From Elusimicrobiota bacterium (GTDB lineage: Bacteria > Elusimicrobiota > Elusimicrobia > UBA1565 > UBA9628): a DNA stretch of 64,000 nucleotides. The first letter of the stretch is position 1; each line of letters begins with the position of its first letter. The notes below the pieces were generated by a model. The model was not told where the DNA came from, did not search any database, and saw nothing but the letters and a program-made list of their open reading frames with translations. The position numbers and the translations under genes are program-made. The DNA is taken from contig JACPFR010000028.1 in assembly GCA_016182905.1 (NCBI GenBank), positions 1 to 64,000 on the forward strand, read 5' to 3'. This document shows, piece by piece, positions 1-64,000 of this stretch.

Positions 1-58
1 CCCATGCGGTCACCGGCTTGTCGGTAAATTCGTACGGCAATTCGGTGATAGCTTGCAC
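1..58 (-). CDS. Possible transposase N-terminus, cut by window edge
   Basis: A GTG start lies about 7 nt after a GAGGAT ribosome-binding site on the minus strand. The 19 visible codons read MQAITELPYEFTDKPVTAWG with no stop before the edge. The PVTAWG segment resembles the start of IS1380-like DDE transposases, but I recall this only loosely and the catalytic region is outside the window. It could be any small unknown gene. If it is a transposase, it would mark the left side of the accessory block. Confidence 0.3.
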   Translation of the reverse strand, partial: MQAITELPYEFTDKPVTAW

Positions 59-125
59 AGTTTTATCCTCGACCCGGCCGTCTCCCTCGACGGGATTTCA
101 GCAGATTAAGCGGTGTCGCGCAAAA

Positions 126-257
126 TCAGGATTGAGGATAGTTTAAATCGAGATCGGCTGCTCGAGCCCCCCGTCGCTGGCGACGAAAGCCGATCAATAA
201 CCCGCCGACGGACGCCGTCGCCGCGATCAGCATCGCCGCGGCGCAGAGTGGGCACAT
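126..257 (-). CDS. Small membrane protein, 43 aa, downstream of DUF899
   Basis: ATG start with a strong GGAGGAG ribosome-binding site 6 nt upstream, just after the stop of the DUF899 gene on the same strand. The product begins MCPLCAAAML with a CxxC pair, followed by one hydrophobic segment (about residues 5-24, ending in GGLLIGF) and a basic cluster RRQRRG, as expected for a single-pass inner-membrane miniprotein with a cytoplasmic basic tail. It is probably the last cistron of the ArsR-AHSA1-DUF899 operon. I know of similar short CPxC membrane proteins beside such operons, but no function is established here. Confidence 0.55.
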   Translation of the reverse strand: MCPLCAAAMLIAATASVGGLLIGFRRQRRGARAADLDLNYPQS

Positions 258-275
258 GTTCGCTCCTCCCGCGCC

Positions 276-1061
276 TCAGCGCTTGCCGTACTCGTCGTGA
301 CGGCGCCACCAGGGGCCGGCCTCGTTGCGGCCTTTGGGAGCGCGGTCGAGCCATTGATACATCCCCCACAGGCCGTCGAGCCCGCGCGCGTAGGTCGAGT
401 AGGCGTGGTAGACGGCGCCGCCCTTCCTCACGAACGAGCTCATGCCCGGCAGTTCGCGCAAGTAGGTGGCCGCGTCGGTCCCGCACGAGGCCGCGAACTG
501 CTTAGGCGCGTCGGGCATCGCGCGCGACACGTCCGTGGACATGGGGGGCTGGCGCCGGTAGTTGTATTCGACGCCCTTCTCGAACTGCTGCTCCACGGTG
601 AACCCGACGCCGTAGTCGAAGTTGAAGTCGCCGCCGTGGGAGGACGCCCACGGGAACGTCCACCCCATCCGCTTCTTGTACGCCTTCAGCTTGGCCAGCG
701 GTGCCCGCGAGACCGCCCACAGCATCACGTCGTGGTCGGCCAAGTGGACGGCGAAGCCGTTGAAGCCGTCGGCGATCGCAGAGCAGGACGGACAGCCGGC
801 GGCGTAGTCAGGCCCGAACATGAAGTGATAAACCAGCAGTTGGGAGCGCCCCTGGAACAGGTCCGCCAGCGAGGCTGCCCCCTCCTCGGTCGCGAACGCG
901 TATTTCTTCTCGACGCGGACCCACGGCAGCTCCTGCCGCTTCAACGCCAGCTCGTCGCCGCGCCGCGTGTGCTCCTTCTCCTCTTTAAGCAGCTTGAGCC
1001 GCGCCTTCAGCCACTCCTCGCGCGTTCCGACCGCGTGCATCGTCGCCGTTTTCGTTTTCAT
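276..1061 (-). CDS. DUF899 family thioredoxin-like protein
   Basis: This 261-residue protein has the full-length layout of the DUF899 family, a thioredoxin-fold group of unknown enzymology often encoded beside ArsR/AHSA1 genes. Recognisable parts are the charged N-terminal helix with the ELPWVRVEK strand, the segment LVYHFMFGPDYAAGCPSCSA with its CPSC pair in the thioredoxin-like position, the HDVMLWAVSRAPL stretch and the FPWASSHGGDFNFDYGV block. It follows the AHSA1 gene by 12 nt on the same strand, so it is expected to be co-transcribed and controlled by the ArsR regulator. The substrate is unknown. A second start at the internal MHAVGT would shorten the protein by 7 residues. Confidence 0.88.
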   Translation of the reverse strand: MKTKTATMHAVGTREEWLKARLKLLKEEKEHTRRGDELALKRQELPWVRVEKKYAFATEEGAASLADLFQGRSQLLVYHFMFGPDYAAGCPSCSAIADGFNGFAVHLADHDVMLWAVSRAPLAKLKAYKKRMGWTFPWASSHGGDFNFDYGVGFTVEQQFEKGVEYNYRRQPPMSTDVSRAMPDAPKQFAASCGTDAATYLRELPGMSSFVRKGGAVYHAYSTYARGLDGLWGMYQWLDRAPKGRNEAGPWWRRHDEYGKR

Positions 1062-1073
1062 GATCGCCTCCGC

Positions 1074-1580
1074 TCAGCAGCCCTTCGCGTCTTTCGGCAG
1101 GACGAACGCGATCGCCTCGCCCGTCTCCAGCAGGCTCTTCAGGCTGCTGATCACCGCCGGCCAGCCGTTGTTGATGCCCTGGAACGAGTTCGGGTCCGTC
1201 ACGATGTCCTCGGGGAGGAGGTTCTCGTGGATGAGGCGCAGCTTCACCTGGTCGCCCATGGGCGTGAGCTCATAGGTCACGCGCGAGAGGCCGTCGCGCT
1301 TGGCGGCCTTCTCCGGCGTGTCGATCACCTTCCAGGTGTACGTGAGCCTCTTGTACTTCTCGCAGGCCAGGACCTCGCCGGCGTGGTCGCCTTTCTGCTC
1401 CATGCCCTTGGGCGGAACGATGCGGATGCGGCCGCCCACCCGCTGCTCCACCTCGACGCGGAAGCCGAACCAGTACTTCTCGCTGAAGTCGCCGCTGGTC
1501 AGCGCCTCCCACAGCTTCTCCGGCGTGGTGCGGATGAAGGTCGCATAGACAAAAGTCTCCGTCTTCGTTCTCGTGGTCAT
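1074..1580 (-). CDS. SRPBCC/AHSA1-domain protein
   Basis: 168-residue protein covering a single START/Bet v1-like AHSA1 (Aha1 C-terminal homology) domain. The typical opening 'FVYATFIRTTPEKLWEALT' is followed by the strand-rich core (GGRIRIVPPKG, RLTYTWKVID, VTYELTPMGD) and the C-terminal helix beginning GWPAVISSLKSLLETG. Members bind hydrophobic small molecules or act in detoxification; no ligand can be read from the sequence. The start codon lies 1 nt past the stop of the upstream arsR-like gene, so the pair is translationally coupled. The association of ArsR regulator, AHSA1 and DUF899 is common in environmental bacteria. Confidence 0.9.
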   Translation of the reverse strand: MTTRTKTETFVYATFIRTTPEKLWEALTSGDFSEKYWFGFRVEVEQRVGGRIRIVPPKGMEQKGDHAGEVLACEKYKRLTYTWKVIDTPEKAAKRDGLSRVTYELTPMGDQVKLRLIHENLLPEDIVTDPNSFQGINNGWPAVISSLKSLLETGEAIAFVLPKDAKGC

Positions 1581-1581
1581 G

Positions 1582-1914
1582 TCATCTCTCCAATTGAGAC
1601 TTCAGATTCCGCAGGGCGTCCAGGCGGCCCTCCTCGAAGGGCCGGATCCAGCGCCGCGCGATGTCGTGGATCGGCACGGCATTGAGGTAGTGCAGTCGCT
1701 CGCGGCCGACACGCCGCGTCTCCACCAGCCCCGCCTCCTCCAGCTGGTCGAGGTGCTTGGTCACCGCCTGCCGGCTCATGTCCATGCCCTCGCACAGCTC
1801 GTTGAGGGTGCGCCCGCTCTTGACGCGCAGGCGGTCCAGCAGGCGGCGACGGCCCGCGTCGGCCAGGGCCTTGAAGACCAGATCGGCGGCGCTCACGGCG
1901 GCGTGTTTTTCCAC
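1582..1914 (-). CDS. ArsR-family HTH transcriptional regulator
   Basis: 110-residue winged-helix regulator. It shows the ArsR pattern FKALADAGRRRLLDRL, then the recognition helix region SRQAVTKHLDQLEEAGLV and the wing VETRRVGRERLHYLN. No CVC metal-binding motif is present, so it belongs to the non-metal subgroup that pairs with AHSA1 proteins. The GTG start sits only 5 nt after the -10 hexamer TATAAT, which implies a leaderless transcript. It heads the operon with the AHSA1 and DUF899 genes and very probably represses it through the 16-bp palindrome located between its own -35 and -10 boxes. Confidence 0.9.
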   Translation of the reverse strand: MEKHAAVSAADLVFKALADAGRRRLLDRLRVKSGRTLNELCEGMDMSRQAVTKHLDQLEEAGLVETRRVGRERLHYLNAVPIHDIARRWIRPFEEGRLDALRNLKSQLER

Positions 1915-1919
1915 ACCCC

Positions 1920-1949
1920 ATTATATGCAACTAATTAGTTGCCTGTCAA
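1920..1949 (-). promoter_or_regulatory. Promoter with embedded palindromic operator of the arsR operon
   Basis: Reading the minus strand: TTGACA (1949-1944), an 18-bp spacer, then TATAAT (1925-1920), followed after 5 nt by the GTG start of the regulator. The perfect 16-bp palindrome GCAACTAATTAGTTGC (1927-1942) fills almost the entire spacer, so a bound dimer would exclude RNA polymerase. Autoregulation by the ArsR protein is inferred from position. Confidence 0.85.
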
Positions 1950-2001
1950 GGCCCAAATAAAAATTCGGCGCCCGGCGCCGCCCATTTGATATGATGACGC
2001 C

Positions 2002-2085
2002 GCAGGGGAGCTCGATACATCGGGCTGAGAGGGCCTTAAGAGGCCGACCCTAACAACCTGATCTGGGTAATTCCAGCGGAGGGAC
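2002..2085 (+). promoter_or_regulatory. TPP (thiamine pyrophosphate) riboswitch, THI element
   Basis: The conserved THI-box sequence blocks appear in order: CAGGGGAG at the 5' end of P1, GGCTGAGAGGG in the pyrimidine-binding arm, GACCCT, then AACCTGATCTGGGTAATTCC and AGCGGAGGGA closing P1. The final GGAGGG is also the Shine-Dalgarno sequence of the next gene, with its ATG 3-4 nt later, so control is most likely at translation initiation. A possible -10 (TATGAT, 1990-1995) would place the transcript start at the beginning of the element. No convincing -35 is visible. Confidence 0.93.
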
Positions 2086-2086
2086 G

Positions 2087-2893
2087 ATGAAAGAGATATT
2101 CATGCCGTTCGCGTCCTGCGGGCGGCTTTTTTTATTCCTACTGCTCCTCGCCGGACGGCTGCAGGCCGCCCCGGCGGGTCTCGGCAGGATGCCGTCGGCC
2201 GTCGCGTTCCGGGCGAGCCTCGAGCAGGCCCGCCTGCTGCCGCTCCAAGCCGTCGTGCTGGACATGGACGGCGTGGTCGCGCTCAACAGCGGGGCGCTCT
2301 GGACCCAGCACGGGCAAGCGTTCCTGCGAACGGTCGCCCCTGCCTGGGCCGAGGGCGACCTCAAGCACATCAAGTGGAAGAGCCTGCCTGAGGTTCACCG
2401 CTGGATCACGCAGAACCGCGGGGCGACGCTCGGATACGAGGAATACACGCGGCGGCGCGAAGCCGTGGCTTCCACGATCTACGGCACGCTCGCGGCGCTC
2501 GAGCCGACCCTTCTCGAGACGACCGACGCCCTGAAAGCAGCCGGCGTACCCGTGGCCCTCGCCTCGGCGAACACACGATTCTCCGTGGGAAGAATGATCG
2601 ACCGGTTCCAGCTGGAAAGCGCCTTCGGCGCCGTGGTCAGCTCCGACGATCTGCCGCCCGATCAAAGAGCGCTCGGCAAGTCGCAGACGCACTTATTGGC
2701 CCTCCGACGGCTGGGCGCCTCTCCGCGCCATACTCTGGCCGTCGAAGACACAGCCGCCGGCATCGAAGCGGCGCGCAAGGCCGGGCTGTTGGTCGCAGGT
2801 CTGCGAAACGGATACAACGACGACGAGGACTTCTCCGCCGCCCACTTCGTCATCCGTGAGATTCGCGAGATCATCGCCCTGTTCCGACGATGA
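2087..2893 (+). CDS. Exported HAD-family phosphatase under TPP riboswitch control
   Basis: 268-residue haloacid-dehalogenase-superfamily hydrolase. All four HAD motifs are visible: VVLDMDGVV (motif I, nucleophile Asp, about residue 60), ASANT (motif II), GKSQ (motif III Lys) and VEDTAAG (motif IV). A helical cap lies between motifs I and II, as in the beta-phosphoglucomutase-like group. The first 27 residues, with the core FLFLLLLAG and ending near LQAAP, look like a signal peptide, so the enzyme probably acts in the periplasm. The riboswitch predicts a thiamine-related substrate; dephosphorylation of thiamine phosphates before uptake is a plausible role (inference). A DUF1579 gene overlaps its stop codon. 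Confidence 0.88.
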   Translation: MKEIFMPFASCGRLFLFLLLLAGRLQAAPAGLGRMPSAVAFRASLEQARLLPLQAVVLDMDGVVALNSGALWTQHGQAFLRTVAPAWAEGDLKHIKWKSLPEVHRWITQNRGATLGYEEYTRRREAVASTIYGTLAALEPTLLETTDALKAAGVPVALASANTRFSVGRMIDRFQLESAFGAVVSSDDLPPDQRALGKSQTHLLALRRLGASPRHTLAVEDTAAGIEAARKAGLLVAGLRNGYNDDEDFSAAHFVIREIREIIALFRR

Positions 2894-3414
2894 GGCTCCT
2901 TATACTTCTCGCCGGGCTGGCATGGTCCGCCGACGCGACCGTTCCCGGCCGCCATCACGAGCGCCTCGCCGACTTCGCCGGCACATGGGATATCCATGCG
3001 CGCTTCTGGCGGCAGCCCGAGACGGCGCCGCATGAGAGCGCCGGCACAGCCGAGCTCCGTCTTATCCTCGGCGGCCGCTTCCTCGAACAACGCCAAGAAG
3101 GCCGCCATCTCGGCAAGCCCACCTCCGGCGTAGGCTATGTCGGCTTCGACAACACGAAGGGCCGGTATGTCTCACTCTGGCTCGACGACCTCAGCACGGC
3201 CATCATGCGAACGGAGGGCCCGCCCGACCCCTCGGGTAAGGCGATCCGCACCCGCGGAACGATCGATGACGCCGCCTCGGGCAAGCCGCTGCGCATCGAG
3301 GAAGTGATGACGCTCGTCGGGCCCGACCGGTTCACCTACGAGGCCTGGATCGGCCCGCCCGAGGGCAAGCTTGTGCGCGTCATGGAGATCGTCTACTCGC
3401 GCCGCCGGCTTTGA
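2890..3414 (+). CDS. Exported DUF1579-like protein
   Basis: 174-residue protein whose short hydrophobic N-terminus (MRLLILLAGLAWSADA) looks like a signal peptide. The remainder matches the DUF1579 layout: LADFAGTWDIHARFW near residue 28, AELRLILGGRFLEQ, a VGYVGFDNTKGRYVSLW strand pair and FTYEAWIGPPEGKLVRVMEI at the end. These are small lipocalin-like beta-barrel proteins of unknown ligand. The ATG overlaps the stop of the HAD phosphatase gene by 4 nt, so it is translationally coupled and falls under the same TPP riboswitch. A thiamine-related binding role would be speculation. Confidence 0.8.
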   Translation: MRLLILLAGLAWSADATVPGRHHERLADFAGTWDIHARFWRQPETAPHESAGTAELRLILGGRFLEQRQEGRHLGKPTSGVGYVGFDNTKGRYVSLWLDDLSTAIMRTEGPPDPSGKAIRTRGTIDDAASGKPLRIEEVMTLVGPDRFTYEAWIGPPEGKLVRVMEIVYSRRRL

Positions 3415-3420
3415 GCGCTA

Positions 3421-3445
3421 GCCGCGCTTGACGCGGCGGCGGCTT
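3421..3445 (+). terminator. Weak hairpin after the DUF1579 gene
   Basis: GCCGCG-CTTGA-CGCGGC forms a 6-bp G+C-rich stem directly after the stop codon, followed by GGCGGCTTTGG with only three T residues. It may end the riboswitch operon. The remaining bases up to 3534 hold no convincing gene. Confidence 0.3.
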
Positions 3446-3534
3446 TGGCCTATCCTGAGCGTGATGCCGGCAAAAACCAGCAAGCGGGAGTTTGGCTCAT
3501 GGTCCGCTTAGACCAGCCCATAACCCGACAAAAG

Positions 3535-3716
3535 AAAAGCCCTCCATTGCCGGAGGGCTTTCGACTATCCTTGAGGATAGTTGCGTCAAAATTGGCTGCG
3601 GGAAACAGACGATATCAGAACCTGGCTTTTTGAAAATGAGGCGAATAATTCAGCATTGCGTCTGACTTGAATACGCGAGCAGTGAATGGGAACAGGACGA
3701 TTCTAGAACGGCTACC
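3535..3716 (-). repeat. Recurring intergenic element, copy E1 (terminator plus tRNA-3'-end-like sequence)
   Basis: On the minus strand this follows the caspase gene. It holds a decayed T-arm-like block (3688-3716), a second one containing GAACCTGG (plus-strand reading, 3618-3625), the core GTCAAAATTGGCTGC (plus strand, 3585-3599), the 16-bp palindrome CTATCCTTGAGGATAG (3565-3580) and a Rho-independent terminator with stem AGCCCTCC/GGAGGGCT (3538-3559) followed by TTTTCTTTT. Copy E5 at 12357 has the same blocks at the same spacing, with 103 nt from core to second T-arm block in both. The plus-strand string CTGCGGGA next to the core is identical to the acceptor end of the tRNA-Gln at 16950. Confidence 0.75.
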
Positions 3717-3757
3717 GCCGCCATCGGCACCTACTCACCGCGGTGATGCACCTCAGC

Positions 3758-5455
3758 TCAGCGCGCGACCTCAAGACCCGCTTCCCCGATCAAGGTCGGT
3801 GTCTGCGAACGGTTCTGACGGCGGGCGGCGTCCTGGACCTTCGGGGTGAGATATTCATGCAACGCGCGCGCGGACAGCACACCGTCCGCGCCGCGAGCCG
3901 CGCTCGTCAAGCCTTTGAGCAGGTGGTAAGTGAACAGTCCGTGGCCTTGCTCGTCAGCGGTCGAAGCGATCTCGTTGCCCGCGGCGGCAGCGAGCACGGT
4001 CAGGTTCTTCGGAACCGCGGCGCTCGCGACATGCGCGACCAGTGGGCGCGCGCCCTTGGCAAGAACCGAACGTCCGCCGGAACCCGAGAAGCAGGCGTCG
4101 AGCGCGACAAGCACGGAGCGAGACTCGAGCGCGCCCAGCTTCTCGTACAGGCGCGCGATGGGATAGGCCGTGTTCTCGAGGAAGCCGGGGTCGCCGTCCC
4201 ACGGCACGAGATAGGTCTTGCCGCTGACCGGGTCCGGCGCTCCGTGGCCGGAGAAGTAGAACACCACGCGCGAGTCCGAAGTCACGTTGCGCGGCAGCCA
4301 GGTCTCGACAAACTTCTCGATAGCCGAGCGCGAGGCCTTCTCTCCGGAGAGCAGCACGACGTTGCGGCTCGGGAAGCCCTGGGCGATGAGATGATTCTTG
4401 ACCGCCTCCGCGTCGCGCTCGCCGTATGCAGCCTCGACGAGGTCGGAGTATTTTGTCACGCCGACGACGACGGCGAGGTCGGACGGGCGCGCGGGGCGTC
4501 GGTATGACGGCTGGTCCACATCCGAGCTCGGCTCGGGCGGAGCTCCGGCGGTCACGCGCTTCGCCGAGGCCTTCTCGACGGCGGCCGCGACGATGCTCGC
4601 GAGTTCCTCCCTCGTCGTCCCGCCCGCAGCGGCTGGCGCGCGGCGCTCGGCGGCGAGACGCTGGATCAGAGCGATCGAGTTGCGCGCGGCCTGGAGCTGA
4701 TTTTGCTCATAGACTCCGGCATAGGGCCGTGAGAGCTTGCCTTGCCAGTATGTGACGCTCCGCTCGAGAGCTGCGATCGCCGGCTCCGGGTCGGCGCCCT
4801 TTTCGAGCATCAAACGGACCGTCGCGATATGCCCATGGCTCGCCGCCTTGCCGAGTAGCGGCTCGCCCTGATAGCCCTCATCGTTCGGGTTGGCCCCACG
4901 CTCGAGCAGGAGCTTGGCGACGCCAGGGTGATTATTGGTGATAGCGAAGTGCAGGGGCGAATAACCGTTCTCTCGCCTGGCGTTGGGGTCCACGCCCGCG
5001 TCCAGCAGCATCCGGGCCGCTTCAACGTGGCCGGGCGTCTCGCCGCCGGCCCCGGGCAAGCCCGCCGCCGCCCCGTCGATCGGTCTCCAATCCGCATCTA
5101 CGCCGCGCGCCGGCGCGCCCTTCGCGAGCAAGTCGCGGACAGACTCGGCCCGCCCCAGCGCGGCCGCGAAGTAGAGCGCCGCGGGGCATCCGCGCTCGAC
5201 GGCGGCCGGCAGGATCGCGTCGGCCATGCGGCCCCCGTTGTAGAAAAGGCGGGAGACGGCCGAACGCCCGTCGACGTCTTTCGCGCACGGATCAGCTCCC
5301 TCCTTGAGTTGGGCCCGAATCGAGACCGCGTCCGCGTTCTGCGCGGCTGCATTGAGCGGATTGAGGACGACCGTCGGGCGCGACGGGCCTCCGGCACAGG
5401 ACGCGAGCAAGAGGGTGAGCGGTAGGGCCGCGAGGGCGGCGCGAAGTCGAGACAT
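3758..5455 (-). CDS. Lipoprotein caspase-like (C14) peptidase with ankyrin repeats
   Basis: The start is placed at the ATG giving MSRLRAALAALPLTLLLASC, a lipoprotein signal with the lipidated Cys at residue 20; a TATAAT hexamer ends 6 nt before it. The 565-residue product has ankyrin-type repeats from about residue 55 to 225 (for example NGYSPLHFAITNNHPGVAKLL), a Pro/Ala-rich linker, and a C-terminal caspase/metacaspase domain from about 325. The catalytic dyad is visible as VVFYFSGHGAP (His404) and VLVALDACFSGSG (Cys455). It should be an envelope-anchored cysteine peptidase with protein-binding repeats; the target is unknown. Longer upstream starts in frame lack a signal sequence. Two paralogues lie at 5785-7446 and 29617-30915. 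Confidence 0.9.
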   Translation of the reverse strand: MSRLRAALAALPLTLLLASCAGGPSRPTVVLNPLNAAAQNADAVSIRAQLKEGADPCAKDVDGRSAVSRLFYNGGRMADAILPAAVERGCPAALYFAAALGRAESVRDLLAKGAPARGVDADWRPIDGAAAGLPGAGGETPGHVEAARMLLDAGVDPNARRENGYSPLHFAITNNHPGVAKLLLERGANPNDEGYQGEPLLGKAASHGHIATVRLMLEKGADPEPAIAALERSVTYWQGKLSRPYAGVYEQNQLQAARNSIALIQRLAAERRAPAAAGGTTREELASIVAAAVEKASAKRVTAGAPPEPSSDVDQPSYRRPARPSDLAVVVGVTKYSDLVEAAYGERDAEAVKNHLIAQGFPSRNVVLLSGEKASRSAIEKFVETWLPRNVTSDSRVVFYFSGHGAPDPVSGKTYLVPWDGDPGFLENTAYPIARLYEKLGALESRSVLVALDACFSGSGGRSVLAKGARPLVAHVASAAVPKNLTVLAAAAGNEIASTADEQGHGLFTYHLLKGLTSAARGADGVLSARALHEYLTPKVQDAARRQNRSQTPTLIGEAGLEVAR

Positions 5456-5597
5456 GGTTTGATTATACGAGTTGGGAGCCGCTTTCCAGTAGTGTGCGCG
5501 GCGCGTTCGTCCTGGGAATATCAACGTCGCCCCGATTCGCAGGTCAACCTATTCCAGGAAAAGATCGAGTCCTAATCCGGGCGGCGCGATGAGCATG

Positions 5598-5755
5598 AAA
5601 AAAGCCCTTCACCTTGAAGGGCCATTTTGCGACGAAATTTGGCTGCCGGATTGGACAAACTTCGCAGCTGGCTCCGGGATGCCGGAGACGTTTTTCGGAG
5701 AATTGCCGAATTCAAATCACTGGAATACGGTCAGGCGGCATCCTCGAACTCGGCC
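5598..5755 (-). repeat. Recurring intergenic element, copy E2
   Basis: The minus strand has a strong terminator, GCCCTTC-AAGGT-GAAGGGC followed by TTTTTTC (5604-5622 and on to 5598). The core CGAAATTTGGCTGCC (plus strand, 5633-5647) comes next, with a T-arm-like tail containing TTCGCAGCTGGC and a second block GGAATACGG...TCGAACTCGGC near 5732-5753. The spacing matches E1 and E5. The element lies between the stop of the 5785-7446 gene and the promoter of the 3758-5455 gene. The remaining sequence from 5456 to 5597 holds only the caspase promoter. Confidence 0.65.
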
Positions 5756-5784
5756 GGCGCGAACCGGCCAGCCGGGAAGCCCCC

Positions 5785-7446
5785 TCATCGTAAGGACCAT
5801 GATCCGTCGCCCTGGAGCTGCGGTGTCTGATCGCGGTTGAGGCGGCGCGCCTCGTCCTGCACGCGCGGCGTCAGGTAGTCCAGGAGCGCTTGGGGCGTCG
5901 TCTTGCCCGCGCTGAGGCCCTGAAGCAGAAAATAGGTGAAGGCCCCATGGCCCTTGTCATCGAGCGAGCCGGAGATCTCGTTGGAAGCGGAGGCCGCGAG
6001 AACCGTGATCCTCGCGGGCGCGACGCCGGTCTCGATCTTTCCCACGAGAGGCCGCGCGCCGGATGCCAGCACCGAGCGTCCGCCGGCTCCGGAAAAACAG
6101 GAGTCCATGGCGACGAGTACCTGCTTGGCGGGAAGTTTCCCGAGCGTCTGGTAGAGCTGCCTGATGGAGTAGGCGGTCGATTCCAGGAAGTTGGGATCGC
6201 CGTCCCACGGCACGAGATAGGCCTGCCCGGTCTTTACCTCGGGCGCGCCATGGCCGGAGAAATAGAAGTACACGCGGCTGTCCGGCTTGGCCATGCGCGG
6301 CAGCCACTGCTCCAGATTCTTCACGAGCGAAGACCGGCTCGCCTTGGAGCCCTTGAGCAGGACGATGTTGCGCTCGGGCACACCGAGCGCGCGCATGTGA
6401 GCCTTGAACGCGTCCGCGTCCCGCTCGGCGTAAGGCGCCTTGGAGGCGATGTCGGAGTAGGTCTCGATGCCGACGACGACGGCCAGGTCGTCGGGACGCT
6501 CGCCCGATGAGAATCCGGGGGAGGACGGGGCGGGCAAGACCGGCGCCCTCGGCGTCGGCGAAGCGGCGGCGGGGACGGGGGCACCGCTGAGAGCCTGCGT
6601 GACCATGGCGACGATGGCCGAGTTGCCGCTCTCCTTGGCCAGCCGTTCGGCCGACATGCCGTCCTTGCTCTGGACCGACGCGTCCGCACCGCGGCGGGCC
6701 AGTTCCCGGGCCAAGGCGATATCACCGTTCTTGGTCGCGTACATGAAGGCCGTCCATCGGTTCACGCCCGACTTGTTCGGATCCGCGCCGCGCTCCAGGA
6801 GCAGCATGGCGACATCAACGCACCCCTGCTCGGCGGCGTGAAGCAGGGCCGTCGGCGCGTCCGAACCGACAGCGTCAACGCCCACGCCGCGCTCGAGAAG
6901 CAAGCGGGCGGCCTCGAGTTTGCAGGCTTTGGCGGCGGCGATGAGCGCATTCGTCCGGTGATTATAAGTAAGGGTGCCGGGCGCGGCGCCCTTATCCAAC
7001 ATGAACCGCATCAGTTCGATGTCACCGTGGCCGGCGGCTCCCATCAAAACGGTGGCGCCGTAATCGTCGCGCTCGTCCACGCTCACTCCGCGGGCAAGCA
7101 ACTTGCGGCCCAGCGCAGGGTCGTGGAGAGCCCAACGAACGAAGGTTCCCTTCGGCGGAGGATGGCCGGCGTCCACGAGGCGGTGGACCACATCCTGGCG
7201 CCCTTTTTTGTCCGTCAACTCCCACAGCGTAGGGGTGCCGACAACATCCACGATGGGCCGCGCCGGATCGCGGGAACCGAGCTCGCGCATGACATCGTCG
7301 GCCGTGCCGCTCTCCATGGCCTTGTATGTGCGCTGGATTTTCCAAACATTGCCGCCCATGGCCATGCAGCCCGACATCGCGCAGGTGAGGCCGAGGAGCA
7401 CGGCAGCGGTCGCGGCGGCCAAAGGGATGGGGCGGGACTGTTTCAT
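5785..7446 (-). CDS. Lipoprotein caspase-like (C14) peptidase with ankyrin repeats, second copy
   Basis: From the chosen ATG the product is 553 residues and begins MKQSRPIPLAAATAAVLLGL with a lipobox ending MSGC (Cys27). Ankyrin-type repeats cover about residues 75-275 (for example GATVLMGAAGHGDIELMRFML and APTALLHAAEQGCVDVAMLL). A Pro/Ala linker leads to the caspase domain from about residue 315, with FSGHGAP (His399) and MDSCFSGAGG (Cys450). By eye the last 242 residues differ from the 29617-30915 protein at only about 33 positions, while the N-termini are unrelated. TATAGT lies 12 nt before the ATG. Earlier in-frame ATGs fall inside or directly at the -10 and are unlikely. It probably works at the envelope, and the substrate is unknown. 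Confidence 0.9.
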   Translation of the reverse strand: MKQSRPIPLAAATAAVLLGLTCAMSGCMAMGGNVWKIQRTYKAMESGTADDVMRELGSRDPARPIVDVVGTPTLWELTDKKGRQDVVHRLVDAGHPPPKGTFVRWALHDPALGRKLLARGVSVDERDDYGATVLMGAAGHGDIELMRFMLDKGAAPGTLTYNHRTNALIAAAKACKLEAARLLLERGVGVDAVGSDAPTALLHAAEQGCVDVAMLLLERGADPNKSGVNRWTAFMYATKNGDIALARELARRGADASVQSKDGMSAERLAKESGNSAIVAMVTQALSGAPVPAAASPTPRAPVLPAPSSPGFSSGERPDDLAVVVGIETYSDIASKAPYAERDADAFKAHMRALGVPERNIVLLKGSKASRSSLVKNLEQWLPRMAKPDSRVYFYFSGHGAPEVKTGQAYLVPWDGDPNFLESTAYSIRQLYQTLGKLPAKQVLVAMDSCFSGAGGRSVLASGARPLVGKIETGVAPARITVLAASASNEISGSLDDKGHGAFTYFLLQGLSAGKTTPQALLDYLTPRVQDEARRLNRDQTPQLQGDGSWSLR

Positions 7447-7482
7447 GACGATGAACATACTATAAATCACAAACCCCGAAAC

Positions 7483-7536
7483 GAAAAGCCCTCCTTTCGG
7501 AGGGCTCGTGTTCGCCGGGAGTCAAAGTTGGCTGCC
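7483..7536 (-). repeat. Recurring intergenic element, copy E3
   Basis: The hairpin AGCCCTCC-TTTC-GGAGGGCT (7487-7506) is followed on the minus strand by TTTTCGTTTC, a Rho-independent terminator for the GH3 gene. The core GTCAAAGTTGGCTGCC (plus strand) lies at 7521-7536. Only a trace of a T-arm (ATTCGATAG) follows. The stem is identical to that of E5 and nearly identical to the tRNA-Gln terminator at 16906. Confidence 0.7.
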
Positions 7537-7626
7537 TGAGCCATTCGATAGAAAGAACTTTCGAGGCCCGCTTCCGTTTGGCGCTCCCGACCCGAAAGCC
7601 GCGGCCGTGGCGAGGACGGCCATGAA

Positions 7627-9429
7627 TCAAAGTCCCGATCCTTCCGGGAAGTCCTGAGAGGCGGTCACGGGCAGGCGCCCTTCCGCTTTGAGCGCGCCGG
7701 AAACCACCTCGGCGGCTCCTGCCTGCGCCTCCGGATCGTCTTCATAAGCGACAAGAACGGCCGTCTGTGGACCCGCGAGCGCGAGGCTGTAGGGATTGCC
7801 GAAGACGACGAGAGCCGTCGGCTTACGGGAAGCGCGGACGCGCGCGAGCATATCCAGACCCTCCGCGGTCAGGCCATACCCCTCGGCAGCCTTGCGCGTC
7901 ATCCCTTGGATAGACACGATCACGGCGTCATATCCGGACAATCTTTCAATCATCCGCCGGGTCTCGTCCGGAGTCGGACGTGAGGAGGCATAGAAGGCGC
8001 TGAACGGAATACGCTCAGCCAAGGCTTTGGCGAACGGAGTATACGCCGAGCGGCGAAAGAACCAAGGAAAGCGGTTGTGCAGCCCGCGCAGGCGCGGAGG
8101 CGCTCCGATCTGCACGTGAGCGATCTTTCGTCCCAGTCGCAACGGCAGAAAATCGCCGTCATTGCGAACGAGCGTCAGGGCTTTGCGATAGAGGTCTTTT
8201 TTCAGCTTCATAGCCCCCGCCGTCATCAGCTTGTCCGAGAGATTTTCGGCCGGCACGAGGCGCTCGCGATCGAGGCCGAGGGCTTCCTTGGCGCGCAAGA
8301 TCCTCAAGACCCTCTGATCCAGTTCCGCCTCCGGCAGCCGGCCGGAACGAACGGCTTCGGCGATCCTCTTGAAGCCGTCCGGCAATTGCTGAGAAAGGAC
8401 GGGAAGGATCTTCCCGTTGTCGCTTCCCAGGAGCAGCACGTCGGTCCCGGCGAAAGCGGCCTCGGCCATGGCCTGTCCTCCCGGATAAGCCTTGGTGATC
8501 GCCGCCATCGCCAACGCGTCCGAGACGACCAGGCCGCCGAACCCCAGCTCCCGCCGCAGCAATCCGGTGATGACCTGCGACGAAAGCGAGACCGGACGAT
8601 TAGCATCCGATTCCAGGGCCGGGACCGAAAGATGCGCGATCATCACGGCCGCGACGCCGTCTTCGATCTGTTTTTTGAAAGGAATGAATTCAACCCGATC
8701 GAATCTTTCCCGCGGGTGCGGGATGCGCGGCAGGTCGAGATGGGAATCGACGTCCGTGTCGCCGTGGCCCGGGAAGTGCTTGGCGCAGGCCAAGACCCCG
8801 GCGGCTTGAATGCCGAGCATGTACGAGGCGCCCTTCGCCGCGACCTTCTGCGGGTTCTCGCCGAACGACCGGTCGTTGATGATCGGATTCTTCGGGTTGT
8901 TGTTGACGTCGACGTCCGGAGCGAGGTTCAGGTGGACGCCGACGACACGAAGTTCGCGGCCGATCTCGGACCCGAGGGACCGGAGAAGTCCGTCGTCCGT
9001 CAGCGCACCCAAGGTCATGTTGCGGGGAAACCGGATCGCATCGGAGAGCCGCATGCTCAAGCCCCATTCCGCGTCCAAGGCTATCAAGAGCGGCTGGCCG
9101 CTCAAACCCTGCATCTCATTGACCAAGCCGACGTGGGTCTTTGAATCGGCCCGATAAAAGATAAGGCCTCCGGGCTTGTATAAGCGTATCGCTTCGCGGG
9201 TTGCGTCGAGTTCGGTCTTGTCCCAGCCGGCAAAAACGGAAAGCATGAGGAGCTGCCCGACTTTCTCCTCAAGCGTCATGCCGCGAAGAGTTCGCTCCGC
9301 CCACGTTTCCGCGCGCGCCGCGGTCCCGGCCGCGATCGACAGGACCAGCGCCAAGAGCAGCGATTTCTTCAAAACTCCCGGCCACCGTAAGCGTGGCGTG
9401 ATATCTCGCCTCTGATGAGAATCTTTCAT
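7627..9429 (-). CDS. GH3 family beta-N-acetylhexosaminidase-like glycosidase, exported
   Basis: 600-residue glycoside hydrolase family 3 protein. A hydrophobic segment at about residues 22-40 ending ARAE indicates a signal peptide, with an unusually long polar n-region (a later start is possible). The domain shows LTLEEKVGQLLML-type opening, KHFPGHGDTDVDSH (about residues 211-224, the NagZ-subgroup general acid/base loop with Asp-x-His) and VVSDALAMA (about 300, nucleophile Asp). A C-terminal alpha/beta sandwich of about 200 residues follows, as in two-domain GH3 enzymes. It is likely to cleave N-acetylglucosamine-containing glycans such as peptidoglycan fragments or chitin outside the cytoplasm. 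It is flanked by recurring elements E3 and E4. Confidence 0.87.
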   Translation of the reverse strand: MKDSHQRRDITPRLRWPGVLKKSLLLALVLSIAAGTAARAETWAERTLRGMTLEEKVGQLLMLSVFAGWDKTELDATREAIRLYKPGGLIFYRADSKTHVGLVNEMQGLSGQPLLIALDAEWGLSMRLSDAIRFPRNMTLGALTDDGLLRSLGSEIGRELRVVGVHLNLAPDVDVNNNPKNPIINDRSFGENPQKVAAKGASYMLGIQAAGVLACAKHFPGHGDTDVDSHLDLPRIPHPRERFDRVEFIPFKKQIEDGVAAVMIAHLSVPALESDANRPVSLSSQVITGLLRRELGFGGLVVSDALAMAAITKAYPGGQAMAEAAFAGTDVLLLGSDNGKILPVLSQQLPDGFKRIAEAVRSGRLPEAELDQRVLRILRAKEALGLDRERLVPAENLSDKLMTAGAMKLKKDLYRKALTLVRNDGDFLPLRLGRKIAHVQIGAPPRLRGLHNRFPWFFRRSAYTPFAKALAERIPFSAFYASSRPTPDETRRMIERLSGYDAVIVSIQGMTRKAAEGYGLTAEGLDMLARVRASRKPTALVVFGNPYSLALAGPQTAVLVAYEDDPEAQAGAAEVVSGALKAEGRLPVTASQDFPEGSGL

Positions 9430-9454
9430 GACGGTGGTAGCCTACTAAAAAGGC

Positions 9455-9507
9455 GAAAGCCCTCCGACCTAGCGGCCGAAGGGCTCTCATCTGAAGATTG
9501 GCTGCCC
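9455..9507 (-). repeat. Recurring intergenic element, copy E4
   Basis: A terminator stem AGCCCT...AGGGCT (9458-9485), with an inner CCG/CGG stem and TTTCGCCTTTTT on the minus-strand 3' side, is followed by the core GAAGATTGGCTGCCC (plus strand, 9493-9507). CTGCC and GGCAG on either side of CGTCATC can pair. It sits between the stop of the cyclase-ATPase gene and the start of the GH3 gene. Confidence 0.65.
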
Positions 9508-9579
9508 GTCATCGGCAGGCTGCGTACTCCGGAGTAAGTTGATCGCGGCGGCCACCGACACGGCGTCTTACGAGCAAGT

Positions 9580-12315
9580 TCACCTGTGCGATGTTCCGCT
9601 GGCGGTTCCCTTGAGGTCCGAAGCCAACTTCAGCGCCCGCTCGACGGCCGAGCATAAGGTCAGCTCGCGGCCGGCCGCCCGCGCGGACTCGTAGGCTCCG
9701 GCGTCCAGAGCGGCCCGAACCGATCGAGTCGTTTCGTCGCACTCGACCCGATCCGCGTAGATGAGAACGGCGTTCTGCTCGCCCAGGAGCTTCTCAGCCG
9801 CGCCCAGAAGGACCGCCGCCTGCTCGGGCTCTCCCGCCGCCGCGGCCAGCGCGGCGACGAGTATAAGCCCGGGAGGCACGTTATGCTTGTTTCCGCTGCA
9901 ATGCGCGGCCGTCAGCGTCTCCGTCGCCAGAGGCAGCGCCTCCGCGGACCGGCCCAGCCGCAGCAGGCAGACCGCAAGGTTCCCCGCCGCCACCGTGGAC
10001 CAGTATGCGCTGCTCAGCTCCCGCGAGAGCGTCAGGCTCTCCTCGTAGAGTCCGGCCGCTCGCGCGAAATCCCCACCGGCGCGCACATGCTCTCCCAGCG
10101 TGTTCAAGAGCGTGGCGATGCTGAGCTTGTCGTGCGCTTGGCGCACCAGGACGAGCGCCTCCTCAAGCATCGGCGCCACGCGCTCAGCTTGGCCGCGATC
10201 GAGGGCGAGGGAGGCCGCCCGGGCCAAGGCCAGCCCGCGCCGGCGCGGCTCACCAAGCCGGACGGTCTTCTCGATCAGCTCTTCCGTCACCCGCTGCGCG
10301 CGCTCATGCTCGCCGCGGAATACCAAGACCCGTGTCAATGCCGTGAGCGCGTCGACCTCGCCCTTCGCATCGCCGAGCGTCCGGAAGAGCCCATCGGCCT
10401 TCTCAAGCTGGGCAAGCGCCTGCGGCAGCTCTCCGAGCCCGGCGTGCATCTGCCCGAGCGCGAGGACCGCGCGCGCCCGCGCGGCCGTCGGCGGACCCTC
10501 GTCCAGGCCGAGCACGGACTCGAGCTGGTCCCGGCCCTCGGTGTATAGGCCTCGTTGGTTCCAAAAGGGCCCCAGGCCGGCCCCGAGGCGCAGCGCGGCG
10601 TCCGCGTCCCGCCGATCCCGAGCGTCATCGAGGACCGCGCGGAAATTACCGAGTTCGCTCTCGAGCCGCTCGGACCACCGCTGCTGATCGGGTCCCTCGA
10701 GCCTCGCGCCGTCCATCTGGGCGAGCGCGAGATAATAGTCCGCATGCCTTTGCCGGTAATCGCCGCCTTCGCCGTGCTCCTTGAGGCGCTCATGGGCGAA
10801 GTCCCGCAGGGTCCTCAGCATCCCGAAACGGACCTCCTCGCCCTCCGAGTTGGCGCGCACGAGACTCTTATCCAAGAGCGAGCCCAGCACCGGCATGACG
10901 CGCTCCTCGCCGAGCACCACGGCGGCGGCCTCGCGGTCCCAACCGCCGCTGAAGACGCCCAGCCGCCGAAAGGCCTCGCGCTCGGCCGCGTCGAGAAGCT
11001 CGTAGCTCCATGAGATCGCTCCGCGAAGCGTCCTCTGTCGCTCGGGCAAGTTCCGGGCGCCCCCGGAAAGGACGTCGAGCGGCCCCGCGCCGCGGCGGCT
11101 CAGCTCGGCCAGCAGCGCCTTCGGAGAGAACAGCCGGCTCTGGCCGGCCGCCAGCTCGATGGCGAGCGGCAGGCCGTCGAGCTGGGCGCAGAGCGCGGCG
11201 ACGTCGGCCCTATTGTCGTCGGTGACCGAGAAGTCCGACTTGGCGGCGCGCGCCCGCTCGGCGAAGAGCCGCACGCCCTCGGCCTGCTGGAGCGGGGGCA
11301 GCGCGAAGTCCTGCTCGCCGTATATGCGCAGCAAGCTCCGGCTCGTCACGATCACTTTGAGGCCTGGAGCCGCCTCGAGCAGCGTCGCCACCTCGGCGGA
11401 GGCGTCGAGCACCTGCTCGAAGTTGTCGAGTATCAGCAGCAGCTGGCGCTCGCCCAGGAAGTCCGTGAGCATCCGGCGGATCGGCAGGCCGGCGGCTTCC
11501 TTGACGCCCAGCGCCGCGGCGATCGCGGGAAGGACCAGGCCCGGCTCGCGGACCGCGGCGAGCGCGACGAACCAAGCGCCGTGCGCGAACTCATCGACCA
11601 AGTCGGCGCCGGCCTGCAGCGCCAGCCGCGTCTTGCCCGCGCCTCCCGTCCCGGAGATCGTCAGAAGCCGCACGCCGTCGCGCCGGATCGACCGGCGAAT
11701 CTCGGCAAGCTCCGTCTCGCGGCCGATGAGGGCCGTGGCCTGCGCGGAGAGGTTGTTCGGCCGTCCCTCGAGCGTGCGCAGCGGCGGGAAATCCTCCGGA
11801 AGTCCCGGCGCGACGACCTGAAAGACATGCTCGGGGCGGACGAGATCCTTCAATCGGCGCTCTCCCAGGTCGCGCAGCGACACCCCCTTGGGCAGGGCGT
11901 CCGCAACGGCATCCGCCGCCGCTCGGGAGAGCAGCGTCTGCCCGCCATGTCCCGCCGAAAGCAGCCGCGCGACGCGGTTGAGAGCCGGGCCGAAATAGTC
12001 CTGGTCGCGTTCCTCGGCGGCTGCGAAGTGGATCGCGGCGCGCACGCGCAACGGCGCCAGCACCCCCCATGACTGCGCGTCCAGCGCGCGGTGCGCCGCC
12101 AAGACGGCCGCAAGCGCTTCTCCCGGCGTCGGGAAGACCGCGCAGAACGCGTCGCCTATGGCCTTGAACACTCGCCCGCCGGATGCGTCCACAGCCCGGC
12201 GGATCAGCGCGTCATGGCGGGCAAGAGCCTCGCTCATCTCATCCGGGTGGGAGTCCCAACGGCGGGTGCTGCCTTCGATGTCGGTGAAAAGGAAAGCGAT
12301 GGTCTTCGACCGCAT
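9580..12315 (-). CDS. Adenylate/guanylate cyclase-domain protein with NB-ARC-like ATPase and TPR repeats
   Basis: 911 residues with three parts. Residues 1-180 are a class III nucleotide cyclase domain: FTDIEGST (metal-binding Asp) and KAIGDAFCAVF carry the two catalytic Asp positions. Residues about 195-520 form a STAND-type ATPase with P-loop GTGGAGKT (about residue 220) and Walker B LLLILDNFEQV. From about 530 to the end are helical TPR-like repeats. This matches the large family of cyclase-ATPase regulators (often called predicted ATPases) in soil bacteria, in which the ATPase and TPR part senses a ligand or partner. No signal peptide is present, so it is cytoplasmic. Whether the cyclase makes cAMP or cGMP, or is degenerate, cannot be decided here. 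Confidence 0.88.
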   Translation of the reverse strand: MRSKTIAFLFTDIEGSTRRWDSHPDEMSEALARHDALIRRAVDASGGRVFKAIGDAFCAVFPTPGEALAAVLAAHRALDAQSWGVLAPLRVRAAIHFAAAEERDQDYFGPALNRVARLLSAGHGGQTLLSRAAADAVADALPKGVSLRDLGERRLKDLVRPEHVFQVVAPGLPEDFPPLRTLEGRPNNLSAQATALIGRETELAEIRRSIRRDGVRLLTISGTGGAGKTRLALQAGADLVDEFAHGAWFVALAAVREPGLVLPAIAAALGVKEAAGLPIRRMLTDFLGERQLLLILDNFEQVLDASAEVATLLEAAPGLKVIVTSRSLLRIYGEQDFALPPLQQAEGVRLFAERARAAKSDFSVTDDNRADVAALCAQLDGLPLAIELAAGQSRLFSPKALLAELSRRGAGPLDVLSGGARNLPERQRTLRGAISWSYELLDAAEREAFRRLGVFSGGWDREAAAVVLGEERVMPVLGSLLDKSLVRANSEGEEVRFGMLRTLRDFAHERLKEHGEGGDYRQRHADYYLALAQMDGARLEGPDQQRWSERLESELGNFRAVLDDARDRRDADAALRLGAGLGPFWNQRGLYTEGRDQLESVLGLDEGPPTAARARAVLALGQMHAGLGELPQALAQLEKADGLFRTLGDAKGEVDALTALTRVLVFRGEHERAQRVTEELIEKTVRLGEPRRRGLALARAASLALDRGQAERVAPMLEEALVLVRQAHDKLSIATLLNTLGEHVRAGGDFARAAGLYEESLTLSRELSSAYWSTVAAGNLAVCLLRLGRSAEALPLATETLTAAHCSGNKHNVPPGLILVAALAAAAGEPEQAAVLLGAAEKLLGEQNAVLIYADRVECDETTRSVRAALDAGAYESARAAGRELTLCSAVERALKLASDLKGTASGTSHR

Positions 12316-12356
12316 ATCTTGAGGATGATTCTATCTATTTACCCGAACATCAAAAC

Positions 12357-12537
12357 GAAAAGCCCTCCTTTCGGAGGGCTTCGACTATCCTTGAGGATAG
12401 CTCACGTCAAGATTGGCTGCCCGTCGTTTGGCAGTATTCGAACCTGGGCTGGAGCCGGAAGTGAGTTTAAACTGCCCAAAGTGGCTGTTTTGGCCCAAAA
12501 CCGACCACGGGAATAGGACGTTACTCGAACCGGCTTC
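12357..12537 (-). repeat. Recurring intergenic element, copy E5
   Basis: Contains the terminator stem AGCCCTCC/GGAGGGCT (12361-12380) with TTTTCGTTTTG on the minus strand, the palindrome CTATCCTTGAGGATAG (12385-12400, identical to E1), the core GTCAAGATTGGCTGC (plus strand, 12406-12420), a T-arm-like block TATTCGAACCTGG (12434-12447) and a second block GGGAATAGGACG...TCGAACCGGC (12509-12533). The terminator points away from the plus-strand gene that follows and has no minus-strand gene upstream of it. The rest of 12316-12653 shows nothing else except the promoter of the next gene. Confidence 0.75.
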
Positions 12538-12653
12538 AACGCCCCGAGCCGCCCGAAAGGCAGGCACGTAGTGGGCGATGCTGGGCCTTTTTACACGAAG
12601 AGGTGGGCCGAAGGACCCTGACTGAAACGACTCGACCGATTCATACTCATACC

Positions 12654-13628
12654 ATGAAGAAGTCATTGGGACTTGCCTTGGCTGGATTCTTAGCCATCAC
12701 GCCCGCTCTGTTATTCGCGCAGGTCGTCGGAGGCAAAGCAACATTTGGTGCTTTAGCCAGGCCGACCACCCTGCCGATGACTGCTTATGGCACCGCGCCG
12801 CAATTACTCTTGCCTGTGGTCGGGCTCACCGCGCCGCAATTACTCTTGCCTGTGGTCGGGCTCACCGTGCCGCAGATCAACCCGGCCGCAGCGTCAGCGC
12901 CTCCCGCCAAAATCCTGCCGGCCGTCGCTGCAATGCACAGAGGCGGCACCCCGGCCCAGACCTTGACTGCGCTCCAGGACGCAGGGGAAACCCCGGGCGG
13001 CCAGGCATCCGGCGAAACGCTGGCGCACGAAGGCAGGACGACCTTCGATTCGTCGGCGAGCGGCGGATCTGTCGGAGACTTTCACGCCCCGGTTTCTGCG
13101 AGGATACCACCGACCGTCGGCGCGCCCTGGGCGGAGTTCGGGCGAGGGTTTTTAGAACTTGGGAAGTATCCGCCCAACACAGCGAAAGGCGACGAGCGTA
13201 TCGATCAGCACGACATCAGGTTGTGGGAGAAGACCCGCAGCAGCAATAGCGAGCACGCGGTCTGGGAAGCTTTTGGCGAGGCCGGGAAACGGGTGGCGAT
13301 AGGCCGGTACTTCAGCGGGGCACAAGATCATCTGGGTGGGGAATTGTTGAAGCGAGAGCTCGAATGGCTCCTCGGGAAGATAAGGGAGAACGGCATCCCG
13401 CTGTCATCGATCACTAAAATTCGAGGCCGCCATACCCACCCCTCCGGTGCTTCCGACCGGTTTTCGAACGGCGACGTGACAACTGCCTTCGACTTTAGAT
13501 CCTATCTCGCCTGGCGCGGCCTCTCCCAGTCAGCCTTTGAACAAACGATCATTTATGTTCAATCGACGTTTTTCGGCGGTCGGTGGAGACTTTTCAAGCG
13601 CTCCTTCATTTTGCCGCCCTTGTCGTGA
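12654..13628 (+). CDS. Exported protein with C-terminal JAB/RadC-like metal motif
   Basis: The ATG was chosen because it gives a clear signal peptide (MKKSLGLALAGFLAITPALLFAQ) and lies 6 nt after CATACT. The 324-residue product has an Ala/Pro-rich spacer containing a perfect tandem repeat (APQLLLPVVGLT twice), then a folded C-terminal domain from about residue 150. That domain contains GRHTHPSGASDRFSNGD, which resembles the JAB1/MPN metalloprotease signature H-x-H-x7-S-x2-D of RadC and deubiquitinase-like proteins, with one extra residue before the Ser. An exported JAB-like peptidase is a reasonable guess; the family assignment is tentative. It is the only plus-strand gene framed by two recurring elements (E5 and E6). 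Confidence 0.6.
   Translation: MKKSLGLALAGFLAITPALLFAQVVGGKATFGALARPTTLPMTAYGTAPQLLLPVVGLTAPQLLLPVVGLTVPQINPAAASAPPAKILPAVAAMHRGGTPAQTLTALQDAGETPGGQASGETLAHEGRTTFDSSASGGSVGDFHAPVSARIPPTVGAPWAEFGRGFLELGKYPPNTAKGDERIDQHDIRLWEKTRSSNSEHAVWEAFGEAGKRVAIGRYFSGAQDHLGGELLKRELEWLLGKIRENGIPLSSITKIRGRHTHPSGASDRFSNGDVTTAFDFRSYLAWRGLSQSAFEQTIIYVQSTFFGGRWRLFKRSFILPPLS
12795..12866 (+). repeat. Perfect tandem 36-bp repeat inside the JAB-like gene
   Basis: Two identical 36-bp units (12795-12830 and 12831-12866) encode a repeated 12-residue APQLLLPVVGLT segment, with a third partial VPQ start. Identity at the DNA level implies a recent duplication in the low-complexity spacer. Confidence 0.9.
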
Positions 13629-13670
13629 CCCTGTCAGGCCATCAGCACTGACGTCTCCCCACAAATACCA

Positions 13671-13730
13671 AAGGCCGCTCGTCGAGCGGCCCTGGTACGA
13701 GTGAGGTTCTGTTAGTCAAATTGGCTGCCC
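13671..13730 (-). repeat. Recurring intergenic element, copy E6 (divergent hairpin)
   Basis: The hairpin GGCCGCTC-GTC-GAGCGGCC (13673-13691) replaces the GCCCTCC stem. The core GTCAAATTGGCTGCCC (plus strand) at 13715-13730 is conserved. On the minus strand TTTGGTATTTG follows the stem, so it is a weak terminator; on the plus strand it could also end the JAB-like gene. Confidence 0.55.
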
Positions 13731-13763
13731 GAATCCGACGCTCCTCAAAACGGGAAAGGCCTT

Positions 13764-14015
13764 ATGTTCGAGTTTTCCTTCGGTGCGATGAACACGGCCA
13801 AGGGCGAGAAGCGCCTCTTGACGCATGAGGCATTCGTCGAAGCCGCCCGTGAAAAATTCACTCGGCCCAAGACTCGCTCACTCAAGGATCAAATTCTTCT
13901 CGCCCGAGAGTGCCAACAGAAGCTGCTGAATTTCCCCGCCTTGACGCGCAAGGACATCGCCAAGCAGCTCGACATGACAACGGCCCGTCTCAATCAGATT
14001 TTACGCCTACTCTGA
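13764..14015 (+). CDS. Small helix-turn-helix protein
   Basis: 83-residue protein with a charged N-terminal half and a C-terminal helix-turn-helix: TRKDIAKQLDMTTARLNQILRLL fits the pattern of small DNA-binding domains that accompany recombinases and plasmid functions (helix 2 DIAKQLD, recognition helix TTARLNQIL). A possible GGGAAAGG ribosome-binding site lies 5-12 nt upstream; an internal ATG at 13788 would remove 8 residues. No recombinase gene is present nearby. It could regulate or direct rearrangement of the surrounding elements, but that is speculation. It converges with the SWIM-protein gene, with 6 nt between stops. Confidence 0.6.
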   Translation: MFEFSFGAMNTAKGEKRLLTHEAFVEAAREKFTRPKTRSLKDQILLARECQQKLLNFPALTRKDIAKQLDMTTARLNQILRLL

Positions 14016-14021
14016 TCCCGT

Positions 14022-15749
14022 TCAGATCGCGACGGACTTCACCCTCTCAAGCAGCTTCATAAAATTGCGTTTGCGCTTGTAGACCGTCCTCATCTCGTTC
14101 AGATACGCGGCGAATTCACGCTCTCGGCTAAGGCCGTTCATCAACTCCCTGACAGCGCGAATAAGACGGACGACGCCGGCGTAGTCCGGACTACCCATTC
14201 TCTCCAGAAGCCGCCTGATCTCGGCGCGATAGACCTGCACGGCGTCTTGGGGATGATCTTTCTCGCGAAGATGGGCCAGCGTCATCCAGAATTCCGGGTG
14301 GCATCCGCCGGCCTTGGCCTCGGCCCAGGCTCCATCCACGTCCTTCTCCCAAAGGAGTATCTCGACCAATCTGGATTGATCCGGCGTCATCCATGACTGC
14401 GTCGAGTTCTTGCGCTTAGCCGTCTCGAAGCGCTCGCGCAGCAGTCCGATGGCCTTCGCCCGCCACTTCGGCCACTGCCGCACCCGCTCGGCATACTCCT
14501 TCAAGTCCTGGTATGTCCCCAGTTCCGGGCTATCCCCGAAATTCTTCCAGATCAATTCCATGGCCTCATCGTGACGCTTGCGCCGATGATACTCCCCCGC
14601 CAGAAAATTCCGAAGTCGCGAATTGGCTTCCTTGGGAAAGGCTTTGAGGCCTCTCTCCGCCCAATCCAGCGCCTCATCGTGGCGGCCCGCTTTCATGTAA
14701 AGCTCCGCGATTCCAAGATAATAATACGGGCTGGACAGGTCGCGGCTCTTGATCGCGACCAACTCCTCAAGGTCGCCGGAGACTTCGGCCAACGTCTCCA
14801 TGATGGACCTGATACGAAAGCTCCCGTCGGAGGACTGGCTCTTTGCGCCGGGCTCTTTTTGAGGAATCTTCGCCCACTCTGCCTGAGCGAGGCGCCGGTA
14901 TTCAGCCAATCCCTCCCGCCCCATCACGTCGGCATGGGTCCGAACCACGCCATGAAATACATCCCACTCCGAATGAAGGCTCCGGTCGAACAAGCGCCGG
15001 GCCAAGGCCTTCGGCTCCGGTTTGGCGGCGACGCAAGCCGCGTGATGCAGCTCCTCGATGCGCTCGATGATCGGCCGCATGTAGCCGGCGGAGTCGTCCA
15101 ACGAATGGATCTTCTTCTCGATCCCGCTCAGGAAATACTCCGCAAGCCCCACGCACTCCTCGGGATAAGAGGGAATCGCCGACGACAGTTCGCGAACCAA
15201 GTCCTCCAGCCCGCGTGAAAAGGCCCTCATCGAGCGGTAGTCGATGAAACGCTCCGACTTCGTCGCCTGGTCGATCGCCTTGCGGAAGCTCGCCGCGAGG
15301 TCGCCGGGATCATCTCGCCGGGCGGTCAAGCTCAACCTTTGGAAGAAACGGTCGTCATCGCCGACCTGGCCCATGATCATCTCAACGAGAGCCTGCTTCT
15401 CCAAACCCGTCAGATGGCGGCGGATTTCGTCGAGTTGGCCCGCGTATTCGTCGGAGGAACCGCGCGTGGCGATCCATGCCAAGCCGACCGCCACGCAATG
15501 CTTGCAGACCGAGCCGTCGTCGCCCAACGGGCAAGTGCAGTCGAATTCGAGCCCGCCCTTCGCCGCCGCGATACGGACCTCATAGGTCTCCGTACCCTGC
15601 ACCTTCGCCGTGATGACGCCCGGCAGCACGCGCAAGCGCTCCACGAGCTCCTGCTCGAGGTAGTCCTCGCCGCGCTCGAAGTACGTGTCGCCGGCCGCGG
15701 CCCGCAGCGTCTCCCGGCTTAAAAGCTCATCGAAGGATGGCTCTTCCAC
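14022..15749 (-). CDS. SWIM zinc-finger protein
   Basis: 575-residue protein starting at GTG, with GAGAGGG 10 nt upstream. Near the N-terminus FDCTCPLGDDGSVCKHCVAVGLA fits the SWIM zinc finger (CxCxnCxH/C), a DNA- or protein-binding module. The rest is helical with TPR-like content (SSPYYYLGIAELYMKAGRHDEALDWAERGL and following). The family is usually annotated only as SWIM zinc-finger protein, often with a helical repeat tail. The upstream Fic gene ends 83 nt before this start, separated by short tandem repeats, and the two may be co-transcribed. The function is unknown. Confidence 0.85.
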   Translation of the reverse strand: MEEPSFDELLSRETLRAAAGDTYFERGEDYLEQELVERLRVLPGVITAKVQGTETYEVRIAAAKGGLEFDCTCPLGDDGSVCKHCVAVGLAWIATRGSSDEYAGQLDEIRRHLTGLEKQALVEMIMGQVGDDDRFFQRLSLTARRDDPGDLAASFRKAIDQATKSERFIDYRSMRAFSRGLEDLVRELSSAIPSYPEECVGLAEYFLSGIEKKIHSLDDSAGYMRPIIERIEELHHAACVAAKPEPKALARRLFDRSLHSEWDVFHGVVRTHADVMGREGLAEYRRLAQAEWAKIPQKEPGAKSQSSDGSFRIRSIMETLAEVSGDLEELVAIKSRDLSSPYYYLGIAELYMKAGRHDEALDWAERGLKAFPKEANSRLRNFLAGEYHRRKRHDEAMELIWKNFGDSPELGTYQDLKEYAERVRQWPKWRAKAIGLLRERFETAKRKNSTQSWMTPDQSRLVEILLWEKDVDGAWAEAKAGGCHPEFWMTLAHLREKDHPQDAVQVYRAEIRRLLERMGSPDYAGVVRLIRAVRELMNGLSREREFAAYLNEMRTVYKRKRNFMKLLERVKSVAI

Positions 15750-15778
15750 GAGTCAATTCCCTCTCCAAAGCCCTCCAA

Positions 15779-15834
15779 GGCGCAAGCCTTGGCGCGAGTT
15801 TGGCGCAAGTTTTGGCGCAAGTTGGCGCAAGTTT
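15779..15834. repeat. Short tandem repeats (about 11 bp) between the fic and SWIM genes
   Basis: About five near-identical copies of TTGGCGCAAG in a row, with small spacing changes and one GCGAG variant. They end at the stop codon of the Fic gene and form its 3' untranslated region. Confidence 0.8.
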
Positions 15835-16879
15835 AGGCCGCCCACTTGCCGGGCCGATAGCGGAGTTTATTGGTGGCCCCTTCGGGAATCAGCAGGCCTT
15901 TGTCCACCATGCCCTTTAGTTCCCGCTGGAGAGTCCGCCGCGGAGCATCCTTGAAGAGTCCGATGAAGTCCTTGAGAGTCAGGCCCTCGTGCTCGACCGC
16001 GCGCCTCAAGGCCGTTCGTTGCCTGTCGTTTAGGGCATGCTTTCGCGCGAGGAGGTCGAGCCGAATCACCTTCTCGCCCCGCTCCTGGACTTCCCGCATC
16101 TGAGTCGCCAAGCCGTCCGTGAAAAACTCCAGCCAGTTCGTCAGGTCCATGCCCCGCTCGCGCACGCCCTGGATAGCCTTGTAGAAGGCGATCCGGTCCC
16201 GGTCATAGTATTCACTGATCGTGAACAGGCGCTTGAAGTCGTAGCCCTTGCGGTAGAGGCAGAGGGTCGATAGAAGCCGGGAGGTCCGGCCGTTGCCGTC
16301 GTCAAAGGGATGGATATGAACAAGCTGGAACTGAGCGACGCCCGCTTCGAGAACCGGGTTGACGCCGTGCTCCGTCCGCAGCCAGCCGACCAAATCCGCC
16401 ATCATCCCGGGAACCTCGGCTGGAGGCGGCGGCGTGTAGATCACCTGCTTGGTCTTCGAATTGACCACGAAGTTCTGGCCTTTGCGGTACTGTCCGGGCG
16501 ACGCCTTGTCGCCGCGTACGCCTTTGACCAGCCGTTTGTGAATCTCGCGAAGCAGCGCCTCCCTGATGGGCTCCCCGTTGTCCAAGTATTCGGTTACCAG
16601 ATCGAAAGCGTCGCGGTAATTCAGGAGCTCCCGCGTATCGTCAGGATCAGCGCCGGGAACCTTTTTACCGGCAAGAAGCTTCTCCGACTCCTCGAGGGTC
16701 AGGTGCGTCCCCTCGATGTGAGTCGTGTGATGCGCTTCCAAGAGGAGCGCACGGTTCTGCATTTCGGAGATCCAGTCCTCCGAGAGCTTGGCCGCATCCA
16801 GAAATCCGCGCGCCCGCTCGATCCGAGTCAGGGCGGCCGTGACGGCGTTGGTGATCGTGAACTTCGGCAAAAAAGGCAT
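15833..16879 (-). CDS. Fic family protein (AMP-transferase type) with C-terminal winged helix
   Basis: 348-residue Fic/DOC protein. The catalytic loop [14 protein letters not shown] (about residue 190) matches HxFx(D/E)GNGRxxR, so it is predicted to transfer AMP to a target hydroxyl. The N-terminal TTHIEG fits the inhibitory helix pattern (S/T)xxxE(G/N), placing it in the self-inhibited class II. A C-terminal winged-helix region (residues about 275-345, [25 protein letters not shown]) suggests DNA binding or autoregulation. Neighbours do not identify a target. It is followed by the SWIM gene and preceded by the terminator of tRNA-Gln. Confidence 0.93.
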
Positions 16880-16905
16880 CGGACCACGAGTCTACAAAAA
16901 CGAGA

Positions 16906-16925
16906 AGCCCTCCGAGAGGAGGGCT
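16906..16925 (-). terminator. Terminator of the tRNA-Gln gene
   Basis: On the minus strand, stem AGCCCTCC/GGAGGGCT with loop TCTC, then TTCTCGTTTTTG. It lies 25 nt beyond the tRNA 3' end. The stem is the same as in elements E1, E3 and E5. Confidence 0.85.
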
Positions 16926-16949
16926 CCGTTCCGACTGTCAGTCTAAATT

Positions 16950-17020
16950 CTGCGGGACTAGGACTCGAACCTAGAAAAGCGGATTCAGAGTCCGCTGTGA
17001 TACCATTTCACCATCCCGCA
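16950..17020 (-). tRNA. tRNA-Gln (anticodon CTG)
   Basis: The minus-strand sequence folds into a complete cloverleaf: acceptor TGCGGGA/TCCCGCA, D-arm with TGGTGAAATGGTATCACA, anticodon stem GCGGA/TCCGC with loop CTCTGAA (anticodon CTG, reading CAG), and T-arm CTAGG-TTCGAGT-CCTAG. The discriminator is G and CCA is not encoded. TATAAT at 17037-17032 supplies a -10 element 11 nt upstream. The gene lies at the boundary between the lower-G+C accessory block and the core region. Confidence 0.95.
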
Positions 17021-17032
17021 AGTATGACGATA

Positions 17033-17338
17033 TTATAGCACTGACCGGGCCGACGCGCCAGACCGGGCGGCCCTGACGGCCTCGGCGGCGAGCCAGGCGG
17101 TCCAGACGGCGAGGACGGGTATCCCGAGCGGGTGGAGGTGGAAGGACCCGAGCCAGTCGCCCCGCATCGCGGCCACGACCGCGCGGCCCATGCCGCAGCC
17201 CGGGCACATATGTCCGGTCGCCAGGCGGAACGGACATATCACGAGGCTCCCCCCCGCGCCCGTGACCGCCTGCGCCGCGCAGAGGAGCCACGCGGCGCCG
17301 GCGACGACGGAGAACGGGACGGGATGACGGATCTTCAT
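17033..17338 (-). CDS. DUF2752 membrane protein
   Basis: 101-residue protein with the DUF2752 signature CPFRLATGHMCPGCGMGRAV in its middle, flanked by a hydrophobic N-terminal helix (FSVVAGAAWLLCAAQAV) and a C-terminal one (HPLGIPVLAVWTAWLAAEAV). DUF2752 proteins are small inner-membrane proteins of unknown function with conserved Cys pairs. Its ATG overlaps the stop of the DUF4234 gene by 4 nt, so the pair is translationally coupled. Its stop overlaps the -10 element of the tRNA-Gln promoter. Confidence 0.85.
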   Translation of the reverse strand: MKIRHPVPFSVVAGAAWLLCAAQAVTGAGGSLVICPFRLATGHMCPGCGMGRAVVAAMRGDWLGSFHLHPLGIPVLAVWTAWLAAEAVRAARSGASARSVL

Positions 17339-17700
17339 GAGAGCTTGTTGATCTCGTGCTGGTAGACGGCGTCGGTGATGACGGTCAGGCCGAGACAGGC
17401 GAGCACGAGGCCGATGACGGGCAGGTTCGGGTTCGGGTCCCGGCCGTTCTCCTTGAGCCAGCCGTACAGTTCGGCGCCCATCTTGTACTCGTAGTAGATG
17501 TGGAACAGGCCGCAGGTGATGATGGAGAGGAGCAGCCACGGGACGAACTTGAACTCCTCGCGCCCGAGCAGCGCGTTCATCGCCAGGAACTGACGGTAGT
17601 TCCAGTAGATGTTGTAGATCCCGCAGGTGATGATGGACAGGACGATGCCCATCGCGATCTCGATGTGATGCTCGGACGACAGCGGCTTGTCGGTGGTCAT
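17335..17700 (-). CDS. DUF4234 membrane protein
   Basis: 121-residue protein with three hydrophobic segments and two copies of the characteristic LSIITCG(I/L)-x-x-I-Y motif (LSIITCGIYNIYWNYRQ and LSIITCGLFHIYYEY), the hallmark of DUF4234. The third helix (LPVIGLVLACLGLTVITDAVY) is near the C-terminus. The function is unknown; members often accompany DUF2752 or TM2-type proteins, as here. CATACT ends 6 nt before the ATG, predicting a leaderless transcript. Confidence 0.87.
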   Translation of the reverse strand: MTTDKPLSSEHHIEIAMGIVLSIITCGIYNIYWNYRQFLAMNALLGREEFKFVPWLLLSIITCGLFHIYYEYKMGAELYGWLKENGRDPNPNLPVIGLVLACLGLTVITDAVYQHEINKLS

Positions 17701-17742
17701 GGGGTGAGTATGCCACGGCCGGCCCGGCCCGTCAAGACGCGG

Positions 17743-19674
17743 TCAGCGGGCGGCGGGGACGGCGACGATCGCGGACCAGGCGGCGCGCGCGGTGTCGGCG
17801 AAGTGGAAGAGGGACAGGTCGCCGGAGGAGATGAGGCCCATGCGGGCGAACTCGTCGAAGTCCAAGATCTTGTCCCAGTACTCCTTCTCGCCGACCAGCA
17901 CGATCGGCACGCGCGGCATCTTGCCGGTCTGCATCAACGTGAGCACCTCGAAGAGCTCGTCCATCGTGCCGAAGCCGCCGGGGAAGTAGACGAGGCCCAT
18001 CGAGCCGTGGCGCAGGGCCATCTTGCGCGTGGAGAAGTTCGTGAACTCGAACTCGAGGCCGGGCGTCGCGTACTTGTTCAACCCCTGCTCGTGGTCGAGG
18101 ATGATGTTGTAGCCCACGCTCGGGCCCTTGGCCTCGAAGGCGCCGCGGTTGGCGGCCTCCATGATGCCGGGGCCGCCGCCGGAGACGACGGCGACCTCGC
18201 CGCCGCCCTCCTCGGCGACGAGGCGGCCGAACTGCCGGGCGATGTCGTAGTACTTGGACATCTCGACGGCCTGCACCGCGGCGTACACGAGCTTGCGCTC
18301 CTCGGGACGCTTGGGCTTGCGGCCGTACTTGTCGACGAGCTCCTGGAGGCGGGCGCGGGCGACGTCGGGCTGCAGGATGCGGGCGGAGCCGTACACGGTG
18401 ACGGTCGCGCGCACGCCGGCGGCGCGCAGGCGGCGGGCGGGCTCGGTCAGCTCGCGGACGATGACGTCCGGGTCCGGCATCGCGGCCAGGGCGAGGGCGT
18501 CGGGGACGAGGAAGCGGGCGGCGGGCTTGGCGAGGGGCAGGGCGGCCTTCGCGGCCGACTGGCGGCGCAGGCGAGAGCCCTCGACGTTGAACAGGCCGTC
18601 CTTGCCGCGGACGAAGACCCGGCGGTCCTTGCCCGCGTACACCGACACGCTGGCCAGGCCGATCGGGGCGCCGGTGCGGACGTAATCGTTGATGACGGAG
18701 CGCAGCTCGGCGACGGGCACGGCGTCGCGGGACTCCAGGTTGATCGCGGCGGCGCCGGGAGCCAGGCGGTGTCGCGCCGCGTGGGCGAGGACCTGCTCGT
18801 TAGCGTGAGCGAGCTGGACCTTGAACTCGCCGCCGGGGAACAGGCTCTTCATCTCGGTGACGACGCCTTCGACGATCAGGTCGGGGGTCTTGCCTTCCTC
18901 GCGGATGACGAGCTGCAGGTCCTTCGCGTGCAGCTGGATCTTGCGGATCAGCGCGGCCTCGTGCGCCTGGACCTCGGGCAGGTGCTCGGCGAGCTCGGGG
19001 CGGCCGGACAGGTCCACGGCGCGGAAGCTGTCGCCTTTCGAGTCGCGGTAGACGCGCAGGTCGAGATGGCCGATCTTGTCCCACTTCGACGCGAGCTCGT
19101 TGATGAAGTGCTCGGTGTTCGGAGTGTGCGGGATGACGCCGCTCGCCTCGCGGGCGCTGTTGAGGCGGACGACGGAGACGCTCTTCGCGCCGAGGGGGAG
19201 CGGGAGGGAGGCCGGCTCGGCGTTCTCGAGGGCGGCCTTCGCGGCGGCGCCGTCGAAGGCGGCGGCCGCGGCGCCCGCCTCGGACAGGCCGACGAGGCGG
19301 CCGAGGTCCTTGAGGCTCGTGCCCGCGTTGCGGAGGCGTCCGCCGTCTTTGGCGGGCGCCGAGACGGGGTGCGACAGCGCGGCGGGAACGAACGCGGCGG
19401 CCGCGGGGATCGCCGAGGCGGCGAGGGCGGGGATCGGCGCGAGCGCCGCGGGAGCGAGGGCCGGGACGAGAGACGGGGCGATCGACGGCGCCGCGAGGCC
19501 GGGGGCCGACGGCAGAGACAGGGCGGGGCCCGAGAACGAGGGCGCCAGGCCGGGCGAGAGGACGGGAGAGAAGGACGGAACGACGGAGACCGAGCCGGGG
19601 ACGGCGGCGTGGACCTGCGCGGCGGCGGGAACGGCGGAACCGAAGGCCAGCAGCGCCGACAGCAGCAATCTCAT
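17743..19674 (-). CDS. Exported LOG-family protein with PD-(D/E)XK nuclease-like domain
   Basis: From the ATG with GGAG 6 nt upstream the product starts MRLLLSALLAFGSAVPAAAQ, a signal peptide. An Ala/Pro/Ser-rich spacer (to about residue 110) follows. Residues about 190-320 contain TPDLIVEGVVTEMKS (about 262-276) in the context of an alpha/beta region, resembling the restriction-endonuclease-like toxin domain of CdiA C-termini (PD...E-x-K). Residues about 420-640 form a LOG/lysine-decarboxylase-like Rossmann domain with SGGGPGIMEAANRGA and PGGFGTMDELFE, the nucleotide 5'-monophosphate phosphoribohydrolase motifs. LOG enzymes normally act in the cytoplasm, so export plus a nuclease-like module is unusual. 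A start 2 codons upstream is also possible. A stem-loop AGGAGG-CTAT-CCTCCT precedes the ribosome-binding site. Confidence 0.82.
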   Translation of the reverse strand: MRLLLSALLAFGSAVPAAAQVHAAVPGSVSVVPSFSPVLSPGLAPSFSGPALSLPSAPGLAAPSIAPSLVPALAPAALAPIPALAASAIPAAAAFVPAALSHPVSAPAKDGGRLRNAGTSLKDLGRLVGLSEAGAAAAAFDGAAAKAALENAEPASLPLPLGAKSVSVVRLNSAREASGVIPHTPNTEHFINELASKWDKIGHLDLRVYRDSKGDSFRAVDLSGRPELAEHLPEVQAHEAALIRKIQLHAKDLQLVIREEGKTPDLIVEGVVTEMKSLFPGGEFKVQLAHANEQVLAHAARHRLAPGAAAINLESRDAVPVAELRSVINDYVRTGAPIGLASVSVYAGKDRRVFVRGKDGLFNVEGSRLRRQSAAKAALPLAKPAARFLVPDALALAAMPDPDVIVRELTEPARRLRAAGVRATVTVYGSARILQPDVARARLQELVDKYGRKPKRPEERKLVYAAVQAVEMSKYYDIARQFGRLVAEEGGGEVAVVSGGGPGIMEAANRGAFEAKGPSVGYNIILDHEQGLNKYATPGLEFEFTNFSTRKMALRHGSMGLVYFPGGFGTMDELFEVLTLMQTGKMPRVPIVLVGEKEYWDKILDFDEFARMGLISSGDLSLFHFADTARAAWSAIVAVPAAR

Positions 19675-19762
19675 GGGCATCTCCAGGAGGATAGCCTCCT
19701 ATGTAAGGAAGCGCTTGGGCCCTCGGGCCCCTCTTTTCCCGGCAAAAGTCCTAGGCGCGTCC

Positions 19763-19791
19763 TTGACGGATCGGGGCCCGAACCGTACACT
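19763..19791 (+). promoter_or_regulatory. Promoter of the first response-regulator gene
   Basis: TTGACG (19763-19768), a 17-bp spacer, then TACACT (19786-19791), ending 8 nt before the ATG. The transcript should start at or beside the start codon. Confidence 0.75.
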
Positions 19792-19799
19792 AGCCTCAT

Positions 19800-20249
19800 A
19801 TGGCGAAGATCCTCGTGATCGATGACGAACAGCCGATCGTGGAGCTGCTGAGCCTGCGCCTGACGGAGGCGGGACATCAGGTGGTCGTCGCGCTGGACGG
19901 GCTGTCGGCGCCGATGATCGCCTCGCGCGAGAAGCCGGACCTGGTCATACTCGACTTCAACATGCCCGCGGCCAACGGCGCGAAGGTCCACGAGCGCCTG
20001 CGCGGCAACAGCTTCACCGCCGCCACGCCGATCATCTTCCTCACCGCGTCGCCGATCGGACAGATCATGCCTCAGGTCAAGGACGACGCCATCACGCGCT
20101 TCCTGCAGAAGCCCGTCGACTTCGCCCACCTGTCGAAGCTCATGTCCGAGTTCCTTCCGGGGAGCGCGCCCGCGGCACCGCCCGCCCCGCGCTACGATCC
20201 CGACGACCTCGCCGGCTCCGGGGGCGGCGACGTCCTCGACCTCGACTGA
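19800..20249 (+). CDS. Single-domain response regulator with acidic tail
   Basis: 149 residues. The receiver domain has the acidic pair VIDDE, phospho-acceptor Asp in LVILDFNMP (about residue 53), the conserved Thr in FLTAS and Lys in FLQKPVD. After residue 120 there is a Pro/Ala stretch and an acidic, Gly-rich tail ending DVLDLD, with no DNA-binding or enzymatic output domain. It may act by protein interaction, as CheY or Spo0F do. No histidine kinase is encoded nearby. It is followed by a second response regulator with the same promoter design. Confidence 0.9.
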   Translation: MAKILVIDDEQPIVELLSLRLTEAGHQVVVALDGLSAPMIASREKPDLVILDFNMPAANGAKVHERLRGNSFTAATPIIFLTASPIGQIMPQVKDDAITRFLQKPVDFAHLSKLMSEFLPGSAPAAPPAPRYDPDDLAGSGGGDVLDLD

Positions 20250-20262
20250 GACCAGATTGCCC

Positions 20263-20291
20263 TTGACGAACCGCGACAGCTAACTTACTAT
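20263..20291 (+). promoter_or_regulatory. Promoter of the second response-regulator gene
   Basis: TTGACG (20263-20268), 17 bp, TACTAT (20286-20291), then 8 nt to the ATG. The layout copies that of the preceding gene. Confidence 0.72.
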
Positions 20292-20299
20292 AGTTAGCG

Positions 20300-20674
20300 A
20301 TGGCCAAGATTCTGATCGTCGACGACGACCCCGACTGCGTGGAGCTCCTCACGGTCCACCTGCTGAAGAGGGGCCATACCGTACTGGGCGCCAAGGACGG
20401 CCCCGACGCGCTCGAGGTCGCCTCCTGGGAGCGCCCCGACCTGATCCTCCTCGATCTGCGGATGCCGTCCGTGGACGGCATCCGGGTCATCGAGATCCTG
20501 CGCGGCAACGACCTCACCGCGAATACGCCCGTCATCCTGATGAGCGCCGCCGACAGGGAGTGGGCGACGCGCCGCCTGCCCTCCGATCCGCTCGTGCGCT
20601 TCCTGGAGAAGCCTCTCGACTTCGAGAAGCTCAACGGGATGATCGCCGAGCTCCTTCCCGCGGCCCTGACCTAA
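20300..20674 (+). CDS. Single-domain response regulator
   Basis: 124-residue receiver-only protein: acidic cluster IVDDDPD, phospho-acceptor Asp in LILLDLRMP (about residue 53), conserved Ser in ILMSAAD and Lys in FLEKPLD. No output domain is present. It shares sequence and promoter layout with the receiver at 19800 and probably arose by duplication. Neither is next to a kinase, so the partner is unknown. It ends 89 nt before guaB3. Confidence 0.9.
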   Translation: MAKILIVDDDPDCVELLTVHLLKRGHTVLGAKDGPDALEVASWERPDLILLDLRMPSVDGIRVIEILRGNDLTANTPVILMSAADREWATRRLPSDPLVRFLEKPLDFEKLNGMIAELLPAALT

Positions 20675-20763
20675 GGAAGCCGCGTCCTCGCGCGCGTAGA
20701 CGCTCCTCCCGGCAATTTGTTACCATATCGCCGTCGCAACCCCATTCCCGACGGAGGATAACG

Positions 20764-21924
20764 ATGGCTTTTTTCATCGGACGCGACCGTGAAGCCCGCA
20801 GGGCCTACGGATTCGACGAGATCGCGCTGGTTCCCGGCGACATGACGGTCAACCCCGACGAGGTCGACACGACCCTGCAGATCGGGCACGTCAAGCTCGA
20901 GATCCCCTTCCTCGCCTCGGCGATGGACGGCGTCGTGGACGCGGAGTTCGCGATCGCGATGGGCAAGCTCGGCGGCCTCGGGGTCCTGAACCTCGACGGG
21001 ATCAGCACGCGCTACGACAAGCCCCGCGAGGTCGTCTCCCAGATCGCCGGCGCCACCCCCGACGAGGCGACCCGCCTCGTGCAGGAGATGTACCGCCCCG
21101 CCGTCAAGGAGGAGCTGATCGGCGAGCGCATCAAGCAGATCAAGAAGGCCGGCGTGCCCTGCGCGATCTCCACGATCCCGCAGAACGCGGAGAAGTACGG
21201 CCGCATCGCGATGGAGGCCGGCGCCGACATCTTCGTCGTGCAGTCCACCGTCACGACCGTCCGCCACAAAGCGACCAAGTACACGCCCTTCGACATCGCC
21301 AAGTTCTGCAAGGCGATGAAGATCCCCGTCGTCGTCGGCAACTGCGTGACCTACTCGGTCGCCACCGAGCTGATGGACGCGGGCGTCTCCGGCCTGCTGA
21401 TCGGCGTCGGACCGGGAGCCGCCTGCACCACGCGCGGCGTCCTCGGCCTCGGCGTGCCGCAGGTGACGGGCACGGTCGACTGCGCCGCGGCGCGCGACTT
21501 CCACTTCAAGCGCACCGGCAAGTACGTGCCGATCATCACCGACGGCGGCATGTCCACCGGCGGCGACATCTGCAAGGCGATCGCCTGCGGCTCCGACGGC
21601 GTCATGGTCGGCTCCGCCTTCGCGCGCGCGAAGGAAGCGCCCGGCCAGGGCTTCCACTGGGGCATGGCCACGCCGCACGCCAACCTGCCCCGCGGCACCC
21701 GCATCCAGGTCGGCATCACCGGCAGCCTCGAGGAGATCCTCTACGGGCCGTCCCGCCTCGACGACGGCTCGCAGAACCTCGTCGGCGCCCTGCGCACGTG
21801 CATGGGCTCCGTCGGAGCCTCGACGATGCGCGAGATGCAGACCACCGAGATCATCATCGCTCCCTCGATCAAGACGGAAGGCAAGATCTTCCAGAAGGCC
21901 CAGCGCATCGGGATGGGGAAGTAG
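20764..21924 (+). CDS. guaB3: GuaB3-type IMP dehydrogenase
   Basis: 386-residue IMP dehydrogenase-family TIM barrel without CBS domains, the hallmark of the GuaB3 branch. The catalytic loop GPGAACTTRGVLGLGVPQ carries the Cys-Thr-Thr-Arg of true IMP dehydrogenases, followed by IITDGGMSTGGDICKA and MVGSAFARA (phosphate loops). The start at ATG 20764 has GGAGGATAAC just upstream. It oxidises IMP to XMP with NAD+, feeding GuaA encoded 1 nt downstream. GuaB3 was long annotated as of unclear function; the operon position supports a role in GMP synthesis. It heads the guaB3-guaA-purC-purS-purL-purQ operon. Confidence 0.92.
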   Translation: MAFFIGRDREARRAYGFDEIALVPGDMTVNPDEVDTTLQIGHVKLEIPFLASAMDGVVDAEFAIAMGKLGGLGVLNLDGISTRYDKPREVVSQIAGATPDEATRLVQEMYRPAVKEELIGERIKQIKKAGVPCAISTIPQNAEKYGRIAMEAGADIFVVQSTVTTVRHKATKYTPFDIAKFCKAMKIPVVVGNCVTYSVATELMDAGVSGLLIGVGPGAACTTRGVLGLGVPQVTGTVDCAAARDFHFKRTGKYVPIITDGGMSTGGDICKAIACGSDGVMVGSAFARAKEAPGQGFHWGMATPHANLPRGTRIQVGITGSLEEILYGPSRLDDGSQNLVGALRTCMGSVGASTMREMQTTEIIIAPSIKTEGKIFQKAQRIGMGK

Positions 21925-21925
21925 C

Positions 21926-23482
21926 ATGACCGTCGCCGCTCTCGAAGCCGAGAAGATCCTGATCCTCGACTTCGGGAGCCAGTACACCCAGCTGATCGCG
22001 CGGCGCCTGCGCGAACTCGAGGTGTACTGCGAGATACTGCCCTTCAAGGCGACGCGGGAGCAGATCCTCGCGGCGAGGCCGGCCGGCATCATCCTGTCCG
22101 GCGGGCCGGCGTCGGTCCACGAGAAGGGCTCGCCGCGCCCGGACAAGTTCGTGTTCGAGGCGGGCGTGCCGGTGCTCGGCATCTGCTACGGCATGCAGCT
22201 GCTCGTCGAGCTGCACGGCGGCAAGGTCCTGCCCTCGAAGAAGCGCGAGTACGGCCACGCCGACCTCGAGATCGTCGCCGAGAGCCCGCTGTTCGCCGAC
22301 CTGCCCCGGCATCTGCAGGTGTGGATGAGCCACGGCGACAGCGCCTCGCGCCTGCACAACGGCTTCCGCGTGGACGCGCGCACCGGCTCGGCGCCCTACG
22401 CCGCGATCTCCGACGAGGCGAAGCGCCAGTACGGCATCCAGTTCCACCCGGAAGTGGTGCACACGCCGCTCGGCGCGAAGGTCCTCGAGAACTTCGCGCG
22501 CCGCATCTGCCGCTTCGAGAAGCGCTGGAGCATGTCGTCCTTGCTCGAGTCCCAGGTCGCGGCGATTAAGACGCAGGTCGGCGACGGCAAGGTCGTCTGC
22601 GCCCTCTCCGGCGGCGTGGACTCCTCCGTCGCGGCGGCCCTGATCTCCAAGACGATCGGCTCGCGCCTCTACTGCATCTACGTGGACACCGGGCTCGGCC
22701 GCCACGGCGACCGCGAGCGCGCGGAGAAGGTGCTCGGCCAGGAGCTGAAGCTCAATCTAAAGGTCGTGGACGCGTCGAAGCTCTTCCTCGGACGGCTGAA
22801 GGGCGTTTCGAACCCGGAAAAGAAGCGGAAGATCATCGGGAAGACGTTTATCGAAGTGTTCGATAAAGAAGCGAAACGGATCAAAGGGGTGACCTTCCTG
22901 GCCCAGGGAACGTTATACCCGGACGTGATCGAATCCGTGTCGGTGCACGGGCCCTCCGTCGTCATCAAGAGCCACCATAACGTCGGCGGGCTCCCGAAAA
23001 AAATGAAGCTGCGCCTGGTCGAGCCGCTGCGGATGCTCTTCAAGGACGAGGTGCGCCTCCTCGGCAAGGAGATGGGGATCTCGCAGGACCTGCTCGGCGC
23101 CCACCCGTTCCCCGGCCCCGGCCTCGCGATCCGCGTGCTCGGCGCCGTGACCCCCGAGCTGCTCAAGACCTTGCGCGACGCCGACCTGATCATGCGCCAG
23201 GAGCTCAAGGCCGCCGGCTGGTACGACAAGGTCTGGCAGGCGTTCGTGGTGATCCTCCCCTCCGTGCGCTCCGTCGGCGTGATGGGCGACGGGCGCACCT
23301 ACGAGAACACGGTCGTCGTCCGCTCGGTGGACAGCCGCGACGGCATGACCGCCGACTGGTCGCGGCTCCCGTACGACCTCATGCAGAAGATCTCCAGCCG
23401 CATCGTCAGCGAGGTCAAGGGCGTGAACCGCGTCGCTTACGACATCTCCTCCAAGCCTCCCGCCACCATCGAATGGGAATGA
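21926..23482 (+). CDS. guaA: GMP synthase (glutamine-hydrolysing)
   Basis: 518 residues, full length for bacterial GuaA. The N-terminal class I glutamine amidotransferase has the nucleophile in GICYGMQLL (Cys at about residue 88) and FHPEV. The ATP-pyrophosphatase domain has the P-loop ALSGGVDSSVAA (about residue 228). The C-terminal dimerisation domain ends ATIEWE, typical of the family. It converts XMP to GMP with ATP and glutamine. The coding sequence loses G+C from about 22740, partly recovers, and the low-G+C character returns in purC. The purC start overlaps its stop. Confidence 0.97.
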   Translation: MTVAALEAEKILILDFGSQYTQLIARRLRELEVYCEILPFKATREQILAARPAGIILSGGPASVHEKGSPRPDKFVFEAGVPVLGICYGMQLLVELHGGKVLPSKKREYGHADLEIVAESPLFADLPRHLQVWMSHGDSASRLHNGFRVDARTGSAPYAAISDEAKRQYGIQFHPEVVHTPLGAKVLENFARRICRFEKRWSMSSLLESQVAAIKTQVGDGKVVCALSGGVDSSVAAALISKTIGSRLYCIYVDTGLGRHGDRERAEKVLGQELKLNLKVVDASKLFLGRLKGVSNPEKKRKIIGKTFIEVFDKEAKRIKGVTFLAQGTLYPDVIESVSVHGPSVVIKSHHNVGGLPKKMKLRLVEPLRMLFKDEVRLLGKEMGISQDLLGAHPFPGPGLAIRVLGAVTPELLKTLRDADLIMRQELKAAGWYDKVWQAFVVILPSVRSVGVMGDGRTYENTVVVRSVDSRDGMTADWSRLPYDLMQKISSRIVSEVKGVNRVAYDISSKPPATIEWE

Positions 23483-24366
23483 TGACGAGCACCGCCTCCT
23501 CCGTCGACATACCGGGACTGAAGCTCCTGCGCCGGGGCAAGGTCCGGGACGTCTACGACCTCGGAGAGAAGCTGCTCATCGTGGCGTCGGACCGGCTCTC
23601 GGCGTTCGACGTGGTCCTGCCGACGCCGATCCCGGACAAAGGCAAGATCCTGACCACGGCGGCGCTGTTCTGGTTCGATCTGACGAAAAACGTGGTTCCG
23701 AACCATTTGATCACCGCTGATTTCGACGCCATTCAACAGCAACTGCCCGTGAAGCTGGATAAGAACTGGTTCGACGGGCGGATGATGCTGGTGCATAAGG
23801 CGAAAAGGATCGATGCCGAGTGCGTGGCGCGCGCGTATCTCGCGGGGTCGGGCTGGAAGGAATATAAAATCAACGGCAACGTCGTTGGTCACTCGCTTCC
23901 GGCGGGGCTCAAAGAGGCCGACAAATTGCCTTCGCCCATTTTTACGCCCGCGACGAAGGCGGATGAGGGGCACGACGAGAACATCTCGCGAGAACGCTTG
24001 GCTGAGATGATAGGACCGGAACTTGCCAAGACGTTGGAAGGATTAACCCTTCGGGTTTTTAACGTCGCGGCCGAGCACTTGGCGAAGAGAGACCTCATTC
24101 TTGCCGATACGAAATTCGAATTCGGGTTCATCAACGAAAAACTTTGTCTTATCGACGAGATCCTCACGCCCGACTCGTCCCGCGTGTGGGAGAAGAAGGA
24201 TTGGCATCCCGGAAGGACTCCGGACGGCTTCGACAAGCAATTCGTGCGTGATTATCTCGAGAAATCCGGCTGGAATAAGCTTCCCCCCGCCCCCGCTTTG
24301 CCTCAAAGCGTCGTGGACGGCACGCTCTCCCGCTATCGCGATTTCCTCGCAAAGGTGACCAAGTGA
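23479..24366 (+). CDS. purC: SAICAR synthetase
   Basis: 295 residues from the ATG that overlaps the guaA stop by 4 nt (ATGs 2 codons upstream and 1 codon downstream are also possible). Motifs include KLLRRGKVRDVYDL, VASDRLSAFDVVLPTPIPDKG, the ECVARAYLAGSGWKEY block and LCLIDEILTPDSSRVW, typical of the longer PurC class similar to yeast Ade1. It joins CAIR and aspartate using ATP. The gene has distinctly lower G+C and different codon use from its neighbours, suggesting replacement by horizontal transfer or gene conversion. Confidence 0.95.
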   Translation: MMTSTASSVDIPGLKLLRRGKVRDVYDLGEKLLIVASDRLSAFDVVLPTPIPDKGKILTTAALFWFDLTKNVVPNHLITADFDAIQQQLPVKLDKNWFDGRMMLVHKAKRIDAECVARAYLAGSGWKEYKINGNVVGHSLPAGLKEADKLPSPIFTPATKADEGHDENISRERLAEMIGPELAKTLEGLTLRVFNVAAEHLAKRDLILADTKFEFGFINEKLCLIDEILTPDSSRVWEKKDWHPGRTPDGFDKQFVRDYLEKSGWNKLPPAPALPQSVVDGTLSRYRDFLAKVTK

Positions 24367-24863
24367 GCATAAAGATCCAGGCGGAGAATGTTCACCTCAT
24401 CGAGGTCAAGCTCCGCAACGAGTTCAACGACGCCGAGGGCGCCGCGGCCTTCGCCCTCCTGCGGGAGCAGGGCCTGGGCGCCCTCAAGGAAGTCCGGGCC
24501 GGCCGGCTCTACGAGATCTCCGGCTCGCTGACCGCCAACCAGGCGCACCAGGCCGCGAAGGACCTCCTCTGCGACGCCGTGACCCAGGAGTTCCGCCTGG
24601 TCCCCGTCGCGCCCGCGCCGATGAACGGGATGAACTTCTGGCGCGTCGAGGTCTGGCTCAAGCCGACCGTCTCCGATCCCGTCGGCGCGACGGTCGCCGA
24701 GGCGATCGCCGAGGGCGGCCTTCAGCGCCCGACCTCCGCCCGCTGCGGGATGCTTTATCTGCTCAACGGCCGCGCCGTGAAGGCGCAGGTCGAGAAGGCC
24801 GTGGCCAAGTCGCTGGCCAATCCTCTCATCCACCGCGTCGTCGTCACCGAGGCCCACCCTTGA
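24363..24863 (+). CDS. purS: PurS, duplicated: two PurS units in one protein
   Basis: GTG start overlapping the purC stop (GTGA). PurS is normally about 80 residues; this one is 166. Two successive PurS-like folds are visible: residues 8-78 (VHLIEVKLRNEFNDAEG... to TQEFRL) and 90-161 (FWRVEVWLKPTVSDPVG... to LIHRVVV). The second copy keeps the canonical KPTVSDPVG opening and the first is more diverged. PurS dimers bridge PurL and PurQ in the FGAM synthase complex, so the fusion acts as a built-in dimer. PurL and PurQ are encoded immediately downstream. Confidence 0.88.
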   Translation: MSIKIQAENVHLIEVKLRNEFNDAEGAAAFALLREQGLGALKEVRAGRLYEISGSLTANQAHQAAKDLLCDAVTQEFRLVPVAPAPMNGMNFWRVEVWLKPTVSDPVGATVAEAIAEGGLQRPTSARCGMLYLLNGRAVKAQVEKAVAKSLANPLIHRVVVTEAHP

Positions 24864-27283
24864 GCCAGCTCGCCGAGACCTCCCAAGACTCGTTCCCCAT
24901 CCTCGGCAAGTCGCCCAAGGAGCTGCGCGTCATCGGCAACTCGCGCCACCTCTCCCTGTCCGACGCCGAGTGGGGCGCGATCCAGGCCCACTTCAAGACC
25001 CTCAAGCGCGAGCCGTCCCTCGCCGAGATCGAGACCATCGCCCAGACCTGGTCCGAGCACTGCAAGCACAAGACCTTCACTTCTCCCATCAGGTATGTCG
25101 AAGGGAAGAAGACGCGGACGATCAAGAACCTCTTCGCCGAGACCATCGTCGCCGCCACCGAGGCCGTCAAGAAGCCCTGGTGCCTGTCCCTGTTCAAGGA
25201 CAACGCGGGCGTCGTCGCGTTCGGCAAGAAGTGGGCGCTGGCGTTCAAGGTGGAGACGCACAATCATCCCTCGGCCCTCGAGCCCTACGGCGGCGCGGCC
25301 ACCGGCGTCGGCGGCGTGGTGCGCGACATCCTGGGCGTCGGCCTCGGCGCCAAGCCCGTCCTCAACACCGACACCTTCTGCTTCGGCCGCCCGGACTACA
25401 AGGGCGCGCTCCCCGAAGGCGCGCATCACCCGACGCGCACCTTGCGCGGCGTGGTCGCCGGCGTGCGCGACTACGGCAACCGCATGGGCATCCCCACGGC
25501 CGGCGGCGGGATCTGGTTCGACGACGACTACCGCCTCAACCCGCTCGTGTTCTGCGGCACCGTCGGCATCATGCCCCAGTGGGCCGTCAAGAAAGAGGTC
25601 AAGCCCGGCGACCTGATCGTCGCGGTCGGCGGCCGCACGGGACGCGACGGCCTCCACGGCGCGACGTTCTCCTCGGCCAACCTCGGCGCGGACGCCCCCT
25701 CTTCCGCGGTGCAGATCGGCCACGCGATCCAGGAGAAGCGCGTCCTCGACGCCCTGCTCGCGGCGCGCGACAAGAAGCTCTACGGCTCGGTCACCGACTG
25801 CGGCGCGGGCGGCTTCTCCTCGGCCATCGGCGAGCTCGGCGCGGACTGCGGCGCGCGCGTGCGCCTCGAGCAGGCCCCGCTGAAAGTCAGCGACCTCGAC
25901 AGCTGGGAGATCTGGCTGTCCGAGTCGCAGGAGCGCATGGTCCTGGCCGTCAATCCCAAGAGCCTCAAGGCGCTCGAGGCCGTGTTCGCCGCCGAGGGTT
26001 GCGAACTCGCCGTCCTGGGCGAGTTCACCCGGACCGGCAAGCTCGAGGTCACGCACCACGAGCGGACGATCGTCGAGCTCGACATGAAGTTCCTCCACAA
26101 GGGCCTGCCGCGCGTGGAGCGCGAGGCCGTCTGGACGAATAACCACGCCGCGAAGCCCGCTGGCGGCGTCGCGAAGAAAGCCGGCGACGCCCTGCGCGAG
26201 ATGATCGGCCATCTCAACGTCTGCTCGCGCGAGTGGGTGATCCGCCAGTACGACCACGAGGTCCAGGGCGGCACCGTCGTCAAGCCGCTGCAGGGCGTGC
26301 GCCACGACGGCCCCGGCGACGCCTGCGTGATCTGGCCGCACGCCGCCACCGGCGACATGGACGACTTCTCCTGCTTCGCCGTCGGCCACGGCCTCAACCC
26401 CGACTACGGCCGGATCGATCCGTATTGGATGGCCCTGGCCGCGGTCGACGAGGCCCTGCGCAACCTGACCTGCGTCGGCGCCGACCCGTCCCGCGCCGCC
26501 TTGCTCGACAACTTCTGCTGGGCCAGCCCCGAGGACCCGAAGCAGCTCGGCGCGCTCGTCCGCGCCGCCGAGGGCTGCCGCGACGCGGCCAAGGGCTTCT
26601 CCGCCCCCTTCATCTCCGGCAAGGACTCGATGTTCAACCAGTCCAAGGACGAGAAGGGCAAGGAGCTCCCGATCCCCGGGACCTTGCTGGTCTCGGCGGT
26701 GGCCCCGGTCCCCGACGGGCGCAAGGCCGTCACCATGGACTTCAAGGGCCCGGGCAACGCCCTCTACCTCATCGGCCGCACCAACGACGAGCTCGGCGGC
26801 TCCCTTTATCACCGCGTCTTGGGACGCGTCGGGGGAGAAGTCCCCAAGGTCAACCCCGCCTCCGCCATCGACGGCTTCAAGGCGCTGCACGCGGCGATGA
26901 CCCGCGGCCACGTCCTGTCCGCGCACGACCTCTCCGAGGGCGGCCTGGCGCTGTGCGCCGCGGAGATGGGATTCACCGGCGAGTTCGGCTGCCTGCTCGA
27001 CCTCGACGAGTGCCCGCGCGACCCGCGCATCTATTCCAACGAGACCTTGCTCTTCTCGGAGTCCCCTTCCCGGATACTCGTCGAGGTGAAGCCCGAGGAC
27101 GAGTCGGCCTTCCTGCGCCACTTCGGCAAGAGCGCCAAGTCCGCGATGGTGCGCCGCGTCGGCCAGACCACGGCCAACCCGATCATCAAGGTGACGGGCC
27201 TCGAGGGCTCGACGTGCCTCGAGGAATCCCTCAAAGAGCTCAAGGAAGCGTGGCAGACCGCCCTGCCGAGGATCCTCGGATGA
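24860..27283 (+). CDS. purL: FGAM synthase, large subunit (small-type PurL)
   Basis: 807 residues starting at TTG, overlapping the purS stop by 4 nt. It belongs to the short PurL type that needs PurS and PurQ. Motifs: VETHNHPSALEPYGGAATG (ATP/FGAR site), GGRTGRDGLHGATFSS, FISGKDSMFNQ and SAHDLSEGGLALCAAEM. It converts FGAR to FGAM with ATP and ammonia delivered by PurQ. It is slightly longer than typical small PurL proteins, mainly through an insert around residues 425-480 (CSREWVIRQYDHEVQGGTVV and following). purQ follows with a 4-nt overlap. Confidence 0.96.
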   Translation: MSQLAETSQDSFPILGKSPKELRVIGNSRHLSLSDAEWGAIQAHFKTLKREPSLAEIETIAQTWSEHCKHKTFTSPIRYVEGKKTRTIKNLFAETIVAATEAVKKPWCLSLFKDNAGVVAFGKKWALAFKVETHNHPSALEPYGGAATGVGGVVRDILGVGLGAKPVLNTDTFCFGRPDYKGALPEGAHHPTRTLRGVVAGVRDYGNRMGIPTAGGGIWFDDDYRLNPLVFCGTVGIMPQWAVKKEVKPGDLIVAVGGRTGRDGLHGATFSSANLGADAPSSAVQIGHAIQEKRVLDALLAARDKKLYGSVTDCGAGGFSSAIGELGADCGARVRLEQAPLKVSDLDSWEIWLSESQERMVLAVNPKSLKALEAVFAAEGCELAVLGEFTRTGKLEVTHHERTIVELDMKFLHKGLPRVEREAVWTNNHAAKPAGGVAKKAGDALREMIGHLNVCSREWVIRQYDHEVQGGTVVKPLQGVRHDGPGDACVIWPHAATGDMDDFSCFAVGHGLNPDYGRIDPYWMALAAVDEALRNLTCVGADPSRAALLDNFCWASPEDPKQLGALVRAAEGCRDAAKGFSAPFISGKDSMFNQSKDEKGKELPIPGTLLVSAVAPVPDGRKAVTMDFKGPGNALYLIGRTNDELGGSLYHRVLGRVGGEVPKVNPASAIDGFKALHAAMTRGHVLSAHDLSEGGLALCAAEMGFTGEFGCLLDLDECPRDPRIYSNETLLFSESPSRILVEVKPEDESAFLRHFGKSAKSAMVRRVGQTTANPIIKVTGLEGSTCLEESLKELKEAWQTALPRILG

Positions 27284-28053
27284 AAAAGCCCAAAGTCCTG
27301 ATCCTGCGCGCCGCCGGCGTCAACTGCGAGCTGGAGACCGCGAACGCGTTCAAGCACGTCGGCGGGGAACCGGAGCTCGTCCACATCACGGAGCTGCGCT
27401 CCGGCAAGAAGAAGCTGATGGACTACGCGATCCTGTCCATCCCCGGCGGCTTCTCCTACGGCGACGACGTCGGCGCGGGCAAGGTCCTCGCCAACCAGGT
27501 GCGCCACACCTTGACCGACCTGCGCCAGTTCGTCCGCCTCGGCCGCCCCGTCATCGGCATCTGCAACGGCTTCCAGGTCCTCGTGAAGGCCGGCATCCTC
27601 CCGCACTCCAACGCCTGCGACCAGAGCGCCTCCTTCACCGTCAACGACTCGGGCAAGTTCGAGACGCGCTGGACCCATCTGCGCATCAACACCCAGTCCT
27701 CCTGCCTGTTCTTCAAGGGCCTGCCCGAGATGATCGAGCTGCCGGTCGCCCACGGCGAGGGCAAGCTCGTGCTGAAATCCCCGCGCCACCTCGAAGACTT
27801 GAAGAAAACGAAGTCGATCGCCCTTCAATACGTCACCGAGGACGGCAAGCTGATGGGCTACCCGCACAACCCCAACGGCTCGATCTTCAACATCGCCGGG
27901 CTCACCAACCCCGAGGGCAACGTCCTCGGCCTGATGCCCCACCCCGAGCGGTTCATGTCGCTGCATCACCATCCGAACTGGACGCGCCAGACCTACCGCA
28001 AGGCGCCCGTCGGACTGGAGATGTTCAAGAACGCCGTCGACTACGCGCGCTGA
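27280..28053 (+). CDS. purQ: FGAM synthase, glutamine amidotransferase subunit
   Basis: 257-residue class I amidotransferase. The nucleophile elbow is GICNGFQVLVKAG; FSYGDDVGAG and LGLMPHPERF complete the active site (His and Glu of the triad). The ATG overlaps the purL stop by 4 nt. Supplies ammonia from glutamine to PurL via PurS. It is the last gene of the guaB3-to-purQ operon; a repeated palindromic element follows before the purF promoter. Confidence 0.96.
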   Translation: MKKPKVLILRAAGVNCELETANAFKHVGGEPELVHITELRSGKKKLMDYAILSIPGGFSYGDDVGAGKVLANQVRHTLTDLRQFVRLGRPVIGICNGFQVLVKAGILPHSNACDQSASFTVNDSGKFETRWTHLRINTQSSCLFFKGLPEMIELPVAHGEGKLVLKSPRHLEDLKKTKSIALQYVTEDGKLMGYPHNPNGSIFNIAGLTNPEGNVLGLMPHPERFMSLHHHPNWTRQTYRKAPVGLEMFKNAVDYAR

Positions 28054-28093
28054 CGCCGCGAACGAGCCGCCGCTGCCCCGGCATACCTCCCTT

Positions 28094-28183
28094 TTGGTTC
28101 TTTGCTTTAAAGCAAAGCCACGGGGAATAGACGCCTTCATTTAGAGCTGTCGAAGGCCGTTATGCTTTAAAGCAAAGAACCAA
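28094..28183. repeat. Miniature inverted-repeat element in the purQ-purF gap
   Basis: Perfect 20-bp inverted repeats, TTGGTTCTTTGCTTTAAAGC at 28094-28113 and its reverse complement at 28164-28183, enclose 50 bp. Each arm itself contains the palindrome GCTTTAAAGC, so several alternative hairpins can form. There is no coding capacity. It could be a MITE, an interspersed palindromic repeat or a terminator for purQ. No other copy is seen in this window. Confidence 0.8.
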
Positions 28184-28214
28184 GAAAGAGACGGCTCCGG
28201 CGGCAAGAGCCCCG

Positions 28215-28243
28215 CTGACAGCCCCGTTTTCAACAGGTATACT
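28215..28243 (+). promoter_or_regulatory. purF promoter
   Basis: CTGACA (28215-28220), 17-bp spacer, TATACT (28238-28243), ending 6 nt before the ATG of purF. A leaderless mRNA is expected. No PurR-like operator or guanine/PRPP riboswitch is visible. Confidence 0.75.
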
Positions 28244-28249
28244 TAAGGT

Positions 28250-29620
28250 ATGTGCGGAATATTCGCCGTCTCCGGGCGTCCTGACGCGGCCGAGCTGACC
28301 CAGCTCGGCCTTTTCTCTTTACAGCACCGCGGCCAGGAGAGCGCGGGCATCGTGACCGTCAAGAACGGCGAGTTCCAGACGCGCATCGGCATGGGCCTCG
28401 TCTCCGAGGTCTTCGCCGACGGCGTCGCCGCCCTTCCCGGGCGCGTCGCGATCGGCCACGTGCGCTACGCGACCACCGGAGGAAGCCACATCCGCAACGC
28501 CCAGCCGCTCGTCTACAAGACCGGCCACGGCATGCTGGCCATCGCCCACAACGGCAACCTGACCAACGCGATCCAGCTCAAGCACAAGCTCGAGGGGCGC
28601 GGCGCCATCTTCCAGTCCACGACCGACTCCGAGGTCATCATCCACCTGCTCGCCCGCCAGGAGGGCCCCGTCGAGGACGCCTTGATCGCGAGCCTGCGCC
28701 AAGTCGAGGGCGCCTACTCGTTGCTCCTGCTGACGATCGACAAGCTCATCGCGGTGCGCGACCCGTACGGGTTCCGCCCGCTCGTGCTCGGCCGCATCGG
28801 CGACGCCCACATCTTCGCCTCGGAGACGACCGCGCTCAACCTCATCGGCGCCGAGCTCGTGCGCGAGCTCGAGCCCGGCGAGATGGTCATCGTCGAGGGC
28901 ACCACGGTCAAGTCGCTCAAGCCGTTCCCGCCCGTGCCCGCGCCCGCGCGCTGCATCTTCGAGCAGGTCTACTTCGCGCGCCCGGACTCGATGATCTTCA
29001 ACCGCGGCGTGCAGGCGGCGCGCCGGGACCTGGGCAAGGCGCTGGCCCGCGAGATGAGCGGGCTGAAGGCCGACATCGTCGTGCCCGTGCCCGACTCCGG
29101 CATACCGGCCGCGCTGGGATTCTCCGAGGAAAGCGGCGTGCCTTTCGAGATCGGCCTGATGCGCTCCCATTACGTCAGCCGCACCTTCATCAAGCCCACG
29201 CAGGAGCTGCGCGAGAAGGCGGCGATGCTCAAGCTGGCTCCCGTTCCAGAGACTTTGCGCGGCAAGCGCGTCGTCCTCGTCGACGACTCGATCGTGCGCG
29301 GGACGACGAGCAAGCGCATCTGCAAGCTGCTGCGCCAGGCCGGCGCGCGCGAGATCCACATGGCGATCACCTCGCCCCCCATCGTCTCGCCCTGCTACTA
29401 CGGCATCGACACGCCCTACGCCGCCGAGCTCATCGCCAACCAGAACTCCATCGAGGAGATCCGGAAGTACCTCGGCGTGGACAGCCTCCACTACCTGAGC
29501 CTCGCGGGCATGCAGCGCGCGGTCGGCAAGGGCGACGAGAGCGGCTGGTGCACGGCCTGCTTCACCCGCCGCTACCCGACCCCGATCCCCGATTATCAGG
29601 TCACGGAGGCCGTCAAATGA
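28250..29620 (+). CDS. purF: Amidophosphoribosyltransferase
   Basis: 456 residues. The catalytic Cys2 follows Met directly (MCGIFAVSG), so no propeptide is present. The Ntn amidotransferase domain includes LQHRGQESAGI and GHVRYATTGGS. The phosphoribosyltransferase domain has VVLVDDSIVRGTTS. The Cys residues in the C-terminal part (SPCYYGID and GWCTACF) suggest the Fe-S-containing Bacillus-type class. It makes phosphoribosylamine from PRPP and glutamine, the first committed purine step. It has its own promoter, and a caspase lipoprotein gene overlaps its stop codon by 4 nt. Confidence 0.96.
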   Translation: MCGIFAVSGRPDAAELTQLGLFSLQHRGQESAGIVTVKNGEFQTRIGMGLVSEVFADGVAALPGRVAIGHVRYATTGGSHIRNAQPLVYKTGHGMLAIAHNGNLTNAIQLKHKLEGRGAIFQSTTDSEVIIHLLARQEGPVEDALIASLRQVEGAYSLLLLTIDKLIAVRDPYGFRPLVLGRIGDAHIFASETTALNLIGAELVRELEPGEMVIVEGTTVKSLKPFPPVPAPARCIFEQVYFARPDSMIFNRGVQAARRDLGKALAREMSGLKADIVVPVPDSGIPAALGFSEESGVPFEIGLMRSHYVSRTFIKPTQELREKAAMLKLAPVPETLRGKRVVLVDDSIVRGTTSKRICKLLRQAGAREIHMAITSPPIVSPCYYGIDTPYAAELIANQNSIEEIRKYLGVDSLHYLSLAGMQRAVGKGDESGWCTACFTRRYPTPIPDYQVTEAVK

Positions 29621-30915
29621 GCTCGAGATTTCTCGCCCTCGCCCTGCTCCCCCTCGGACTTTTCCTCGGCGCCTGCGCCACCACCGGCACCGGCCTGATG
29701 CAGCAGGTCGGCGGCGACGCGTCCTGCCGCTCGACCCTGCGCGCTTGCCTGAAGGGCGGCCCGGGCATGATCAACAATATCCGCATGCAGGGCCTGCGCG
29801 AGGTCTTCGCCACGGGCGTCTTCGAGAGCAATCCGGACCCGTCCAAGTGCGACATCGCCTTCGACTTCCCGGCGACATTCAGCGACCGGACGATCGTCTC
29901 CTCCGCTTACAACGGTCAGGTCCTGGCGCGCTACGACGCCAACAGCTACCAGATGAACGCCCGGGCCGCGTGCACCGACTTCTCCGACGAGAACGGGGAG
30001 AAGTTCAAGAGCATCCCCGGCGACGCCGTCCTCGCCCGCCGCCCGGGACGGCCGGCCCCCGCCGCCCCGTCCTCGGGCCTCAGCTCGGCCGACATCGAGC
30101 GCATCGCCAAGGCCGTGAAGGGCGGAGACGCCGCCGCCCCGGCGGCCGCGCCCGCCGCGTCCTACCCGGCCTCGCCCTCGCCGCGCTTCTCCGCCGCCGA
30201 GCGCCCCGACGACCTCGCGATCGTCGTCGGCATCGAGACCTATTCCGACATCGCGTCGAAGGCCCCTTATGCCGAGCGCGACGCGGACGCCTTCAAGGCA
30301 CACGTCCGCGCCCTCGGCGTGCCCGAGCGCAACATCGTCCTGCTCAAGGGAGCCAAGGCCGGGAAGGCCTCGCTCGAGAAGAACCTCGAGCAGTGGCTGC
30401 CCCGCATGGCCAAGGCCGACAGCCGCGTGTACTTCTATTTCTCCGGCCACGGCGCGCCCGACGTGAAGACCGGCCAGGCTTACCTCGTGCCGTGGGACGG
30501 CGACCCGAACTTCCTCGAGTCCACGGGCTATCCCGTCGCCAAGCTCTACAAAAAGCTCGGCGAGCTTCCCGCCCGGCAGGTGCTCGTCGCGATGGACTCC
30601 TGCTTCTCGGGCGCGGGCGGGCGCTCGGTGCTCGCCTCCGGCGCCCGGCCGCTCGTCGCCAAGATCGACACCGGCGCGGCGCCCGCGACGGTGACCGTGC
30701 TCGCGGCCTCCGCCGCCAACGAGATCTCGGGCTCGCTCGACGACAAGGGCCACGGCGCCTTCACCTATTTCCTGCTCGAGGGCATGAACGCGGGCAAATC
30801 CACCCCGAAGGCTCTCGCCGAGTATCTGACGCCGCGCGTGCAGGACGAGGCGCGCCGGCTCAACCGCGACCAGACGCCCCAACTTCAGGGCGACGGGGCC
30901 TGGCCGCTGCGCTGA
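29617..30915 (+). CDS. Lipoprotein caspase-like (C14) peptidase, purF-linked copy
   Basis: The ATG overlaps the purF stop (ATGA). The 432-residue product begins MSSRFLALALLPLGLFLGAC, a lipoprotein signal with Cys20. The N-terminal part (residues 21-135) has several Cys and no ankyrin repeats; it is not a family I recognise. After a Pro/Ala linker the caspase domain starts at about residue 194, with FSGHGAP (His278) and MDSCFSGAGG (Cys329). This domain is about 86% identical by eye to that of the 5785-7446 protein. Being at the end of the purF transcript, it should be expressed with purine synthesis, though a functional link is not obvious. Confidence 0.92.
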   Translation: MSSRFLALALLPLGLFLGACATTGTGLMQQVGGDASCRSTLRACLKGGPGMINNIRMQGLREVFATGVFESNPDPSKCDIAFDFPATFSDRTIVSSAYNGQVLARYDANSYQMNARAACTDFSDENGEKFKSIPGDAVLARRPGRPAPAAPSSGLSSADIERIAKAVKGGDAAAPAAAPAASYPASPSPRFSAAERPDDLAIVVGIETYSDIASKAPYAERDADAFKAHVRALGVPERNIVLLKGAKAGKASLEKNLEQWLPRMAKADSRVYFYFSGHGAPDVKTGQAYLVPWDGDPNFLESTGYPVAKLYKKLGELPARQVLVAMDSCFSGAGGRSVLASGARPLVAKIDTGAAPATVTVLAASAANEISGSLDDKGHGAFTYFLLEGMNAGKSTPKALAEYLTPRVQDEARRLNRDQTPQLQGDGAWPLR

Positions 30916-30916
30916 C

Positions 30917-31041
30917 GCGAAAAATCCCTCGTTTTTCGAAAAATAGCGCCGAGATTCAAAGCGCTATTCACCACCGACGCCGAAAGTGAATAGCGCTTAA
31001 AAAATAATGTTTATTTTGCGGAAAACGAGGGATTTTTCCGC
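30917..31041. repeat. Nested inverted-repeat element (125 bp)
   Basis: Outer arms GCGAAAAATCCCTCGTTTTT (30917-30936) and AAAACGAGGGATTTTTCCGC (31022-31041) are near-perfect reverse complements with one inserted base. Inside, AGCGCTATTCAC and GTGAATAGCGCT (30960-30971 and 30985-30996) form a second 12-bp stem. It is A+T-rich against a 70% G+C background and begins 1 nt after the caspase stop. A MITE-like insertion is likely; it would also act as a terminator. The sequence after it resembles a broken gene. Confidence 0.82.
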
Positions 31042-31042
31042 A

Positions 31043-31189
31043 TCGGCCGCCGTCATCCCCGCCTGATCGTCGCCGCCGCTTTGCTCGCGAGTCCGGCCCG
31101 CGCCGGCAAGCTCGACCTGGATCTGTACGGCGTCCCGCCATGTCGGCGGATGGCGCGATCCCGCCGCCGAGGACAAGCCCAAGAAATAA
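31043..31189 (+). pseudogene. Remnant of a small exported protein gene
   Basis: One frame reads ...LIVAAALLASPARAGKLDLDLYGVPP, a typical signal peptide end plus mature start. Another frame then gives GGWRDPAAEDKPKK followed by TAA at 31187-31189. A single frameshift near 31140 would join them into a small exported protein. The start codon is missing and would lie inside the adjacent inverted-repeat element, consistent with disruption by that insertion. This is an interpretation from composition only. Confidence 0.35.
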
Positions 31190-31242
31190 ACGCTCCGCAG
31201 GGGACTTGTTTTTTCCCGGGAGAGAGGCTATATAGGGAGAGC

Positions 31243-33120
31243 ATGGCCTCACTTCCGATCTATTGGAACCGCTGCGAGGGCGACGTCTGGGGCGAGCTGT
31301 ACGCCGTCAACCTGAACGATCCGCACTTCGACAACCTCGAGGGCGTCTACATGGTCTGGCTCGGGGGCAATAAGCCCGCCGCGATCTGCGCGGGCTCGGG
31401 CCTGATCCGGGAGAAGCTCGCCGAGCGCCGCGCGGAACCCGAGCTGCAGGCCCTGCGCGACAAGTCCCTGCTCGTCACCTGGGCCAAGGTGGACACCGTC
31501 GTCCGCAAGGGCGTCGAGCGCTGGCTGCTCGAGAACCTGCGCCCGAAGATCCCCAACAAGATCCCCGACACGCTTCCCGTCGAGGTCAACCTGCCCGGAC
31601 GCCCCGGCCAGGCCTCGCCCGACGCGGGCGAGCCGCCGAGCCAGCTCTTCCAGGACCTGACCGTCCCCGATTCGGCGCCTCCCGCCACCCACTCCGCCGG
31701 ACCGGCCGTCGCCGAGGCGCCGCCTCCCGCGCCGGCGCCCGCGGCCGCTCCCGCTCCGGCGCCCGCCGCAGTGAAGACGCCCGCCGCGGTGAAGACGCCC
31801 GCCGCGGGCGCCGAGCCGCAGCGCCTCCCGCTGCAGGCCGAGTTCGTCGAGATGGTCAAGAGGGCCAAGGAGACGACGAAGGGCGGCATGTTCGGCGGCG
31901 GAGGGAAGGCCAAGCCCGAGGAGGAGAAGCTCGTCTCCGACGCGGTGCAGCGCATCCTGCGCGAGGCGGTGAAGCTGCGCGCCTCGGACGTGCACCTGGA
32001 GCCGCTGGAGAGCGCGCTGCGCGTCAGGTTCCGGCTCGACGGCATCCTCGAGGAGATGATGCAGATCCCGAACGCGCTGAACCTGCGCATCGTGTCGCAT
32101 ATCCGGGTCAACTGCGGCCTGGACCCGGAGCGCGGCATCGGCACGAGCAGGCCCGAGGACGCGCGCATGTCCATCTCGCAGGACGGCATGGACGTGGACC
32201 TGCGTCTCTCGACCTTTCCGACGCCGAACGGGGACAAGGCCGTGCTGCGCCTGATCCCGCGGAACTCGAAGGTCCCGGCCCTCGAGGAGATCGGCCTGGA
32301 TCCGAAGATCACCGACGCCCTGCGCGCGGTGAGCACCCGCCCCCAGGGCATGTTCATCGTGACCGGCCCCACGGGCAGCGGCAAGTCCACGACGCTGTAC
32401 ACCTTGCTCCAGCAGATCAACTCCCCGTCGCGGAACATCGTGACCCTCGAGGACCCGATCGAGAAGAAGATCCCGGGCATCAACCAGGGGATGATCCAGC
32501 CCAAGGCCGGCTTCGGCTTCGCCGAGGGCCTGAGGGCGATCCTGCGCCAGGACCCGAACGTGATCATGGTCGGCGAGATCCGCGACCTCGAGACGGCGGA
32601 GATCGCGGTGTCGGCCTCCCTGACCGGCCACATGATCTTCACGACCTTGCACACCAACAGCGCGCTCGGCGCGATCACGCGCCTCTTCGACATGGGCCTG
32701 GAGCCGTTCCTGATCGCCTCCGCGCTGACCGCCGTCTCCGCCCAGCGCCTGGCCCGCCGCGTGTGCGAGTCCTGCGCCCAGCCTTACGAGCCGACCGCCG
32801 CCGAGGTCGCCGAGATCGAGCACCGCGTGAAAAGCGGCGGCATCCGCATGCCCGACGGATTGATGAGGGGGCTCAAGCGCGGCGCGGGCTGCGCCGCCTG
32901 CCGCCAGAGCGGCTACCTCGGCCGGACTTTGCTCTTCGAGTACGTCGCCGTCAGCCCGACTTTGCGGTCGCTGATCCTGAAAAAGGCCGGCCTGGACGAC
33001 CTGCGCGCGGCGGCGCTCAAGGACGGCAACGACCCGCTGATCGCCGACGGCCTGCGCAAGGCCGCCGCGGGGACCATCTCGATCTCCGAGGTGTTCCGCG
33101 TCGTCGATTCGACGGACTAA
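31243..33120 (+). CDS. GspE/PilB-family secretion or pilus assembly ATPase
   Basis: 625 residues. The N-terminal 110 residues are unfamiliar and are followed by a Pro/Ala linker (about 125-195). The ATPase domain shows ASDVHLEPLE, Walker A GPTGSGKSTT, Asp box VGEIRDLETAEIA and His box GHMIFTTLHTNSA, the signature of type II secretion/type IV pilus motor ATPases. A zinc-binding pair CESC...CAAC is present near residues 507-545. It powers pilin or pseudopilin polymerisation at the inner membrane. No other pilus or secretion genes occur here. TATATA ends 7 nt before the ATG, with TTGTTT 18 bp further up. Confidence 0.9.
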   Translation: MASLPIYWNRCEGDVWGELYAVNLNDPHFDNLEGVYMVWLGGNKPAAICAGSGLIREKLAERRAEPELQALRDKSLLVTWAKVDTVVRKGVERWLLENLRPKIPNKIPDTLPVEVNLPGRPGQASPDAGEPPSQLFQDLTVPDSAPPATHSAGPAVAEAPPPAPAPAAAPAPAPAAVKTPAAVKTPAAGAEPQRLPLQAEFVEMVKRAKETTKGGMFGGGGKAKPEEEKLVSDAVQRILREAVKLRASDVHLEPLESALRVRFRLDGILEEMMQIPNALNLRIVSHIRVNCGLDPERGIGTSRPEDARMSISQDGMDVDLRLSTFPTPNGDKAVLRLIPRNSKVPALEEIGLDPKITDALRAVSTRPQGMFIVTGPTGSGKSTTLYTLLQQINSPSRNIVTLEDPIEKKIPGINQGMIQPKAGFGFAEGLRAILRQDPNVIMVGEIRDLETAEIAVSASLTGHMIFTTLHTNSALGAITRLFDMGLEPFLIASALTAVSAQRLARRVCESCAQPYEPTAAEVAEIEHRVKSGGIRMPDGLMRGLKRGAGCAACRQSGYLGRTLLFEYVAVSPTLRSLILKKAGLDDLRAAALKDGNDPLIADGLRKAAAGTISISEVFRVVDSTD

Positions 33121-33143
33121 GACGATTTAGGTATCATCAGGCC

Positions 33144-34403
33144 GTGAAGGTCCTCCTTCTCGGCTCCGGCGGCAGGGAACACGCGATGGCGTGGGCGTTG
33201 GCCAAGAGCCCCCGCCTCTCGAAGCTGTGGGCCGCCCCGGGCTCCGACGGCATGGGCGCCTTGGCCGAGCGCGTCGCCCTCGACCCCCTCGACCCGAAGG
33301 CCGTATCGCGTTTTTGTATCGGCAAGGGCGTGGAGCTCGTCATTATCGGCCCGGAAGCCCCGCTCGCCGCCGGCGTCGCCGACGCGGTCCGCGCCGCGGG
33401 CATACCCGTGTTCGGCCCGGGCCGGGACGGCGCGCGGCTCGAATCCTCGAAGGCCTTCGCCAAGGACTTCATGCTCCGCCACGGCCTGCCGACCGCGCGC
33501 GCGCGCGTCGGCGGCGCGGCCGAGGCGCTCGCCGCGGTCCGGGAGTTCGGCGGCGCCTGCGCGGTGAAGGCCGACGGGCTCGCCGCCGGCAAGGGCGTGA
33601 TCGTCTGCACGGCGCTGCCGGAGGCCGAGGCGGCGGTCGCGACGCTCGCCGCCACCGGCGCCGGCAGCACCTTGCTCGTCGAGGAGCTGCTGAGCGGCCC
33701 CGAGATCTCGATGATGGCCGTGCTCGACGGCAAGACCTACGCCCTGCTCCCCGCGAGCCAGGACCACAAGCGCCTGCTCGACGGCGACCTGGGCCCCAAC
33801 ACCGGCGGCATGGGCGCGCTGTGCCCGGTGCCGCTCGACGAGGCCGTGCTCCGGACCATACGGGAGACGGTGTTCGACCGCGCCCTCGCGGGGCTGGCGA
33901 AGGACGGCCTCGATTTCCGGGGCGTGCTGTACGCGGGGCTCATGCTCACCCCCGACGGGCCGAAGCTCCTCGAGTTCAACGCGCGCCTGGGCGATCCGGA
34001 GACCCAGGCGGTGCTCCCCCTGCTCGACGCCGATTTCCTCGAGCTGTGCCTCGCCTGCGCCCGAGGGGAGCTGCGCCAAAGCCGCGTCCCGGCCCGCGCC
34101 GGAGCCTGCGTGGCCGTGGTCGTCGCCGCCGAGGGCTACCCCGAGGCGCCGAAGGCCGGCGCGGAGCTCGCGCCCGGCGGCGCGGACGGCCTCGAGGGCG
34201 TGATGGTGTTCCACGCGGGCACGAAGAAGGACGGGGAACGCTGGCTCGCCGCGGGCGGGCGGGTGCTCGCCGTCGTCGGCCTCGGCGCCGATCTCGCCGC
34301 CGCCCGCGAGCGCGCCTACGCCGCCCTGCCCCGCGTCGCCGGGCCGCGGCTGCGCTGGCGGAAGGACGTGGCCGCCAAAGTCCTCGGAAGGAGCCTCGCT
34401 TGA
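33144..34403 (+). CDS. purD: Phosphoribosylamine-glycine ligase (GAR synthetase)
   Basis: 419 residues starting at GTG, with TATCAT ending 6 nt upstream (leaderless). Opens [18 protein letters not shown], continues with the ATP-grasp domain ([47 protein letters not shown]), all characteristic of PurD. Joins glycine to phosphoribosylamine with ATP. It heads a purD-purE-purK-rarD unit with overlapping junctions; purE starts at a TTG overlapping its stop. Confidence 0.96.
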
Positions 34404-34885
34404 GAAAGAAACCGCTCGTCGGCATCATCATGGGAAGCAAGTCGGACTGGAAGACGATGAAGGCCGCCGCCGACGTTCTCCGTGATTATAAAGTGCCGTA
34501 CGAGGCCTCGGTCGTCTCCGCCCACCGCACGCCGCTGAAGCTGTTCAGCTACGCCGCCTCGGCCGAGAAGAAGGGGCTCAAGGTCATCATCGCCGGCGCC
34601 GGCGGCGCGGCGCACCTGCCGGGCATGACCGCGGCGATGACCTGGCTCCCGGTGCTCGGCGTCCCCGTCGAGTCGCGCGCGCTCAAGGGCCTCGACTCCC
34701 TGTTGTCGATCAACCAGATGCCGCGCGGCGTCGCCGTCGCCACGCTCGCGATCGGGGAGGCGGGGGCGGCCAACGCGGGCCATCTCGCCGCGCAGATCCT
34801 CGCGTTGAACGATCCCTCGCTGTCCAAGAGCGTGAAGAAGTTCCGCGACGCGCAGACGCGCAAGGTCCTGCGGGACTCGCTGTAG
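34400..34885 (+). CDS. purE: N5-CAIR mutase (class I PurE)
   Basis: 161 residues starting at TTG, 6 nt after GGAAGGAG and overlapping the purD stop. Motifs [41 protein letters not shown] and [24 protein letters not shown] identify class I PurE, which rearranges N5-CAIR to CAIR. The immediately following purK gene makes N5-CAIR, consistent with this class. Confidence 0.96.
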
Positions 34886-35997
34886 TGGGACCGCTGGCGC
34901 CCGGGAAGACCCTCGGCATACTCGGCGGCGGCCAGCTCGGCCGCCTCATCGCCGAGGCCGCCAAGGCCCTCGGCTACCGGACCGCCGCGCTCGACTCCTC
35001 CGCGTCCTCCCCGGCGCTGCAGGTCGTGGACATGCCGATCGTCGGCGCGGTCGACGACGCGTCCGCGGCTTTGAAGCTCGCCTCGGCGTCCGATGTCGTG
35101 ACGCTCGAATGGGAGCTCATACCGGTCAAGGTCCTGGAGGCCGTCGCGGAGGTCCGGCCGTTGTTCCCGGCCCCCTCGGTCCTCGGGCTCATCCAAGACC
35201 GGCTGATCCAAAAGAATTTCCTCAGCCGCCACGGCTTCCCGCAGACCCCCTACGGCGAGGCGGCGACGGCGACGGGCTGGAAATATCCGGTGATCATCAA
35301 GCGGCGCTCCCACGGCTACGACGGCAAGGGCCAGTGCCGGCTCGGCAGCGAGGCCGACGCGCCCAAGGCCGACGAGGTCCTCAAGGCGCCCTGCGTCTGG
35401 GAGAAGCTGGTCGATTTCAAGGCCGAGATCTCGGTCATCCTCGCGCGCGGCCGCGACGGGAAGATCGCCGTCTACCCGGTCGCCGAGAACGTCCACCGCG
35501 GCGGCGTCCTCCACGCCACCCGCGCCCCCGCCCGGATCCCGCGCGACACGGCGGCCAAGGCCGTCGCGCTCGCGACGAAGGTCGCCGAGGCGCTCGGCCA
35601 CGTGGGCGTGATGGCCGTCGAGATGTTCCTCCTGCACGACGAGTCCCTCCTGGTCAACGAGATCGCCCCCCGCGTCCACAACAGCGGCCACTACACTTTG
35701 GGCGGCTGCGCCGTCTCGCAGTTCGAGCAGCACGTGCGCGCCGTGTGCGGCCTGCCCCTCGGCGCCGCGGAGCTGATCGCCGGACCGGCCGTGATGGTCA
35801 ACCTCCTGGGCGACCTGTGGGAGAAGGGCGCGCCGAAGTGGTCCGCGCTCGACGCCGTCCCCGGGGCGAAGCTCCACCTGTACGGGAAATCCGGCGCCCG
35901 TCCCGGCCGCAAGATGGGGCACTACACCGTCGTCGGCCCGGCCGCCGAGGCCGAGTTCGACCGGGCCGACAAGCGGCTTCAACAGCTCCGCGGATGA
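34885..35997 (+). CDS. purK: N5-CAIR synthetase
   Basis: 370-residue ATP-grasp enzyme starting at GTG, which shares one base with the purE stop. Motifs: LGILGGGQLGRLIAEAAKALGY, KNFLSRHGFPQTPYGEA, the KRRSHGYDGKGQ ATP-binding loop, and NEIAPRVHNSGHYTLGGCAVSQFEQH typical of PurK. It carboxylates AIR with bicarbonate and ATP. The rarD gene overlaps its stop by 4 nt. Confidence 0.95.
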   Translation: MGPLAPGKTLGILGGGQLGRLIAEAAKALGYRTAALDSSASSPALQVVDMPIVGAVDDASAALKLASASDVVTLEWELIPVKVLEAVAEVRPLFPAPSVLGLIQDRLIQKNFLSRHGFPQTPYGEAATATGWKYPVIIKRRSHGYDGKGQCRLGSEADAPKADEVLKAPCVWEKLVDFKAEISVILARGRDGKIAVYPVAENVHRGGVLHATRAPARIPRDTAAKAVALATKVAEALGHVGVMAVEMFLLHDESLLVNEIAPRVHNSGHYTLGGCAVSQFEQHVRAVCGLPLGAAELIAGPAVMVNLLGDLWEKGAPKWSALDAVPGAKLHLYGKSGARPGRKMGHYTVVGPAAEAEFDRADKRLQQLRG

Positions 35998-36863
35998 ACC
36001 GCCTCGGCCTGGCCTACGCCGCGGGCGCCTTCGGGCTGTGGGGCCTGAGCCCCCTGTACTGGCGCCTGCTGGCTCACGTGCCCGCGCTCGAGATCCTGAT
36101 GCATCGCATCGCGTGGTCGGCGCTCTTCCTCCTGTTCGTCATGCGCGGCCGCTGGGGCGACCTGCGCCGCGCGGCGGGCAAGCCGAAGACCGCGGCCGCC
36201 CTCCTCGCGACGACCGCCCTCATCGGCGCGAACTGGTACCTGTACATCCGGGCCATCGAGGACCGGCGCGTGCTCGACTCGAGCCTCGGCTACTACATCA
36301 ACCCGCTCGTCAACGTGGCGCTCGGCGTCCTCGTGCTCGGCGAGCGCATGCGCCGCCTGCAGGGCGCCGCCGCCGTCCTCGCCCTGGCCGGCGTGCTGTG
36401 GCTCGTGAAAGCACACGGCCACCTGCCCTGGCTGTCGCTCGCCCTGGCCGGGACCTTCGCGCTGTACGCGCTGCTGCGGAAGGTCTCTCACGCGGACGCC
36501 TTGGTCGGCCTCTCCTTCGAGACCTTCATCCTGGCGGGGCCCGCGATCCTCGGCCTGGCCTGGCTCGCCGGCCACGGCCGCGCGCCCGCCGACGCGAAGA
36601 CCTGGCTGCTGCTGGCGGGCGGCGCCGGAGTCACCGCCGTCCCCCTGCTCTGGTTCGTCGAGGCCGCGCGCCGCCTCGACCTCAAGACCATGGGCTTCCT
36701 GCAGTTCCTCTCCCCGACTTTGCAGTTCCTCATCGCGGTCCTCGCCTTCGGCGAGCCGCTGTCGCGCGGCCGCCTGCTCAGCTTCGCGCTGATCTGGGCC
36801 GCCGTCGCCCTGTATTGCGCCGACGCGGCCATCAAGGCGCGGCGGTTCCCGCCCAAGCCCTAA
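35994..36863 (+). CDS. rarD: EamA/RarD family transporter
   Basis: 289 residues with about ten hydrophobic segments. The opening GLAYAAGAFGLWGLSPLYWR, then EILMHRIAWSALFL, GANWYLYIRAIEDRRVLDSSLGYYINPLVNVALG and LGFLQFLSPTLQFLIAVLAFGEPL-like blocks match RarD, a drug/metabolite transporter of the EamA superfamily. Substrate unknown. It is translationally coupled to purK, so it is expressed with the purine genes; a purine or nucleoside export role is possible but unproven. Confidence 0.9.
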   Translation: MNRLGLAYAAGAFGLWGLSPLYWRLLAHVPALEILMHRIAWSALFLLFVMRGRWGDLRRAAGKPKTAAALLATTALIGANWYLYIRAIEDRRVLDSSLGYYINPLVNVALGVLVLGERMRRLQGAAAVLALAGVLWLVKAHGHLPWLSLALAGTFALYALLRKVSHADALVGLSFETFILAGPAILGLAWLAGHGRAPADAKTWLLLAGGAGVTAVPLLWFVEAARRLDLKTMGFLQFLSPTLQFLIAVLAFGEPLSRGRLLSFALIWAAVALYCADAAIKARRFPPKP

Positions 36864-36981
36864 AAGTCCCGGCGCTTCGTGGGACCTATGCCGGGCCTTT
36901 CCGGTCCCGTTCGGCCCAACCTCCCTTGAGACCGCCCCGCGTAGAATATTGACCGTGATCAATTTTTCAGGGGTTTATCTC

Positions 36982-39810
<2,829 letters not shown>

Positions 39811-39890
39811 AATAAATTCACTCTTCGTCCATGGGGCGGCGACGCCGCAGCCCGTATAATGGACTCGACCGCTTTCCGGTGGAGGCTCCC

Positions 39891-40511
39891 ATGAACGACG
39901 CCGCGTGTAGAATGGCTTTGGGGCTCCTGCTGCTCGCCGCGTGCGCCCCGTCGGCGGCGCGCGCCCAGTTCCGAGAGGAGCCGGACCTCGCCGAGATTTC
40001 CCTCTCCGGCGAGACCCCGGAATCGGTCATCCTGCTCTGGCCGACCTTCTCCTACCGGCTGGCCCGCCTGATGATCGCCAAGTACGGCCAGCCGAGCCAA
40101 GCCACGGACCACAGCCTCGTCTGGGAAGGCAACGGCCAGTGGAAGCGGACCGTCGTCTACCGCGTCCCGCCGATGCAGCGGACCCTCACGCGCGGCGGAG
40201 GCCGCCTCGAGCAGACCGTCGCCTACCGAGTGCCCGCGCGCAGGATCGACGACCTCGGCCGTTTCGACAAGAAGATCGAGGCCGACGCGACGGAGAAGCG
40301 GCTGACCGCGCGTTCCGACGACGAGAGCGAGAACTTCCTCGTCCTCAACCTGGCGGACGAGGTCCTCCGGGGCCGGCGCACGCCGCAGGAGGCGGCCGAC
40401 TTCCGGCGGAGCGCCGCGCGCCTGCGGGACTCGGGGAAGTCCTCGCCTTATTTCGACCGGCTGCTGTTCGTCGCCAAGGAGAAGCCCGCGAAGCCGGGCC
40501 CCCTCGACTAG
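39891..40511 (+). CDS. Exported protein of unknown function
   Basis: 206 residues. The start at ATG 39891 is supported by GTGGAGG 6 nt upstream, TATAAT at 39855-39860, and a signal peptide (MNDAACRMALGLLLLAACAP... ARAQ); an ATG at 39831 would add 20 residues of no signal character. The mature part is charged with strand-rich segments (SVILLWPTFSYRLARLMIAKYGQPSQ, WKRTVVYRVPPMQRTL) and no motif I recognise. The LLAACAP segment also fits a lipobox (LAAC), so it may be a lipoprotein. Its 3' end overlaps the convergent 40508-40807 gene by 4 nt. Confidence 0.7.
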   Translation: MNDAACRMALGLLLLAACAPSAARAQFREEPDLAEISLSGETPESVILLWPTFSYRLARLMIAKYGQPSQATDHSLVWEGNGQWKRTVVYRVPPMQRTLTRGGGRLEQTVAYRVPARRIDDLGRFDKKIEADATEKRLTARSDDESENFLVLNLADEVLRGRRTPQEAADFRRSAARLRDSGKSSPYFDRLLFVAKEKPAKPGPLD

Positions 40512-40807
40512 GCTTTCTTCTTCGGGGCGGCTTTCTTGGCGGGCTTGCGCAGGGAGCCGCGCTTGCGCGGCTTGAGCAGGGACGCCTGGCGGCGCAGCTC
40601 CGCGATCACCGCGCGGAAGGCGATCGCCTCGTCCTCGGAGACCCGGAAGAAGTGCTCGCCGTACTTGAAGCGCGCGATCTCGCCGGTCTTGAGCTTCAGC
40701 GCGATCTTGTCGCCCTCGACGCCGAGGACGCTGCCGAGCTCGCCGTTCAGCGCGTTGCGGAGGACGTCGAAGAGACGGACGTTGGACAGCTCGATATGGA
40801 AGCTCAT
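40508..40807 (-). CDS. Small protein with Lys/Arg-rich tail, unknown function
   Basis: 99 residues. The first 75 form a compact alpha/beta unit (IELSNVRLFDVLRNALNGELG, KIALKLKTGEIARFKYGEHFFRVSEDEA) with no recognised family; the strand pattern around GDKIALKLKTGEIARF is reminiscent of an SH3-like or YcfA-type small fold. The last 20 residues are almost all Lys, Arg, Ala and Pro (KKAAPKKKA end), as in nucleic-acid-binding tails. TAAAAT lies 9 nt before the ATG. It is divergent from pyrB. Confidence 0.65.
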   Translation of the reverse strand: MSFHIELSNVRLFDVLRNALNGELGSVLGVEGDKIALKLKTGEIARFKYGEHFFRVSEDEAIAFRAVIAELRRQASLLKPRKRGSLRKPAKKAAPKKKA

Positions 40808-40895
40808 GGCGGATCCATTTTAGCAAACCGACGGATGGACGCGCGCTTTCTAAAAATAGTCTAATCGTTCAGGCGGACTTCATCGCCGGGGAAAA

Positions 40896-41819
40896 TTGGC
40901 GCCGACTACCTGGGAAAGAAAGGACCTGCTCGGCCTGGAAGGGCTGAGCGCCGCAGAGATCGAGACGATCCTCGATTTGGCCGCCTCGTTCAAGACCGCC
41001 CCTCCCGCCGACGACCTCGGGGGCCGCACCGTCGCCTTCATCTTCACCGAAGCCTCGACGCGCACGCGCTCCTCTTTCGAGATGGCGGCCAAGCGCCTCG
41101 GCGCCGACGTGCTGAGCTTTTCGCCCGTCGGCTCCTCCCTGTCCAAAGGCGAGACTTTGCTCGACACCTTCCTCAATCTGCAGGCCGTCGGCGTCACGCA
41201 CTTCGTGGTGCGCCACGAGCGCTCGGGCGTGCTCGAGGAACTGGCGCCTCTGCTCAAGGCCTCGGTGATCAACGCCGGCGACGGCTGGCACGAGCACCCG
41301 ACGCAGGCCCTGCTCGACCTGCTCACCTTGCGCGACCGCTGGGGGAGCTTCAAGGGCCGGAAGATCGTCGTCCTCGGCGACATCCGCCACAGCCGCGTCG
41401 CCCGCTCGAACCTGTTCGCGCTCAAGAAGCTCGGGGCGAAGGTCGTCTTCTGCGGCCCGACGCCGCTGTGCCCCGACGATTTCTCCGCTCTCGGCGCGAC
41501 CGTCGAGCACGACGTCGAGAAGGCCCTCAAGGGCGCCGACGCCGTCAACGTGCTTCGCCTTCAGATCGAGCGAATGGACCAGGGCTTCGTGCCCTCGCTG
41601 GCCGACTACGCGCTCTCCTACCAGCTCACGCCCGCCCGGGCCGACCTGATGAAGCCCGAGGCGCTCGTCCTGCATCCCGGCCCGATCAACCGCGGCGTCG
41701 AGATCGCCTCCGAGGTGGCCGACGGCCCCCGCTCCGTGATCCTCGAGCAGGTGGCCAACGGCGTCCTCGCGCGCATGGCCGTGCTCTCGCTGTGCGAGAA
41801 AGGAAGGTCCCTTGCCTGA
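40896..41819 (+). CDS. pyrB: Aspartate carbamoyltransferase catalytic chain
   Basis: 307 residues from a TTG preceded by GGGGAAAA. The carbamoyl-phosphate motif STRTRSSFE, the HEHPTQALLDLLTL block, DIRHSRVARSN and HPGPINRGVEI establish PyrB. It condenses carbamoyl phosphate with aspartate. No pyrI regulatory chain is present. The first gene of the pyrB-pyrC-pyrD-pyrF-pyrE-purM-purNH operon; a possible -10 TAGTCT lies about 35 nt upstream, so unlike many first genes here it has a short leader. Confidence 0.96.
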   Translation: MAPTTWERKDLLGLEGLSAAEIETILDLAASFKTAPPADDLGGRTVAFIFTEASTRTRSSFEMAAKRLGADVLSFSPVGSSLSKGETLLDTFLNLQAVGVTHFVVRHERSGVLEELAPLLKASVINAGDGWHEHPTQALLDLLTLRDRWGSFKGRKIVVLGDIRHSRVARSNLFALKKLGAKVVFCGPTPLCPDDFSALGATVEHDVEKALKGADAVNVLRLQIERMDQGFVPSLADYALSYQLTPARADLMKPEALVLHPGPINRGVEIASEVADGPRSVILEQVANGVLARMAVLSLCEKGRSLA

Positions 41820-43104
41820 GCAGATGATCGTCACCGGCGGACTCGTCATCGACCCCGCGCGCAAGCTCGAGGCGGTGCGCGACGTGCTGATCGAGGACGG
41901 ACGGATCTCCGCGGTCGCCGCGGGGCTGCACCGCAAGCCCTCGCTCAAGGGCGTGCCCTCCATCGACGCCAAGGGCAAGTGGGTCATCCCCGGCCTCGTG
42001 GACATGCACGTCCACCTGCGCGAGCCCGGCCGCGAGGGCGACGAGACGATCGCGACCGGCACGAAGGCCGCGGCGCGCGGCGGCGTGACCACCGTGCTCG
42101 CGATGGCCAACACCGAGCCGGTCTGCGACACCCCCTCCCAGCTCTCCTTCCTCCGCGCGAAGGCCCGGACCGACGCCGCAATCACCGTGCTCTTCGCCGG
42201 CGCCGTCACGCTCGGCCAGAAAGGCGAGAAGCTGACCGAGTTCGCCAAGCTGCGCGCCGCCGGCGCGGCCGCCCTGTCCGACGACGGCCGCCCGCTGATG
42301 AACGCCGGCCTCCTGCGCCGCGCGCTCGAGTACGCCAAGGACCTGGGCCTGCTCGTGATCGATCATTGCGAGGACCTCTCCCTGTCGAACGGCGCCTGCG
42401 TGCACGAAGGACCCGCGGCCTTGAGAAAGGGCCTGAAGGGAACGCCGTGGGCGGCGGAGACCGTCCAGGTGGTCCGGGACATCGCCTTGGCGGAGCTCAC
42501 GGGAGCGCGGCTTCACATAGCCCATGTGTCGGCCGCGGCCTCGGTGGACGCGATCCGAGCGGCGAAGAAAAGAGGGATCCGGATCACCTCCGAGGCGGCC
42601 CCGCATCACTTCGCCCTCAACGACAAAGATTTGCCCGGCTACGACGCCGACTGGAAGATGAACCCTCCGCTGCGCGGCGCCGACGACCGCCTGGCTTTGC
42701 TGGCCGGGCTGGCGGACGGGACGATCGACGCCATCGCGACCGACCACGCCCCGCACGGGTGCGCGGCCAAGTCTCTCGGCATGGACCTGGCGCCGTTCGG
42801 AGTCATCGGGCTCGAGACCTCGCTCGCCGTCGCTCTCACCGACCTGTTCCACAAGAAGGTCCTCACGCGCCGCAAGCTCGTCGAGCGACTGTCCTCGGGA
42901 CCGGCGGGCCTCCTCGGCCTGAAGGCCAAGGGGACTTTGGCCCCCGGCTCCGACGCGGATGTAGTGGTCGTGGACCCCGATGCGATCTGGACGCCCGAGG
43001 CGCCGTTCCTTTCCAAGAGCCGGAACACGCCGTTCGCGGGACGCAGGCTCAAGGGTCGCGCCGTGACGACACTGTCGGGCGGACGCGTGGTTCATGCTTT
43101 ATGA
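41812..43104 (+). CDS. pyrC: Dihydroorotase (class I)
   Basis: 430 residues. The TTG start overlaps the pyrB end by 8 nt and is preceded by AAGGAAGG; an ATG four codons later is the alternative. Metal ligands appear in DMHVHLREPGREGDETI, and the active site in LRIAHVSA-like HIAHVSAAAS and TDHAPHG. This class I/type layout is typical of dihydroorotases associated with PyrB in non-enteric bacteria. It cyclises carbamoyl aspartate to dihydroorotate. pyrD overlaps its 3' end by 11 nt. Confidence 0.95.
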   Translation: MPEQMIVTGGLVIDPARKLEAVRDVLIEDGRISAVAAGLHRKPSLKGVPSIDAKGKWVIPGLVDMHVHLREPGREGDETIATGTKAAARGGVTTVLAMANTEPVCDTPSQLSFLRAKARTDAAITVLFAGAVTLGQKGEKLTEFAKLRAAGAAALSDDGRPLMNAGLLRRALEYAKDLGLLVIDHCEDLSLSNGACVHEGPAALRKGLKGTPWAAETVQVVRDIALAELTGARLHIAHVSAAASVDAIRAAKKRGIRITSEAAPHHFALNDKDLPGYDADWKMNPPLRGADDRLALLAGLADGTIDAIATDHAPHGCAAKSLGMDLAPFGVIGLETSLAVALTDLFHKKVLTRRKLVERLSSGPAGLLGLKAKGTLAPGSDADVVVVDPDAIWTPEAPFLSKSRNTPFAGRRLKGRAVTTLSGGRVVHAL

Positions 43105-44092
43105 ATCGATCAAGCCGTGGCTGTTCACGCTCGACGCGGAGCGTGTGCACGAAGAGGTGTCGGGATTAATGGGCCTCGCGGCCCACGTTCCGGGTGCCGA
43201 TAAGGTTCTCTCGCTATTGACCGGGAATGGCGGTCAGAATCTCGAGAAGACGGTGTTCGGGATGAAATTTCCCAATCCGGTCGGCCTGGCCGCAGGGTTT
43301 GATAAGGATGGAAAATTAATTTCAATCCTCCCCGGTCTAGGCTTCGGCTTTCTCGAGATCGGGTCCGTGACTTTGGAGCCCCAACCGGGAAATGCAAAAC
43401 CGCGCCTATTCAGGCTCGTCGAACAGGGCGCGATCCTGAACCGTATGGGCTTCAATTCGGAAGGCGCGCGGGCCGTCGCGTTGCGCTTGTCCATGAGTCC
43501 TCCACCATCCGTTCCGCTCGGCATCAATCTGGGCCTGAACAAAGGCACCCCCGCGAACCTGGCGCCCAAACGCTACGCCCAGACCTTCAAGCTCCTCGCG
43601 AAGTACGGCGACTACTTCGTGATCAACGTGTCCTCGCCGAACACTCCCGGCCTGCGCGACCTGCAAACGGCAACGAATCTGGCGGATATATTAAGCACCG
43701 TCCAGGAATCGAATCCCGGGCGGAAGCCCGTGCTCGTGAAACTATCCCCCGATTTGGCCGGCGAGGATCTCGACGCGTGCATCGACGTCGCCGGCCGAAC
43801 GGCTCAGGGCCTTGTCGTCTCGAACACGACGATCTCCCGCGAAGGCACCCCGGAGCGATATGTGCATGAAGCCGGCGGCCTCTCCGGCCGTCCTTTAAAG
43901 ATCCGCGCGACCGAGCTCGTTCGCAAGGTCCGTTCGCTCACGAAGCTTCCGATTATCGGCGTCGGCGGCATCGAGGCTCCGGAGGACGCCAAGGAACGCC
44001 TGGACGCGGGCGCCGACCTCGTCCAGCTCTACACCGGCCTGATTTACGGCGGCCCGACGACGGTGAAGAAGATCACCCGAGGCTTGTCGTGA
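43094..44092 (+). CDS. pyrD: Dihydroorotate dehydrogenase, class 2 (quinone-dependent)
   Basis: 332 residues. The N-terminal helical segment LYESIKPWLFTLDAERVHE is the class 2 membrane-associated domain. FMN-barrel motifs include NPVGLAAGFDKDG, NRMGFNSEGA, INVSSPNTPGLR (catalytic Ser) and the phosphate loop GVGGIEAPEDAKERLDAGADLVQLYTGLIYGG. It passes electrons to quinone, implying a respiratory chain. The gene is much poorer in G+C than both neighbours: a hand count of 43301-43360 gives 27 of 60 G+C, against 42 of 60 for a stretch in pyrF. Confidence 0.96.
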   Translation: MLYESIKPWLFTLDAERVHEEVSGLMGLAAHVPGADKVLSLLTGNGGQNLEKTVFGMKFPNPVGLAAGFDKDGKLISILPGLGFGFLEIGSVTLEPQPGNAKPRLFRLVEQGAILNRMGFNSEGARAVALRLSMSPPPSVPLGINLGLNKGTPANLAPKRYAQTFKLLAKYGDYFVINVSSPNTPGLRDLQTATNLADILSTVQESNPGRKPVLVKLSPDLAGEDLDACIDVAGRTAQGLVVSNTTISREGTPERYVHEAGGLSGRPLKIRATELVRKVRSLTKLPIIGVGGIEAPEDAKERLDAGADLVQLYTGLIYGGPTTVKKITRGLS

Positions 44093-44796
44093 CGCAGATT
44101 ATCGTGGCCTTGGATGTCGACTCCATCAAGAAGCAGGAAGACCTCCTTAAATCCCTCCACGGCGCCATCGTCTGGTACAAGGTCGGCCTCCAGCTGTTCA
44201 CCGCCCACGGCAAGCGCGCCGTCGACATCGTCCGGCGCCACGGCGGGAAGGTCTTCCTCGACCTCAAGCTCCACGACATCCCGCAGACCGTCGCCCACGC
44301 CGTGCGCGAGGCCCAGAGGCTCGGCGTCGACGCGGTCTCCCTCCATCTGCTGGGCGGCTCCGACATGCTGCGCGCCGCCGCCGAGGTCATGCCCCGGCCG
44401 AAGCTCTGGGGCGTCACCATCCTGACGAGCATGGGCCCCAAGGACGTGAGGATTTTTTCGCCTTCGGCGAAGATCCCTTCATTGGTGAAGTCCCTCTCCA
44501 AGCAGGGCTGGGTCGGCGGGGCGGACGCGACTATCTGCTCCCCCCAGGAAGTGGGCATACTGAAGAAGGCGTTCCCTCATCTCGACATGAAGTTCGTGAC
44601 GCCCGGCATCCGCCCCAAAGGCGCGGCCCTCAACGACCAGAGCCGCGTGATGACCCCCGGCGAGGCGGCGAAGCTCGGCATCGATTTCGTCGTGATCGGC
44701 CGCCCGATCACCCACGCGGCCGATCCGCGCAAGGCGGCGCTCGACATCCTGGCCGAGATGAAGGCGGCCGCCCCCAAGGCGCTGGACAAGGAATGA
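44089..44796 (+). CDS. pyrF: Orotidine 5'-phosphate decarboxylase
   Basis: 235 residues from a GTG overlapping the pyrD stop by 4 nt. The motif VFLDLKLHDIPQTV carries the catalytic Asp-x-Lys-x-x-Asp pattern; IIVALDVDS opens the barrel, and FVTPGIRPKGAALNDQSRVMTPGEA plus VIGRPITHAADPRKA form the phosphate site of the group I enzyme. Makes UMP from OMP. pyrE follows with an ATGA overlap. Confidence 0.96.
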   Translation: MTQIIVALDVDSIKKQEDLLKSLHGAIVWYKVGLQLFTAHGKRAVDIVRRHGGKVFLDLKLHDIPQTVAHAVREAQRLGVDAVSLHLLGGSDMLRAAAEVMPRPKLWGVTILTSMGPKDVRIFSPSAKIPSLVKSLSKQGWVGGADATICSPQEVGILKKAFPHLDMKFVTPGIRPKGAALNDQSRVMTPGEAAKLGIDFVVIGRPITHAADPRKAALDILAEMKAAAPKALDKE

Positions 44797-45361
44797 ACGT
44801 CGAACAGCTCTTCGTCGACAACGGCGCCCTGCTCAAGGGCCATTTCCTGCTCTCCTCCGGCCTCCACAGCGACCGCTACCTGCAGTGCGCCCTCGTGCTC
44901 GCGCAGCCCGGCGCGGCGGAGCGGCTCGGGAAGGCGCTCGCCGCGAAAAGCGCCGTGAAGCCGGACCTCGTCCTGTCCCCGGCGATGGGCGGGCTCATGA
45001 TCGGGCACGAGGTCGCGAGGGCGTTCGGCGTGAGGCACTTCTTCACGGAGCGCGTCGACGGCGTGGTGCGGCTGCGGCGCGGATTCGCCCTCAAGCCGGG
45101 GGAGAACGTCGTCGTGGTCGAGGACGTGGTGACCACCGGGAAATCGACCAAGGAAGTGTTCGAGGTCATTCGCGCCTCCGGCGCGAATGTGATCGGGGCC
45201 CTATCCATCATCGACCGGACGGAGGGGGCGCTCGATCTGAAAGCGCCTTACTCCGCCCTCTGGAAAGTTTCTATAACGGCCTGGAAGCCCGAGGAATGCC
45301 CTCTTTGCAAGACCGGCATTCCCGCCATAAAACCTGGAAGTCGCGTCATGGAGAAAAAATA

Positions 45362-45362
<1 letters not shown>
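44793..45362 (+). CDS. pyrE: Orotate phosphoribosyltransferase
   Basis: 189 residues. The PRPP-binding motif VVVVEDVVTTGKSTKEV is clear, as are the opening GHFLLSSGLHSDRYLQCALV and the GGLMIGHEVARAFGV strand. The C-terminus contains PEECPLCKTG, typical of the longer PyrE subgroup in Thermus/delta-type bacteria. Transfers PRPP ribose-phosphate to orotate. The stop shares one base with the purM start, so pyrimidine and purine genes are in one transcript. Confidence 0.95.
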
Positions 45363-46338
<976 letters not shown>

Positions 46339-46339
<1 letters not shown>

Positions 46340-48525
46340 TGAAGATCGCGGTCTTCGCCTCCGGAGAAGGCACCAACCTCCAGGCCCTGCTCGACGCCTG
46401 CACGGACGGGCGCGTGCGCGGGTCGGTCGTCCTCGTCGTCTCGAACAAGGAGGACGCGGGCGCGGTGCGCCGCGCCCAGCGCCTGGGCGTCGAGACCTTG
46501 GTGTGCCCGCAGAACGAGCACCCGACCGCCGACGAGTACAACGCGTTCCTCGCCCAGGAATGCAAGAAGCGCGGCGTCGAGCTCATCTGCCTCGCGGGCT
46601 TCATGCTCAAGATCGCCCGCCCCCTCATCCAGGCTTATCCCGGGCGCATACTCAACGTCCACCCCGCCTTGCTCCCCGCCTTCGGCGGCCAGGGCATGTA
46701 CGGCAAGAAGGTGCACGAGGCCGTCGTCGCCTCCGGCGCCAAGGTCAGCGGCGCCACGATCCACGTCGTCGACGAGGAGTACGACCACGGCCCGATCGTC
46801 CTGCAGGCGACCGTGCCCGTGCTCGCCACCGACACGCCCGGGACCTTGGCCGCGCGCGTCCTCGCCCAGGAACATTGGATCTATCCGCGCGCCGCGGCGT
46901 TATTCGCCGAGGGCCGCGCCAGGATCGAGGACGGGAAGTTCGTCGTGAAGCCTTCCCCCCACGAGTCCTCGCCCCGCCTGAAGCGGGCCCTGATCTCGGT
47001 GTCGGACAAGACCGGCGTGGTCGAGTTCGCCAAGGGCCTCCACGACCTGGGCGTCGAGATCGTCTCCACTTCGGGAACCTTCAAGGCCCTCGTGCAGGCC
47101 GGTCTTCCCGTGAGACCCCTCGAGACGATGACGGGCTTCCCCGAGATCCTCGACGGCCGCGTCAAGACGCTCCATCCGCACGTCCACGGGGCGATCCTGC
47201 TGCGCCGCAAGGACCCCAAGCAGGTGCGGGAAGCGGAGCTTTTCGGGCTCGAACCCATCGATCTCGTCGTCGTGAACCTTTATCCGTTCGCCAAGACGGC
47301 GGCCGAGTCGAAAGATCCATACGAGCAGAACGTCATCGAGCAGATCGACATCGGCGGCGTGGCCCTGATCCGCGCCGCGAGCAAGAACTTCGAGGACGTA
47401 GCCGTGCTGACCGCGCCCTCCGACTACGCGGGCGTCCTGGCCGAGCTCAACGCCGCGCAATGCCGCCTGTCGCCGGAGACGCGCAAGCGCCTGGCGCTGA
47501 CGGGCTTCCGCCACACCGCGGAATACGACGCGATGATCTCCGGCGCCTGGAGCGGAGGCTCCGCCGCCGCCCCGGAAGCCGGCGGCTTCCCGGCGAAGCT
47601 CGAGAGCCGCCTGATCAAGGTCCAGGACCTGCGCTACGGCGAGAACCCCCACCAGAAGGCCGCGCTGTACGCCTCCGAGGCGGGCATGTCCTTCTCCAAG
47701 CTCCACGGCAAAGAGCTCTCCTACAACAACCTCCTCGACGCCGCCGGCACCTGGGACGCGGTCTCCGACTTCGAGGTCCCGGCCGCCGTCGTTTTCAAGC
47801 ACGTGACGCCCGCCGGCATCGGGACCGGGGACACGATCGAGCACGCCTTCGACAAGGCCTGGGCCACCGACCCCCTGTCGGCCTTCGGCGGCGCGCTCGC
47901 CTTCAACCGCCCGGTCACGCGCGCGATCGCGGAGCTGCTGAGCAAGCGCTTCGTCGAGGTCCTCGTCGCCCCCGCCTACGAGCCGGAGGCGCTCGAGATC
48001 CTCACGAAGAAGCCCAACGTCCGGCTCCTAGTCCGCACGCGACGACCGACGACGGAGCTTCAATATCGCTCGATCGGCGACGAGGTCCTCGTCACCGAGC
48101 CCGACCGGGCGGTCGCCGGCCCCGACTGGAAGGTCGTCAGCAAGCGCGCGCCGACGGCGAACGAGGAGGCCGCGCTCCGTTTCGCCTGGACCGCCGCCAA
48201 GCACGTGAAGTCGAACGCGATCGTGCTCGCCGGCCCCGACCGCACCGTCGGCATCGGCGCGGGCCAGATGTCCCGCGTGGACTCGGTCCACATGGCCGGC
48301 GTCAAGTTCAAGCTCTGGCTGCGCGACAACGAGGGCCCGTCCGCCCTCGTGCTCGCCTCGGACGCCTTCTTCCCCTTCCGCGACGGCATCGACGCCGCCT
48401 TCACCCTCGGCATCTCCGCGATCATCCACCCCGGCGGCTCCATCAAGGACGCCGAGGTGATCGCCGCCGCCGACGAGCACGGTCTCGCGATGGTGATGAC
48501 CGGCATGAGGCACTTCCGGCATTGA
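46339..48525 (+). CDS. purNH: PurN-PurH fusion: GAR transformylase joined to AICAR transformylase/IMP cyclohydrolase
   Basis: One uninterrupted 728-residue reading frame. Residues 1-200 are PurN (AVFASGEGTNLQALLDA, VHPALLPAFGG, the IHVVDEEYDHGPIV catalytic region). After a short linker (VVKPSPHESSPRLK) residues about 213-728 are PurH: ALISVSDKTGVVEFAKGL and LHPHVHGAIL of the cyclohydrolase, then LRYGENPHQKAALY, FKHVTPAGIG (catalytic Lys-His) and GAGQMSRVDSV of the formyltransferase. No Met or ribosome-binding site occurs at the junction. The two folate-dependent steps and the final ring closure would share one chain. It ends the pyrB-to-purNH operon, before a strong terminator. Confidence 0.95.
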
Positions 48526-48559
48526 AGAAGTCATCCCCGCTGTCCACAGCGAGGACTCC

Positions 48560-48585
48560 AAAAACTGTCGTCAACGACAGTTTTT
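48560..48585 (+). terminator. Terminator of the pyr-pur operon
   Basis: Perfect hairpin AAAAACTGTCG-TCAA-CGACAGTTTTT, 35 nt after the purNH stop. Its flanking A and T runs make it work in both directions. Confidence 0.9.
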
Positions 48586-48636
48586 CATCGGCAGTAATTG
48601 TAAAATGTATGGAATGTTATCCACCGCCGATCACCG

Positions 48637-48654
48637 ACTGTTGTCGACAACAGT
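48637..48654. promoter_or_regulatory. 18-bp perfect palindrome upstream of carA, candidate operator
   Basis: ACTGTTGTC-GACAACAGT lies just upstream of the carA -10 (TAAAAT, 48673-48678), so it covers or abuts the -35 position. The binding protein is not known. DnaA-box-like sequences flank it (TTATCCACC at 48617-48625 and the perfect TTATCCACA, reverse strand, at 48667-48675). Confidence 0.5.
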
Positions 48655-48686
48655 TGAAGCCCACCTTGTGGATAAAATGAACGATC

Positions 48687-49802
48687 ATGAACGATAAAGC
48701 CTGGCTGGCGCTCGAGGACGGGACGGTCTACACGGGCCGCGCGTGCGGCTCCGCCGGAGAATCCGGCGGGGAGTTCGTGTTCAACACGGCGATGACCGGC
48801 TATCAGGAGATCCTGACCGACGCCTCGTACGCGGGGCAGTGCGTGGTCATGACCTACCCGCTCATCGGCAACTACGGGATCACGGCCGGGGACAACGAGT
48901 CCCTCCGCCCCCGCCTGTCGGGCTTCGTCGTGCGCGAGATGTGCAAGACCCCCTCCAACCATGAGTCGGTGCAGCCGGTCGGCGACTTCCTCAAGAAGCA
49001 CGGCATCGTGGGCATCGAGGAGATCGACACGCGCGCGCTGACCCTGAAGCTGCGGGAGAAGGGCGCGCTGCGCGGCATCATCTCGACCCTCGACGGCGAC
49101 AAGAAGCGGCTGGTGGCGAAGGCCAAGGCCCTTCCCTCGATGGCGGGCCTGAACCTCGCGAAGGTCGTGACCTGCGGGGAGTCCTACTCCTGGGAAGGCG
49201 GCTTCAAGCCCTCCGAGAGGCCGCTGCACGTCGTCGTCATGGACTTCGGCGTCAAGCACGGGATACTCCGCTGCCTCGCGGCGATGGGCTGCAAGGTCAC
49301 CGTGGTCCCCGCCTCGACGACGGCGGAGCGGATCGTCAAGCTCAAGCCCGACGGCGTCCTGCTCAGCAACGGCCCCGGCGACCCCGAGCCCGTGACCGAC
49401 GCGATCGAGACGATCAAGCATCTCCTCGCCGAGCGCATGCCGACCTTCGGCATATGCCTCGGCCATCAGCTGCTGGGCCTCGCGCTCGGCGGCAAGACCT
49501 ACAAGCTCAAGTTCGGCCATCACGGCTCCAACCACCCGGTGAAGGACCTGGAGACGGGCAAGATCGAGATCACCTCCCAGAACCACGGCTTCTGCGTGGA
49601 CCTCAAGACGCTCCCGTCGACGGTCAGGACCACGCACGTGAACCTGAACGACGGCACCTCCGAGGGCATGGCCCACACGGAGCTCCCGGCCTTCTCCGTG
49701 CAGTACCACCCCGAAGCCTCGGCGGGCCCGCACGACAGCCGCTACCTGTTCGAGCGCTTCCGGAACCTGATGCTCGCCCGCCTGGAGGCCCGCTCCCGAT
49801 GA
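48687..49802 (+). CDS. carA: Carbamoyl-phosphate synthase small chain
   Basis: 371 residues. The N-terminal interaction domain (WLALEDGTVYTGRACGSAGE, FNTAMTGYQEILTDASY) is followed by the glutamine amidotransferase with nucleophile GICLGHQLLG, VSNGPGDPEP-like LLSNGPGDPEP and QYHPEASAGPHD. It supplies ammonia to CarB. TAAAAT ends 8 nt before the ATG, implying a leaderless transcript separate from the pyr operon. A membrane-protein gene, not carB, follows directly. Confidence 0.96.
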   Translation: MNDKAWLALEDGTVYTGRACGSAGESGGEFVFNTAMTGYQEILTDASYAGQCVVMTYPLIGNYGITAGDNESLRPRLSGFVVREMCKTPSNHESVQPVGDFLKKHGIVGIEEIDTRALTLKLREKGALRGIISTLDGDKKRLVAKAKALPSMAGLNLAKVVTCGESYSWEGGFKPSERPLHVVVMDFGVKHGILRCLAAMGCKVTVVPASTTAERIVKLKPDGVLLSNGPGDPEPVTDAIETIKHLLAERMPTFGICLGHQLLGLALGGKTYKLKFGHHGSNHPVKDLETGKIEITSQNHGFCVDLKTLPSTVRTTHVNLNDGTSEGMAHTELPAFSVQYHPEASAGPHDSRYLFERFRNLMLARLEARSR

Positions 49803-50357
49803 CTTTACTTCTCATCTTCGCCGCCTTCGCGCTGCCCGCCGGCTGGTATTTCTGGCACGACCACAAGCTCAACACCCCGTCCCTGCAGTGGCCCTCGATG
49901 AAGGGCGTCCTCGGCCTCCAGTACGAGTCCGATCCGCCGAGGCTCGGCGGCGCCTGGAACGGACGCAAGGTCGCCATCGAGTCCGTCGAGGGCGGCGCCA
50001 CGGTGACCGCCTGGCTCAACGCCGAGACGAGCCTGCGCGTCGAGTGCGGGCCGAAGGACCTCGTGGCCAAGCGGGCCGGCATGGTGGTCCCCGACGCGCT
50101 CGAGCCCGCCGTGGCCGCCTTCCGCGACCGGCTGCTCGCGCGCTGCTCGGACAAGAACGCCGGCTCCGTCGTCTTCGACGCGACCATGCAGCAGCGCCTC
50201 GCGGAGCTGCCCGCCGTGGACTTCGTCGGAGAGCAGTACCGGGTCGTCTGGAAGGTCCCCGTCGTGCGCGACCTCAACGAGACGGAAGCCCTGCTCGGCG
50301 CGCTGTGCGCGATCGCCGACGGGCTCGAGAGTTTCCCCAAGAGCGGAGCGATGCCCG

Positions 50358-50380
<23 letters not shown>
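49799..50380 (+). CDS. Membrane-anchored protein of unknown function between carA and carB
   Basis: 193 residues; the ATG overlaps the carA stop by 4 nt. One N-terminal hydrophobic segment ([17 protein letters not shown]) then a soluble domain with strands and helices ([49 protein letters not shown]). No family recognised. It overlaps carB by 23 nt, so all three genes are translationally linked. Orientation suggests the domain faces the periplasm, or the segment acts as an anchor with the domain inside; the sequence does not settle this. Its placement within car is odd, and a role in the carbamoyl-phosphate complex is only a guess. Confidence 0.7.
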
Positions 50381-53594
<3,214 letters not shown>

Positions 53595-53674
53595 TCGAGC
53601 GTGGGCCTCACGGCCCGCAATTCCTGGGCCCATGGGCCCGAGCCCCGAGGAGCGGCTTGCGATATACTGAGACG

Positions 53675-54610
53675 ATGGCGCTCAAGGCCCTCGCTTTCCT
53701 GCTCCTGGCGGCCCCGGTCCTCGCGGACCAGCCGGCCCCCGCGCCCGCCGAGCGGGAATACGTCGATCCCGCGACGCTGAAAGCCCGCGCCGAGGCCCTG
53801 CGCGACGCCGTCGCCGACCTGTCCGTCAGCAACGTCTCGATCAAGACGCGCGCCCACGGCTTCTTCGACAAGCTCCCCGACCAGCAGCTCGTGGTTCCCG
53901 TCGGGAACTACCGCCGCATGGACCGCGAGCCGGTCACCGGCAAGGTCGGCTCGATCGACGGCATGAACGAGGAGGCCGCGCTGCGCATCGAGCGCTGGAA
54001 GCGCACGCATAAGGAGCCGCCGCCCCCCGCGCTCGAGGCCGCCGCCGCCCAGGCCGTCGCGCTCCAGAAGAGCAAGAGCCTCAGCTACGACACCGAGGGC
54101 GTCCTGGCCCCGAACCAGATGGGCATCTTCCAGTACATGCGCGACCGCCTCGACGGCGGCCTGGTCAAGCTCAACGACCGCATGAAGATCCTCGGCATCC
54201 TCGTCGGCGACGCCTTCACCTACGCGACCGTCTCCCACGAGGCCCAGCACTCCCTCGACCGAAAGGCGGGCCGGCTCACCCCGGAGGAGGAGGTCGCCGG
54301 CGAGATCAGCGCCTTCCGCACCCAGTATCATTGGCTCAAGCTGATGGACCCGAGCGGGGAGCGCATGCTCACCTTGCACGGCCAGCTCAAGCTCTGGGCG
54401 CTGCGCGAGTCCGACGACGAGGTCCGCGTCGCCCTGAACGAGGCGATCGTCTACCTCGAGCACCTCTCCGACGTCGTCGCCACGAACGGCAAGGAAGACG
54501 AGCTCAAGAAGCTCGTCGAGAAGCTCGGCTACCAGGACGGCAAGCACGAGCACGGCGACGGCCACGACCACCAGCGCAGCCGCGACGGCGCCTCTCCCAC
54601 CAGCGCTTAG
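53675..54610 (+). CDS. Exported putative zinc metallopeptidase (HEAQH) with His-rich tail
   Basis: 311 residues from the ATG 6 nt after TATACT; the signal peptide is MALKALAFLLLAAPVLADQ. The middle contains SHEAQHSLDRKAG (HExxH) followed 14 residues on by EEEVAGEISAFR, where a Glu could be the third zinc ligand as in gluzincins. The C-terminus is His-rich (KHEHGDGHDHQR), a common metal-binding feature. I do not recognise a named peptidase family, so the catalytic assignment rests on the motif. It is convergent with the kinase gene and about 5 kb from the zinc uptake locus. Confidence 0.7.
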   Translation: MALKALAFLLLAAPVLADQPAPAPAEREYVDPATLKARAEALRDAVADLSVSNVSIKTRAHGFFDKLPDQQLVVPVGNYRRMDREPVTGKVGSIDGMNEEAALRIERWKRTHKEPPPPALEAAAAQAVALQKSKSLSYDTEGVLAPNQMGIFQYMRDRLDGGLVKLNDRMKILGILVGDAFTYATVSHEAQHSLDRKAGRLTPEEEVAGEISAFRTQYHWLKLMDPSGERMLTLHGQLKLWALRESDDEVRVALNEAIVYLEHLSDVVATNGKEDELKKLVEKLGYQDGKHEHGDGHDHQRSRDGASPTSA

Positions 54611-54614
54611 GCGC

Positions 54615-54632
54615 CCCCGGCTCTAGCCGGGG
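54615..54632. terminator. Hairpin between convergent genes
   Basis: CCCCGGCT-CT-AGCCGGGG can form a G+C-rich stem (in practice 7 bp with a 4-nt loop) between the peptidase and kinase genes. There is no T-run, so termination is only possible. Confidence 0.4.
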
Positions 54633-54639
54633 AACGGAT

Positions 54640-56997
54640 TCATGCGCCGCGCACGCCGTCGTTCAGGGCGTCCCGGAAGGCCTCGACGTTCGGCGGCCGC
54701 CGGGCCGGGTCCGCCGCCATGGCGGACGCGACCAGCGCGTCGAGCGCCGGCGGCACTCCGGGGGCCAGGGCGCTCGGCGGCGTCACGTGGATCGACGCCT
54801 TCTCCATGGAGGTGGCCGCGTCGGGATAGGGCCGGCGGCCGGTCATCATCTCGTAGAGACACACGCCGAGGGAGTAGACGTCGCCCGAGGGGCCCACTAT
54901 GCCCTGGTCGGACTCGGGCGACATGTACACGGGAGTGCCCGCGACCGTCGTGGTGCGGTCGAAGCGGAGGCCGGGCGCGGCGGCGCCCGGCGCGGCGCCC
55001 GCGCCGACGGCCTCGCCCAGCGCCCGCGCGATGCCGAAATCGAGGAGCTTGACGTACCCGGTCGAGGTGACCATGATGTTGCCCGGCTTCAGGTCACGAT
55101 GGACGAGCCCCCGGGAGTGGGCGTGCGCCAGCGCGTCGCAGACGTGCGACAGGAGGCGGGCGCAATGGGCCGGCGACAGGCGCTGCTGCTGGGCGATCAT
55201 CGAATGGACGGTGATGCCCTCGAGGTACTCGAAGACGAGGTGCAGCGCGTCGTCCTCCTCGACGATCTCGTAGATGTCGACGATGCCCGGGTGATGGATG
55301 GCGGCCACGGTCATGGCCTCCTTGCGCAGGCGGGCGCGCCACTCGGCGCCCTCGCGGCCCTGATCGAGCGCGGAGACCAAGGTCTTGATCGCGACGGGCC
55401 GGCCCAAGGTCATGTCCTTCGCGCGGCGGACCTCCCCCATGCCTCCTTTGCCGACGAGGCCCTCGAGCCGGTACTTCCCGGCCAGCAGGCCCTTGTCCGC
55501 GGGAGCGCGCGCCGCGGCCAGCGGCTCGAGCTTGGGCGCGCGCCGGGCGTCTCCCCGTCGGGCGAGAGCGTAGCCGAAGCCGGCCACGATCGCGAGGGCG
55601 ATGAGCATCGCCGCGGCGCCGAGAGCCATCGGCAGGCTCTTCGACGCGCCTCCCGCGACCGCCGCGACCGCGCCGAGCAGGTAGGACGCGTCGTCGGCGC
55701 CGGGGTCGTAGGCGTTCTTCCCCGCGCGGGCCAGCGCGGCCTTATCGGCGAAACGCGAGTCGAGCGAGGCCGCGGCCTCCAGATCCTCGCGCAGGCCTTT
55801 CATGTCGCCCAGCATCTGCTTGGCGTAGCCGCGCGTCGCGAGGGCCAGCGCGCTCTTCGGATTGATCTTCAAAGCCATGCCGGCCGCCCTGACCGACTCG
55901 GCGTAATCGCCCGAGCGCAGGGTCGCCCACGCGAGATTCTCCCACAGCGCCCCCTCCTCGGGCCGCGCCTTCAGGGCGTCGCGCGAATCGCGGGCGGCCT
56001 CGACGTGGCGGCCGGAGAGGTTCAACGCCGTGGCGCGAAGCCCCAGCGCCGTCGGCGAGCCGGGCGCGAGCGCGAGCGCGGCGGTCGCGTCGCGGATCGC
56101 CTCCGCGCGGTCGCCGAGATCGAGCTTGCTCCGCGTCGAGTTGATCAGCGCCGCGGCCCGGACGACCGGGTCGACCTTCCCCTCGGGCGGAGGGATGCCC
56201 CCGACCTTGGTGTGAAGAAACCGCTGCTCCTCGGCGGCGGCGGCCTGCGCGGCCGCGGCCTCTCGCGCCTCGGCGAGCGGATCGGAGTTTATGCCGCTCT
56301 TGAGCCCCTTGAAGCCGTAGATCGGCTCCTTGGGGCCGCGTCCGGCCCCCGCGGCCGAGCCGCCGTCGGACGCCCCCGGCGACGGTGCGCCGCCGTAAGG
56401 CCCGCCGGACCCGGGAACACCCGAGGCGGGCGAACCGGGAGGCGTGCCGGACGCGGGGGGCGTGCCGGAGGCGGGCGGCGTACCGGAGGCGGGCGGCGTG
56501 CCCGAGGTGGGCGGCGTGCCCGAGGTAGGCGGCGTGCCGGAGGCGGGCGGCGTGCCGGAGGCGGGCGGCGTGCCCGAGGCAGGCGGCGTGCCCGTCCCGG
56601 TGCCCATGCCGTTTCCCGTTCCCGTGCCCGACCCCGTGTCGCCCGTTCCCGTTCCCGTTCCCGACCCTGTGTTGCCTGTTCCCGTGCCCGTTCCCGACCC
56701 CGTGTTGCCCGTTCCAGTACCCGTACCCGACCCCGTATTGCCCGTTCCCGTGCCCGAGCCCGACCCCGTGTCGCCCGTTCCCGTGCCCGACCCCGTGTCG
56801 CCTGTTCCCGTTCCCGACCCCGTGTTGCCCGTTCCAGTGCCTGAGCCCGACCCCGAGTCTCCGAAGCGATCCTCGAAACGCTCCCACAGACGCTCGAAGA
56901 AATTCCCGCCGCCGTCCTGATCGGCGTTTGGAAGCGCTCGGGCGGCGGGAGCGCAGAGGAGGAGAACGACGACGGCCGAATACGCCGGATGCGCCAT
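54640..56997 (-). CDS. Ser/Thr protein kinase with exported N-terminal half and C-terminal kinase domain
   Basis: 785 residues. A signal peptide (MAHPAYSAVVVLLLCAPAARA) is followed by Gly/Thr/Ser repeats and GTPPAS repeats (about residues 45-190). A helical TPR-like region follows (about 250-430; AIRDATAALALAPGSPTALGLRAT and following). A transmembrane segment lies at about 456-477. The kinase domain starts at about 505: GLVGKGGMGEV (P-loop), VAIKTL (Lys), HRDLKPGN (about 630), DFG, and GTPVYMSPE. This places sensor repeats outside and the kinase inside, the reverse order of PASTA-type kinases. CATACT ends 5 nt before the ATG. The 3' end is convergent with the peptidase gene. Confidence 0.92.
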   Translation of the reverse strand: MAHPAYSAVVVLLLCAPAARALPNADQDGGGNFFERLWERFEDRFGDSGSGSGTGTGNTGSGTGTGDTGSGTGTGDTGSGSGTGTGNTGSGTGTGTGNTGSGTGTGTGNTGSGTGTGTGDTGSGTGTGNGMGTGTGTPPASGTPPASGTPPASGTPPTSGTPPTSGTPPASGTPPASGTPPASGTPPGSPASGVPGSGGPYGGAPSPGASDGGSAAGAGRGPKEPIYGFKGLKSGINSDPLAEAREAAAAQAAAAEEQRFLHTKVGGIPPPEGKVDPVVRAAALINSTRSKLDLGDRAEAIRDATAALALAPGSPTALGLRATALNLSGRHVEAARDSRDALKARPEEGALWENLAWATLRSGDYAESVRAAGMALKINPKSALALATRGYAKQMLGDMKGLREDLEAAASLDSRFADKAALARAGKNAYDPGADDASYLLGAVAAVAGGASKSLPMALGAAAMLIALAIVAGFGYALARRGDARRAPKLEPLAAARAPADKGLLAGKYRLEGLVGKGGMGEVRRAKDMTLGRPVAIKTLVSALDQGREGAEWRARLRKEAMTVAAIHHPGIVDIYEIVEEDDALHLVFEYLEGITVHSMIAQQQRLSPAHCARLLSHVCDALAHAHSRGLVHRDLKPGNIMVTSTGYVKLLDFGIARALGEAVGAGAAPGAAAPGLRFDRTTTVAGTPVYMSPESDQGIVGPSGDVYSLGVCLYEMMTGRRPYPDAATSMEKASIHVTPPSALAPGVPPALDALVASAMAADPARRPPNVEAFRDALNDGVRGA
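56444..56870 (-). repeat. Coding tandem repeats in the kinase gene (GTPPAS and GSGTGTG units)
   Basis: 56444-56600 contains about eight 18-bp units for GTPPAS/GTPPTS; 56600-56870 contains a longer array of mixed 6-12 bp units for (G/D/N)TGSGTGTG. They make a flexible, low-complexity extracytoplasmic linker and are prone to length variation. Confidence 0.88.
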
Positions 56998-57059
56998 GCG
57001 ACAGTATGCGTCCCGAGAGCCGCGGCGTCAATACCGCTTACCGAAAATTTACGCAATCC

Positions 57060-58091
57060 TCAGCGGTCGTATTGGAAGCCCGGGCGGGCTTTCTTCGGTT
57101 CGGGAACGGGCCTCAGACGGCGCCAAACCTGGCGCGCGGCGATGACCGAGACGGCGGCCGCGGCATAGAGGGCCACGGCCTTGGGACCCGCGCCCCAGAC
57201 CCAGGGAAGCCCCGCGGCGAGCGCCGCGGAGTCGATGACCAGGCGCTCCCGGGCCGAGACGGGTCCCGGCGCGAACTCGTCGTAGCGGTCCTCCCCGTAC
57301 TTATGGCCGCGTATGTCCTTCAGCCGGCCCGTGCCGTAGTCGACGCGCATCTTCTGGTCGTGCGAGGCCTGCCAGCCGCCGACGAGGACCCGGCGGAGAT
57401 CGGCCAGATGCTTCACGCCCTCCGAGCCGCCCAGGACCCAGAGCGCGCCGGCCAGGGCGGGGAAGGCCGCGTGCGCTCCGGCGACGAGAAAGACGAGGCC
57501 GGTGATCAGCTGCATGCCCAGGCCGAACGCCCCGAGCTCGACCGCTTCCGCGGCGCGCTGCTTGAAGGGTATCTTCGCGCGCGGCTCCGACTCGCGCGCG
57601 GTCGAGCGGGCCAGGCGCGAGGCGTCCGCGGCCGAAACAGCAGGCGCCAAGGCCTCCGCGCGGGCGGCCTCCCCGCCGTCGAAGACCCGCCGCCCGTCGT
57701 CGACGCTCGGCGCGCCGGAAGGCGCCCTGCGGGAGGGGACCGCGAGATCCGAGAGCGCGCCGAGGGCCGCTCCGCCCGTGTGGTTCGCGTCGGCGGACGG
57801 CCCGAGCGCGGGAGAGTCGAGCCGTTTGGACGGGACGACCGGGATCGGGGGCGCGCCGAGCGCGGCGGCCGGCAGGATCGCCGGAGCGGCCGCCAGCGCG
57901 GGCGCGACGGCGAGCGAGGGCGCCGCGGAGAGAGAAGGGGCGGAGAGCGCCGACGGCACGGGCGTCTGGCTTAACGAGGAGCCGGTCAAGGAGGCGGCGG
58001 AGCCGGTCGCCACGCGAGTTTTCGTCGTGCGCACCGTCTGGGCGGAGGCGAGGGAGGCCAGGAATAACGCCGCGGGGACGAAGAGCTTCAT
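57060..58091 (-). CDS. Exported Ala/Pro-rich protein with membrane segments, unknown function
   Basis: 343 residues from the ATG 7 nt after TATATT (a start three codons earlier is less likely). Signal peptide MKLFVPAALFLASLASAQ, then about 90 Ala/Pro/Ser-rich residues resembling the N-terminal spacers of the 17743 and 36982 proteins. After a charged stretch there are hydrophobic segments LGAFGLGMQLITGLVFLVAG, FPALAGALWVLGG and AVALYAAAAVSVIAA. No family recognised. The C-terminus is Lys/Arg-rich. Downstream of the PAP2 gene on the same strand but with its own promoter. Confidence 0.65.
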   Translation of the reverse strand: MKLFVPAALFLASLASAQTVRTTKTRVATGSAASLTGSSLSQTPVPSALSAPSLSAAPSLAVAPALAAAPAILPAAALGAPPIPVVPSKRLDSPALGPSADANHTGGAALGALSDLAVPSRRAPSGAPSVDDGRRVFDGGEAARAEALAPAVSAADASRLARSTARESEPRAKIPFKQRAAEAVELGAFGLGMQLITGLVFLVAGAHAAFPALAGALWVLGGSEGVKHLADLRRVLVGGWQASHDQKMRVDYGTGRLKDIRGHKYGEDRYDEFAPGPVSARERLVIDSAALAAGLPWVWGAGPKAVALYAAAAVSVIAARQVWRRLRPVPEPKKARPGFQYDR

Positions 58092-58142
58092 GGCACCCAA
58101 TATAACAGGAGTTCGAGGCGGGCGCCAGAGCCTGAAGCCTGT

Positions 58143-58715
58143 TTAGCGCTTCTTTTTCTTCTTCGCGCCGCCGCCGAGCATCAGCATCGCCCACGGCCAG
58201 CCCAGGATCGCGCCGAAGGCCATGCCCGCGAGCACGTCGAACGGATAATGCGCGCCGACGTACACCCGGCTGTAGGCGACGAGCCCCGCTCCGGCCCAGA
58301 GGGCGATGCCGGCCGACGGGTAGGCGACGGCGAGCACGGAGGCCGCGGCCGCGGCGTTCATCGCGTGATTGGACGGGAAGCCGAGCCGGCCGCCCACGGG
58401 GGCGCGGACGATCGCGCCGATCCCCGCGTACTCGGGACGGGGCCGCGCGGCCCAGGGCTTGATGACGCGATAGGCGAGCATGTCGCAGACGCCGACCGCG
58501 ATCGCGGCGACGACGAGCACGCGCAAGGCGTGCTTGCGTCCTTTATAGAGCCACGCGCCGAGCGCCAGCGGGGCGACGCCGTAGGCGAGCCACGGGACGC
58601 GGTGCGGGTCGGTGACCAGCGGCATGACCTTGTCGAGGACAGGATGGGTCCACACCCCGTTGATCAGGCCGAAGGCGGCGCGGTCGAAGGAGGCGAAGCC
58701 CCCGAGGACGCTCAT
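58143..58715 (-). CDS. PAP2-family membrane phosphatase
   Basis: 190 residues with several transmembrane helices. The three PAP2 motifs are present: KPWAARPRP (K-x6-RP), PSNHAMN (PSxH) and SRVYVGAHYPFDV (SR-x5-H-x3-D). Substrates in this superfamily include undecaprenyl pyrophosphate, lipid phosphates and phosphatidylglycerophosphate; none can be chosen here. It ends with a Lys-rich tail. The ATG overlaps the zur stop by 4 nt, so it is co-expressed with the zinc regulator. Confidence 0.92.
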   Translation of the reverse strand: MSVLGGFASFDRAAFGLINGVWTHPVLDKVMPLVTDPHRVPWLAYGVAPLALGAWLYKGRKHALRVLVVAAIAVGVCDMLAYRVIKPWAARPRPEYAGIGAIVRAPVGGRLGFPSNHAMNAAAAASVLAVAYPSAGIALWAGAGLVAYSRVYVGAHYPFDVLAGMAFGAILGWPWAMLMLGGGAKKKKKR

Positions 58716-59092
58716 CTCTTGCGGGCGCACGCGGCGCACACGCCGTGGACGAGGACCTCGTGGGAAGTCACGCGGAAGCCGCGCGGCAGGGCGTTCTTGA
58801 GGTCGGGGAGGCAGGCTCCGCCGAGCTCGTAGACCTTCTCGCAGCGCTCGCAGCGGAAATGGTGATGATGGCCCTTGCCCGCCGCCTCGTAGCGCGGCGG
58901 CTCGCCGGGAAGCTGGACTTCGGAAATCTCGTCGGCCGCGAGCAGGGCCTTGATGTTCCGGTAGACGGTGGCGATGCCGAGGCCGGGAGCCTCGGTCTTC
59001 GACGCCTCGAGGACCTCGAGGGCCCCGAGCGGGCGCCCCGCGGCCTCGAGCGCGCGGCGGATGGCCCGCCGCTGGGAGGTGTCGCGCTGCAT
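58712..59092 (-). CDS. zur: Fur-family regulator, probably Zur
   Basis: 126 residues from the ATG 7 nt after TATCAT; an upstream in-frame ATG would add 11 residues and overlap the promoter. Fur fold: winged helix with GLGIATVYRNIKALLAADEI, then the metal-binding hinge (KGHHHHFRCERCEKVYEL) and a C-terminal CAAC. Two CxxC pairs form the structural zinc site. It is divergently transcribed from a zinc ABC transporter operon, which supports Zur rather than Fur or PerR. It likely represses both directions through the TGTTATSAT repeats in the shared region. Confidence 0.87.
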   Translation of the reverse strand: MQRDTSQRRAIRRALEAAGRPLGALEVLEASKTEAPGLGIATVYRNIKALLAADEISEVQLPGEPPRYEAAGKGHHHHFRCERCEKVYELGGACLPDLKNALPRGFRVTSHEVLVHGVCAACARKR

Positions 59093-59098
59093 GGGGAC

Positions 59099-59154
59099 GA
59101 TGATAACAAAAAAGTCGCTTGACACTGTTATGATACTGTGTTATCATTATCAAT
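59099..59154. promoter_or_regulatory. Divergent promoter region with candidate Zur sites
   Basis: Plus strand: TTGACA (59119-59124), 17 bp, TATCAT (59142-59147), 7 nt to the ATG of the barrel gene. Minus strand: TATCAT (59105-59100), 7 nt to the zur ATG. TGATAACA (59101-59108) and TGTTATCA (59139-59146) are perfect inverted copies, and TGTTATGATA (59126-59135) is a third. ATGATA-CTGTGT-TATCAT overlaps the plus-strand -10. This fits autoregulated Zur control of both genes. Confidence 0.78.
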
Positions 59155-60372
59155 ATGAAATACCTCCTCCTGCTCGCGCTGCTGCCGCTCGCCGTCGGGA
59201 CCAGGGCCGAAGAACCGGCCCCGTCCGCCGAATCCCGTATCAAGAGCCTCGAGGAGCGCCTGGGCAAGCTCGAGGGCGCTCCCGCGAAGACCTCGCTGTC
59301 CGCGTTCAACCCCGCGATGGGCGCCGCGCTCGACTTCACCTACGGCCACTCGAACGGCGCGTCGAACTTCAACTTCCGCACGGCGGAGCTCAACATCGAG
59401 GCGCCGATCGACCCGTTCCTCAAGGGCTGGATCGTCCTGAACGCCTCCCCGGACGGCGTCGAAGCCGAGGAGGCCACTCTGCAGACCACGGCCCTCCCTT
59501 ATAACCTCACGGTCGCCGGCGGACGCCTGTTCGCCGCCTTCGGACGCCTGGCGCACTTCCACAACCACGAGCTGCCGGTCATCGACCGCCCGCTCTCCCT
59601 GGAGAACTTCATCGGCGGCGAGACCCAGGCCGACGGCGTGGAGGTCTCCTACCTCTTCCCCACGCCGTTCTACCTGAACGCGACCGCCGGCGCCTACAAC
59701 AAGCTGGGCGGGGAGAACGCCCGCGCCGACAACGCGGCCGCGCGGCCCATGGAGAGCTTCACGTACCTCGGACGGCTGGCCGCGTACGCGGACCTCGGAG
59801 ACGACCACAGCCTGGAGCTCGGCGTCAGCGAAGCTTGGACGCCGCGGCGCTACGTCATGGACACGTCCGTCGCCGGGACCGACTACGACGCCGACGGCAC
59901 CCCCGACGCGGCGAACACCTCCGCCGGCATCCAGACCCGCAAGAACACCTGGCGCACGCTCAGCGGAGTCGATCTCACGTACCGCTGGCAGCCGGCCGCG
60001 GGCGGGATCTACAAAGGCGCCGTCTGGGGCACCGAAGTCATGCAGAACAACGAGCGGAGGTTCGACCCCGCGACGAACCTGCCGACCGACCGGGTCCGCT
60101 CCTACGCGGGCTTCTCCTATCTCCAGTTCAAGCTCGGGCGGCATTGGAGGCCCGGCGTCATGATCGACCTGACCGAGGACCTCGACACGGCGAAGACGCT
60201 GACCCGGACGTTCACGGGCTTCGTCACGTACGACGTGACCGAGTTCCAGCGCCTGCGGCTGGCCTTCTCGCGCACGACCGACAACCGGCCGGAAGGGCTC
60301 GGCCGCAACGCGATCGGGCTGCAGTGGACCGGCGTCTTCGGCCGCCACGTGCACGGCTTCCGCGACCGCTGA
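59155..60372 (+). CDS. Predicted outer-membrane beta-barrel protein of the zinc locus
   Basis: 405 residues. Signal peptide MKYLLLLALLPLAVGTRAEE, then a short coiled-coil-like segment (IKSLEERLGKLEG) that is typical of some trimeric or peptidoglycan-linked porins, and many alternating amphipathic strands ending in aromatic residues (DFTYGHSNGASNFNFRTAELNIEAP, FSYLQFKLGRHWRPGVMIDLTEDL), with the last strand ending in a charged tail. No TonB plug domain is present. First gene of the Zur-controlled operon, so a zinc or zinc-chelate passage role is inferred. It ends 25 nt before znuA. Confidence 0.8.
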   Translation: MKYLLLLALLPLAVGTRAEEPAPSAESRIKSLEERLGKLEGAPAKTSLSAFNPAMGAALDFTYGHSNGASNFNFRTAELNIEAPIDPFLKGWIVLNASPDGVEAEEATLQTTALPYNLTVAGGRLFAAFGRLAHFHNHELPVIDRPLSLENFIGGETQADGVEVSYLFPTPFYLNATAGAYNKLGGENARADNAAARPMESFTYLGRLAAYADLGDDHSLELGVSEAWTPRRYVMDTSVAGTDYDADGTPDAANTSAGIQTRKNTWRTLSGVDLTYRWQPAAGGIYKGAVWGTEVMQNNERRFDPATNLPTDRVRSYAGFSYLQFKLGRHWRPGVMIDLTEDLDTAKTLTRTFTGFVTYDVTEFQRLRLAFSRTTDNRPEGLGRNAIGLQWTGVFGRHVHGFRDR

Positions 60373-60397
60373 TATGACCATTTTCCCGGAGAACACC

Positions 60398-61339
60398 ATG
60401 ACCAAGCTCGCCGCCGCCGCCGCTCTGCTCCTCGCTCTTTCTTCCCCCGCCGAGGCCGCCAAGCTCCGCGTCGTCGCCACGGTCCCCGAGCTCGCCGACA
60501 TCACGCGGCGCGTCGGGGGCGACCTCGTGTCGGTCGACGCGCTGGCCCGCGGCACGGAGGACATCCACAAGGTCGTCATGAAGCCGAGCTTCGTCACCAG
60601 GCTCAACCGCGCCGACGCGGTCGTATTTCTCGGTCTCGCCGTCGAGCACAGCTTCCTGCCGGGCCTGCTCGACGTGGCCCGGAACCCGGCGATGCGCCCC
60701 GACCCCGACACCCTGAACTGCGTCGGCAAGGGCTGCATCGACTGCTCCGCGGGCATGCACGTGCTCGACAAGCCGCACACCCTGAGCCGCGACCAGGGCG
60801 ACCTCCACCCGCAGGGCAACCCGCATTACAACATCAGCCCGGACAACGGGCCCAGGATCGCGCGCAACGTCGCCGACGGCCTCGCGCGGGTCGACCCCGA
60901 GCACGCGGGGGACTACGAGCGGAACCTCCAGGCGTATCTCGCCGAGCTCGAGCCGCGGCTCGCCGAGTGGCGGAAGTGGGTGGCCCCGCTCAAAGGCCTC
61001 AAGGCGGTCTCCTACCACCAGGACATGGTCTACCTGGGCGACTTCACCGGCCTCGATTTCGTCGACACGATCGAGCTGAAGCCCGGGGTCGCCCCGACCC
61101 CGACGCATCTCGCGGATCTCGTCAAGACGATGAAGGAGCGCGGCGTCGGCGTCATCATCCGCGAGCAGCAGTTCGACATGAAGCTGCCCGAATGGCTCGC
61201 CGTGCAGACGGGAGCCAAGGTCGCCGTCATCGGCACGATGGCGAACTCCATGCCCGGGACCGAGACGTACATCAAGTTCTGCGAGACGAACCTGCGGAAC
61301 ATCCTGAAGACCCTCGGCAAGGAGCCGAAACCGTCGTGA
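60398..61339 (+). CDS. znuA: Zinc ABC transporter, periplasmic binding protein
   Basis: 313 residues from ATG 60398 (CGGAG 8 nt upstream; signal peptide MTKLAAAAALLLALSSPAEA). Cluster A-I binding protein motifs: VATVPELADITRRVGGD, zinc-ligand His in GTEDIHKV, GNPHYNISP and VSYHQDMVY. Instead of the usual His-rich loop it has a Cys-containing insert (CVGKGCIDCSAGMH). Captures zinc for ZnuBC. Position after the barrel gene and before znuC-znuB supports this substrate. Confidence 0.92.
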   Translation: MTKLAAAAALLLALSSPAEAAKLRVVATVPELADITRRVGGDLVSVDALARGTEDIHKVVMKPSFVTRLNRADAVVFLGLAVEHSFLPGLLDVARNPAMRPDPDTLNCVGKGCIDCSAGMHVLDKPHTLSRDQGDLHPQGNPHYNISPDNGPRIARNVADGLARVDPEHAGDYERNLQAYLAELEPRLAEWRKWVAPLKGLKAVSYHQDMVYLGDFTGLDFVDTIELKPGVAPTPTHLADLVKTMKERGVGVIIREQQFDMKLPEWLAVQTGAKVAVIGTMANSMPGTETYIKFCETNLRNILKTLGKEPKPS

Positions 61340-61366
61340 GACCCGTCATTTTGTAGGATACGTCCG

Positions 61367-62095
61367 ATGCCGAAATCCGCGGTCGAGCCGCTGATCCGCT
61401 TCAAGAACGCCGCATTGGGCTACGGCAAGACCCCGGTCTTGACGAAGGTCGACCTCGCGGTCATGCCGGGCTCTTTCTGGGGAATCCTCGGCCACAACGG
61501 CTCGGGCAAGACGACCATCCTGAAGACGATGCTCGGGCTCATCCCCTGCCTGCGCGGCGAGTTCACGGGCAAGGGACGGCTCTTCGGCATGCCCCGCTTC
61601 GGCTATGTGCCGCAGAAGGAGCGCCTCGACCCGCTCTACCCCCTGTCGGCCCGCGACGTGGCCGAGATGGGCACGTACCGGAAGCTGGAGCTTCTCCGGA
61701 GGCTGCGCGGCGCCGGCCGCGAGGACGTCGTGCGCCGCTGCCTCGCCGACTGCGGCGCGGCTTCGCTCGCGGGACGGCGCTTCAGCGACCTCTCCGGCGG
61801 CCAGAAGCAGCGCGTCATGATCGCCCGCGCGCTCGCCGCCGAGCCCGAGATCCTCGTCCTCGACGAGCCCCTGGCCGGCATCGACATCACGACCCAGCAG
61901 GCCCTGCTCAAGCTCCTCAAGGACCTCAAGGAGCGGCTCGATCTCACGATCCTCATGGTGAGCCACCGCGTCAGCGCGGAAAAGGGGCTGTTCTCGCACA
62001 TCGCGTGGGTGGACGACGGCCTCGTGACCACCGGGCCGTCCGGCGAGATGCTGTCGAAAGGCCGGCTCAGCGAGGTCTTCAGGTCCGAGCTATGA
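61367..62095 (+). CDS. znuC: Zinc ABC transporter, ATP-binding protein
   Basis: 242 residues. Walker A GHNGSGKTT, signature DLSGGQKQRVMIARAL, Walker B ILVLDEPLAGID and the switch His in MVSHRVS. Belongs to the metal-uptake (FeoB-independent, Mn/Zn-type) ABC family. Energises uptake through ZnuB. TAGGAT lies 7 nt before the ATG and may be an internal leaderless promoter. The znuB ATG overlaps its stop by 4 nt. Confidence 0.93.
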   Translation: MPKSAVEPLIRFKNAALGYGKTPVLTKVDLAVMPGSFWGILGHNGSGKTTILKTMLGLIPCLRGEFTGKGRLFGMPRFGYVPQKERLDPLYPLSARDVAEMGTYRKLELLRRLRGAGREDVVRRCLADCGAASLAGRRFSDLSGGQKQRVMIARALAAEPEILVLDEPLAGIDITTQQALLKLLKDLKERLDLTILMVSHRVSAEKGLFSHIAWVDDGLVTTGPSGEMLSKGRLSEVFRSEL

Positions 62096-62961
62096 GCGTT
62101 ATCCTCGAGATGCTCAAGCCGGACTTCCTGCTGCACCACGCCGTGTGGGGGAGCGTCGTCGTCGGCTTCGTCTGCCCTCTCGTCGGCGTCTACTTCATCC
62201 TCCGGCGCCTGGTGTTCTGGGGCGTGGCGCTCCCCCAGGTCTCGGCCTCCGGCATCGCCTTCGCCTTCATGCTCCAGGGCCTGGGCCTGAACTTCCTCGC
62301 GGGCGGAGAGGCCCGGGAGAAGCACTTGGCCATCGTCGGCGCGCTCGTCTTCACCGTCGGGACGATCCTGGTCCTCGCCGCGCTCGAGCGCCGCGGAGCC
62401 GGGGTATCGGAGGGCCGCATCGGCGTCCTGTACGCGCTCGCGGGCGCGACGGCGATCCTCTTCGTCGCCTGGAACGCCGCCGGGGAGACCGAGATGCTCG
62501 GCCTGCTCAAGGGCGAGATCGTCGCGATCTCCGAGTCCGACTTCCACGCGATGCTCGACGTCTTCGCCGTCGTGGCCGCGTGCATGTTCCTTTTCCAGCG
62601 CGAGTTCACCTTGGTCTCCTATGACCGGGACATGGCCGTGACCTTGGGCCGCAGCGTGCTGGTCTGGGACCTCCTGCTCTACCTGATCATCGGCGTCACC
62701 GTCTCGCTCGGCGTCATGACCGTAGGCCCCCTCGTGATCTTCGGCTTCCTGGTCATCCCCCCGATGGCGGCGCTTCCCTGGGCCGGGGGCATGCTGTCCT
62801 TCTCGATCCTCGCCTCGATCCTCGGCGGGCTCAGCGCCTTCGCCGGCTTCTACTTGTCCTACGCGCACGACCTGCCGCTCGGGCCGGTCGTCGTCTGCGT
62901 CGCCTGCTGCGTCTACGTCCTCTCGTCGGCCGCGCGGCTCGTCTCGCCGAGGTCCTCATGA
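62092..62961 (+). CDS. znuB: Zinc ABC transporter, permease
   Basis: 289 residues with about eight to nine hydrophobic segments, matching the ABC-3 permease family: GVYFILRRLVFWGVALPQVSASGIAFAF near the N-terminus and VMTVGPLVIFGFLVIPPMAA, GLSAFAGFYLSYAHDLPLGPVVV near the C-terminus. Forms the membrane channel for ZnuA-delivered zinc. It overlaps the ZIP gene by 4 nt. Confidence 0.92.
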   Translation: MSVILEMLKPDFLLHHAVWGSVVVGFVCPLVGVYFILRRLVFWGVALPQVSASGIAFAFMLQGLGLNFLAGGEAREKHLAIVGALVFTVGTILVLAALERRGAGVSEGRIGVLYALAGATAILFVAWNAAGETEMLGLLKGEIVAISESDFHAMLDVFAVVAACMFLFQREFTLVSYDRDMAVTLGRSVLVWDLLLYLIIGVTVSLGVMTVGPLVIFGFLVIPPMAALPWAGGMLSFSILASILGGLSAFAGFYLSYAHDLPLGPVVVCVACCVYVLSSAARLVSPRSS

Positions 62962-63680
62962 TCATCCTCGGCGCCATCCTCGTCCTGGCCGTCTCGGCGA
63001 CCGTCGCGGGCGGCGCCGCCCCCGTCGTGGACCGGGTCGTGGCGCGGGCCGGGCTGTGGCGCGTCCAGGCGTTCCGCTCGGGCATCCTGATCGCCGTCGC
63101 GTTCGGAGACGTCCTGCCCGAGGCCTGGCGCCTGGCCCCCGCCTACGCCGGCTGGGGCGCGCTGGCGGCCTTCGTGTTCTGCTACGCGGCGGAGAACCTG
63201 GCGCCTCTCGATCCCTGCCATGAGGCCTCGGAGGACTGCCACTCCCATCCTTTGGGCAAGGCGGCGATCGCCGGGCTTTTCCTGCATTCCTTCTTCGACG
63301 GGATCAATCTCGGCGCGGCCGCGTTCGCCGGGACTCCGGCCCTCATCGCGGTCGGCGCCGCCACCATCCTTCACAAGCTCGCCGACGGCTTCACTCTCTC
63401 GACCATGCTGGGCGGAGATTCTCCGGGCCTGCGCCGCGCCGCCCTCGCCGCCGTGGCGCTCGCCACGCCCGTCGGGGCTCTGCTGAGCAGCGCCGTCGCC
63501 TCGCGCCTCGAGCCCTGGGCGTTCTCCCTGCTCCTCGCGTTCGCCGGCGGCTCCTTCGTCTACATCGGCGCCGCCGAGGTGGTGCCCCGCCTGCACCACC
63601 GCGAGCACGGCAGCCTCTCCTCCCTGGCGAGCTTCGGCGCCGGCCTGGCCGCGATGCTCATGATGCGCCGCCTCGGATAG
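62958..63680 (+). CDS. ZIP-family metal transporter
   Basis: 240 residues, about eight transmembrane segments. The paired ZIP motifs LFLHSFFDGINLGAA and ATILHKLADGFTLSTML (HxxxD/G in helices IV and V) and a cytoplasmic His-containing loop (CHEASEDCHSHPLG) are present. ZIP proteins import divalent zinc. Last gene of the Zur-controlled operon, giving a second, ATP-independent path. It overlaps the convergent gene at the right edge by 23 nt. Confidence 0.9.
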   Translation: MIILGAILVLAVSATVAGGAAPVVDRVVARAGLWRVQAFRSGILIAVAFGDVLPEAWRLAPAYAGWGALAAFVFCYAAENLAPLDPCHEASEDCHSHPLGKAAIAGLFLHSFFDGINLGAAAFAGTPALIAVGAATILHKLADGFTLSTMLGGDSPGLRRAALAAVALATPVGALLSSAVASRLEPWAFSLLLAFAGGSFVYIGAAEVVPRLHHREHGSLSSLASFGAGLAAMLMMRRLG

Positions 63681-64000
63681 GCGCCGTCCGTCGGCCCGAA
63701 ACCGCAAGCACGAGCGCGAGCACCGAAAGCAGGCTGATGCCGGCGCCCATGATCAGGGACCACGATCTGAAGACGAACAGCACGTCATGCCCGCCGGCGG
63801 GAACCACGACGGATGGGAACGCCTGAGCGAAGAGGACTTTCGGCGCCGGCCGGCCGTCCACGAAGACCCGCCAGCCCGGGTAATCCATCTCCGAGAGAAC
63901 GACCCGCCCTTCGCCGACGGCGTCGATCCTCGCCGTCACGCGCCCCGGACGATAGGATCCGATCTTCGACGTTCCGGCGTCTCGAGGCTCGAGGAAGACG
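63658..64000 (-). CDS. YfhO-like membrane protein, C-terminal part, cut by window edge
   Basis: The frame is open to the edge on its 5' side. The visible 113 codons include SYRPGRVTARIDAVGEGRVVL, SEMDYPGWRVFVDGRPAPKV and VPAGGHDVLFVFRSWS, then a C-terminal hydrophobic helix (LIMGAGISLLSVLALVLAVSG). The DYPGWxVxVDG block is characteristic of the extracytoplasmic C-terminal region of YfhO-family glycosyltransferase-like membrane proteins. Function elsewhere is in lipoteichoic or exopolysaccharide glycosylation; here it cannot be specified. Confidence 0.65.
   Translation of the reverse strand, partial: VFLEPRDAGTSKIGSYRPGRVTARIDAVGEGRVVLSEMDYPGWRVFVDGRPAPKVLFAQAFPSVVVPAGGHDVLFVFRSWSLIMGAGISLLSVLALVLAVSGRRTAPIRGGAS

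What the first reader, a model, noticed from the sequence alone, without database searches (positions are those of the whole stretch)
17743..19674. Exported LOG-family enzyme carrying a PD-(D/E)XK, CdiA-toxin-like module
The protein joins a signal peptide, an Ala/Pro spacer, a region with TPDLIVEG...TEMKS (nuclease-like) and a C-terminal LOG domain with both catalytic motifs. LOG enzymes act on nucleotide monophosphates in the cytoplasm, so an exported version with a nuclease-like part is unexpected. It could process extracellular nucleic acids and nucleotides or be a secreted effector. The nuclease assignment is by motif only.
Basis: partly seen in the sequence, partly recalled or inferred. 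Interest (0 to 1): 0.66.

Follow-up and report, generated by a model that had tools for sequence, protein, structure and literature searches.

The report
Exported nuclease fused to nucleotide-cleaving enzyme
In an uncultured Elusimicrobiota bacterium this gene encodes an exported protein that joins a nuclease domain of the CdiA-toxin type to an enzyme that splits nucleotides into base and sugar phosphate, and its gene neighbours suggest it recycles nucleic acids as food rather than acting as a toxin.

Summary
The gene (window 17743-19674/19680, minus strand) encodes a signal peptide, an Ala/Pro spacer, a restriction-endonuclease-like domain, a disordered linker and a type-II LOG domain. The middle region folds confidently (pLDDT 93); its best solved-structure match is the PD-(D/E)XK toxin CdiA-CT of B. 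pseudomallei (4g6v, Z 7.4). A profile comparison links it to Pfam CdiA_C (E 6e-7), and the TPD...E-x-K core is invariant in 30 homologues. The LOG domain has both catalytic residues.

The module occurs in 30 genomes, all in one order of Elusimicrobiota. Most copies are fused to LOG, one to a secreted-type RNase domain, and several stand alone. At least five of the LOG-less genomes carry a separate exported LOG. In one genus that LOG heads a four-gene cluster with purine nucleoside phosphorylase, pyrimidine nucleoside phosphorylase and uracil phosphoribosyltransferase. The fused gene usually lies divergent to guaB3-guaA-purC.

The best reading is an exported nucleic-acid/nucleotide scavenging enzyme built from a toxin-type nuclease fold, not an immunity-paired toxin. 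Nuclease activity, substrate and exact location are inferred. It is a new combination of known parts; no earlier description was found in the library searched.

The parts
17743..19680 (-). whole gene: exported PD-(D/E)XK-LOG fusion, 645 aa (643 aa if the start is 19674, which has GGAG six bases upstream)
19618..19680 (-). signal peptide, residues 1-21 (predicted cleavage AAA|Q)
   Evidence: heuristic n-region/h-region/AXA in nearly all complete homologues, absent in cytosolic LOG paralogues
19336..19617 (-). Ala/Pro/Ser/Leu-rich spacer, residues 22-115; similar leaders on other exported proteins of this genome
18583..19209 (-). restriction-endonuclease-like module, residues 158-366; catalytic candidates E241, D267, E276, K278, Q296
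   Evidence: AlphaFold2 pLDDT 93.4; VIA-align top 4g6v Z 7.4; invariant columns; profile-profile with CdiA_C proteins E 6.4e-7; numbering
18847..18882 (-). core motif D267-x8-E276-x-K278
   Evidence: invariant in 30 homologues
18481..18573 (-). disordered linker, about residues 370-400
   Evidence: pLDDT under 50 at model residues 212-242
17746..18480 (-). type-II LOG (phosphoribohydrolase) domain, residues 401-645; catalytic R552 and E575
17335..17700 (-). DUF4234 small membrane protein just downstream; beside 11 of 17 LOG-bearing genes and 0 of 6 LOG-less ones
   Evidence: PF14018 E 4.8e-19; synteny
20761..27283 (+). divergent purine biosynthesis genes guaB3, guaA, purC, purS-like, purL
   Evidence: NCBIfam matches; guaB/guaA near the module gene in 14 of 23 loci

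Best explanation
It is a Sec-exported, probably periplasmic or secreted, two-enzyme nucleic-acid scavenging protein. The N-terminal PD-(D/E)XK nuclease, related to CdiA-CT toxin nucleases, would cut RNA or DNA outside the cytoplasm. The C-terminal LOG domain would hydrolyse the resulting 5'-nucleotides to free base plus ribose 5-phosphate, which can then be taken up and salvaged. Shown by computation: the fold, the intact catalytic residues, the signal peptide, the fusion/fission with a separate exported LOG, and the salvage and purine gene context. Inferred: nuclease activity and substrate, location beyond the inner membrane, the order of the two steps, and uptake of products.
For: Restriction-endonuclease-like fold and homology to CdiA_C with an invariant catalytic core. 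LOG type-II fold and catalytic Arg/Glu in all 19 LOG-bearing members. Signal peptides on both the fused and the separate LOGs but not on the cytosolic LOG paralogue, which forms its own clade. Where the nuclease protein lacks LOG, a separate exported LOG is found in G192, G221, G223, G225 and G227. In genus g9 that LOG is the first gene of LOG-PNP-PyNP-Upp. The fused gene is divergent to guaB3-guaA-purC-purS-purL here, and the module gene is near guaB/guaA in 14 of 23 loci. One homologue carries a PF00545 ribonuclease domain in place of LOG (E 7.8e-13). A 5'-nucleotidase family (PF02872) and a purine/uracil permease (PF00860) are encoded in this genome. Published precedents: BP1253, a predicted exported type-II LOG that cleaves AMP, GMP and CMP (PMC6864091), and secreted nucleases proposed for nucleobase salvage (PMC11495043).
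Against: No enzyme activity is known. The nearest structural relative is a specific tRNase toxin, not a degradative nuclease. An endonuclease alone would not make mononucleotides, so a further nuclease is needed. LOG and the nuclease may act on unrelated substrates. Linkage to guaB3 is by position on opposite strands, not an operon, and may be inherited synteny without functional meaning. Ribose 5-phosphate uptake is uncertain. Only the module fold, not its substrate, is supported.
Confidence: 0.6

Rival explanations
1. A secreted antibacterial (or anti-eukaryotic) effector: a CdiA-CT-type nuclease toxin with a second toxic domain, LOG or RNase, that depletes nucleotides or RNA in the target, possibly with the membrane protein DUF4234 as immunity.
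For: Closest fold is a CDI tRNase toxin. The C-terminal partner varies (LOG, PF00545 RNase, none), as in polymorphic toxins. DUF4234 lies next to 11 of 17 LOG-bearing genes and none of 6 others. Two-TM immunity proteins exist (PMC3482391).
Against: Often one chromosomal locus beside housekeeping genes; no variable C-termini within the genus; sequence slowly diverging with all catalytic residues kept; no small gene conserved next to all members; no N-terminal delivery domain beyond a signal peptide. Exported LOG occurs in a salvage gene cluster.
Confidence: 0.2
2. A periplasmic barrier or defence enzyme that destroys incoming foreign DNA or RNA, with LOG removing released nucleotides or signal nucleotides.
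For: The PADLOC PsyrA model matches the LOG region weakly (E 0.003).
Against: No defence genes seen nearby, mostly vertical inheritance, salvage context; the PADLOC match most likely reflects only the shared Rossmann fold.
Confidence: 0.08
3. Two unrelated extracytoplasmic functions fused for co-export; the nuclease-like domain binds rather than cuts nucleic acid, or LOG makes a secreted base-type signal such as a cytokinin.
For: LOGs are cytokinin-activating enzymes in plants and some bacteria (PMC6864091); one partner can be absent without loss of the other.
Against: Metal-binding and lysine positions of the nuclease are invariant in 30 sequences, which is expected of a catalyst; the separate LOG sits in a salvage cluster.
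Confidence: 0.12

Closest known systems
PD-(D/E)XK CdiA-CT toxins (CdiA-CT Bp1026b, PDB 4g6v; Pfam CdiA_C PF18451)
   Same: Restriction-endonuclease-like fold and the E...PD...(D/E) pattern; here E241, D267, E276 are spaced 26 and 9 residues, in 4g6v E187, D214, D223 are spaced 27 and 9 (PMC9086364).
   Different: Central domain of a 643-645 aa exported enzyme, not the C-terminus of a CdiA filament; the Lys is in the E-x-K motif, whereas 4g6v lists K242 elsewhere; Pfam score below cut-off; no CdiI found.
Type-II LOG phosphoribohydrolases (TIGR00730; TT1465 1wek, C. glutamicum 5wq3, S. coelicolor 5zi9)
   Same: Fold and catalytic Arg/Glu; 31-36% identity in structural alignment.
   Different: Exported and fused to a nuclease; well below the NCBIfam cytokinin-enzyme cut-off (29.6 against 300 bits).
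B. pertussis BP1253 (BpLOG)
   Same: Type-II LOG predicted to be exported; cleaves AMP, GMP and CMP (PMC6864091).
   Different: No fused nuclease described in the passages read.
Secreted microbial ribonucleases (PF00545)
   Same: Alternative C-terminal partner of the same module in L026 (G183).
   Different: Different fold and not part of the window protein.

Membership tests
[quoted passage not shown]
   Model pLDDT 93.4 with helix 82-92, strands 98-101, 111-113, 116-123, helix 129-147, strand 152-158; VIA-align top row 4g6v and many REase-fold nucleases below it, though Z is under 8 and Foldseek alone gave nothing at E < 0.001
PD-(D/E)XK nuclease superfamily | catalytic PD...(D/E)xK residues | tested here: met
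   T-P-D, E, K invariant in 30 homologues; upstream Glu invariant in the LOG-bearing set
PD-(D/E)XK nuclease superfamily | metal-dependent nuclease activity | not testable with these tools
   needs an assay
Pfam CdiA_C (PF18451) | score over Pfam gathering cut-off 26.6 bits | tested here: not met
   11.9 bits in the full protein, 13.9 for the module; 13 of 30 members match at E up to 1, best E 0.0015
Pfam CdiA_C (PF18451) | homology by profile-profile comparison | tested here: met
   hhalign with an alignment of four CdiA_C-type proteins of the same phylum: prob 92, E 6.4e-7, aligning HE, TPD, ExK and Q
CDI systems | toxin at the C-terminus of a large two-partner-secretion CdiA protein | tested here: not met
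   643-645 aa protein with a central module
CDI systems | TPS domain / CdiB partner in the genome | tested here: inconclusive
   PF05860 not found, but the control genomes did not ring either
Polymorphic toxins | adjacent cognate immunity gene | tested here: inconclusive
   No gene conserved beside all members; DUF4234 beside 11 of 17 LOG-bearing genes only
LOG family, type II | TIGR00730 over cut-off and PGGxGTxxE plus catalytic Arg | tested here: met
   105.4 against 96.35 bits; motifs; fold
LOG family, cytokinin-specific equivalog NF058542 | score over cut-off 300 | tested here: not met
   29.6 bits
LOG family, type II | NMP phosphoribohydrolase activity | not testable with these tools
   needs an assay

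The most novel reading that the evidence does not exclude
A toxin-type PD-(D/E)XK nuclease has been domesticated in Elusimicrobiota as the first half of an exported nucleic-acid-to-nucleobase enzyme. It would define an extracytoplasmic salvage route in which nucleotides are cut by a LOG phosphoribohydrolase instead of by a 5'-nucleotidase plus nucleosidase.
Probability: 0.4. Interest if true: 0.72.

Novelty: new variant of a known kind. Interest (0 to 1): 0.58.

Why it matters
LOG enzymes are normally treated as cytoplasmic nucleotide or cytokinin enzymes, and CdiA-type nucleases as weapons. Finding the two exported together, as one chain or as two proteins, and finding the exported LOG heading a nucleoside-salvage gene cluster, gives a directly testable function for both and suggests how an uncultured phylum may feed on nucleic acids. 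It also warns that a CdiA_C-like hit on an exported protein need not mean an antibacterial toxin.

Tried and rejected
Foldseek alone gave no PDB match under E 0.001 for the module; the REase assignment rests on VIA-align re-ranking (Z 7.4, a middling value by the tool's own note), profile homology and motifs. hmmsearch of the module profile against PDB sequences found nothing. Outside the phylum: no plasmid match, none among about 50 genomes beyond the phylum reached by 'relatives', and four viral-contig matches of 36 residues; the two read are short unrelated proteins. The A1 profile could not be used for viral contigs. PHROGs gave nothing convincing. A PADLOC PsyrA match is most likely only Rossmann similarity. 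DUF4234 as immunity gene: considered, not supported as general because 12 of 23 loci lack it. Correlation of the purine permease with the module in the genus (8 of 14 against 0 of 5; two-sided Fisher p 0.045) was not used as evidence, because the permease carriers are mostly one clade. The sequence of the B. pseudomallei CdiA-CT was not fetched; it is named from the fold search only. Literature searches found no paper on this fusion, but the library lacks most subscription journals.

Full report
What is there. The window lies in contig C28 of a 3.98 Mb genome assembly; its nearest named relatives are Elusimicrobia metagenome-assembled genomes. The gene at 17743-19680 on the minus strand encodes 645 aa. 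The protein has a signal peptide ending AAA|Q, an Ala/Pro/Ser/Leu spacer to about residue 115, a middle domain at 158-366, a disordered linker at about 370-400 and a LOG domain to the end.

The middle domain. Pfam gives only a sub-threshold CdiA_C match (E 0.27 in the full protein; 13 of 30 homologues match, best E 0.0015). An alignment of 30 homologues has G-x-T-P-D, E-x-K, A-x-x-Q, H and G invariant, with the upstream Glu of H-E nearly so; it is fully invariant in the 19 LOG-bearing proteins. AlphaFold2 on this alignment gave pLDDT 93.4 and pTM 0.89. Foldseek alone found nothing significant. VIA-align on its candidates put CdiA-CT of B. pseudomallei (4g6v) first, Z 7.4 over 117 of 132 residues at 3.6 A and 19% identity, followed among others by restriction endonucleases and related nucleases (PaqCI, Can2, Cdn1, the 2vld repair endonuclease, the Y. 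pseudotuberculosis CdiA-CT, BglII). Unrelated acetyl-CoA carboxylase chains score Z 5-6 in the same list, so Z alone is not decisive. Independent support comes from the profile: in distant Elusimicrobiota (family f21) it finds small proteins at E 1e-5 to 7e-5. Two of these were scanned and are true CdiA_C members at E 3e-17, and profile-profile comparison aligns the catalytic motifs with E 6.4e-7. The spacing E241-D267-E276 (26, 9) resembles the published 4g6v active site E187-D214-D223 (27, 9) (PMC9086364); the lysine differs in place.

The LOG domain. TIGR00730 exceeds its cut-off. The closest solved structures are type-II LOGs and relatives (9us2, 1wek, 5wq3, 5zi9). The Arg of the RK motif (R552) and the Glu of PGGxGTxxE (E575) are kept in all 19 fused members. 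The genome has one further LOG (C6), which has no signal peptide. Such cytosolic LOGs from nine loci form one clade (100/99), apart from nearly all exported ones; L028 sits beside them on a long branch.

Distribution and architecture. Across 341 genomes of the phylum the module is found in 30 genomes, confined to one order (families f1, f2, f3), one copy each. Most copies are fused to LOG. L016, L020, L021, L029-L031 and L033 end at or shortly after the module, L022 and L023 have other C-termini, and L026 has a PF00545 ribonuclease domain (E 7.8e-13). Signal peptides are recognisable in nearly all complete members. Where LOG is missing from the module protein, a separate exported LOG exists in G192, G221, G223, G225 and G227; G230 has an exported, degenerate LOG-like protein; G233 and G191 show a single LOG match each, outside the module protein, that was not read further. 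This fusion/fission pattern is a functional link between the two enzymes.

Gene context. In 14 of 23 loci the module gene lies near guaB or guaA, transcribed in the opposite direction. In the window the row is guaB3, guaA, purC, purS-like, purL, part of a longer nucleotide biosynthesis cluster. In all four genus g9 genomes examined (G221, G223, G224, G225) the separate exported LOG is followed on the same strand by purine nucleoside phosphorylase, pyrimidine nucleoside phosphorylase and uracil phosphoribosyltransferase. Family assignment by model: the first two of these in G223 and the first in G224, the last in G223 and G225; the others by sequence likeness. G224 has the exported LOG without a detected module. 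This is the strongest context evidence, and it points to salvage of nucleic-acid parts. A DUF4234 membrane protein follows 11 of 17 LOG-bearing genes and none of 6 LOG-less ones; its role is unknown.

Mechanism. The best-supported model is an exported scavenger: the nuclease opens RNA or DNA, and LOG turns 5'-nucleotides into base and ribose 5-phosphate. PD-(D/E)XK enzymes generally leave 5'-phosphates (established knowledge), which fits LOG's need for 5'-monophosphates, but an endonuclease would need help to make mononucleotides. BP1253 of B. pertussis is a precedent for a predicted exported type-II LOG acting on AMP, GMP and CMP (PMC6864091). The toxin reading is weaker: polymorphic toxins are typically marked by a linked immunity gene (PMC3482391), none is conserved across the family here, and the locus is often stable. 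It is not excluded, and DUF4234 could in principle act as a membrane immunity protein.

Novelty. Each part is known; the exported nuclease-LOG pair, its alternative RNase partner and the exported LOG in a salvage cluster were not found described in the papers searched. I rate it a new variant of a known kind.

Noticed in passing
G000 C4:40950, C21:23502, C44:104426 (L036, L040, L039): Other proteins of this genome carry a signal peptide and a similar Ala/Pro/Ser/Leu spacer before an enzyme-like domain (by eye: a haem-peroxidase-like protein in L036 and a phospholipase-D-like one in L040), suggesting a lineage habit for exported proteins.
   Followed up: partly
L092, L093, L094, L095 (G223, G225, G221, G224): Exported LOG heads a conserved same-strand cluster LOG - purine nucleoside phosphorylase - pyrimidine nucleoside phosphorylase - uracil phosphoribosyltransferase.
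   Followed up: yes
L026:1051-2760: Same PD-(D/E)XK module fused to a PF00545 secreted-type ribonuclease domain (E 7.8e-13).
   Followed up: partly
L125:2171-3499 (G230): Exported protein with signal peptide and Ala/Pro spacer followed by a degenerate LOG-like domain and a second partial repeat of it.
   Followed up: partly
L108-L111 (G301, G312, G296, G318): Small CdiA_C (PF18451) proteins standing alone without an obvious signal peptide in another Elusimicrobiota family; the function of such orphan toxin-type domains is unclear.
   Followed up: partly
window 20761-53594: Large nucleotide biosynthesis cluster (guaB3, guaA, purC, purS, purL tested; purF, purK, pyrB, pyrC, pyrD, pyrF, pyrE, carA, carB by eye only).
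   Followed up: partly
window 15833-16879: Fic-family protein a few genes downstream, shared among the loci compared only with the close relative L004.
   Followed up: no
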